In this document: one piece after another, positions 1-26,752 of the stretch
How positions within the stretch are numbered: position 1 is the stretch's first letter
How the letters are laid out: each line of letters begins with the position of its first letter
Origin: a virus
Length of the DNA: 26,752 bases
Reading direction: 5' to 3' (one strand)
Virus record (IMG/VR): IMGVR_UViG_3300047409_000295
Span: 1-26,752 of that record
Notes under the pieces: generated by a model
What the model was told of the DNA's origin: nothing
Seen by the model: the letters and a program-made list of their open reading frames with translations, nothing else
Database searches by the model: none
Position numbers and translations under genes: made by a program

Positions 1-247
1 TGAACGTGGCGTCGGCGGCGTCGAGACAGCCTGGGTCGGAGCCGGCACCGTTGGCCGTCTTCGAACCGAGGGTGACGTCGGTCGCGATCGCGGCCGGCAG
101 TGAGGTCGCGAACTGGTGCGCCTGCGCGAACGTGTACGCAGAGACACGCATCAGTCGCACCTTCACGGTGATGCCCCCACCGGTGATGTCACCGAGCGTT
201 GCCTTCCAGAACTCCTGCAGCGCGAGGTTGTAGTGAGCGGAAGCCAT
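1..247 (-). CDS. Phage virion-associated protein, C-terminus cut by window edge
   Basis: The first 82 residues are visible and the rest lies left of the window. ATG at 247 follows AGGAGGTGA at about 9 bases, one base after the stop of the upstream gene. The start (MASAHYNLALQEFWKA), a KVRLMRVSAYTFAQAHQF segment and a later DVTLGSKTANG segment match, from memory, a pattern common in small phage proteins lying between capsid and tail genes: short helix, 'IKV.L....YTF...HQF', then '..V......K...NG.FDA.D.TF'. Its place at the distal end of the head genes supports a connector or head-decoration role. The exact function is not known to me. Confidence 0.75.
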   Translation of the reverse strand, partial: MASAHYNLALQEFWKATLGDITGGGITVKVRLMRVSAYTFAQAHQFATSLPAAIATDVTLGSKTANGAGSDPGCLDAADATF

Positions 248-430
248 CTAGACGCTCACCTCCTGCTGACCCTCGAGGTGCTGGTCGATCTCCTCTTGCG
301 TGTGATCGTGCGAGAGCTCGCCTTCGGCCCAGCCGAGGACGATGAACTTGTCGGCCGACTCTTCGTCGAGCTCGTACTCCTCGCCGGCGACGAGCTCCCC
401 CACGGAATTGATCATGCGGACGGTTCTCAT
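248..430 (-). CDS. Small conserved phage head-region protein
   Basis: This 60-residue protein starts MRTVRMINSVGELVAGEEYE and then has 'DEESADKFIVLGWAEGEL'. The pattern (basic start, a 'V G ... G E .. E L' turn, then '.AD..I..G.A') is typical of short phage proteins encoded next to capsid genes. No enzyme motif is seen. Its ATG overlaps the stop of the upstream zinc-ribbon gene as ATGA, so translation is probably coupled, and its own stop abuts the start of the next gene. A minor structural or assembly role is inferred from position only. Confidence 0.7.
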   Translation of the reverse strand: MRTVRMINSVGELVAGEEYELDEESADKFIVLGWAEGELSHDHTQEEIDQHLEGQQEVSV

Positions 431-753
431 TTGTTCTCCTCTCTCATCCGCGCACGCTCGTCGTCGAGCGTGGAGCGGGGACCGATCAAGCTGCTGCCGC
501 CGAACTCGCGCTCGAAGAACTCACGCTGGCGGGCACGCACGGGCGCACCGCAGACGTCGCAGGTCTCGGGCCAGGGCACCTCGAAGACCGCCATGCATTT
601 GCCGCAGGCGTAGCCGAGCCGGATCCGTTCGGTCGACTCGGCGTCGTAGATGACCCTCAGGCCGCGCTGGATGCGCCCGTCCGCGGTCACGTAGGCCTCG
701 TTCGACTCTTCGAAACCGAGCACGGTCAGCGGCCTGCGCCAGCGTTCAAACAT
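427..753 (-). CDS. Zinc-ribbon protein in the head gene cluster
   Basis: This 108-residue protein has two CxxC pairs about 17 residues apart (CGKC near 50-53 and CDVC near 67-70), a plausible single zinc ribbon. The N-terminal half (VLGFEESNEAYVTADGRIQ) is probably beta-rich. The C-terminus is charged (DDERARMREE). The start overlaps the preceding stop as TGATG, so it sits in the late operon between the capsid region and connector proteins. I do not recognise the family. It could be structural or a regulatory protein carried in the head cluster. Confidence 0.7.
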   Translation of the reverse strand: MFERWRRPLTVLGFEESNEAYVTADGRIQRGLRVIYDAESTERIRLGYACGKCMAVFEVPWPETCDVCGAPVRARQREFFEREFGGSSLIGPRSTLDDERARMREENK

Positions 754-1319
754 CAGCCGACGACCTCCTCCTCGAGCTCGACACCGACGTCGATCGCGCC
801 GGTCTCGATCGCCTGCTCGAGCTCCGCGACGATCTTCGGCCGGTTCTGGTGCTCGCTCTCGTAGGCGAGCACAGTCTCGAGGTCGTGTCCGTCCTCGACG
901 AGCCGGCGCAGCAGCTGCCCCGGTGTGCCGCGAAAGTCGTCGTAGCGCGGCCAGGGGGCCGGCACGTTCGAACGAACAACGATGATGTTGGGGTACTGCT
1001 CGGCGTTCTCGACCAACTTCGCTTCGATCTCTTCGCGCAGGTCGTCGTCGAAGCCCGCATCACGCTGATGCTCGAGCGAGTCGTAGAGGCCGATCCGATA
1101 GTCGGGCGGGTAGATCGTCGCCTCGTCGGCCTCCTGCATCGAGCCGTTGAACGTCCAGTGGTGGACGGCCATCTCGCGTTCGAGCGGGGTCAGCCGGTTC
1201 GGCTGGAAGGAGGCGGTGATCTCGGGCTGGATCACCCTGACCGCGCCGTTGGCGTAGGCCTCCTGTTCGTGCCGGCGAATGGTCACGCTGAAGCGGCCGT
1301 AACGGGAAATGAAGCGCAT
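753..1319 (-). CDS. Conserved phage protein downstream of the major capsid gene
   Basis: The product has 188 residues starting MRFISRYGRFSV. I chose ATG at 1319 because GAGGAG lies 7 bases upstream. A longer frame to 1379 has no such site and would run into the hairpin region. The 'RYGR..V.IR...EAYA.G..R..Q' start, a central 'HWTFNG...EADE.T.YPPDYRIG..D' segment and a later 'DDLRE.IE..L' helix resemble, from memory, a conserved phage family found after capsid genes. The acidic C-terminus ends in ELEEEVVG. It is probably virion-associated or an assembly protein. No catalytic motif is visible. Confidence 0.75.
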   Translation of the reverse strand: MRFISRYGRFSVTIRRHEQEAYANGAVRVIQPEITASFQPNRLTPLEREMAVHHWTFNGSMQEADEATIYPPDYRIGLYDSLEHQRDAGFDDDLREEIEAKLVENAEQYPNIIVVRSNVPAPWPRYDDFRGTPGQLLRRLVEDGHDLETVLAYESEHQNRPKIVAELEQAIETGAIDVGVELEEEVVG

Positions 1320-1340
1320 GCGTCTCTCCTCGAGAAGGGA

Positions 1341-1377
1341 GGCGGGGAGGCCGAATCCGTAAATCCAGCCCCCCGCC
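1341..1377. terminator. Hairpin after the major capsid gene
   Basis: GGCGGGG (1341-1347) and CCCCGCC (1371-1377) form a perfect 7-bp stem around a 23-base loop in the gap between the capsid stop and the next start. There is no U-tract on the minus-strand transcript. It is more likely a partial terminator or 3'-end stabiliser that lets the capsid message exceed the downstream genes than a full terminator. Confidence 0.4.
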
Positions 1378-1390
1378 ACGTTGGCTCAGA

Positions 1391-2584
1391 TCACGGCGGG
1401 GCCGTGGCACCGAAGACGAGCGCGTGAGCACGCTCATGCGCGAACTCCCACGTCTCCTCGGTGAAGTACTCGGCCGCGTAGACGTCCTTGCCCTTCGGGG
1501 CCTGGTCGGTCAGCAGCTTCGTACCGCGGTCGCGGAGCGGCCGACGCTCGATGTAGTCGAGATCGAGCAGGAAGCCATAGGAGCCGAAGCCCTTGTTGGC
1601 GACCGGGAACTCCGCGAAGTCCTTCTTCACCACGACCGGGATCCGATAGCCGTACGCGCCCGAGATGAACGCATCGACGTTGACGCCGTGCACGTTGCGC
1701 GGCGTCGGGTCCCACTGCGAGCCCATGCCGGAACGGTTCCAGGCCGACATGCACTGCACGATCACGGGTGCGGCGAAGAAGACCTTGTTCTGCGAGCCGT
1801 ACTGGAAGACGTCGGCGCACAGCTGGTCGAAGAAGTTGGCGGTCATCGGTCCTGCGGCGTCACGGCGGAAGGTCGAGATGTACTCGAGCGCCCCGCCGGC
1901 CGTCCCCTGCGGCTCGCCGTTCGAAGCCGACGAGGCCACGAACGAGCGGGCACCGAAGAAACCGATCGCTTCCCTCTTCTTCTTGTCCTCGCGGGCCTTG
2001 CGGACCGCTTCCTTTGCCGGCTCCCTACCCCCGTAGAGCTCGATCGCGGTCTGCGTCCCTGTGAATGTCCAGGGGGTGCGGACCGTCTGGGTGTAGTTAA
2101 ATCCGAGCACCCGCTGCAAGTAGCGGGAGACCGGGAAGTCGGAACCCTGCGGCTGTGCGTCGGCAACGACGAGGTAGACGTCACCGGAGTTGTTGGCCGC
2201 TGCGCCGCCCGGAGGCAGAGCACCGGTCTGCACAATCGTCAACGTGTCCGTCGCGATCGCGGAGATGCGCGAACCTTCGCCCGTACGCATGTTGCGCAGG
2301 ACGTCGTTGACCTGCACGATCTTGCCCTGACCTGCGACGAGCACCAGCGTGGGCGTGCCCGCCGTGCCGCCGGCCGAGAGCGCGACCGTGCGCGGGAAGT
2401 CCTCCTCTTCGAGCCAGTTGACCTTCTCGCGGACGGCCTGCCTGACCGTCGCCTTCTCGGTCATCTTGAGGAGCGGTGTCTCGTCGGGCTTGAGGACCCG
2501 CATCTTCGGGTCCATGTCGACGACACGTTCGTCAGCCACGATCTCCTCGGTGGAGACGTAGCCCGTAACAACGGTGCCAGCCAT
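1391..2584 (-). CDS. Major capsid protein (SU10-like, DUF5309-type)
   Basis: This 397-residue protein would form the capsid shell. The N-terminal part has VDMDPKMRVLKPDETPLLK followed by 'VNWLEEEDFPRTVAL', the arrangement I associate with SU10-type (DUF5309) capsid proteins of the HK97 fold: target-site loop, then '.P....L......R......K.EW.ED'. A middle TFTGTQTAIELYGG segment and a C-terminal 'YGFLLDLDYIERRPLRDR' fit that family. ATG at 2584 follows AAGGGAG. The gene lies directly after the scaffold gene with an 88-base gap, the standard order. Family assignment rests on motif memory. The capsid role is well supported by size, composition and order. Confidence 0.85.
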   Translation of the reverse strand: MAGTVVTGYVSTEEIVADERVVDMDPKMRVLKPDETPLLKMTEKATVRQAVREKVNWLEEEDFPRTVALSAGGTAGTPTLVLVAGQGKIVQVNDVLRNMRTGEGSRISAIATDTLTIVQTGALPPGGAAANNSGDVYLVVADAQPQGSDFPVSRYLQRVLGFNYTQTVRTPWTFTGTQTAIELYGGREPAKEAVRKAREDKKKREAIGFFGARSFVASSASNGEPQGTAGGALEYISTFRRDAAGPMTANFFDQLCADVFQYGSQNKVFFAAPVIVQCMSAWNRSGMGSQWDPTPRNVHGVNVDAFISGAYGYRIPVVVKKDFAEFPVANKGFGSYGFLLDLDYIERRPLRDRGTKLLTDQAPKGKDVYAAEYFTEETWEFAHERAHALVFGATAPP

Positions 2585-2636
2585 TGCACTCCCTTGAGGT
2601 GCGAAGGAATAGAGATCTCCTTCGGCTCACCGGGGT

Positions 2637-2669
2637 GTCTCGACCTAGCGAGACCCGTGGCCTAACGGG
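2637..2669. promoter_or_regulatory. Two small hairpins in the scaffold-capsid gap
   Basis: GTCTCG (2637-2642) pairs perfectly with CGAGAC (2649-2654). CCGT (2655-2658) pairs with ACGG (2665-2668) immediately beside it. They lie between the scaffold stop and the capsid start, where an RNA element that raises capsid expression or processes the message would be expected. No T-run follows. The function is inferred from place only. Confidence 0.35.
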
Positions 2670-2672
2670 GTC

Positions 2673-3716
2673 TTACGAGTTCGCCTCCCACTCGGCGTCG
2701 AGTTGATCCAACGTGAGGCCCGGTCCCAATGACTTGGTGCGGGGTGCCTCACCTGGGGAAGGAGACGCTCCTGCAGACGATACAACTGCCTTCCGACGCT
2801 GTGAAGCCGCAGCTTCGCCGCGTCCGTTACGGAGCTCGCTCTTGGTCTGCGCGACGGTCGCTGCCGAAGCGCGAGCGATCTCATAGATGTTGATCAGCCC
2901 GCGAGCCGCCGTCTCGGGGTCGGGCGAGTACGCATCGACGACCGAGTGATGGTTGCGTCCGAGCCGGTTCATCGTCTCGACCATCTGCGACTCGTAGACC
3001 GGCATGTCGGGGAAGTGCTCGACAAGAACGTCGTGCAACGCCGCCGGGTTGACGGGCTCGGCTGCCGGCTGCGCCTGCTGCCAGGTCTGCATCTCGGCGC
3101 TGTCGATCGCCTGCACGGCGCGCAGCGCGTCGTAGGGCGACTCGCGCCCCCACTCGGCGCAGATGACGCGAGCGAGACCGAACTCGCCGGCGCGTACCGC
3201 CTGCCGCACGTAGGTCGCGGGGCTCCCCGACTCGAGCGCCTCGAGCGCCCAGTTCTGCTGCTCGGGGGTGAGCATCGTCGGTTCGCTCTGGAAGGCGGTG
3301 ACCTCGGACAGCTGCGACTCAAGCTCCTGCACCTTGCGGGTGAGGACGGCCTTCTCCTGGCCCTGCCGGCCGAGCACCTTCTCTAGTTGATATGCGCCCT
3401 CGAGTGCCTTCTGGACGTCGCCCTGGTAACGGGAGAGCCAGGCGCGAAAGAGCGGATCGTCAGGGAGGGTGACAGTGGCCGTCTCGGCCTCGGCCGTGAC
3501 CTCGGGCTCCTCCTCCTGCTCCTCGCCGTCCTCGGCGTCCTCCTCGGGCTCGGGTTCAGCAGCCTCCTCTTCAGTCTCCTCTTCAGTCTCTGGAGTCTCT
3601 TCCTCCTCGACGCCTTCGTCCTCTTCACCCGGCTCCTCCTCTACAACCTCGGATGTCGTGCCTTCAATCTCATCCCAGGCGCTGAGGATCTGCTCGGTAA
3701 CTTCCTCGTTGTTCAC
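2673..3716 (-). CDS. Capsid scaffold protein
   Basis: This 347-residue protein begins with about 75 residues dominated by Glu and Asp, then has a predicted helical region (WLSRYQGDVQKALEGAY, QEKAVLTRKVQELESQLSEV) that looks like a coiled coil. It ends in a Ser/Arg-rich tail with a final helix 'LTLDQLDAEWEANS'. Acidic start, central coiled coil and a short C-terminal interaction helix fit a scaffold, and it lies between portal and major capsid genes. The start codon is GTG at 3716, overlapping the upstream stop as GTGA, with GGAAGGAG 8 bases upstream. Scaffolds usually bind the inner capsid surface and leave before packaging. Confidence 0.8.
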   Translation of the reverse strand: MNNEEVTEQILSAWDEIEGTTSEVVEEEPGEEDEGVEEEETPETEEETEEEAAEPEPEEDAEDGEEQEEEPEVTAEAETATVTLPDDPLFRAWLSRYQGDVQKALEGAYQLEKVLGRQGQEKAVLTRKVQELESQLSEVTAFQSEPTMLTPEQQNWALEALESGSPATYVRQAVRAGEFGLARVICAEWGRESPYDALRAVQAIDSAEMQTWQQAQPAAEPVNPAALHDVLVEHFPDMPVYESQMVETMNRLGRNHHSVVDAYSPDPETAARGLINIYEIARASAATVAQTKSELRNGRGEAAASQRRKAVVSSAGASPSPGEAPRTKSLGPGLTLDQLDAEWEANS

Positions 3717-4030
3717 CTAGCTGCTCCTTCCACTTGTCCGTACTCCTGCAGGTAGTTCTCGAGTCGCGCCTCGGCGTTCTCGGGGACAGCGAGGAACCAG
3801 CGCATGCCGTGGATGTAGCCGCGCATGTAGTCGACCTCGCGCTGGTTGATCGGGAGAGGCGAGCCGAACGCAGTCGCGAGCAGGCGCGCACGCAGCTTCT
3901 CCTCCTTCTCGTTGACGGCGTCCTCGAGCGTCGGCCAGGAGGGGTGCTGGGAGAGGGCGGCGAGCGCGCCGCCGACCAGCATCAGGCGCTGCCGCTGCTC
4001 CTCGGTCGGGGGCTTGCGGCGCGGCCTCAT
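3713..4030 (-). CDS. Small conserved phage protein between portal and scaffold
   Basis: This 105-residue, mostly helical protein starts MRPRRKPPTEEQRQRL and has a 'REVDYMRGYIHGMRWFLAVPE' helix. The 'YxRGYxxGxxW' pattern is familiar from small phage proteins lying after portal genes, but I cannot name a function. Its ATG overlaps the portal stop (ATGA at 4027-4030) and its stop overlaps the scaffold GTG, so three genes are translationally coupled. An assembly role is inferred from the neighbours. Confidence 0.7.
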   Translation of the reverse strand: MRPRRKPPTEEQRQRLMLVGGALAALSQHPSWPTLEDAVNEKEEKLRARLLATAFGSPLPINQREVDYMRGYIHGMRWFLAVPENAEARLENYLQEYGQVEGAAR

Positions 4031-5970
4031 CCGACACCACCGCCGCCGCCGTTACTGATCCCGCCGGTGGCCTGCCGCATCATCGAGGCCATCGCGTTCT
4101 CTGGGCTCATCGACGGGTCGCTCGCGCTCGAGGGCGAGCTCGGGCCGGCCGCGAGACCTGCGTTCGTGATCCCAGCGGACGGGCCGGTCGGGAGCATCGG
4201 CTGCTGTCCTGGCCCTCCGGGCGGTGCACCGGGCGGCGGTGCACCGGCGGTCAAGGCCGGCACCGGCTTGGGCAGGAAGTAGCGTTCCTTGTCCGCGACG
4301 TCGTAGGAGTCGAGAGCCTTCTCCCAGAAGGCGCGCAGGTTAATCGGGGAACCCGAGACCGCGGAGATCTGCGCTCCCTGCAGCGCGATCTGGAGCAGGC
4401 TGTTCGACTCGGCGCGGCGCTCCTGGCGCATCAGCGAGTCCGATGTCACGTCGATCGAGATGTCGTAGTCGCCCTGCACCGAGAGCGGCGTGATCTGGTG
4501 GTAGGCGTGCGCGCCGCTGCCGCCGAGGATCGGAATCACTCGGTCGTCGTCGAGGAACTGCTGGTAGAGCATCAGGAAGTCTTTGCCCAGCTGCGCGTAC
4601 GCCCAGAGGTAGTGCTGCTTGCGCGCCTGGATGATCCGCTGCGCGATCGTCGTGATGATCGAGACGCCGGTCGCTGTCGTCTGGTCGATCGACTGCGAGT
4701 TGACGCCGCCGGCCATCGGCAGCCCGCCCATAATGTTCTGCAGGTCGCCCTTCAGGAGCCCTTCGGCCTCGAGGGTGATGTTCGCGACGGTCGGGTCGAT
4801 CTTCAGCGTGTCGACTTGCGAGAGATCCTCGAGGAACCACTGCGCGTTCGGGGCCCACTCGAAAGCTTCCGGGTCGTCGACGTCTGAGCGGATCAGCGTG
4901 ATCAGGTTCGCCATCAGGCGGACGACGTCGAGCCGCTGGTTCTGGAGCATCCAGAGCATCTCCTGCAGCTGCGCGAGCGCCTCGACGACCGAGATGCCGG
5001 GGATCTGGAAGCCGTCGGGCATGGCGCTGCAGACGACGAAGGGCATGCGGCCGTTCCAGAACGGGTTCGGATCGTCGCGTAGCAGGACGCCGCGGTTGCC
5101 GACGGTGATCACGCGCTCGGGCGTCCAGTACTCGAGCACCTCGACCATGTCCTGGGTGCGGTCGATGTTGCGTAGCCGGCGCTCGCGCTTCGAGAGGTTC
5201 GCGAAGAGGGCGCGGCTGTTCGACTCTTTCAGCTTCGAGACGTTCGAGTAGACGCCGGCCTTCTCGAGTCTTTTGAGCGACGTGTAGGAGCTCCACGTCC
5301 TGTCGATCAGGTACTCGCAGCTTTTCACAGTCGATGCCTGCGCCGGCCAGAAGAAGTCGCGCACGTCGCGCACCTCGCTGCAGGCGTCGTCCTCGACGAG
5401 CGCGTTCTTGCGGACCTCGTCGCGGTGCGTTGCGATCGAGTCGACGGTGTTGCCGTAGGCGTCCTGGATCGCGATCGTGTCCGGCACCTTCATCGTCACG
5501 TCACGCCGCGTCGAACGCCAGTAGTCCTTGATCACGGTGATGCCGGCGATCAGGTCCTGCTGCATGAAGTCGCGCTGCTTCATCGCGAAGCCGTCACGGT
5601 CGAGCGCGTAACGGAGCGTGTCGGAGAGCGCGTCGACGCGATCGAGCCTCTCGACTACTTCCTGCAGCGACTCGTCCGGCTTCGGACGCGGGCGCACGTC
5701 GAAAGCGGGGGAGGGCTCGAGCATCGTCGCGAGCATCCCCTCGCAGGTCTGCAGCACGTAGGGCGTCGTGATGTTCGAGTGCCAGTCTTCGTCGTCGTCG
5801 CCCGTGCTGTCCGAGCCTTCGGGCGCGAGCCCACGGTAGGACTCGTACCGCTTCTCGACCTTCTCGACGAAAGCGTCGTGGTAGCGGCGCTCACAGGTTT
5901 CGACCGCGTGCGTGACCAGCGCGACGGCGTTGTCGACTTCCTGCTGGTCGTAGAGGTCGGTCTCGGCCAT
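4027..5970 (-). CDS. Portal protein
   Basis: This 647-residue protein would form the dodecameric ring through which DNA enters the capsid. It lies after the terminase and before the scaffold and has the expected length for large portals of the P22/SU10-like kind. The N-terminal region has 'DDEDWHSNITTPYVLQTCEGMLA' (membrane-like helix of the portal wing), and the centre has 'DDPNPFWNGRMPFVVCSAMPDGFQIPGISVVEALAQLQ', a hallmark arrangement of portals (P.....P.P...G.S..E.......Q). A Gly/Pro-rich segment (residues ~560-600) separates the core from a disordered C-terminus ending in glycines. The start at 5970 has no clear ribosome site and probably depends on coupling to the upstream gene. Confidence 0.88.
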   Translation of the reverse strand: MAETDLYDQQEVDNAVALVTHAVETCERRYHDAFVEKVEKRYESYRGLAPEGSDSTGDDDEDWHSNITTPYVLQTCEGMLATMLEPSPAFDVRPRPKPDESLQEVVERLDRVDALSDTLRYALDRDGFAMKQRDFMQQDLIAGITVIKDYWRSTRRDVTMKVPDTIAIQDAYGNTVDSIATHRDEVRKNALVEDDACSEVRDVRDFFWPAQASTVKSCEYLIDRTWSSYTSLKRLEKAGVYSNVSKLKESNSRALFANLSKRERRLRNIDRTQDMVEVLEYWTPERVITVGNRGVLLRDDPNPFWNGRMPFVVCSAMPDGFQIPGISVVEALAQLQEMLWMLQNQRLDVVRLMANLITLIRSDVDDPEAFEWAPNAQWFLEDLSQVDTLKIDPTVANITLEAEGLLKGDLQNIMGGLPMAGGVNSQSIDQTTATGVSIITTIAQRIIQARKQHYLWAYAQLGKDFLMLYQQFLDDDRVIPILGGSGAHAYHQITPLSVQGDYDISIDVTSDSLMRQERRAESNSLLQIALQGAQISAVSGSPINLRAFWEKALDSYDVADKERYFLPKPVPALTAGAPPPGAPPGGPGQQPMLPTGPSAGITNAGLAAGPSSPSSASDPSMSPENAMASMMRQATGGISNGGGGGVG

Positions 5971-6318
5971 CTAGCCGGCCATCCCAGGAGGACCGCTCGA
6001 CTGGAGGGCACGCTGCAAGCTCTTCATGCCGCCGGACTGGGTGTCCTGCTGGTTCGAAGCCTTCAGCTTGAGGACGTTCTGCAAGCAGGTCGCGGCGATC
6101 GCCTTGTCACCCTCGTCGGGGTCAAGCTGGATGAAGGCGTGCAGCGCAGCCTCCGCGCCGTCGAGCGCGTCGAGCGAGGTCGCGTACTGGTCTTGCCCCT
6201 GGCTGGTGTCGTCGGGCGCGGGCTGGCCCATCGGCGGGCCGAAGCCGCCGCCGTCAGGCGCGGGAGGCCCACCAGGCGGTGCGCCGCCGCCGCCGAGCAT
6301 CGATGCGAGATCCTGCAT
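5971..6318 (-). CDS. Gly/Pro-rich small protein between terminase and portal
   Basis: This 115-residue protein has a low-complexity first third (GGGGAPPGGPPAPDGGG), then a helical region with 'ALDGAEAALHAFIQLDPDEGDKAIAA' and a Gly/Pro tail. ATG at 6318 follows AAGGAGG. The stop touches the portal start. The composition mirrors the Gly/Pro-rich C-terminus of the portal, which suggests the two may be linked in assembly or were once one frame. The function is unknown. A minor head protein is the simplest guess. Confidence 0.65.
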   Translation of the reverse strand: MQDLASMLGGGGAPPGGPPAPDGGGFGPPMGQPAPDDTSQGQDQYATSLDALDGAEAALHAFIQLDPDEGDKAIAATCLQNVLKLKASNQQDTQSGGMKSLQRALQSSGPPGMAG

Positions 6319-6327
6319 GGTTCCTCC

Positions 6328-7971
6328 TTAGGCGTGCTTCTGCCAGCGGTAGCGGTACGGCTTGCGACCCCGTCCGGAACGAATGACTTTGCGTTCGTGC
6401 GTGCCGTAGATGCGGTACATCTCGAGCGCGAGCCCGAAGGCGATCACGCGGTCGTCGTTACAGCCGTCGAGGGCTCGAGGCGAAGGGAGCGTCTTCGCGG
6501 CACAGAACGTCCTGAGCTCCTGAACGAGCGTGCGCGGCAGCTGGGCGAGATGCTTCTCGCGGATCGCGGCCTCGATCTGGTTGATGATCTGCGGCCTCGT
6601 CTTCTGGTTCATCGGGAAGCCGTAGTTCTTCATCTGCTGCGCGTCGGGGCGGTCACCGATCGTGTGCCGGTAGAGCTTCGGGTAGTGCGGTCGGCCCTGG
6701 CGTCCGTCGCGCAGCGAGATGACGACCGGCTCGCCGTAGCCGCCGCCCATCTCGACGGCGATCCTGGCGCTGTTGTATTTGCGGCCGAGGAAGTGGATCT
6801 GTTCGGCGTAGAGGTCAGCCTCGATCTTCTGGTGGTACTCGGCGGCGATCTCCATCGTCACCAGATCGATCACGTAGGCGCAGGAGTAGTCGAGCCCGCG
6901 CCCGGTCGCGACGTCAGCGCCGATCGCATAGGAGTGGGCCGGGTTCGGGACCACGTACTCGCGAATCGCGTACTGCTCGCCCTCTGCGATCTTGGCCTTC
7001 GCGCCGTTCTCGGAAGGGACGAACTTGTAGCGGCGAAGCTCCTTCGCCGGCGCGTGCTCCGAATACCAGGCAAGCGCCTCGAGATCGAACCAGCAGGAGC
7101 CCGTCGAGATGAAAGCGTCCTCGGGCGTGCGCGGAAACTGCTCGGCGCGGTCGAGCGGCGGCAACGTACGCGCATGCGTCTCGTACCAATCCTCGCCGCG
7201 GCCGGGATGCAGGTCCCAGGGCAGGAACTGCGTGTTGATCCCGTACTCCTCCGAGTTGATCCAGAGGTGGTGGTAGAAGTTGCCTTCGCCGGTCTGCTCG
7301 TTCGAGACGCCGTTCGCGGTCGAGACGACGATCACCTGTCCGCCGTTGTCGGCGGTCGCAAAGGTTGCCTTCCAGGAGTCGCGGGCATATTCGTGCCGTG
7401 CGTACTCGTCGAGCAAAACGATCGTCGCCGTTTCGCCGTGCCCTGCGCGCCGAGTTGAAGGAAGCCCTACGAAGGAAGAGATTCGCCCGTCAGGGAAGGT
7501 GAGCTCGATCAGCGTCGTCGGGCGCGCCTCCCGCGACGGCTTCGAGATCTTCGCCTCGAAGCGCAGATGCTCGGGCAGCGAGTTGAACATGTCGAAGATG
7601 CGGTTGACGACCTTGATCGCTTCGTCCTCGTTGATCGAGACGATCAGGGCGCGAGTGCCGGGGCTGACGAGCAGCCTCCAGAGCGCGTAGCCGGCAGCGA
7701 GCCAGGTGATCCCGATCTGCCGCGCCTTCAGGACAAGGTTGAGCGGATGCTCGAGCCACTCGTCGAGCACGCCGCGCTGCCAGAACCAGCCGGCACCGGG
7801 GTCGAGGAGCTCGAAGGAGAAACGCTCGCCCGTCTTCGCGTCGATGCACTGGACGTGCTCGAGCAGGCCGGCCGGATGCTTGAGGGCCTCGGCTCGCTCA
7901 TTCAGGCGCTTTGCGTACTCGCGCCTGAACGCGGCGATTACCTCCGGTTCGGCCTGCTCGAGTGTCGTCAA
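6328..7971 (-). CDS. terL: Terminase large subunit (packaging ATPase-nuclease)
   Basis: This 547-residue packaging motor has an ATPase with a Walker A-like KARQIGIT at about 82-89, a Walker B IVLLDE at 184-189 and a coupling motif VIVVSTANG near 213-221. The RNase H-like nuclease follows, with Asp353 (IGADVATGRG), Glu407 (AVEMGG) and Asp506/507 (GCNDDRV) as candidate metal ligands. All expected catalytic residues are present. The start is TTG at 7971, preceded by AAGGAGGG at 6 bases, and no upstream ATG in frame is better. An HNH nuclease lies immediately upstream and the portal downstream, as in many cos-type phages. Identity is secure. Packaging mode is not proven. Confidence 0.95.
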   Translation of the reverse strand: MTTLEQAEPEVIAAFRREYAKRLNERAEALKHPAGLLEHVQCIDAKTGERFSFELLDPGAGWFWQRGVLDEWLEHPLNLVLKARQIGITWLAAGYALWRLLVSPGTRALIVSINEDEAIKVVNRIFDMFNSLPEHLRFEAKISKPSREARPTTLIELTFPDGRISSFVGLPSTRRAGHGETATIVLLDEYARHEYARDSWKATFATADNGGQVIVVSTANGVSNEQTGEGNFYHHLWINSEEYGINTQFLPWDLHPGRGEDWYETHARTLPPLDRAEQFPRTPEDAFISTGSCWFDLEALAWYSEHAPAKELRRYKFVPSENGAKAKIAEGEQYAIREYVVPNPAHSYAIGADVATGRGLDYSCAYVIDLVTMEIAAEYHQKIEADLYAEQIHFLGRKYNSARIAVEMGGGYGEPVVISLRDGRQGRPHYPKLYRHTIGDRPDAQQMKNYGFPMNQKTRPQIINQIEAAIREKHLAQLPRTLVQELRTFCAAKTLPSPRALDGCNDDRVIAFGLALEMYRIYGTHERKVIRSGRGRKPYRYRWQKHA

Positions 7972-7983
7972 GCGGTTCCCTCC

Positions 7984-8337
7984 TTACGCCAGCTGCATCA
8001 CCTTCCGACGTGCGGCATGCCGCTGTCTGCAGTGCTTGCAGCCCGACGTGTGTTCGTCGTGATCACAGCCGCAGCCCGCACAACGTCGATCGCTCCATCG
8101 CGACGTTCGCCAGGAGTGCCCGTGAAGTCGGGCATGCCTGCGTTGTGAAGAGAGCAGCTGCAGGTTCTCGAAGCGATCGTCTGCGTGATCGCCGTTCAAG
8201 TGGTGCACGATCTCGCCGCTCGAGAGATGCCTGCCGATCTCAGCCTCGACAACGGCCCGTGCGAAGAGCACGTACGAACCGTCACGACACCAGATCGTGA
8301 CTCTGTCATCGGTACGCCGATAGAGCCCTAGCGGCAT
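7984..8337 (-). CDS. HNH endonuclease beside the terminase
   Basis: The 117-residue product starts at ATG 8337 (MPLGLYRR). A longer open frame reaches 8541 but lies antisense-free inside the endolysin gene and looks like its shadow. The HNH core is EIVHHLNGDHADDRFENLQL: His45/His46, Asn48, Asp50 and Asn58 fit the ββα-metal fold. A Cys-rich tail (CAGCGCD..., CKHC near 86-103) could hold a structural zinc. HNH proteins next to terminases are known to support cos cleavage and packaging in several phages. It could also be a free-standing homing-type nuclease, because the HHLNGD..D.R.ENL motif is shared with those. It overlaps the endolysin stop by 10 bases. Confidence 0.82.
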   Translation of the reverse strand: MPLGLYRRTDDRVTIWCRDGSYVLFARAVVEAEIGRHLSSGEIVHHLNGDHADDRFENLQLLSSQRRHARLHGHSWRTSRWSDRRCAGCGCDHDEHTSGCKHCRQRHAARRKVMQLA

Positions 8338-8825
8338 ACCCACTCGCCCCCTCGTCCGCGGGCCTCCATCCAGCCCGCCGCGAGTGCTTGGGCGTACGGG
8401 CTGTAGATGGAGAAGTGAGCGAAGGGCGTCCCGTCCCAAGTGCTCGGGAGGAATTGGAAGAGCCCTGTCGCCCCGGAGGGGTTGTGCGCGCCGGCGAAGA
8501 AGCCGGATTCGCACTGCGCCCGACGCCAGAGCGTCGAGCACGACCCGTAGACACTGCAGGCGAGCTCGATCGCCTCCTTGACGGTCGAGTGGTGCTGCAG
8601 CGTGCGAGTGAGTTGCTTCACGCGGCGGTGCGCCTGTAGGTAGCGCGTGTGCTCGCGTTTCACCTGTTTACGTAACGTAGAAAGCTCGAAGTCGTTGTTG
8701 ACGACGACGATCGTTGCGGGGGAAGGCGGTGGTGCTGGATCGCCCTCCGGAACTGTCGGCGTGTCGCCGCGTGCTGCGACGACGAAGACCAGCGCGATCA
8801 GGCCGACCAGGAAGAGGGCAATCAA
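8328..8825 (-). CDS. Membrane-anchored lysozyme-like endolysin
   Basis: The product has 165 residues. Residues 2-19 are hydrophobic (LFLVGLIALVFVV), a signal anchor. A Pro-rich linker and a helical region (45-80) follow, then a lysozyme/SLT-like domain: Glu106 in AQCESGF is the candidate catalytic acid, followed by NPSGATGLFQFLPSTW, the typical 'N..G..GLFQ..P.TW' of these folds. Four cysteines (90, 96, 105, 164) suggest disulfides and activity outside the membrane. It cleaves peptidoglycan at the end of infection. The start appears to be TTG at 8825, and no ATG or GTG lies in frame after the upstream stop. It is placed after a putative holin. Confidence 0.8.
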   Translation of the reverse strand: MIALFLVGLIALVFVVAARGDTPTVPEGDPAPPPSPATIVVVNNDFELSTLRKQVKREHTRYLQAHRRVKQLTRTLQHHSTVKEAIELACSVYGSCSTLWRRAQCESGFFAGAHNPSGATGLFQFLPSTWDGTPFAHFSIYSPYAQALAAGWMEARGRGGEWVCR

Positions 8826-8839
8826 GGGAACGCCTTCAC
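8822..8839 (-). promoter_or_regulatory. Possible 5-codon leader before the endolysin
   Basis: A strong AAGGAGG (8851-8845) lies 5 bases before GTG 8839. That GTG opens a five-codon frame (VKAFP) whose TGA overlaps the endolysin TTG start as TTGA. The endolysin start itself has only GAAGG, about 7 bases upstream. This suggests coupled re-initiation from the minicistron. It is visible in sequence, but its function is inferred. Confidence 0.35.
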
Positions 8840-8867
8840 GCGCACCTCCTTACTCGGGGACAGGGGG

Positions 8868-9095
8868 CTACTCAGTCTCGAAGGAGATCCAGGCGATCTG
8901 GACGCCGCTCAGGTTGTAGATGCCGATGCCTTTGCCGACCGACATGCTCTTGATCTGCTGGGCGGTGAAATAGCTGCCGGCGAGCGTGGCAAGCACCTGC
9001 AGGTTGTCCGACGCGCCGACAAGCGCCCCGCGTACGCCGTCCTTGAGCACGTAGGCGCTGTACTGGTAGGAGGCCCGCGTCTCCGCTGTCGCCAT
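8868..9095 (-). CDS. Small protein in the lysis cassette
   Basis: The 75-residue product starts MATAETRASYQYSAYVLKDG at ATG 9095, which overlaps the holin stop (TGATG). A frame extending to 9164 on the same strand would overlap the holin gene entirely and is unlikely. There are no membrane segments. The sequence looks like a mixed α/β small domain with 'GKGIGIYNLSGVQIAWISFE' at its end, reminiscent of short virion-surface domains. It lies between holin and endolysin. The function is unknown. A late structural or lysis-accessory role is inferred from place. Confidence 0.65.
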   Translation of the reverse strand: MATAETRASYQYSAYVLKDGVRGALVGASDNLQVLATLAGSYFTAQQIKSMSVGKGIGIYNLSGVQIAWISFETE

Positions 9096-9268
9096 CAGGG
9101 GCCCGGTCGGTAGACCGCGTAGCCGTTGGCGAGCGCGAGCGCGAGCAGCCCGCCAGAGATCCACTCATCGAAGGTGCTACTGAACAGATCTGCGCCGAGC
9201 GCGATCAGCAGGGCGAGGAAAAAGCAGATCACTGCTGCGAGCCAGAGCCAGTAGTGACGAAAGACCAT
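9095..9268 (-). CDS. Putative holin (two membrane spans)
   Basis: This 57-residue protein starts at ATG 9268 with AGGAGG 4 bases upstream. It has two hydrophobic segments, about residues 6-24 (YWLWLAAVICFFLALLIAL) and 37-52 (ISGGLLALALANGYAV), separated by a short acidic loop (ADLFSSTFDE), and a tiny C-terminal tail. This matches a class II-like holin. It is the first gene of the leftward late transcript and overlaps the next gene by one base, with the endolysin two genes further on. Some capsid-decoration or superinfection membrane proteins look similar, so the assignment rests on topology and context. Confidence 0.7.
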   Translation of the reverse strand: MVFRHYWLWLAAVICFFLALLIALGADLFSSTFDEWISGGLLALALANGYAVYRPGP

Positions 9269-9297
9269 CAAGCCTCCTTTCGGCCCAGAAACACCGA

Positions 9298-9331
9298 GAG
9301 CCCCGAAGGGCTCCCAGTGGGTCAGACCAAC
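9298..9331. promoter_or_regulatory. UUCG-type hairpin plus degenerate leader box in the divergent region
   Basis: GAGCCC (9298-9303) and GGGCTC (9308-9313) form a perfect stem. The loop reads TTCG on the minus strand, an extra-stable tetraloop in the leader of the late transcript. On the plus strand it is followed at 6 bases by GGTCAGACCAAC (9320-9331), 11 of 12 matches to the leader box at 16923-16934. It may be a decayed copy of the leader element found seven times at 15120-17407. Confidence 0.45.
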
Positions 9332-9415
9332 CGAGGCTCAACCCGAAGGGAGCGCCTTGGAGGACTGCTGGGGAGTCTAGCTGGGTTGCCTAAGGACTGC
9401 AGAATCGCTGCATAT

Positions 9416-9445
9416 GAGACAAACGACCGACTGAGGCGCTAGGCT
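9416..9445 (+). promoter_or_regulatory. Candidate rightward early promoter
   Basis: GAGACA (9416-9421, 4 of 6 to TTGACA), an 18-base spacer, then TAGGCT (9440-9445) lie 38 bases before the C2H2 zinc-finger gene, whose AAGGAGG is at 9472-9478. The remainder of 9269-9482 has no gene. A leftward late promoter should also lie here, but I cannot place it. Confidence 0.3.
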
Positions 9446-9482
9446 CTGCGCGTCAGACTGCCGAATCAAAAAGGAGGACAAG

Positions 9483-10112
9483 ATGCCCGAGTCAGCGGCT
9501 GTGGCACAGACAGCGACCGCCGAAGCGCGTCCTTACGTCTGCGACGAGTGCGGTCAGCAGTTCACTCGCCAGCAGGGATTGACGCGCCACATGCGCGAAA
9601 CGCATGGCGGGAAGAAGGAGAAGCCGAAGGAACAGACGACCGACAGGCTGCACGCGAGACTGGCTGCGTTTGCGCAGCCGCTACTCGACGAGCGAGCCGA
9701 GATCCAGCGCGAGCTCGAGCGGGCGCAAGAACGCGTCAATGATCTGCGGCTCGAGGTTCGCTCTTACGACGCAGCATTGAAGCGAATCGATCCGAGCCTG
9801 GTTAGGGCGAAGGCTTCAGCCGGACAGGGGAAGACGCACGACCGCCCCTTCGACCCGGATAGCGAAGCCGATGCGAAAAAGATCGCAGCGGTCGAGCAGT
9901 ACCTGGGCGCACACGACGAGCTCGACGAAGGCTTCACGGTCACGGGCCTCGCGGACCGGATGCAGGCGATCGGCTCGGGGATCAGCGGCCACAAGATGCG
10001 GAAGATCATCGAGCTCTTGCATGCACGCGGCGTCGTACGCAAAGACAGAGTCGTCAAAGGCGGCGGATACGCTTACGTCCTGATCGGAAGGAACGGCGAT
10101 GGCGCGCAGTAG
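9483..10112 (+). CDS. C2H2 zinc-finger / coiled-coil / winged-helix-like DNA-binding protein
   Basis: This 209-residue protein is first in the rightward operon, with AAGGAGG before ATG. Residues 18-41 form one textbook C2H2 finger: Cys20-x2-Cys23, Phe27, Leu33, His36-x4-His41. A basic linker (GGKKEKPKEQ) and a helix-rich segment at about 54-105 (AQPLLDERAEIQRELERAQE...) look like a coiled coil, so it may dimerise. Residues 125-205 (AVEQYLGAHDELDEGFTVTGLADRMQAIG...KMRKIIELLHARGVVRKDRVVKGGGYAYVL) look like a winged helix. A DNA-binding regulator is inferred. Isolated classical C2H2 fingers are uncommon in phages. Confidence 0.8.
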   Translation: MPESAAVAQTATAEARPYVCDECGQQFTRQQGLTRHMRETHGGKKEKPKEQTTDRLHARLAAFAQPLLDERAEIQRELERAQERVNDLRLEVRSYDAALKRIDPSLVRAKASAGQGKTHDRPFDPDSEADAKKIAAVEQYLGAHDELDEGFTVTGLADRMQAIGSGISGHKMRKIIELLHARGVVRKDRVVKGGGYAYVLIGRNGDGAQ

Positions 10113-10509
10113 ACCGACACACGCAACCCAGTACGACTTCCGCGACACGGACATCATGTTCAAGATCGCGGAGAACAACGGGCACGGCATCTCGACACTC
10201 GACATCGCTGACTTGCTCGGCTTCGACAAAGAGGAAGGCGGACGCCCGGTCGGGATCCGACTCGCCTGGATGAAGAAGTTCGGGATGGTCGCTTTCGACG
10301 ACGACAATCGTCTCTGGAGCCTCTCGCAGTCAGGGCGGCGCGTCACAGCCGCGCATCTGCGTGCGCCGGCGCTGCGCGTCGTCGAGAGCCTGCCGGACGA
10401 GACGATGGTCGAGACGATGGGCCTGGTGCTCTCGCGCTTCCAGAAGGGAGACTCGATGCTCGGTCACATGCTGCGCCGCGAGTTCGTGTACGCAACCCAA
10501 AAGCGATGA
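10099..10509 (+). CDS. Winged-helix-like small regulator
   Basis: This 136-residue product overlaps the preceding gene by 14 bases. Residues 15-75 contain 'DIMFKIAENNGHGISTLDIADLLGFDKEE...VGIRLAWMKKFGMVAFDDDNRLWSLSQSGRRV', the pattern of a winged helix (two helices, recognition helix with arginines, β-hairpin wing ending in 'W.LS..G'). The last 50 residues form a helix (MVETMGLVLSRFQKGD). It probably binds DNA together with or after the zinc-finger protein. No close family is recognised. Confidence 0.7.
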   Translation: MARSRPTHATQYDFRDTDIMFKIAENNGHGISTLDIADLLGFDKEEGGRPVGIRLAWMKKFGMVAFDDDNRLWSLSQSGRRVTAAHLRAPALRVVESLPDETMVETMGLVLSRFQKGDSMLGHMLRREFVYATQKR

Positions 10510-10667
10510 CACCGAACGAACACGCGCTCGAGGCCGAGCGGTGCCTACGCGAAGCCGACCTACTGCCCCAGGATGACCACACATGGGAGGACGACCTGAA
10601 GCTCGCGACCGCGCACGCGCTCGTCGCGCTCGCATTGCAGCAGACAGGCTGGACGACAAGCGAATGA
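10506..10667 (+). CDS. Small hypothetical protein
   Basis: This 53-residue protein (MTPNEHALEAERCLREADLL...) is mainly helical and acidic, with an Ala/Leu-rich end. It starts at ATG 10506 overlapping the previous stop (ATGA), and its own stop overlaps the next ATG in the same way. The perfect tiling supports reality despite its size. Function unknown. Confidence 0.6.
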   Translation: MTPNEHALEAERCLREADLLPQDDHTWEDDLKLATAHALVALALQQTGWTTSE

Positions 10668-10852
10668 GGCCTCGCGCATCCCCGGCACTGCCCGCGTCGA
10701 TCCCGCGTGACCGGCTGCTCGAGACGATGCGCAAGCACGAACCGATGCTGCGCAACTCGCTCGTCCAGATGGACACGCACTGGATCAAGTCGCGCAACGT
10801 GATCCGCGTCAGCTTCGACTTCGATATTGCGAAATATCTGGAGCAGGGATGA
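10664..10852 (+). CDS. Small hypothetical protein
   Basis: The 62-residue product starts MRPRASPALPASIPRDRLLE at ATG 10664, chosen because it overlaps the upstream stop as ATGA. A frame open further upstream to 10583 would lie across the previous gene. The second half (HWIKSRNVIRVSFDFDIAKYLEQG) looks like a β-strand plus helix. The stop overlaps the next ATG. Function unknown. Confidence 0.6.
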   Translation: MRPRASPALPASIPRDRLLETMRKHEPMLRNSLVQMDTHWIKSRNVIRVSFDFDIAKYLEQG

Positions 10853-11232
10853 ACGTGCTCGTCTGCGGCTCGCGAGCCTGGAAAAACACCAGCGCGATCC
10901 GTGAGCGGCTACAGCAACTCCCTCGCGGCACCGTCATCCTGCACGGCGGCGCACGCGGCGCAGACAGGACAGCCGGCACGATCGCAGCCTCGCTCGGCCT
11001 CCACGTCCGCGAGTTCAAGGCCGACTGGAAGAACCTGGGGAAAAGCGCAGGCTTCAGCCGGAACATTCAGATGCTCGAGCAGGCCCCCGACCTCGTCATC
11101 GCCTTCTGGGTCGACGGCTCAAGCGGGACCGGGCACACCGTGCGTGAAGCGCGCAAGCGCGGCATCCCCGTCGAGATACACGGGATGAACGACACCGCGA
11201 GAGAGGCCCTCTGGTACGAGGAGTCGAAATAA
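10849..11232 (+). CDS. DUF2493 (YspA/cpYpsA-type SLOG-fold) protein
   Basis: The product has 127 residues with the family signature: GSRAW near 7-11, HGGARGAD at 32-39, F.ADW ending at residue 60, SAGFSRN near 66-72, then 'VIAFWVDGSSGTGHTVREA'. This is a Rossmann-like SLOG fold thought to bind nucleotides or nucleic acid and related distantly to DprA and YpsA. The biochemical role of the phage versions is not established. Some SLOG proteins sense nucleotide signals in defence. It lies in a coupled early operon, with ATG overlapping the previous stop. Confidence 0.88.
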   Translation: MNVLVCGSRAWKNTSAIRERLQQLPRGTVILHGGARGADRTAGTIAASLGLHVREFKADWKNLGKSAGFSRNIQMLEQAPDLVIAFWVDGSSGTGHTVREARKRGIPVEIHGMNDTAREALWYEESK

Positions 11233-11690
11233 GCGAGATCGGGCCGCACACCCAGGACGCCCTGCACGCCGCGCTCGCGGACGAACGGCTGCGCGGGCTC
11301 TACCAGCGCGCCTCGCCCGTACTCGACAAGTGGGACGACGAGGACGAGCTCTACAGCACCGGCTACTACGGGCTCGACGGCGAACGGATCGACCGGCGCA
11401 CCGCCTTCGTGCTGATGGAGTCGCCGCAGAAGATCCTGCGCCAGGAGTGGCTACACATACGCGACCGGCTGCGCGTCTGGGTCTCGACGGTTTGGGTCGG
11501 AGACGAGCTCGAGATCGACCAGCGGCCCTGGATCTTCGAGACGATGGTCTTCGAAGGGGTCGCCTTCTGGTACGACGTGCGCGCCCGCCCCGGCTACGGC
11601 GACGATCTCGAGCAGTGGCGCTACGCGACGATCGAGGAAGCACTCGCCGGCCATGAGATGGCAATCGAAGCGACGAGGCTCTACGGATGA
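11229..11690 (+). CDS. Unknown early protein with non-standard start (ATA 11229 or CTG 11211)
   Basis: The open frame clearly extends left of its first ATG (11409). The reading SEIGPHTQDALHAALADERL...YSTGYYGLDGERIDRR is protein-like and continues into VLMESPQKILRQEW. No ATG, GTG or TTG occurs upstream in this frame. GAGGAG lies 5 bases before an ATA at 11229 that overlaps the upstream TAA as ATAA, mirroring the ATGA overlaps nearby. CTG at 11211 is the alternative. With ATA the product has about 153 residues. The C-terminal half has many aromatics (WIFETMVFEGVAFWYDV). Function unknown. It ends overlapping the next ATG. Confidence 0.6.
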   Translation: MSEIGPHTQDALHAALADERLRGLYQRASPVLDKWDDEDELYSTGYYGLDGERIDRRTAFVLMESPQKILRQEWLHIRDRLRVWVSTVWVGDELEIDQRPWIFETMVFEGVAFWYDVRARPGYGDDLEQWRYATIEEALAGHEMAIEATRLYG

Positions 11691-11980
11691 GCCGCGCCGG
11701 CAAACCCGAACTGCGCCCGCTCCAGCCCCCGCCCGAACTGCAGGCGCTGCTGCCGGGAATGAAGACCTACCGGCTCGGCGGCTGCTGGATCATGGTCGCA
11801 GTCGAAGACGGACGCTGGCACCTCTCGATCTCGAGACGAGACCGGCTCCCCAACTGGGAGGAGGTGAAGCGCGCCCGCTACGAGCTCGTCCCAGACGAAG
11901 TCACGATGGCGATGCTGCTCCCACCCGAAGACGAGTACGTGAACGTGCAGGAGTACTGCTTCCACCTCTGGCAGATATGA
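11687..11980 (+). CDS. Conserved small phage protein
   Basis: This 97-residue product has a central 'GRWHLSISRRDRLPNWEEVKRARYELVPDEVTMAMLLPPEDEYVNVQEYCFHLWQI'. The WHLSIS, 'P.W.E...ARY.L.P', 'M.M.LPP...YVN' and 'CFHLW' strings are familiar from a widespread actinophage and rhizophage family of unknown function. ATG overlaps the preceding stop and TGA overlaps the next start. The compact single domain suggests binding of a small partner, but this is not established. Confidence 0.75.
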   Translation: MSRAGKPELRPLQPPPELQALLPGMKTYRLGGCWIMVAVEDGRWHLSISRRDRLPNWEEVKRARYELVPDEVTMAMLLPPEDEYVNVQEYCFHLWQI

Positions 11981-12192
11981 GCGAGAACAGGCCAGCGAGC
12001 GTCGAAGAAGCCCAAGAGAGATGGAAGGCGCAGCACAGCGAGGCCTGGACCGAGAAGGAGTTCCAGAACATCTACCGCGCCCTCGAGCTCGCGAAGGACA
12101 GCCTCGACAACGCCAACCTCGTCGAGGCGGGGATCTGGATCGAGCGGGCCGCGCTCGGGACGCGCCTGCTCGTCTGCCGCGTCTATCGCTAG
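11977..12192 (+). CDS. Small helical hypothetical protein
   Basis: The product has 71 residues starting at ATG 11977 (MSENRPASVEEAQERWKAQH), overlapping the previous stop as ATGA. It is almost entirely helical, with 'NIYRALELAKDSLDNANLVEAGIWIERA' in the middle. The TAG stop lies in CTAG, whose other strand carries the stop of the convergent gene. It is the last gene of the coupled early string. Function unknown. Confidence 0.6.
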   Translation: MSENRPASVEEAQERWKAQHSEAWTEKEFQNIYRALELAKDSLDNANLVEAGIWIERAALGTRLLVCRVYR

Positions 12193-12374
12193 CTCGCGAG
12201 CGCCCTCGGCCGGAACAAGACCACCGGGCAGAGCGGGCTTTTGAAGAGAAAATGCGTCTCCACCGGCCGGCCGCACGCCTCGCAGAGGAGCTCCGCGCCG
12301 CAAACCCAGCACCAGAGCGCATCACCCGGATGGGGCCCGTGCCGATCGTCGACCGGGCAGCGGATCTCGTTCAT
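12189..12374 (-). CDS. Small zinc-ribbon protein, convergent
   Basis: This 61-residue protein has Cys6, a CWVC pair (22-25) and a CEAC pair (31-34) with following glycines, a compact zinc-ribbon layout. It lies on the minus strand between plus-strand genes, shares CTAG with the stop of its convergent neighbour, and starts at ATG 12374 with only a weak AGGG upstream. Plus-strand frames over the same bases lack any pattern. Function unknown. It may be a regulator of host transcription or translation, as many phage zinc ribbons are. Confidence 0.5.
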   Translation of the reverse strand: MNEIRCPVDDRHGPHPGDALWCWVCGAELLCEACGRPVETHFLFKSPLCPVVLFRPRALAS

Positions 12375-12468
12375 GGCCCTACAGACGTTACCCGATGATG
12401 CAAAGTTTGTATCTTATGAGCAGAGGACGGGCCGAAGACTGCGGGTTATCTCCTGTGAATAGAACCCC
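12375..12468. promoter_or_regulatory. AT-rich divergent intergenic region
   Basis: This 94-base gap between a minus-strand and a plus-strand start contains a clearly AT-richer stretch (about 12393-12421), with TATCTT (12410-12415) readable as a rightward -10 and TAAGAT on the minus strand as a leftward -10. No good -35 accompanies either. Confidence 0.3.
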
Positions 12469-12663
12469 GTGGTCACCCACATGACCGTCCTCGACATCTG
12501 CCCGGTCTGCGGCTGGGTGCAAGCGAACGTCAACAATCCAGGGCCGCTGCAGAAACCCTGCCACGTCTGCGGAGGCTCCGGGCGCGTCGAGGAATACCCG
12601 CCGCAGCCTGGACGCAGAAACGGACGGCCCTGCCTCGCCTGCGACGGAAAGGGCTATATATAG
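12469..12663 (+). CDS. Small DnaJ-type zinc-finger protein
   Basis: The product has up to 64 residues from GTG 12469, or 60 from ATG 12481. No strong ribosome site marks either. It has CPVC near 11-14, CHVCGGSGRV near 31-40 and CLACDGKGY near 55-63. The CxxCxGxG pairs are the signature of the DnaJ central zinc domain, normally used to bind unfolded peptides. Here it stands alone without a J domain. It may act as a chaperone-like adaptor or nucleic-acid binder. The stop TAG lies in a TATATATAG stretch. Confidence 0.6.
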   Translation: MVTHMTVLDICPVCGWVQANVNNPGPLQKPCHVCGGSGRVEEYPPQPGRRNGRPCLACDGKGYI

Positions 12664-12664
12664 G

Positions 12665-12739
12665 AGCGCGTCCGTCCGGCTCGCTCCCGCGCCCCGTGGG
12701 GTAAGCATGTCGGGTCGACATCGACCGGACGGGCGCGTT
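12665..12739. ncRNA. Candidate structured RNA (three-way junction)
   Basis: A 15-bp outer stem joins 12665-12679 and 12725-12739 (core CGCGTCCGTCCGG with CCGGACGGGCGCG, two G-U pairs). Inside it are two hairpins: CCCC-GT-GGGG (12692-12701) and ATGTCG-GGT-CGACAT (12707-12721). It fills the gap between two small genes. No U-tract follows. It could be a stable RNA, a processing site or a binding site for a protein on DNA. No known RNA family is recognised. Confidence 0.4.
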
Positions 12740-12750
12740 ACCGTCCTCCT

Positions 12751-12969
12751 ATGCCGATGACAGAAAAATGCCACGCACCAGGCTGGGTCGGGAAGCCCCT
12801 CTGCGACGACTGCGCATGGGAAGGAAGCTGCCGCTCTATATATAAGGAGCAGGCGGGGGCCCGTCGTGTCGCGCAGGCTGGCTCCCCGTCCCCCGCACGC
12901 CAGACCTCAAGCACTCAGCCACCGGCACCACCCCGCCGGCAGGGATCCGCTCGCAGTCGAACATCGTGA
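12751..12969 (+). CDS. Possible small Cys-rich protein
   Basis: The first about 30 residues (MPMTEKCHAPGWVGKPLCDD followed by CAWEGSC) look like a genuine small zinc-binding protein with Cys/His spacing. From about residue 35 the frame becomes the antisense of the minus-strand gene at 12836-13072 and is of low quality. ATG 12751 has no ribosome site, and CCTCCT precedes it. It may be a truncated gene eroded by the convergent one. Confidence 0.3.
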   Translation: MPMTEKCHAPGWVGKPLCDDCAWEGSCRSIYKEQAGARRVAQAGSPSPARQTSSTQPPAPPRRQGSARSRTS

Positions 12970-13072
12970 TGATCGGCTCGCCCGCCGCACGCGCCAACTG
13001 CACGCAGACGCAGTCCGGGGCGTGAAGCTCCAACTCGCCGTTCGGGCCCTCGATCGCCGCGATATCGATCAT
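12836..13072 (-). CDS. Small hypothetical protein, last of a minus-strand trio
   Basis: The 78-residue product starts MIDIAAIEGPNGELELHAPD at ATG 13072, overlapping the previous stop as ATGA. Three cysteines (DCVCVQL, FDCER) and a later 'PVAECLRSGVRG' are present, and the tail is Pro/Arg-rich. The stop lies in a TATATATA run. A frame open up to 13186 belongs to the neighbouring gene's antisense frame and is rejected. Function unknown. Confidence 0.55.
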   Translation of the reverse strand: MIDIAAIEGPNGELELHAPDCVCVQLARAAGEPIITMFDCERIPAGGVVPVAECLRSGVRGTGSQPARHDGPPPAPYI

Positions 13073-13344
13073 CGATGGTGAAAACCCTGGGCTTGCAGCA
13101 GTGCCGCAAGCTGCGCCAGCGCCTGCGGCTGCTGAGAGACCCTGTGGATCCCCTGCTCGTAGGCGAACTGGTGCGCCGCCGGCCAAGCGATGTGATCCGG
13201 GATCCCTCTCGCCCTCAAGCCCTGCGCAATGTAGTTCGCCTGCTCCTCCGTATTCGAAGCGTGGCTCAAGTCACCCATGAACCGAGCCCCACGCTCCGCC
13301 TGGTGCACCGGATAGGAGAGCGCGTTCAGCAGCCCGTGCAGCAT
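13069..13344 (-). CDS. Hypothetical protein
   Basis: This 91-residue protein starts MLHGLLNALSYPVHQAERGA. It is largely helical, with 'NTEEQANYIAQGLRARGIPDHIAWPAAHQFAYEQGI' and a Gln/Ala-rich end. The ATG overlaps the upstream stop (TGATG) and its TGA overlaps the next ATG, so the three minus-strand genes are coupled. No motif is recognised. Confidence 0.6.
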   Translation of the reverse strand: MLHGLLNALSYPVHQAERGARFMGDLSHASNTEEQANYIAQGLRARGIPDHIAWPAAHQFAYEQGIHRVSQQPQALAQLAALLQAQGFHHR

Positions 13345-13760
13345 CAGAGCGACTCGATCTCGCCGGCCATGAAGCCCCTGTAGCGCCAGTGCGCATAGGC
13401 CTCGGCCTGGGCAAGACGCGTCTCCAGATTCACCGTCGAGTCGCGAGCATCAGGAGAAGTCTGCGCATGGTGCAGCCTCGCGAGCTCGACGCACTGCTTC
13501 ACGTAGACCTCCTCCGAGGGCAGCATGGACTCGCGCCCCAGCATGCGCTGCGCCGCAGCATCCCGCTCCACCTTCGTCCTCGTCTCCGAAGGCGAGTAGC
13601 CCCAGCGGTCACGCTCGGCCTGTTCTGCGTCGAGGGCGAGCACAGGAACAACCTCCTCGACCGAGCGCCGGCCATACGCCTTCCTACAAGCCTCCGAATG
13701 GAAGCGCGCCTGCGCCGAACCGTCGAACTCGACCCCGCAGTTCAAGCACGTCTTGACCAT
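13344..13760 (-). CDS. Zinc-ribbon protein heading a minus-strand operon
   Basis: The 138-residue product has N-terminal residues 5-35 (CLNCGVEFDGSAQARFHSEACRKAYGRR) that form a zinc ribbon of the kind seen in many bacterial and phage proteins ('C..CG..F......FCS..CR..Y..R', with the first Cys of the second pair replaced by His). The rest is helical, with 'RDAAAQRML', 'EEVYVKQCVELARLHHA' and 'RLAQAEAYAHWRYRGFM'. The ATG is preceded by GGGAG at 10 bases, with a copy of an 11-base repeat between them. It may be autoregulated through those repeats. Confidence 0.65.
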   Translation of the reverse strand: MVKTCLNCGVEFDGSAQARFHSEACRKAYGRRSVEEVVPVLALDAEQAERDRWGYSPSETRTKVERDAAAQRMLGRESMLPSEEVYVKQCVELARLHHAQTSPDARDSTVNLETRLAQAEAYAHWRYRGFMAGEIESL

Positions 13761-13832
13761 GTCCGAGTTCTCCCTATGTCCGGGTTCTCTGTCCGAGTTC
13801 TGTCATCCGGGGCCCCAAGCGTGTCCGAGTTC
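13760..13832. repeat. Four direct repeats of TGTCCGAGTTC upstream of a minus-strand operon
   Basis: Copies lie at 13760-13770, 13777-13787 (one mismatch, TGTCCGGGTTC), 13790-13800 and 13822-13832, so spacing is 17, 13 and 32 bases. The first overlaps the start codon of the 13344-13760 gene. This arrangement fits operator sites for a repressor, or short iterons. No other exact copy was seen in the window. GTCCGAGTTG at 15129 is a partial match. Confidence 0.6.
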
Positions 13833-13834
13833 AA

Positions 13835-13880
13835 CCTGCCGGCGGGCCGGGATCCGGTGAGAAGCAAGCCCGCCGGCAGG
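13835..13880. repeat. 13-bp perfect inverted repeat
   Basis: CCTGCCGGCGGGC (13835-13847) and GCCCGCCGGCAGG (13868-13880) are exact inverse copies around 20 bases. It lies just beyond the four direct repeats, between two leftward genes, and could end transcription from the 14111 gene or be a protein site. No T-run follows on either strand. Confidence 0.5.
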
Positions 13881-14100
13881 AACGTAAAACAGGGGCCCAG
13901 CAGGATTTCAAAGGCCGGACTCGCGTCCGGGGGGCTCCCGTACGAGAGGTCCCGCGGGCGAGCGCGAGCGCGCAGGGGAGGGCCGTGCCGCCCCCCTCAT
14001 CGGGCGCGATCGCGTGCGCGAAGACCGCGCTTGGACGCGAGCGCGTCTACCGCTCGATCCCTCTCCTCATCCGGCTTGTGATCGGATGCCTGTGCTCTAG
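13881..14100. other. Gene-free GC-rich spacer
   Basis: This spacer of about 220 bases has no supportable gene on either strand. It is rich in short CG-type words (GCGAGCGCGAGCGCGC near 13959-13975, CGCGATCGCG-like words near 14006). I see no promoter or further long repeat. Confidence 0.5.
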
Positions 14101-14118
14101 CCCAGTGTTTTCACTGGG
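14101..14118. terminator. Hairpin at the 3' end of the candidate small terminase gene
   Basis: CCCAGTG (14101-14107) and CACTGGG (14112-14118) form a perfect 7-bp stem with a TTTT loop overlapping the stop codon of the minus-strand gene. The minus-strand product lacks a trailing U-run. The plus strand has only TTTC. It is likely a weak terminator or an mRNA 3'-end stabiliser. Confidence 0.45.
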
Positions 14119-14767
14119 TTTCGATGGCCTGTATCGGCGCTGTATCGGTCTCCGCGTACGTGGCGGCGAGGCGCTGCATCTCCTCCCAGCCCATCGCCGC
14201 GACCCCGGCTGCGTCCGCCGGAAGCTCGACTTCGACCGTCATCGACTGCAGCGGGAACGTGCTGTCCAGCATCCTGATCACGGCCTGTTGGCGCTCGACG
14301 GAGCCGAGTTCGACGTCGTCAAGAGGGCCGTCTACCAGGGCTTTTGCTAGCTCGTCGGCACGCGCCAGTGCGGCCAAGCGTGCGTGCTGCCTGGGGTTCC
14401 CGACTCGTCCTGGGCCGATACCTAGCAGCATCCTGCGCTCCTTCAGCTTCACCCGGCTAGCGGTGGCGGCGTCTGCTCCGGCTCCTGGATCGCCGCCGCC
14501 TAGATGGGCTGAGCAGATGCCGTACGTGCGGACTCGCGGTGCTCGACAGCGGCCGCGCTCGGGCATGACGACTCGACACTTGCCGTCGTCTTCGCCTGTG
14601 TACCGCTCGGAGCCTGGAGGGATGCGGTTGACGTCCGGGACGCTCAGGCCTTCCCAGTCGACGTGTGTTTGCGCTGCTAGCCAGGGCAGCGTGCCCTTCT
14701 TCGGCTCCTCGATGATCGCGATCTCGGCCGTTTGTAAAGTCTCGTCAGGTTGACCCATCTGCGTCAT
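14111..14767 (-). CDS. Cys/His-motif phage protein, candidate terminase small subunit
   Basis: The product has 218 residues from ATG 14767 (MTQMGQPDET), preceded by CAGGAG at 6 bases. A second ATG at 14782 lacks a site. Residues about 68-95 carry 'CRVVMPERGRCRAPRVRTYGICSAHLGGG', a C-x8-C-x9-C-x2-H zinc-like motif. A long helical region follows (RVKLKERRMLLGIG, ARLAALARADELAKALVDG). Proteins with a 'C....G.RC......G...C..HGG' motif plus helices are often found at terminase small-subunit positions in actinophages. Here the gene is over 6 kb from the large subunit, so the call is tentative. A regulator is the alternative. Confidence 0.5.
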   Translation of the reverse strand: MTQMGQPDETLQTAEIAIIEEPKKGTLPWLAAQTHVDWEGLSVPDVNRIPPGSERYTGEDDGKCRVVMPERGRCRAPRVRTYGICSAHLGGGDPGAGADAATASRVKLKERRMLLGIGPGRVGNPRQHARLAALARADELAKALVDGPLDDVELGSVERQQAVIRMLDSTFPLQSMTVEVELPADAAGVAAMGWEEMQRLAATYAETDTAPIQAIETQ

Positions 14768-14782
14768 TGCCACTCCTGTCAT

Positions 14783-15120
14783 CGGTGCTTACAGTGGTGA
14801 GCGTCACCCCGGATGAACGCCGCAAGTGAAGGCGCTCTCGTCGGGACAGGGCTACGGCAGACCCGGTCAGTGCGACCGTGGGAGCCGCCTCAGGAAGCCC
14901 GCCGACACCCGCCAGCCTCCTCCGCAGCTTGGAGTCGATGAGAGCCTCCCCATGGTCACACCTTCACGGGTCACTGGCGTAGGGGATAGAGATCCTCCTC
15001 CTACAGGCGCTGGAAGCACGGCGCTGCGAGCTTGACCCTGATGACCGCGGACACGCGGGACGCCTTGTGCGTCGACTGGGGCTCGCAGCATCAACCGCCA
15101 GCGTCACCGGTCGAAAGGGG
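14783..15120. other. Gene-free region before the leader-element gene block
   Basis: This stretch of about 340 bases separates a leftward and a rightward unit. It contains small dyads: GGTGA-GCG-TCACC (14797-14809) and GTAGGGGAT/ATCC...CCTAC near 14979-15004. It also contains a TTGACC near 15033 without a matching -10. It should hold the promoter of the 15188-18002 block, but I cannot place it. An open plus frame here lacks coding character. Confidence 0.4.
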
Positions 15121-15122
15121 GC

Positions 15123-15187
15123 GGGGAAGTCCGAGTTGTTGCCGGACGAGCATCTCCCCAGCCTTGGTCAACTACCGGAGGTCAATC
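15123..15187 (+). promoter_or_regulatory. Leader element copy 1
   Basis: This is a nested hairpin, outer GGGGA/TCCCC (15123-15127, 15155-15159) and inner GTCCG/CGGAC (15129-15133, 15143-15147). After it come CCTTGGTCAACTACC, GGAGG (15177-15181) and ATG 15188. It is the first of seven copies of the conserved box GGTCAAC (15166-15172 here). Confidence 0.75.
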
Positions 15188-15355
15188 ATGTATCAGGTAC
15201 ACGTCCGCGGCTCTGAGCCGCACCCGCTCGTCCGCTCGCAGCGTGAAGCGACGAACCTGGCGAAGGCGCTCGCCCGCAGAGGCGACACCGTCACCGTGCA
15301 TCGCATCGTCCGCGACGGCGCACTGTTCGTCGCGTCCTACGCACCGAAGTCCTAG
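15188..15355 (+). CDS. Small hypothetical protein of the leader-element block
   Basis: This 55-residue protein (MYQVHVRGSEPHPLVRSQRE...) has an alternating pattern with two predicted strands around a helix (EATNLAKALARRGDTVTVHRI) and ends GALFVASYAPKS. The β-α-β layout with 'A..LA..L...G..V.V.R' resembles short SPOR-like or dsRBD-like folds, but no family is certain. ATG 15188 is set by GGAGG and leader element 1. The gene stands alone, followed by element 2. Confidence 0.7.
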   Translation: MYQVHVRGSEPHPLVRSQREATNLAKALARRGDTVTVHRIVRDGALFVASYAPKS

Positions 15356-15361
15356 ACGCCC

Positions 15362-15406
15362 GCTGGGAGCGCATCCCAGCCTTGGTCAACCAACAGGAGG
15401 CTTCAC
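15362..15406 (+). promoter_or_regulatory. Leader element copy 2
   Basis: Perfect stem GCTGGGA (15362-15368) and TCCCAGC (15374-15380), loop GCGCA. Then CTT, GGTCAACCAAC (15384-15394), AGGAGG (15395-15400) and ATG 15407. Confidence 0.8.
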
Positions 15407-15658
15407 ATGTTCGAACCGACCACAGACCGCAACGTCCGCCTTAGCGTGGGCGAGCTACAGGCGATCCGCTGGGCGCTGCGCGACGAGATCACGAAGCGCC
15501 GCCGCAGCATCGCGAAGGCCGAAGCGAACCGCGCCGCCGGTGGGCGCGTCATGCACAACGTGCTGGACGAGCACCACACCGTGCTTCGAGACGCGCTCCA
15601 GGCTCGCACGATTGTCGAGGTCGCGCTGTCGCAGATCGACCTCAAGAACACCCGCTAG
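15407..15658 (+). CDS. Small helical hypothetical protein of the leader-element block
   Basis: The 83-residue product is nearly all helix: 'LSVGELQAIRWALRDEITKRRRSIAKAEANRA' then 'VLDEHHTVLRDALQARTIVEVALSQIDLK'. It reads as a two-helix coiled coil with a central 'AAGGRVMHN' turn. No enzyme motif is seen. It follows leader element 2 and is followed by element 3, so it is its own unit. Function unknown. Confidence 0.75.
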   Translation: MFEPTTDRNVRLSVGELQAIRWALRDEITKRRRSIAKAEANRAAGGRVMHNVLDEHHTVLRDALQARTIVEVALSQIDLKNTR

Positions 15659-15664
15659 CAGAGG

Positions 15665-15705
15665 GCCGCGTGAGCGGCACCTCGGTCAACCAACAGGAGG
15701 TTCAC
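15665..15705 (+). promoter_or_regulatory. Leader element copy 3
   Basis: Stem GCCGC/GCGGC (15665-15669, 15674-15678) with a GTGA (GNRA) loop, then ACCTC, GGTCAACCAAC (15684-15694), AGGAGG and ATG 15706. Confidence 0.8.
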
Positions 15706-15900
15706 ATGAAGTTCAACGACTTCGACCTGGCAACGCACCGCAAGAACCAGGCCGAGGAGGCGCTCGACGCCTTCTACCTCGCCCACGGCTACGACCGTGG
15801 CGCGTACAGCCTCAACGAGCAGGCTGAGGAGCGCCGCCTGGAGCGCCTCGCGCTCGACGCGCACGGCTCCTGGGCCGAACTGAAGTACGGAACGCAGTAG
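15706..15900 (+). CDS. Small hypothetical protein of the leader-element block
   Basis: The 64-residue product starts at ATG 15706 (MKFNDFDLATHRKNQAEEAL). The frame opens earlier at 15670, but the leader element and AGGAGG fix the start. It is helical and charged, with aromatic patches (DAFYLAHGYDRGAYSL) and a closing 'AHGSWAELKYGTQ'. No domain is recognised. Confidence 0.7.
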   Translation: MKFNDFDLATHRKNQAEEALDAFYLAHGYDRGAYSLNEQAEERRLERLALDAHGSWAELKYGTQ

Positions 15901-15903
15901 AGG

Positions 15904-15947
15904 GGCGCTCACGCGCCACCTCGGTCAACCAACCCAAGGGAGGAACC
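15904..15947 (+). promoter_or_regulatory. Leader element copy 4
   Basis: Stem GGCGC/GCGCC (15904-15908, 15913-15917), loop TCAC, then ACCTC, GGTCAACCAAC (15923-15933), AAGGGAGG and ATG 15948. Confidence 0.8.
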
Positions 15948-16121
15948 ATGCAGGATGTCGGCACCATCGCGACCGTCGCGAAGCTCAAGCAGATCGCGAA
16001 CGACGCACAGGACAAGGCGGCTGAATTCAAAAACGCAGGCCGCGACATCGACGCAGCGCACTACGCGGGCATGCGTGACGGCCTGCTCCGCGCCGTCACC
16101 GTGGTTGAGGGGCGCGGCTAG
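15948..16121 (+). CDS. Small helical hypothetical protein of the leader-element block
   Basis: This 57-residue protein (MQDVGTIATVAKLKQIANDA...) consists of two amphipathic helices around 'KNAGRDIDAAHYAGMRDGLL'. ATG 15948 follows leader element 4. Its stop TAG is directly followed by the next ATG with no gap, making a bicistron. No known domain. The helical, Ala-rich composition could suit a protein-protein interaction role. Confidence 0.65.
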   Translation: MQDVGTIATVAKLKQIANDAQDKAAEFKNAGRDIDAAHYAGMRDGLLRAVTVVEGRG

Positions 16122-16310
16122 ATGTTCAGCGTCGAAGATCACGGCAGCATCGTCCTGATTCGCCCGCTCACTCCAGCTGTTGAGGAATGGCTGGACGAGC
16201 GTGTCGGCGGCGAGGACGTGCAGTACTGGGGTGACGCAGTCGTCGTTGAGCCGCGCTACGTGCGGCCGATTGTCGAGGCGCTGATCGCAGAGGGGTTCGC
16301 CGCGCAGTAG
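16122..16310 (+). CDS. Conserved small phage/plasmid protein
   Basis: The 62-residue product has 'SIVLIRPLTPAVEEWLDERV...VQYWGDAVVVEPRYVRPIVEALIAEGF'. The run 'L.PLT..A..W.....' followed by '...G.A.VVE.RY...IV......GF' is one I have seen repeatedly in phage and mobile-element small proteins of unknown function. It begins one base after the previous stop, has no leader element of its own, and its stop lies inside the hairpin of element 5. Confidence 0.75.
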   Translation: MFSVEDHGSIVLIRPLTPAVEEWLDERVGGEDVQYWGDAVVVEPRYVRPIVEALIAEGFAAQ

Positions 16311-16344
16311 CGCGGCACCTCGGTCAACCAACTAGGAGGACATC
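16299..16344 (+). promoter_or_regulatory. Leader element copy 5
   Basis: Stem GCCGCGC/GCGCGGC (16299-16305, 16310-16316) with loop AGTA containing part of the upstream TAG. Then ACCTC, GGTCAACCAAC (16322-16332), AGGAGG and ATG 16345. Confidence 0.8.
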
Positions 16345-16704
16345 ATGTGCAAGTGCGACGAATGCACCGGCGGCGCGCTCGACTACGCCGACGGATTTCG
16401 CAGGCTCTGCGACGAGTACGGCATCGAGCCTGAGAACGACGACACGACGATGAACGAGGACGCAGGCCTGTACCTCGATCCTGAGGACAGCGACTACGTG
16501 CTCGACCAGTTCGTGCTCGTCTCGCACGCTGGCGAGTACGCCTACCTGAAGTGCTTCGCCACGCTCGACCTCGCGAAGCGCGAGGCGTTCTATAACGTCG
16601 ATGACGACATCTACGCCGAGGCTCCGAGCCTCATCGTCGACCTCGACACGGGCGAGCGCTGGAAGCCCGACTACGCGCAGTGCCCCTGGAAGCTCGCGTC
16701 ATGA
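16345..16704 (+). CDS. Acidic Cys-motif protein of the leader-element block
   Basis: The 119-residue product starts with MCKCDECTGGALDYADGF, giving a Cys2-x-Cys4-x2-Cys7 cluster that could bind metal. It is then strongly acidic (DEYGIEPENDD, NEDAGLYLDPEDSDYVLDQF) with a β-rich second half (VLVSHAGEYAYLKCFATL) and a closing 'PSLIVDLDTGERWKPDYAQC'. A high Asp/Glu charge is seen in DNA mimics and inhibitors, but nothing here proves that. The stop overlaps the next ATG. Confidence 0.7.
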   Translation: MCKCDECTGGALDYADGFRRLCDEYGIEPENDDTTMNEDAGLYLDPEDSDYVLDQFVLVSHAGEYAYLKCFATLDLAKREAFYNVDDDIYAEAPSLIVDLDTGERWKPDYAQCPWKLAS

Positions 16705-16904
16705 GCGAGCCGCCACAGACCCTCGTCGCCGTCGAGTCGATGAACGACGGCGAAGTCTCATGGCTCGCAGGCCCGTTCGCTACCGGCGACGAGGCCGAGG
16801 CCTGGATGGACACATTCATCAGCACGACCCAGTACGACCGCGACTTCGTCTACCTCGTTTGGCCGACACCGCCCGACGAGGTGATGCGAGCGCACACAGA
16901 GTGA
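16701..16904 (+). CDS. Small hypothetical protein of the leader-element block
   Basis: The 67-residue product starts at ATG 16701 (MSEPPQTLVAVESMNDGEVS), overlapping the previous stop as ATGA. The frame is open from 16680, but that extension overlaps the upstream gene. The pattern 'WLAGPFATGDEAEAWMDTFI' followed by 'DRDFVYLVWPT' suggests a β-α-β unit. Net charge is acidic. Its TGA lies at the base of the element 6 hairpin. Function unknown. Confidence 0.65.
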   Translation: MSEPPQTLVAVESMNDGEVSWLAGPFATGDEAEAWMDTFISTTQYDRDFVYLVWPTPPDEVMRAHTE

Positions 16905-16945
16905 CCGCTTCGGCGGTCTCTCGGTCAAACCAACTAGGAGGAATC
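16903..16945 (+). promoter_or_regulatory. Leader element copy 6
   Basis: Stem GACCGC/GCGGTC (16903-16908, 16913-16918) closed by a TTCG loop. Then TCTC, GGTCAAACCAAC (16923-16934, one extra A against the other copies), AGGAGG and ATG 16946. Confidence 0.8.
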
Positions 16946-17233
16946 ATGAGCAACAGAACGGAGTACAACGAGTTCCTGTGGATCGAGACCGGCGTAACCG
17001 GAGCCGCGCAGGAGTCCGACTTCATGAACGGCACACTGCAGAGCACGCTCGGCAGTGGGCTGGACTTCACCGTGCAGACCTTCGTCGGCACGCCCGCAGG
17101 AATCGAGACTGAAGAGCAGCTGCGCGATTACCTCGCGACGACGTTGCAGAAGATCGTCGACCTCAATCTCGAGATCGCTTTCGATGTCCAGGTGGGACCC
17201 GCCGGTGACGGCGAGTCCGACGACGATGCCTGA
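16946..17233 (+). CDS. Hypothetical protein of the leader-element block
   Basis: The product has 95 residues from ATG 16946 (MSNRTEYNEFLWIETGVTGA). Residues about 36-80 alternate strand and helix (GSGLDFTVQTFVG, TEEQLRDYLATTLQKIVDLNLEIAFDVQVG), and it ends in an acidic tail GDGESDDDA. ATG follows element 6 directly. The last codons overlap the start of a broken zinc-ribbon frame. Function unknown. Confidence 0.7.
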   Translation: MSNRTEYNEFLWIETGVTGAAQESDFMNGTLQSTLGSGLDFTVQTFVGTPAGIETEEQLRDYLATTLQKIVDLNLEIAFDVQVGPAGDGESDDDA

Positions 17234-17369
17234 GTGACGGCGCGTCGAGGGACGCACCCGCTGCCAGGACTGCGGCGACATCGTCACCGTCAGCTGGAAG
17301 CTCTTCGTCACGCCGACGCAGTCGACGCAGTGCTTGTGCGAGACCTGCGTCGAGGAGAAGACGGCCTAG
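17226..17369 (+). pseudogene. Zinc-ribbon frame with an early in-frame TGA
   Basis: Reading from ATG 17226 gives MPE, then TGA at 17235-17237, then RRVEGRTRCQDCGDIVTVSW...TQCLCETCVEEKTA to TAG 17369. The CQDC and CLCETC pairs make a convincing small zinc ribbon. No ATG, GTG or TTG lies between the TGA and the ribbon. It is therefore a broken gene, a read-through product (TGA-C context) or one with an unusual start. GTG 17234 opens a different frame of poor quality. Confidence 0.5.
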
Positions 17370-17404
17370 CGCCGTCTCCTCGGTCAACTACCAAGGAGGA
17401 ACAC
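17359..17404 (+). promoter_or_regulatory. Leader element copy 7
   Basis: Stem AGACGGC/GCCGTCT (17359-17365, 17371-17377) with loop CTAGC holding the upstream TAG. Then CCTC, GGTCAACTACC (17382-17392), AAGGAGG and ATG 17405. Confidence 0.8.
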
Positions 17405-17650
17405 ATGGACCCGAACCTGGACGACGTGTACGTCAATCGCGACGGCACGATTCGCTGGAACGGTGACGCGATCGGAACGGTCGCCAAGGTCGAAGTCAAT
17501 TCGGGATTCGCGATCGCCGGAATGATGTGGCGAGCGGAGATCGGTGACGCCGCGAAGCCCGAAGAGTGGCCCCCGTACCGCGCCTCGTACGCGAGGACGC
17601 GCAAGGCCGCGATCTGGGACGTGCTTGCCGACGTCGAGGCACCGACATGA
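17405..17650 (+). CDS. Hypothetical protein of the leader-element block
   Basis: The 81-residue product starts MDPNLDDVYVNRDGTIRWNG at the ATG after element 7. The first half is β-rich (VYVNRDGTIRWNGDAIGTVAKVEV), like a small barrel or wing. The second half has 'MMWRAEIGDAAKPEEWPPYRASYARTRKAAIWDVLADVE', resembling small phage proteins that carry 'W......A..R..A...L'. An open frame from 17234 runs into it, but that part is a shadow of the zinc-ribbon frame. The stop overlaps the next ATG. Confidence 0.7.
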   Translation: MDPNLDDVYVNRDGTIRWNGDAIGTVAKVEVNSGFAIAGMMWRAEIGDAAKPEEWPPYRASYARTRKAAIWDVLADVEAPT

Positions 17651-17811
17651 ACTACTACGACCAACCGATCATCGACCCGGCTCTGTTCGACGGCGAGCAC
17701 GTCGCGAACCCCGTCAGCGCCGGACTGCCGCCGGTCTGCTCATGCGGCTGGACACCGCACGGCGAGTACACGCTTGCTGATCACCTACGCGAGATGAAGG
17801 AGGCGACATGA
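17647..17811 (+). CDS. Small zinc-finger-like protein
   Basis: This 54-residue protein (MNYYDQPIIDPALFDGEHVA...) contains CSCGW near 31-35 and a later His in 'LADHLREMK'. The spacing 'C.CGW.....EYTLADHL' resembles single small zinc fingers in actinophage proteins. ATG overlaps the preceding stop and TGA overlaps the next ATG. Function unknown. Confidence 0.6.
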   Translation: MNYYDQPIIDPALFDGEHVANPVSAGLPPVCSCGWTPHGEYTLADHLREMKEAT

Positions 17812-18002
17812 CCGAGAAGCTCGACATCGTCGGCATGGCCGAGATCGCGCAGATGCTCGGCATGCCGCGCAACACCGTTAACCAGTGGCGCTTTCGCGGG
17901 CTGCTGCCTGCGCCGGCCACCGAGCTTGCGACCGGCCCTGTCTGGTACCGGCGCGTCATTGAGGAATGGGCGGCGAATCGCGCTGCGAAATCGCCCGCCT
18001 GA
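17808..18002 (+). CDS. MerR/HTH_17-like DNA-binding protein
   Basis: The 64-residue product has a helix-turn-helix at about 7-40: 'IVGMAEIAQMLGMPRNTVNQWRFRGLLPAPATEL', followed by the wing 'GPVWYRRVIEEWAANR'. This is the layout of excisionase-like and MerR-type small DNA-binding proteins. It is the last gene of the leader-element block, coupled by ATGA. It may be a regulator acting within the block or an excisionase. A second such protein lies at 26330. Confidence 0.8.
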   Translation: MTEKLDIVGMAEIAQMLGMPRNTVNQWRFRGLLPAPATELATGPVWYRRVIEEWAANRAAKSPA

Positions 18003-18007
18003 TTCCG

Positions 18008-18028
18008 GGGAGGATCTCTGTCCCTTTT
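18008..18028 (+). terminator. Weak terminator candidate between convergent genes
   Basis: GGGA (18008-18011) and TCCC (18021-18024) form a 4-bp stem followed by TTTT, right after the last plus-strand gene of the block and before the end of the convergent gene at 18067. It fits by place, but the stem is weak. Confidence 0.25.
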
Positions 18029-18066
18029 CCCGTTTCAGGGGTCGCTTCGCCACCCAGATAGACGCC

Positions 18067-18789
18067 TCACGTCGCCCTCACGGGGACCCCGGCTGCCCGA
18101 GAGTCTAGCGCCTTGAGTTGCCGCCGCACCGCCTTTTTGGTCATCCCCAGCTTCCTCGCGATCTCGCCTGCCTGCAGGCCGAGCGCGGCGAGCGTAGCGA
18201 CCGTCTCGACCCGCTTCTGCGGCTCCCTCAGCCAGCGCGGGACGCGGACGACGCGCATGCGCAGGGCGAGGCTGACGACGCCGAGCTCGACCTCCAGGAG
18301 CGCCCACGGGGTCACCTCGCGGGGCTGCTGCTCGACCAGGATCACCTGGACGAGATGGTGCCGGGATGGGACGGTCAGGCGCAGCCATTCGAGGTGGCGG
18401 CGAAGCTCGACGTAGGATCCCTGCCTGTCCTGCGCTCGGCGTTGCCGCTCCCATGCGTAGGACTCGTCCTCGAGCGGCTCGGCGGCTCGAGGACGGCGTC
18501 CAAGCTCCTGCGGTAGCTGCACCGCCTCATCGAGCGGGAGGCGCATGTAGGCGTCCCAGGCGGGGTCGCCGTGCTCGCGCCGCTTCTCGCCCGTGCCGCC
18601 GCAGACGAGGCAGAGCACGTAACCCCCACGCGCTCGTACGCGGCCCGTGGAACGGCAGGTCTCGCAGGGCAGATATCGCGAGAGGGCTGGCCCAGAATCT
18701 GGACGCAGAGCGCCTCTCAGTGACGGATACGGCTCGTTGAGGCTCCCGAGCAGGAGCCTGACACCCTCGACGCGCTGCACTAGCTCCAC
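18067..18789 (-). CDS. Zinc-finger plus helix-turn-helix regulator
   Basis: The 240-residue product starts at GTG 18789, with GGAGG 5 bases upstream. Residues 42-63 hold CETC and CLVC pairs with 'STGR' and 'GGTGE' turns, a DnaJ-type zinc finger. The middle is Arg-rich and helical. Residues about 193-228 (VETVATLAALGLQAGEIARKLGMTKKAVRRQLKAL) form a clear helix-turn-helix of the resolvase/sigma-4 type. It is probably a transcription regulator of the switch region, placed beside another leftward HTH gene. The family is not recognised. Confidence 0.75.
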   Translation of the reverse strand: MELVQRVEGVRLLLGSLNEPYPSLRGALRPDSGPALSRYLPCETCRSTGRVRARGGYVLCLVCGGTGEKRREHGDPAWDAYMRLPLDEAVQLPQELGRRPRAAEPLEDESYAWERQRRAQDRQGSYVELRRHLEWLRLTVPSRHHLVQVILVEQQPREVTPWALLEVELGVVSLALRMRVVRVPRWLREPQKRVETVATLAALGLQAGEIARKLGMTKKAVRRQLKALDSRAAGVPVRAT

Positions 18790-18833
18790 CGCGGCCTCCG
18801 AGCGCCGCGGGCTTCCGCCGCGCAGGCTAGCGG

Positions 18834-19049
18834 CTAGTCCTGTCGATCGCGCTCGCGCCGGCGCTCGAACTCCTGCGCCTCGATCAGCAGGTCATGCACC
18901 TTCGACCGCGAAACACCTGCGAACGGCACGATGTCCCGGATCGATTCGCCCGACTTCGCCGCCGCCAAAATCGCGTAAGCGAGGTCGCTGCGAGCCTCTT
19001 CCAGCCGCTCCGCGCAGCGCCGTACATGACGGAGGTGCTTCTGCGCCAT
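18834..19049 (-). CDS. Small helix-turn-helix protein facing the switch region
   Basis: The 71-residue product starts at ATG 19049 (MAQKHLRHVRRCAERLEEAR). A TTG two codons upstream is an alternative start. The centre 'DLAYAILAAAKSGESIRDIVPFAGVSRSKVHDLLIEA' is a helix-turn-helix with 'S...I...AGVSRSKVHDL' as turn and recognition helix. The ends are highly charged. It reads away from a repeat-rich intergenic region opposite an Xre-like gene, as a repressor or antirepressor would. Confidence 0.72.
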   Translation of the reverse strand: MAQKHLRHVRRCAERLEEARSDLAYAILAAAKSGESIRDIVPFAGVSRSKVHDLLIEAQEFERRRERDRQD

Positions 19050-19067
19050 GCTCAACTTTCGCGCCCC

Positions 19068-19181
19068 GGACAGGCAATCTGCGCGCCCGTCCGCAGGCTG
19101 ACACTACTCCCCTTCGCGAGCGCCCGAATCGCGGACGGGCAGCCTGACACTTCCAAATCTTGAGAATCGCCTGGACGGGCA
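19068..19181. repeat. Composite operator-like repeats upstream of the leftward HTH gene
   Basis: GCCCGTCCGC (19085-19094) is the exact inverse of GCGGACGGGC (19131-19140). Each is followed by a near-identical AGGCTGACACT or AGCCTGACACT. GAATCGC-GGACGGGCA (19126-19141) recurs with two extra bases at 19164-19181, and GGACAGGCA (19068-19076) is a third partial copy. Confidence 0.6.
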
Positions 19182-19275
19182 ACGCTTGTAACTTCGAATA
19201 CTGGACAGTCCCTGGCAAGCTCCCTGCAAACGGGTCACGATCTCCAGTTGACTGTTGACGGCCTTCACTGGTCGT

Positions 19276-19296
19276 GAACGCGAACCGTTCAGGTTC
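19276..19296. promoter_or_regulatory. 21-base symmetric operator-like site
   Basis: GAAC-N2-GAAC-N-GTTC-N2-GTTC, with all sixteen defined bases symmetric about position 19286. It lies in the gap between the divergent HTH genes and fits a dimer or tetramer binding site of a repressor. It could also form alternative RNA hairpins. Confidence 0.55.
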
Positions 19297-19575
19297 GAGT
19301 CAGGAAGCTCGCGATCTGCTGTGCTTCTGACTTGAATGGAGCAGATCGGCTTGCTAGGTTCCGCCGCTGCAGGTCGGGTCGGCGCACGCTTCATCCCCAG
19401 ACGGGTCAGACCAGGGGGACAGGGATGCGCCAGCACAACCGGGCTTCTGCGTGCGCACGGCGACATAGCGCCGCACCACGCCGTGCGAGCCCACCGACCG
19501 GCCGGCTCTGGACTGCGGTGCGCTCCTCGAACGGCGGGGAGCGCAAGAGTCGTGGTCCGCCCAGAGTGACGAGAG

Positions 19576-19600
19576 CACTCAACTTCAACTTGAGGGTGCG
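19576..19600. other. Hairpin in the switch region
   Basis: GCAC-TCAA (19576-19583) pairs with TTGA-gg-GTGC (19591-19600) around a 7-base loop, just before an AT-rich stretch. Confidence 0.35.
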
Positions 19601-19604
19601 CACT

Positions 19605-19703
19605 CCCGGTCACTCTTTACGCACTTCAATTCTATTCACTGCATTCTTGGCTCTTTTCACTCCGATATTGATCCACACAGTCCGCGAGAGTTTGATAGCG
19701 ATT
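19605..19703 (+). promoter_or_regulatory. AT-rich promoter region before the Xre-like gene
   Basis: The stretch is clearly poorer in GC than its surroundings, with repeated TTCACT-like words. TTGATC (19668-19673), a 17-base spacer and TTTGAT (19691-19696) form a possible promoter, though transcription would then start very close to the AGGAGG at 19704-19709. The rest of 19050-19716 (about 670 bases) carries repeats but no supportable gene. Confidence 0.35.
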
Positions 19704-19716
19704 AGGAGGTGCAGAT

Positions 19717-19941
19717 ATGCCGCGGGAACACGCAAGTAGCGCCGCCGAACGATTCGTGCAAGAGAGACTGCGCTGCTGCTATTCGGTCCGCGAGGCCGCT
19801 CGCCTTTCCACCATCGCAGCTTCGACCATTCACGCCTACGAGAAGGGCAAGGTCGAGCCGCAGGCAGGACATCAGGTGCGCATGCTCGCCTCGCTCTACC
19901 GGGTCAGCCCGCTCTACCTGCTCACCGGAGAGGACATCTAG
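19717..19941 (+). CDS. Xre/Cro-type helix-turn-helix regulator
   Basis: The 74-residue product has residues about 15-70 forming a Cro/CI-like five-helix domain: 'RLRCCYSVREAARLSTIAASTIHAYEKGKVEPQAGHQVRMLASLYRVSPLYLLTGED', with 'S...AA..S.I....I..YE.GK..P......LA..Y.VS..YLL.GE' as signature. ATG follows AGGAGG at 7 bases. It opens the rightward recombination operon and faces a leftward HTH gene across a repeat-rich gap, so a Cro-like or repressor role is likely. Which of the two HTH proteins keeps lysogeny cannot be told. Confidence 0.85.
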   Translation: MPREHASSAAERFVQERLRCCYSVREAARLSTIAASTIHAYEKGKVEPQAGHQVRMLASLYRVSPLYLLTGEDI

Positions 19942-19956
19942 TGGGGAGGCCTACGC

Positions 19957-20535
19957 ATGGCGCTGATCGAGGCGCACATCACCAAGGTGGAGAAGGAGAT
20001 CGACTCCGAATGGGGGACGGTCTACACCGACCACGACACGATCAAGAAGCTAACCACGAAGCGCCCGGATCTGCTCTCCGAGGCCGCGCAGCTGAAGGTG
20101 TCGGGAGCACTTGCCGGCATTGACTACGCCGAGAAGATCACCACGAAGCAGTACCCCGAGGGGCCGCGCACCTTCCACGACTACTACTTCAACGGGGCCG
20201 GTGCGCTCGGCAACGGCGCGAGCACCGCCGACGACGGCATCGACGTGGTCAAGCCGACGCAGCAGGGCTCCTCCTACCGCGAGGATCCCGAGAAGGACTG
20301 GCGCATCTGCTTGCAGACGGGCGCGAAGCTCGCACTCGAGTCGATGCCGCACATGAAGGAGGACCAGCGCAGCTTCGAGCACCAGAAGGCGGTCGCTCGC
20401 GCCTGGGCCGAGTTCTTCATCTTCACGCCGCGCCCGGAACGCTGGAGCAGCGTGCCGCCGATCCCGCGGGGCGCGTACGACGAACCCGAGGGCATCGAGC
20501 AGCCGCCGCCCCCTGACGACCCGTTCCCGTTCTGA
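19957..20535 (+). CDS. Putative ssDNA-binding protein with SSB-like tail
   Basis: This 192-residue protein starts MALIEAHITKVEKEIDSEWG, preceded by GGGGAGG at 7 bases. Its C-terminus is Pro-rich and ends DDPFPF, close to the DDDIPF tip by which SSB recruits partners. The body (residues ~10-160) has mixed strands with 'WRICLQTGAKLALESMPHM' and 'AVARAWAEFFIF'. It starts the recombination operon before a RecB-type nuclease and RusA. An OB fold is plausible but not proven from motifs. It may instead be an annealing protein. Confidence 0.5.
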   Translation: MALIEAHITKVEKEIDSEWGTVYTDHDTIKKLTTKRPDLLSEAAQLKVSGALAGIDYAEKITTKQYPEGPRTFHDYYFNGAGALGNGASTADDGIDVVKPTQQGSSYREDPEKDWRICLQTGAKLALESMPHMKEDQRSFEHQKAVARAWAEFFIFTPRPERWSSVPPIPRGAYDEPEGIEQPPPPDDPFPF

Positions 20536-20538
20536 GCG

Positions 20539-20889
20539 GTGAGCGTGCCCGCAAAAAAGATCCCGGCCGACGAGCCGACGCTCACCGCACAGCAGCTACT
20601 CGACGAGATCGAGAGCAGGGGCGGTCACATCTTCCGCATGCGCGAGCTCTACGTCTTCGTGATCACCGACGACGGCGAGCTCGCAGACTGGCTGCTCAAG
20701 CTCGGCGGCACGCCCTTCCTGCCGCGCCACATGGCTTTCGACGGCAGCTTGCCGCTCGGCGGCTACCGCGACTCGGTGGGCGGGCCGGTCAAGTGGGACA
20801 TCTACGTGCACCACATCCCCGTGCTCGGGGAGGAGACGACCTGGGAAGCGGCCGGTCGACGTAAAGCGATGCTCTTCGAGGTGAAGTGA
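20539..20889 (+). CDS. Hypothetical protein of the recombination operon
   Basis: The 116-residue product starts at GTG 20539 or 20545. Neither has a strong site, so coupling to the preceding stop is likely. It is mixed α/β with 'TLTAQQLLDEIESRGGHIFRMRELYVFVITDDGELADWLLKLGG' and later 'WDIYVHHIPVLGEETTWE'. No motif is recognised. It lies directly before the nuclease gene, whose ATG overlaps its stop. Confidence 0.65.
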   Translation: MSVPAKKIPADEPTLTAQQLLDEIESRGGHIFRMRELYVFVITDDGELADWLLKLGGTPFLPRHMAFDGSLPLGGYRDSVGGPVKWDIYVHHIPVLGEETTWEAAGRRKAMLFEVK

Positions 20890-21803
20890 TGCTCGACATC
20901 TCGCAGTACACGCACAAGCCGAGCGCGGTCGCGGAGACGATCGACACCTCGCTGCGCATGGCCGCTGCCGGCATCGAAGCGCCGCCGAGCTTCAACCTGC
21001 CGATCGAGCACTGGTCGCCGTCGTCGTTCGCGATGCTGCGCCGCTGCCCGTACCAGTGGCAGCAGCGGTACATCCACGGGCGCAGGGAGCGACCGGCGGA
21101 AGCGCCAGTGATGGGCACCGCCGTGCATGCCGCGCTCGAGCGCAACTTCGCCCAGAAGATTCAGACGCGCCTCGACCTCGAGCTCAAGGACTTGCTCGAG
21201 TGGTACCTCGACGAGGGCTTCTCGCGCACCGTCTACGAGGAGCAGGAAAAGGCGAACGAGGAGATCCTCTGGGACACCGGTCCGGAGACGACGCGCCAGC
21301 GCGGCAAGTTCATCGTCGCCGCCTACCACGACAATGTCGCGCCGCGCATCCAGCCGCTGCGCACCGAGGGGATCTTCCGCGTCGACTTCGGGCTCGAGAT
21401 CCCGGTCGTCGGACGCTTCGACCTCGAGACCGCGCCGACGACGATCGACTTCAAGACGGGCAAGCAGTCGACGCGCAAGCCGAAGGAGGACTGGCGCATC
21501 CAGGCCGCGGTCTACACCGAGGCGACAGGCAAGCCGGTCGAGTTCCATTCGCTCGCGGCGTCCGCGAAGACGAACGCGGTCACGATCGTGACGCCGCTGG
21601 AGTCGGAGCCGATGAAGGTCGCACCGACCGTGCTGGAGCGCGAGGAGATGCGCCGGACGATGAAGCTGATCTCCGCGGAGGCCTGCATGTACATGGGGCT
21701 CCTCGGCCCTGACGAGCCCTGGCCGACGCACGGGCGCTTCCACACCTGGGCCTGTGACTACTGCGGCTTCCGCGCCGGCTGTCCCGCCTGGAGGGCGTCG
21801 TGA
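20889..21803 (+). CDS. Cas4/RecB-type PD-(D/E)XK nuclease with four-Cys cluster
   Basis: The product has 304 residues from ATG 20889 (TGATG overlap), preceded by GAGGTGA. GTG 20886 would add one residue. Motifs run in order: SFAMLRRCPYQW with Cys53, GTAVHAALE with His80, GRFDLE with Asp178, IDFKTGK with Asp187 and Lys189, and the QAAVYTE motif with Gln205 and Tyr209. A C-terminal C-x2-C-x5-C (289, 292, 298) follows. With Cys53 these four cysteines match the Fe-S cluster of Cas4 and AddB. It is likely a 5' or structure-specific exonuclease for phage recombination. All active-site residues are present. Confidence 0.9.
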   Translation: MLDISQYTHKPSAVAETIDTSLRMAAAGIEAPPSFNLPIEHWSPSSFAMLRRCPYQWQQRYIHGRRERPAEAPVMGTAVHAALERNFAQKIQTRLDLELKDLLEWYLDEGFSRTVYEEQEKANEEILWDTGPETTRQRGKFIVAAYHDNVAPRIQPLRTEGIFRVDFGLEIPVVGRFDLETAPTTIDFKTGKQSTRKPKEDWRIQAAVYTEATGKPVEFHSLAASAKTNAVTIVTPLESEPMKVAPTVLEREEMRRTMKLISAEACMYMGLLGPDEPWPTHGRFHTWACDYCGFRAGCPAWRAS

Positions 21804-22147
21804 AGGGCCAGACCGACATCTTCGATATGACCTTCGACCTCGAGCTCGGGCAGCAGCTGCGTGAGCAGGGAATGCAGCGATCGCTCGAGTCGATGGCGGC
21901 GATGCCCTGGAGCGAGCGCGCCGACGCATGGCTCGCGGCGCAGCCTCGCGGCTCGGAGTTCCACGCCGACGACCTGACGCAGGCGATCGGCTTGCCGGCG
22001 TCGGGCGCGAACAAGAACAACGGGATCGGCGGCTGGTTCGGCGCGAAGTCGAAGACCGGTCAGATCAGACCAACGGGTCGCAGCCGCAAAAGCGTTCGCG
22101 CCTCGCGTCACGCGACCAGTCCTACACCGATTTGGAGAGTGGTATGA
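21800..22147 (+). CDS. Small winged-helix-like protein coupled to the nuclease
   Basis: The 115-residue product starts at GTG 21800 overlapping the nuclease stop (GTGA). It has a helix 'MQRSLESMAAMPWSERADAW', then 'FHADDLTQAIGLPASGANKNNGIGGWFGAKSKTGQIRPTGRSRKSVRASRHATSPTPIWRVV'. The run 'F...DL....GLP.......IG..F..A...G.I...G...S.R...H....P.WR.' is one I associate with small phage winged-helix proteins beside recombination genes. DNA binding is plausible. No enzyme motif. Confidence 0.7.
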   Translation: MKGQTDIFDMTFDLELGQQLREQGMQRSLESMAAMPWSERADAWLAAQPRGSEFHADDLTQAIGLPASGANKNNGIGGWFGAKSKTGQIRPTGRSRKSVRASRHATSPTPIWRVV

Positions 22148-22602
22148 GCGACGAGATCGAGATCACCGAAGAGGGCGAGGAAATCATCCTCTCCGAGAGC
22201 ACCGGCAGCGACGAGGACGGCAACCGCACGATCCGCGTCTACGACCGAGCGCGTGGCGACTTCACGCTCGAGATCCCGAAGCGGTCGACGGTCACGTTCG
22301 GCTACTTCAACCCGGCCGCGCCGAGGTTCAGCCCTTCGGACGGCGGCTTCCGTAGTCGCCCCTCGGATGTGGCGGCTGCGACGGCGCTGCGCATCTACGA
22401 GCGCGGGCCGAAGAGCTCACAGCTGGCCTGCTTCCTCGACGTCAGCGGTTTCCGTGATCTCTCGCTGAAGCTCGTCCGGTTGCGCCAGCGCGTCGTGATC
22501 GAGTCGAACTTCGAGGACGATGGCGACGGCGGCATCGAGTCGGCGTTCAAGCAGCAGAAGCAGCTGAACCCGGTGCTCGAAGACGAGGAGATCCCCTTCT
22601 AG
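22144..22602 (+). CDS. Putative SSB-like protein with EDEEIPF tail
   Basis: The 152-residue product starts at ATG 22144 overlapping the previous stop. The body has β-rich segments (NRTIRVYDRARGDFTLEIPKRSTVTFGYFNPAAP) and 'ATALRIYERGPKSSQLACFLDVSGFRDLSLKLVRL'. It ends in an acidic stretch and 'VLEDEEIPF', strikingly like the DDDIPF tip of SSB. An ssDNA-binding or SSB-mimicking role is inferred from that tail. The OB fold itself cannot be confirmed by eye. It is the second such tail in this operon. Confidence 0.5.
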   Translation: MSDEIEITEEGEEIILSESTGSDEDGNRTIRVYDRARGDFTLEIPKRSTVTFGYFNPAAPRFSPSDGGFRSRPSDVAAATALRIYERGPKSSQLACFLDVSGFRDLSLKLVRLRQRVVIESNFEDDGDGGIESAFKQQKQLNPVLEDEEIPF

Positions 22603-22703
22603 TGCGCGAGGCGCTCGTCTTCATCGTCGGCGTCGGCGTCGGGCTCGTCTTCGGAATGGTGATCCAGTGGATCGCTGCCCTGCCTCGCGAGTACCGACGA
22701 TGA
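22602..22703 (+). CDS. 33-residue single-span membrane microprotein
   Basis: GTG 22602 overlaps the preceding TAG by one base and the product's TGA overlaps the next ATG as ATGA, so it fills the gap exactly. The sequence starts MREALVFIVGVGVGLVFGMV, giving one hydrophobic span from residue 4 to about 27, then a short Arg-rich tail (PREYRR). Perfect tiling in an otherwise gapless operon supports it despite its length. Function unknown. Confidence 0.6.
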   Translation: MREALVFIVGVGVGLVFGMVIQWIAALPREYRR

Positions 22704-23260
22704 CCGACCGAGCCGCGCTCGCACGCCCTGCCGCGATCGTCACCTCAGCGACCGTCGACGTGCATGTCCTGCGGATCGGCGCAAAGCAGATGACGCTCGC
22801 CGTCTTCCGCCAACTACATCGCGACGATGCCCTCGACGGCCCTATGTGGGGAACAGTCAACTACTGCCACCGACTATTCGACTGGCCCTGTGACCCGAAG
22901 CACCCCGAGGGACACCAGCACATCGTCTGGCAGGACGGGAGCGAACTACGTCACGGGATGCGCCGAACGATCATCGGAATCGGAAGCGAGCATGCGACTC
23001 TCTGTTTCAACGTCGCCACTCGCCACTGGGTGGGACGCTCCTTCGATCAGCAGGAGATCGTCGACCACGCCGCCACGTTTAACACCTCGCAGCTGCGCAC
23101 GCTCGTTCGCAAGCTCGACGACCGCCACAAGTACAACCACCACACCTGGCTCGACACCTTCATGACAACAGAGGGTGGAACCTGGCGACAAGAGTACCCC
23201 GAGCTCGAGCGGCGAGAACGACCATTCGAATCCCTTCCCCAACTCTTCATCGCCGTATGA
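22700..23260 (+). CDS. Hypothetical protein of the recombination operon
   Basis: The 186-residue product starts at ATG 22700 (MTDRAALARPAAIVTSATVD), overlapping the stop of the microprotein. The frame is open to 22667, but that extension would overlap further. It contains 'VHVLRIGAKQMTLAVFRQLHRDDAL', 'CHRLFDWPCDPKHPEGHQHIVWQDG' and many His and Cys residues without a spacing I recognise. The C-terminal third is helical and charged. It overlaps the next ATG. Function unknown. Confidence 0.7.
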   Translation: MTDRAALARPAAIVTSATVDVHVLRIGAKQMTLAVFRQLHRDDALDGPMWGTVNYCHRLFDWPCDPKHPEGHQHIVWQDGSELRHGMRRTIIGIGSEHATLCFNVATRHWVGRSFDQQEIVDHAATFNTSQLRTLVRKLDDRHKYNHHTWLDTFMTTEGGTWRQEYPELERRERPFESLPQLFIAV

Positions 23261-23676
23261 CGCTGCCACTCCCCGAGATCAGCAGGCCACACCGCTTCGA
23301 ACCGCCCGACGCACGCAAGGTGCTGCGCCGAGCGCACTCCTTCGCCGCCAAGCACAACGCGCCGAAGCTAGCCGAAGATCTGATGGAACTCCTGAGCGAC
23401 GTACGCACGGCGACGACCGAGGTCGAACGCCAGGTCTCCACGCTACGCGAGACGTACTACCAGCGGATGCGCGAGCTCGACGAACGGATGCGCGAGCTCG
23501 AGTTCGAGTACGACGCACGCAGAGTCAGCGCCGACCAGGCGCTCGAGGACGCGCTCAACGAATGCATCGCGACAACGCAGTGTTACGTCCAGCTTGGTCG
23601 CGGCTGGCATCTCGAAGGCATGCCCGACTACGAGTACAAGCCGTACCGTCCGCCCCGCTCGAGGTTCGCGACGTGA
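23257..23676 (+). CDS. Coiled-coil hypothetical protein
   Basis: The 139-residue product starts with an overlap ATGA. Residues about 18-105 are continuous helix with heptad-like charge (AEDLMELLSDVRTATTEVERQVSTLRETYYQRMRELDERMRELEFEYDARR), then 'CIATTQCYVQLGRGWHLEGMPDYEYKPYRPP'. A coiled-coil partner for neighbouring nucleases is possible. No known domain. The stop overlaps the GTG of the HNH gene. Confidence 0.65.
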   Translation: MTLPLPEISRPHRFEPPDARKVLRRAHSFAAKHNAPKLAEDLMELLSDVRTATTEVERQVSTLRETYYQRMRELDERMRELEFEYDARRVSADQALEDALNECIATTQCYVQLGRGWHLEGMPDYEYKPYRPPRSRFAT

Positions 23677-24347
23677 CGCTACCGCTCGTCGACAGCTGGA
23701 ACCTGCGCGGGATCAAGGGACAGCCGTACAAGGTTGGGCCGAAGTGCGCGAACCCGACCTGCGAACACTGGGCCGACCACGCCCACCACATGGTCCGCCG
23801 CTCGCAGCTGAAAGGCGACTTCAACTGGTTCGACCTCGAGGGACGGGTCTACGCGAACCTCTGCGGCCTATGTCATTCCTGCCACGACGACGTCACCGGT
23901 GTAGGCGGCGGGCACAAGGCCGCGATCCGCCTGATCGACGGCGTCTACTGGTGGAGCTCGCTCGAACAGAAGCCGAACGGCCAGATCGTCTACATGCCGT
24001 TCGCTCCGCTCGAGCCTCAGCCTCCGAGTCCCGACGTAGCGCAGCGGGCTTCCAACCATGCGACGGATTCGGAGCACTGCCCGTTCTGCGGGCAGACACA
24101 GCGGCGACGGACGACGGCTACCCCCGTTTCGGCGGGGGGCCGTCGCCGCAAAACCTGGACGATCAAGGTCCCCGACGACACCGAAGACGGCGCGGCCGTG
24201 CTCGACGCGCTCGTCGAGGATGCGGCTCTGCTGATGGGGATCGAGCCGGACGCGAACGGCCGCTACTACGTGATCGTGCCGGCGCTCGTCTACGCCGCGC
24301 AGAACTGGTCCGAATTCACCCGCTCGCTCGAGGGCGTCGGCGGATGA
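23673..24347 (+). CDS. C4-HNH endonuclease-like protein
   Basis: The product has 224 residues from GTG 23673, overlapping the previous stop (GTGA). Residues about 27-75 form a zinc-bound HNH core: 'KCANPTCEHWADHAHHMVRRSQLKGDFNWFDLEGRVYANLCGLCHSCHDDVTG', with Cys pairs CANPTC and CGLC/CHSC framing His-His and a later His. A second zinc knuckle CPFCGQTQRRR comes near 133, and a basic linker leads to a charged α/β tail. It probably nicks or cleaves DNA in replication or recombination. It could also serve in packaging, although it lies far from the terminase. Confidence 0.8.
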   Translation: MTLPLVDSWNLRGIKGQPYKVGPKCANPTCEHWADHAHHMVRRSQLKGDFNWFDLEGRVYANLCGLCHSCHDDVTGVGGGHKAAIRLIDGVYWWSSLEQKPNGQIVYMPFAPLEPQPPSPDVAQRASNHATDSEHCPFCGQTQRRRTTATPVSAGGRRRKTWTIKVPDDTEDGAAVLDALVEDAALLMGIEPDANGRYYVIVPALVYAAQNWSEFTRSLEGVGG

Positions 24348-24745
24348 GAAAGAAGCGAGCATCTCGGGTGAGGAAGATCCCGACGTGGAACAACGACACG
24401 CGGAACGCGGCCGGAATCATCGTGACGCTGCGCCGGCAAGACACACTCGAGCTCCACTCGCTGCATATCCCCGGCTTGCGCGGCGAAGCACTCCAGATCG
24501 TGGCGGAGATGATCGACCGCAGCGGCGTCGACTGGCGCGTCCTCTCCTACTCGACGCCCGACACGATCGCCGGTGACCTCGCGAAGAAACGGATCCAGCA
24601 GCCGAAGGACGGCAGCACGCGGAGGATGCCGACCTACCTCTCCTCGATCGAGGCGAACATGCTCGGGCGGATCAAACGCCTCGACCTACTCGACCCCGCG
24701 CTCGACCTCGGCCAGCACCGCGGACAGCAGGGGCGGAAACCGTGA
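24344..24745 (+). CDS. Basic hypothetical protein next to RusA
   Basis: This 133-residue protein starts MRKKRASRVRKIPTWNNDTR. After the basic N-terminus come 'GIIVTLRRQDTLELHSLHIPGLRGEALQIVAEMIDRSGVDWRVLSYSTPDTIAGDLAKKRIQQ' and a helical end. It is coupled by ATGA on the left and GTGA on the right. Nucleic-acid binding is plausible from the charge. The family is not recognised. Confidence 0.65.
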   Translation: MRKKRASRVRKIPTWNNDTRNAAGIIVTLRRQDTLELHSLHIPGLRGEALQIVAEMIDRSGVDWRVLSYSTPDTIAGDLAKKRIQQPKDGSTRRMPTYLSSIEANMLGRIKRLDLLDPALDLGQHRGQQGRKP

Positions 24746-25203
24746 CGCCGCTCGTCATTGATGTACCGGGCGTCCCGCAGCAGCAGGGCTCGAAGACGAA
24801 GTGGGGCAGCGAAGAGAACCCGCACTTGCGCAGCTGGCGACAGCACATCGCAGACAAGGGACACGACCTGATGCGCAGCGACCCGCCGCTGCAGGGCCCC
24901 GTCGAGGTCGAGGCCGGCTTCACCTTCCCGCGCCCGAAAGCGCACTACCGCAGCGGCAGCCTCTCGAGCCTGCTACGCGACGACGCGCCCGCCTACCACT
25001 CGAGCGCGCCCGACCTCGACAAGCTGCTACGCGCCGTCGGGGACGCGCTAACCGGCGTCGTCATCCTCGACGACCGACAGATCGTCTGCTGGTTGGCAAT
25101 GAAGAAGTACGGCAACACGGCCGGTGCACGCATCGTCGTGCGACGACTCGCACGCAGCCTGTTCGAGCACGAAACGACGACGCTCGTCTCGAGGATGCCG
25201 TGA
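24742..25203 (+). CDS. rusA: RusA-type Holliday junction resolvase
   Basis: The 153-residue product starts at GTG 24742, overlapping the previous stop. Diagnostic motifs: an early 'VPGVPQQQGSK', a strand 'EVEAGFTFPRPKAHY', then 'PDLDKLLRAVGDALTGVVILDDRQIV' with Asp91, Asp93, Asp101 and Asp110/111, the acidic cluster that binds Mg and cuts four-way junctions, and Lys121/122 in the last strand. All key acids are present. It resolves branched intermediates before packaging. Together with the RecB-type nuclease and SSB-like proteins it makes a recombination module. Confidence 0.9.
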   Translation: MTPLVIDVPGVPQQQGSKTKWGSEENPHLRSWRQHIADKGHDLMRSDPPLQGPVEVEAGFTFPRPKAHYRSGSLSSLLRDDAPAYHSSAPDLDKLLRAVGDALTGVVILDDRQIVCWLAMKKYGNTAGARIVVRRLARSLFEHETTTLVSRMP

Positions 25204-25511
25204 CAGAGCTCGAGCAGCGGCTACGCCACCGGATCGACCAGCTGCTCGACGAGCGCAGCGCGCTCGACCGCCTGCTCGACGCGAAAATCGACGAGCTCCA
25301 CAAGGCGCAGCGCGCTATTGAATATTTAAAAAGAGAGACGCCGACGCGCCGGCGCGAAGAGCGGCTGCGCAAGACGATCCTCAAGCTGCGGGCGCGAGGA
25401 ACCTACTGGCGCGAATGCGCGTACCGCTTCAAGCGGCAGCGCGACATGTGGGAAACCCGCGCACGGCTCACGCACGAAGAGCGTCTCGCACGACAACGGA
25501 GGCCGACATGA
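25200..25511 (+). CDS. Coiled-coil basic protein
   Basis: The product has 103 residues from GTG 25200 (GTGA overlap). It is nearly all helix: 'ELEQRLRHRIDQLLDERSALDRLLDAKIDELHKAQRAIEYLKRE' followed by a strongly Arg-rich stretch to the end. A coiled coil with a basic tail suggests nucleic-acid binding or bridging. The short AT-rich run at 25317-25330 stands out against the high-GC background. Function unknown. Confidence 0.6.
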   Translation: MTELEQRLRHRIDQLLDERSALDRLLDAKIDELHKAQRAIEYLKRETPTRRREERLRKTILKLRARGTYWRECAYRFKRQRDMWETRARLTHEERLARQRRPT

Positions 25512-25669
25512 CCGGCTTGCTCGTCCTCGAGGAACGACGGCCACGCGGAGACGTCGGCCCGTGCTGCAACATCGAATGTCGCGAGCGCGCCACCACGATC
25601 CTGACACTCGACGTGCACGGCCTGGTTGTCACCGCCTGGGTCTGCGACAAGCACAGGACGTTCGCATGA
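25508..25669 (+). CDS. Small Cys/His zinc-binding protein
   Basis: The 53-residue product starts at ATG 25508, overlapping the preceding stop as ATGA. It has CCNIEC near 19-24 and CDKH near 46-49, a compact C-x4-C ... C-x2-H layout with strands between (TTILTLDVHGLVVTAWV). It is typical of tiny phage zinc-binding proteins. Its TGA overlaps the next ATG. Function unknown. Confidence 0.6.
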   Translation: MTGLLVLEERRPRGDVGPCCNIECRERATTILTLDVHGLVVTAWVCDKHRTFA

Positions 25670-25887
25670 AGGGCGATCCCCTCGAGCACGAAGTCGTCGA
25701 GCTCCTCGAGCGCGTCAACGGCGACATCACGAACCTGATCCTCGAGTACGGCGTCCCCGTGCCCAGGATCGAAGCCTGGGTCGACGACGCGATCGAAACA
25801 GCCGAGGTGCTCTCTCTCAAAGAGACGGGCCCCGAAAGGCCCGCCCGCACCCTCCCCGCGACGAAACGAGAGAGAGGCGATGCCTAA
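25666..25887 (+). CDS. Small helical protein, possible HTH
   Basis: The 73-residue product starts at ATG 25666 (MKGDPLEHEVVELLERVNGD). 'VVELLERVNGDITNLILEYGVPVPRIEAWVDDAIETA' has the length and turn spacing of a helix-turn-helix, with 'YGVPVPRIEAWV' as candidate turn and recognition helix, but it is not a clear match. The last third is encoded by two tandem hairpin-forming stretches. It ends the tightly coupled string of the recombination operon. Confidence 0.6.
   Translation: MKGDPLEHEVVELLERVNGDITNLILEYGVPVPRIEAWVDDAIETAEVLSLKETGPERPARTLPATKRERGDA
25813..25843 (+). other. Two tandem hairpins inside the end of a coding region
   Basis: TCTCT-CAA-AGAGA (25813-25825) is directly followed by CGGGCC-CCGAAA-GGCCCG (25826-25843). 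They mark the end of the coupled operon and may slow or partly stop transcription. No T-run follows. Confidence 0.3.
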
Positions 25888-25928
25888 ACGGTAGCGCATC
25901 CACAAGGGAGCATCGCCGGTCCCGTTGG

Positions 25929-26138
25929 ATGGTGACCAAGCGAAGTACGTCCCGGCCTATACCGGACGAGCCAATCGGGCCGTGCCGGGACCTCGACCGA
26001 CAGTGGACGAGAGCCATCGCACCACGCGCCGAGGGAACCTTCGCCGTGATTCCGGGCATCGAATGGGATTCCGAGCTTGCCCCGTTATACGCGCCGTGTG
26101 CACGCCGGCCTTGCACTGCTATCCGGGTATCGGTCTAG
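25929..26138 (+). CDS. Small hypothetical protein
   Basis: The 69-residue frame from ATG 25929 starts MVTKRSTSRPIPDEPIGPCR and continues with 'WTRAIAPRAEGTFAVIPGIEWDSELAPLYAPCARRPCTAIRVSV'. Three cysteines and a plausible fold core favour this frame over the alternative at 25925. GC at third positions is lower than in the neighbours, and AAGGGAG lies 17 bases upstream, so the start is uncertain. Its TAG is followed at once by the ribosome site of the next gene. Confidence 0.45.
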   Translation: MVTKRSTSRPIPDEPIGPCRDLDRQWTRAIAPRAEGTFAVIPGIEWDSELAPLYAPCARRPCTAIRVSV

Positions 26139-26147
26139 GAGACTGCG

Positions 26148-26333
26148 ATGAAACGCGAGGACTACAAGGTGACGAAGCTGCCTGACGACTGGCGACTCTC
26201 ACCGAAGGCGACCCGTGAGCGCACGCTCTTCTCGGCGCTCTCGCCGGTAGATCAGAAGACACAAGCGAAGATCGCCGCGAAGCGAGCTCGAGCGAAGCTC
26301 TGGAAGTCGCGGCAGAAGAGGAAGAAGCACTGA
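26148..26333 (+). CDS. Small very basic protein
   Basis: The 61-residue product starts MKREDYKVTKLPDDWRLSPK and has a Lys/Arg-rich helical end (AKIAAKRARAKLWKSRQKRKKH). TAGGAG lies 6 bases before the ATG. The basic helix suggests nucleic-acid binding. Its TGA overlaps a CTG that appears to start the next gene. Function unknown. Confidence 0.6.
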   Translation: MKREDYKVTKLPDDWRLSPKATRERTLFSALSPVDQKTQAKIAAKRARAKLWKSRQKRKKH

Positions 26334-26578
26334 CCGATCTGCAGGAGTCTCTTGTCGGCGCGCTCGAGCCGCTGCTGCGCCGCCTCGTCCGCGAAGAGGT
26401 CGAGCGGGCGAAGCTGCAGTGGCGCTGGCGCAGCGTAAGACAAGCGGCCGAGATCCTCGACTTGTCAGAGAAGGCCATTCGAACGCGCTGCGAGCGGGGG
26501 CAGCTGCCCTGCCGCAAGCTTGACGGCCGGCTCTACGTCGACATGTTCGAGCTCGATCGACTTCTCCTGGAGGAGTAA
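26330..26578 (+). CDS. Excisionase-like HTH protein with CTG start
   Basis: The reading frame (about 82 residues) contains 'WRWRSVRQAAEILDLSEKAIRTRCERGQLPCRKLDGRLYVDMFELDRLLLEE', a clear HTH_17/excisionase-type domain: helix, turn, recognition helix 'AIRTRCERGQLP', wing 'RKLDGRLYV'. No ATG, GTG or TTG precedes it in frame. CTG 26330 overlaps the upstream TGA as CTGA and is preceded by AGAGG at 8 bases, so I take it as the start. CTG 26300 and 26339 are less likely. Its place just before a possible integrase supports a role in excision control. Confidence 0.65.
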   Translation: MTDLQESLVGALEPLLRRLVREEVERAKLQWRWRSVRQAAEILDLSEKAIRTRCERGQLPCRKLDGRLYVDMFELDRLLLEE

Positions 26579-26608
26579 CCGGATGGCTCGATCACGGTTC
26601 TCGCAGCG

Positions 26609-26630
26609 TTAAGTTCACACTTGCTACGAT
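26609..26630 (+). promoter_or_regulatory. Candidate extended -10 promoter
   Basis: TGC-TACGAT (26622-26630) fits an extended -10 element (TGN-TANNNT), with a TTCACA-bearing stretch immediately upstream (26614-26619), too close to act as a normal -35. It lies before the last, truncated gene. Confidence 0.4.
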
Positions 26631-26651
26631 GAGGCATCCGGTTAAACAAGA

Positions 26652-26677
26652 CCCCCAAGCCGCGGACGGCGAGGGGG
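26652..26677 (+). other. Hairpin in the leader of the last gene
   Basis: CCCCC (26652-26656) pairs with GGGGG (26673-26677). Inside, GCCG-CGGA-CGGC (26659-26670) stacks across an AA/GA internal loop. It lies between the candidate promoter and an AAGGAG at 26686-26691, so it would be in the 5' leader and may control translation. Confidence 0.45.
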
Positions 26678-26703
26678 CCGAGACAAAGGAGACGAGACCT
26701 CCC

Positions 26704-26752
26704 ATGTCCACCGCTAAACGTACCCGCGATCGCGAGAAAATCGCACCAGGCT
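26704..26752 (+). CDS. N-terminus of a possible integrase, cut by window edge
   Basis: Only 16 residues are visible (MSTAKRTRDREKIAPG). A basic start running into 'KIAPG' is how many actinobacterial phage tyrosine integrases begin ('R.R.IAPGIY.'). Place after an excisionase-like gene fits. AAGGAG is 12 bases upstream, rather far. The evidence is too short for more than a guess. Confidence 0.35.
   Translation, partial: MSTAKRTRDREKIAPG

Follow-up and report, generated by a model that had tools for sequence, protein, structure and literature searches.

The seven repeats between positions 15123 and 17407 of the window (the whole 26,752-nucleotide stretch of viral DNA analysed here) may form one RNA module through which a shared recogniser would coordinate translation across a modular early accessory operon, a proposal that we regard as evenly balanced. 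The module, comprising a hairpin, a GGUCAA(C) box, and a Shine-Dalgarno (SD) sequence, would stand at every independent translation start of an early, variable gene row, and the recogniser would act on translation, controlling all module-bearing starts jointly, with the hairpin acting through its structure and the box through its sequence. Sequence comparison establishes the anatomy and pairing of the element, selection on it as RNA, its co-occurrence with a leader RNA, and its independence of which gene follows; control of translation, a single recogniser, and the identity of that recogniser are inferred. Start-associated repeats have been known in actinobacterial phages since 2011 without a known function. 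The present element divides structure cleanly from sequence (the stem is variable and the box fixed), goes with independent translation starts and not with particular genes, and is always accompanied by a new structured RNA; its function is therefore testable with reporters. The phages carrying the module are a new lineage, and the box together with the leader model provides a handle for finding small early genes, antirestriction genes included, in uncultured phages whose proteins are unmatched.

The hairpin-box element

The earlier note had described seven starts (15188, 15407, 15706, 15948, 16345, 16946, and 17405) with a common composite leader, and all seven were confirmed as a hairpin, a YGGTCAA box, (A/G/C)GGAGG, and ATG. 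Two details required adjustment. The short stem reported at every start holds for copies 2 to 7, but copy 1 has a two-part hairpin (GGGGA/TCCCC and GTCCG/CGGAC, internal loop A/GAGCATC) that forms the final helix of a longer structured leader. The AGGAGG attributed to all seven starts is CGGAGG in copy 1 and GGGAGG in copy 4.

15166 to 15190, plus strand: copy 1, box GGTCAACTACC, SD CGGAGG, ATG at 15188
15362 to 15409, plus strand: copy 2, stem GCTGGGA/TCCCAGC, GNRNA loop GCGCA, box, SD, ATG at 15407
15665 to 15708, plus strand: copy 3, stem GCCGC/GCGGC, GNRA loop GTGA, box, SD, ATG at 15706
15904 to 15950, plus strand: copy 4, stem GGCGC/GCGCC, box, SD GGGAGG, ATG at 15948
16299 to 16347, plus strand: copy 5, stem GCCGCGC/GCGCGGC, preceding gene's TAG in the loop, box, SD, ATG at 16345
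16903 to 16948, plus strand: copy 6, stem GACCGC/GCGGTC, UUCG loop, box GGTCAAACCAAC (with an extra A), SD, ATG at 16946
17359 to 17407, plus strand: copy 7, stem AGACGGC/GCCGTCT, box GGTCAACTACC, SD, ATG at 17405

Boxes with at most one mismatch occur six times in the window, all in this array, against 0.84 expected; none of 100 shuffles contained six or more. The preceding stop lies in or at the stem in three cases, as had been noticed before (TAG in the loop of copy 5, TGA in the 5' arm of copy 6, and TAG in the loop of copy 7), and 3–6 nt upstream of the stem in copies 2 to 4. For the reading frame that closes at the copy 7 TAG, this contig offers no clear start codon.

Selection on structure had been proposed from these copies, to be checked by looking for recurrence and covariation among related phages, and both were found. 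Related uncultured phages of seven types carry the element (51 copies in nine IMG/VR records; W is the phage of this window and R1 to R8 are the related records), with GGUCAA(C) as the box consensus across them. A Watson-Crick stem of at least 5 bp was found at 35 of the 39 element starts versus 12 of the 136 other SD starts, with a mean of 3.3 (maximum 9) in shuffles. Stems pair within copies and rarely between them, as arms taken from different copies pair perfectly in just 52 of 1190 combinations. On the sense strand, stem extensions contain 21 G·U versus 6 A·C pairs; tetraloops are UUCG in 7 and GNRA in 5 of 23 cases, and 8 of the 14 pentaloops are GNRNA. These G·U pairs and loop types show, as far as sequence can, that the element works as RNA. 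The box always lies directly upstream of a start, 9–16 nt from the SD. With the related phages included, the preceding stop comes before the hairpin in 19 cases, in its loop in 11, and in an arm in two.

The leader RNA at the head of the operon

At the start of the operon, outside the region covered by the earlier note, lies a conserved structured leader RNA of about 170 nt (14991–15159), and copy 1 consists of its final helix and a box. By all sequence indications it is a previously undescribed structured RNA; it has no family match in Rfam 15, and weak sub-threshold matches elsewhere were chance. In its core model (P1–P3), both sides have changed in 16 of 19 pairs (0 of 500 shuffles).

14767 to 14795, plus strand: TTGCCA-17-TACAGT, a probable promoter for the early operon and the sole promoter-like match in 14600–18200 (0.2 expected)
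14992 to 15004, plus strand: leader block A, ATCCTCCTCCTAC, an anti-SD-like 5' tail, identical in W, R5, and R7
15006 to 15105, plus strand: helices P0 (15006–15013/15098–15105) and P1 (15023–15031/15081–15089), enclosing P2 and P3
15032 to 15044, plus strand: leader block B, TTGACCCTGATGA, in a three-way junction, identical in all types
15045 to 15073, plus strand: hairpins P2 (15045–15058) and P3 (15059–15073), with compensatory changes and 100% of cells paired
15109 to 15118, plus strand: leader block C, GGTCGAAAGG, between P0' and P4; GGTCGAATGG in R8 and GGCCGAATGG in R7
15123 to 15159, plus strand: P4, the stem of copy 1, a two-part hairpin; P4a and P4b covary in all types, and the internal loop GAGC is kept

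P0 and P1 vary in sequence and keep their pairing in all seven phage types, and block A takes the form CCTTCTCC in R1, R6, and R8. In R1, R3, R5, and R6, TACNTT-type -10 sites, read by eye, precede the leader by a comparable distance. Leader and element occur together: every record with an element array has the leader, including R7, which was retrieved by the box pattern alone (leader E 2e-9), and R8, retrieved by the leader pattern alone, was then found to contain boxes.

The unpaired conserved blocks of the leader include the anti-SD tract and UUGACC, and the TTGACC of block B is complementary to GGTCAA in the box. In the predicted folds of five types (W, R1, R6, R7, and R8), block A is paired with the gene 1 SD; this pairing was not seen in those of R3 and R5. 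Variants of the anti-SD tract fit the remaining SDs of the phage they come from better than expected (post hoc permutation, 0.006). Complementarity between box and leader is 6 bp only, and half of the R6 boxes read GGTCAC without a matching change in the leader. Both parts are nearly invariant.

In our proposal, the structured leader that heads the gene row contains the first module; its 5' anti-SD tract could close on the first SD, and its junction strand is complementary to the box. In the version we prefer, the leader RNA, in cis or released, would be the recogniser or part of it, and we treat it as one candidate. Recognition by a phage protein, which had been suggested earlier, was not borne out: no candidate was found, no RNA-binding protein common to these phages was identified, and the leader RNA makes an equally good candidate or a better one. 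More speculatively, the leader might be a hub for the operon, its anti-SD tract and UUGACC junction pairing with the SD and box of whichever modules the transcript carries. We consider this unlikely; if true, one structured RNA would govern many genes, themselves different from phage to phage and swappable as module–gene units.

Several other readings were tried and dropped. A GAGG/CCTC switch with the SD is not general, as CCTC is missing from R7 and R8. For box pairing with 16S rRNA, GTTGACC and GGTTGACC are absent from a Mycobacterium 16S locus, where a single TTGACC appears to be in the flank. Autoregulation by the gene 1 protein was set aside, since gene 1 differs between phages, as were integron attC-like sites, since by inspection the other arm contains no partner to the box. 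A hammerhead ribozyme, considered for CUGAUGA ... CGAAA, misfits in strand order: CUGAUGA is followed by P2 and P3 without GAA between, and CGAAA is located past P1' and P0', not joined to CUGAUGA by a closed stem II. An intra-leader pseudoknot, TTGACC:GGTC(G)AA, is possible, but R7 reads GGCC there.

Genes behind the elements and alternative functions

The genes downstream of the elements are mostly unrelated to one another and shuffled among phages, and families common to several phages occupy different ranks in each. Element–gene pairs are gained or lost as exact units; R2 and R3, for example, differ by two, with junctions within the box region. One gene behind an element is an ArdC-type antirestriction gene. 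The coupled genes at 16122, 16701, 17647, and 17808 do lack the element, as the earlier note stated, and each overlaps or abuts the preceding stop. Homologous genes have the module when standing alone and lack it when coupled, as in two cases.

16122 to 16310, plus strand: coupled second gene without element; the R1 homologue (10669) stands alone with its own element
17808 to 18002, plus strand: coupled last gene without element, HTH/excisionase-like; in R2 the homologue (6561) is preceded by an element of its own

Under our proposal, coupled genes would need no module because they would be translated with the preceding gene.

Among isolated phages, neither the region nor the capsid protein had a match, the terminase reached a best identity of about 30%, the leader gave two chance-level matches, and short box queries gave weak single-site matches. 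The leader model matched none of 396 sampled host genomes of one phylum, which we take, from the M. colombiense at its centre, to be Actinomycetota; for the capsid protein, host genomes gave matches of 25–28% only. Five single-site matches in one scan of genome contigs were put down to chance, as no second copy accompanied any of them, and a literature search for the box sequence found nothing relevant.

The element could instead direct intercistronic processing, with a nuclease cutting at or near the single-stranded GGUCAAC and the hairpin protecting the upstream 3' end, so that downstream messages would be monocistronic and begin just before the SD. Its place between units, the stops just before or within the hairpin, and the invariant, unpaired box all suit this, and a plastid intercistronic expression element operates likewise (PMC2230500). 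However, at copy 1 and leader block C there is no upstream gene to separate, a ribosome terminating at a loop-located stop would keep the hairpin open, and a nuclease candidate is lacking. We consider processing unlikely, though the likeliest of the alternatives.

A simpler function would be that of a constitutive, regulator-free start platform, in which the hairpin and CA-rich box make a good ribosome landing site. Boxed starts are indeed predicted to be slightly more open than others at the SD (0.44 vs. 0.37, p 0.026) and at the start codon (0.58 vs. 0.42), but the near-invariant GGUCAA exceeds the needs of an open CA-rich stretch, and the hairpin-box form is restricted to the leader-RNA operon. 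Furthermore, predicted SD accessibility was unchanged when the hairpin upstream of the box was removed by shuffling (0.44 against 0.43). Simple exposure of the SD is therefore not the hairpin's mode of action, and an insulation model was rejected on the same result. A constitutive platform thus seems rather improbable.

Transcription control is harder still to credit. The leader would be a put-like processive antitermination RNA and the hairpins the pause or termination sites to be overcome by it, and a structured leader with invariant unpaired blocks near the early operon start in all types would fit. Nevertheless, the stems are followed by CYCGGTCAACC and not by a U tract, and no plus-strand terminator-like site was called at any of the seven, which leaves the earlier suggestion of termination sites unsupported; nor would this account for the box or for its constant placement ahead of the SD. 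Least credible of all is that the element is mainly a recombination joint keeping the gene row modular, like a cassette array: the two exact units separating R2 and R3, with junctions in the box region, and the differing ranks of common families would suit it, but selection for intact leaders would by itself be enough to leave such a pattern, RNA-type loops and G·U pairs would be left without an explanation, homologous recombination of the ordinary kind would have very little to work on in so short a shared box, and the array contains no recognised recombinase gene.

Comparison with known systems

The put RNA, which lowers termination in cis by way of RNA polymerase, and the nut sites of lambdoid phages likewise place a structured RNA near the early operon start and a hairpin next to a linear box. 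Here, the hairpin-box order is reversed relative to boxA-boxB, no terminators were seen, the box is tied to the SD, and there are many copies. The plastid intercistronic expression element is also a small intergenic element of a polycistronic RNA, giving separately translatable messages, but it is a single element of plant plastids and an analogy of use only (PMC2230500). Also comparable are the SAS/ESAS of Microbacterium cluster EF and the inverted repeats of cluster EG and cluster O mycobacteriophages, with about 8–12 copies before starts, those of EG lying 14–22 bp upstream of start codons at one genome end; these are conserved in sequence, and the portion of that account drawn on here describes neither a variable stem nor a leader RNA for them (PMC7302621).

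The parallel drawn earlier with the SAS/ESAS of cluster K mycobacteriophages holds as analogy and not as homology. Those short repeats also lie directly before the starts of many unrelated genes, about half with an upstream inverted repeat; the SAS consensus is the 13-bp GGGATAGGAGCCC, and the ESAS is a 17-bp inverted repeat of conserved sequence containing a SigA-like promoter (PMC3203893, PMC11373665). The likeness is that of a repeated short element before the starts of genes of different families. However, the cluster K SAS has no match in the window with up to two mismatches. In contrast to the conserved ESAS repeat, the stems here vary freely, with RNA loops and few cross-copy arm pairings (52/1190), and where the ESAS carries SigA-like -35 and -10 sequences in the repeat itself, the sole promoter-like site in 14600–18200 is upstream of the leader. 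Unlike the cluster K arrangement, the operon described here is headed by a structured leader RNA.

The element and the phages that carry it

A reading of positions 14700-18300 bears out what the earlier note had described: a hairpin, a GGTCAAC box, a Shine-Dalgarno (SD) sequence and an ATG are all present at seven starts, and the element is absent before four coupled genes, the starts of which overlap or abut the preceding stop. A stem is found in all seven copies; in copy 1 the stem is a hairpin in two parts that forms part of a larger structure, and copy 6 has one additional A. With at most one mismatch, the box has six matches in the window, all within this stretch, where 0.84 would be expected; six were reached in none of 100 shuffles. 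An open frame at 17238-17369, encoding a zinc-ribbon-like peptide (CQDCGD...CLCETC), ends at a TAG in the copy 7 loop and has no clear start codon, while a similar frame in the related record R2 starts with ATG.

The proposed look at related phages, made by pattern scans of IMG/VR (of which the window is one complete record of 26752 bases), yielded eight further records with several copies in each.

Related IMG/VR records
R1: 3300010398_000677
R2: 3300048892_000092
R3: 3300009177_000071, near copy of R2
R4: 3300048895_000327, near copy of R2
R5: 3300036835_000580
R6: 3300012200_000021
R7: 3300047160_023963
R8: 3300048905_000139

Because R3 and R4 nearly duplicate R2, we count seven phage types, with 51 elements in total. 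The remaining pattern matches, single sites without a second copy, are taken as chance. Among isolated phages, neither the region nor the capsid protein had a match, the leader RNA described below gave two chance-level matches, short box queries gave weak single-site matches only, and the terminase reached about 30% at best. A tblastn comparison of the major head protein (1391-2584, minus strand) with 50,697 phage records gave no match, and the phages appear to be a lineage without isolates among those records. R1 also has a tRNA-Cys gene (11537-11609 of its fetched stretch, L001).

Stems, box and translation units

In 35 of 39 elements of the window, R1, R2, R5 and R6 the box is preceded, after a gap of 0-7 nt, by a Watson-Crick stem of 5 bp or more, versus 12 of 136 other SD-led starts; 200 dinucleotide shuffles gave a mean of 3.3 and a maximum of 9. 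Arms combined between copies paired perfectly in just 52 of 1190 cases. Outward extension of the stems in 44 elements added 21 G·U and 6 A·C pairs, an excess that fits sense-strand RNA. UUCG and GNRA account for 7 and 5 of 23 tetraloops, and GNRNA for 8 of 14 pentaloops. The element acts as RNA.

The box reads GGTCA, then A (41/44) and C (42/44), its first five positions being set by the GGTCA[AC] pattern with which the 44 elements were gathered; in the same set it starts 9-16 nt upstream of the SD. R8 also has a GGTTAAC variant. By inspection, an extra inverted repeat lies between box and SD in two R7 modules, so that the two signals are separate sites. At about 1016 of another fetched stretch (L022) and at R7 42556 (L043), a box-like GGTCAAC precedes a gene directly after a promoter-like GGTAAAATGTGT, without a clear hairpin of the module kind.

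The element marks translation units rather than genes. Homologues of gene 16122 are coupled and lack it in the window, R2 and R6, and stand apart with it in R1. In the window, R1 and R6 the HTH gene 17808 is coupled; in R2 it is separate and has its own element. The preceding stop lies before the stem in 19 cases, in the loop in 11 and in an arm in 2. Where the 16122 family ends in the window, R2 and R6, its final codons form one stem arm, and stems are retained despite differing pairs or register.

The leader RNA and the gene row

A structured leader heads the early operon upstream of copy 1, whose stem is its helix P4.

Features of the leader
14767-14795: promoter-like TTGCCA-17-TACAGT; the 5' region would be nearly 400 nt
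14991-15159: leader RNA, helices P0, P1, P2, P3 and P4
Block A, ATCCTCCTCCTAC: unpaired, conserved
Block B, TTGACCCTGATGA: unpaired, invariant
Block C, GGTCGAAAGG: unpaired, conserved
Copies in fetched stretches: L010 9251-9420; L008 about 4708-4880; L040 11502-11674; L041 2668-2849; L049 1620-1796

P0-P4 form in all seven types, and their sequences differ in most helices. The observed pairing and covariation of P1-P3 was reached in 0 of 500 shuffles with both six-sequence and eight-sequence alignments; among the eight, both sides changed in 16 of 19 pairs, in an alignment itself fitted to the model. The model detects both R7 (E 2e-9), a record retrieved through the box only, and R8 (E 3e-14). 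No family in Rfam 15 matches; this is a new family of structured RNAs with covarying helices. Divergent from the leader lies a conserved gene (14111-14782, minus strand) with a Cys/His-rich motif and no Pfam or PHROG match.

Only six boxed-gene families, in varying order, are common to more than one phage type (R1 gene 1 is R7 boxed gene 6, R6 gene 1 is R7 boxed gene 2, R1 gene 5 is R6 gene 3, and R1 gene 7 is R6 gene 2), while flanking genes are common to the types in unchanged order. Between R2 and R3 (L003 versus L005/L008), which are about 95-99% identical across row and flanks, two exact element-gene units have been gained or lost, both with junctions inside the box region that join one element's stem to another's SD. 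One R5 boxed gene (L010 10107-11183) encodes an ArdC-type antirestriction protein (ArdcN plus zincin-like metallopeptidase, E below 1e-36); its frame appears to continue into the next boxed gene, a possible contig frameshift. Apart from ArdC, it is by inference that we read the row as an exchangeable host-takeover or counter-defence set.

Possible recognition of the element and known parallels

Block A pairs with the gene 1 SD in predicted folds of the window, R1, R6, R7 and R8, and does not in those of R3 and R5. Block A variants match the remaining SDs of the phage they come from better than SDs of other phages (permutation 0.006, in a post hoc test uncorrected for phage relatedness), and block B contains the box complement. 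These two features qualify the leader as a possible recogniser of every module; against this, the two blocks lie well apart in the predicted fold, and the match to the box amounts to just 6 bp. Recognition by a protein is equally possible. Processing at the element is a fair rival reading; transcription termination at the stems is unsupported. Predicted SD opening is independent of the hairpin, which speaks against plain insulation.

The SAS/ESAS parallel drawn earlier holds as the nearest known kind. Cluster K SAS and ESAS, cluster EF SAS/ESAS, the EG and O inverted repeats and the EC and EI motifs are likewise repeated before starts, with function unknown; unlike the module, they have a conserved repeat sequence or promoters, and the consulted passages on them describe no leader RNA such as is present here. 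For these reasons we place the module among the start-associated elements, as a variant form, and regard the leader as a new RNA family.
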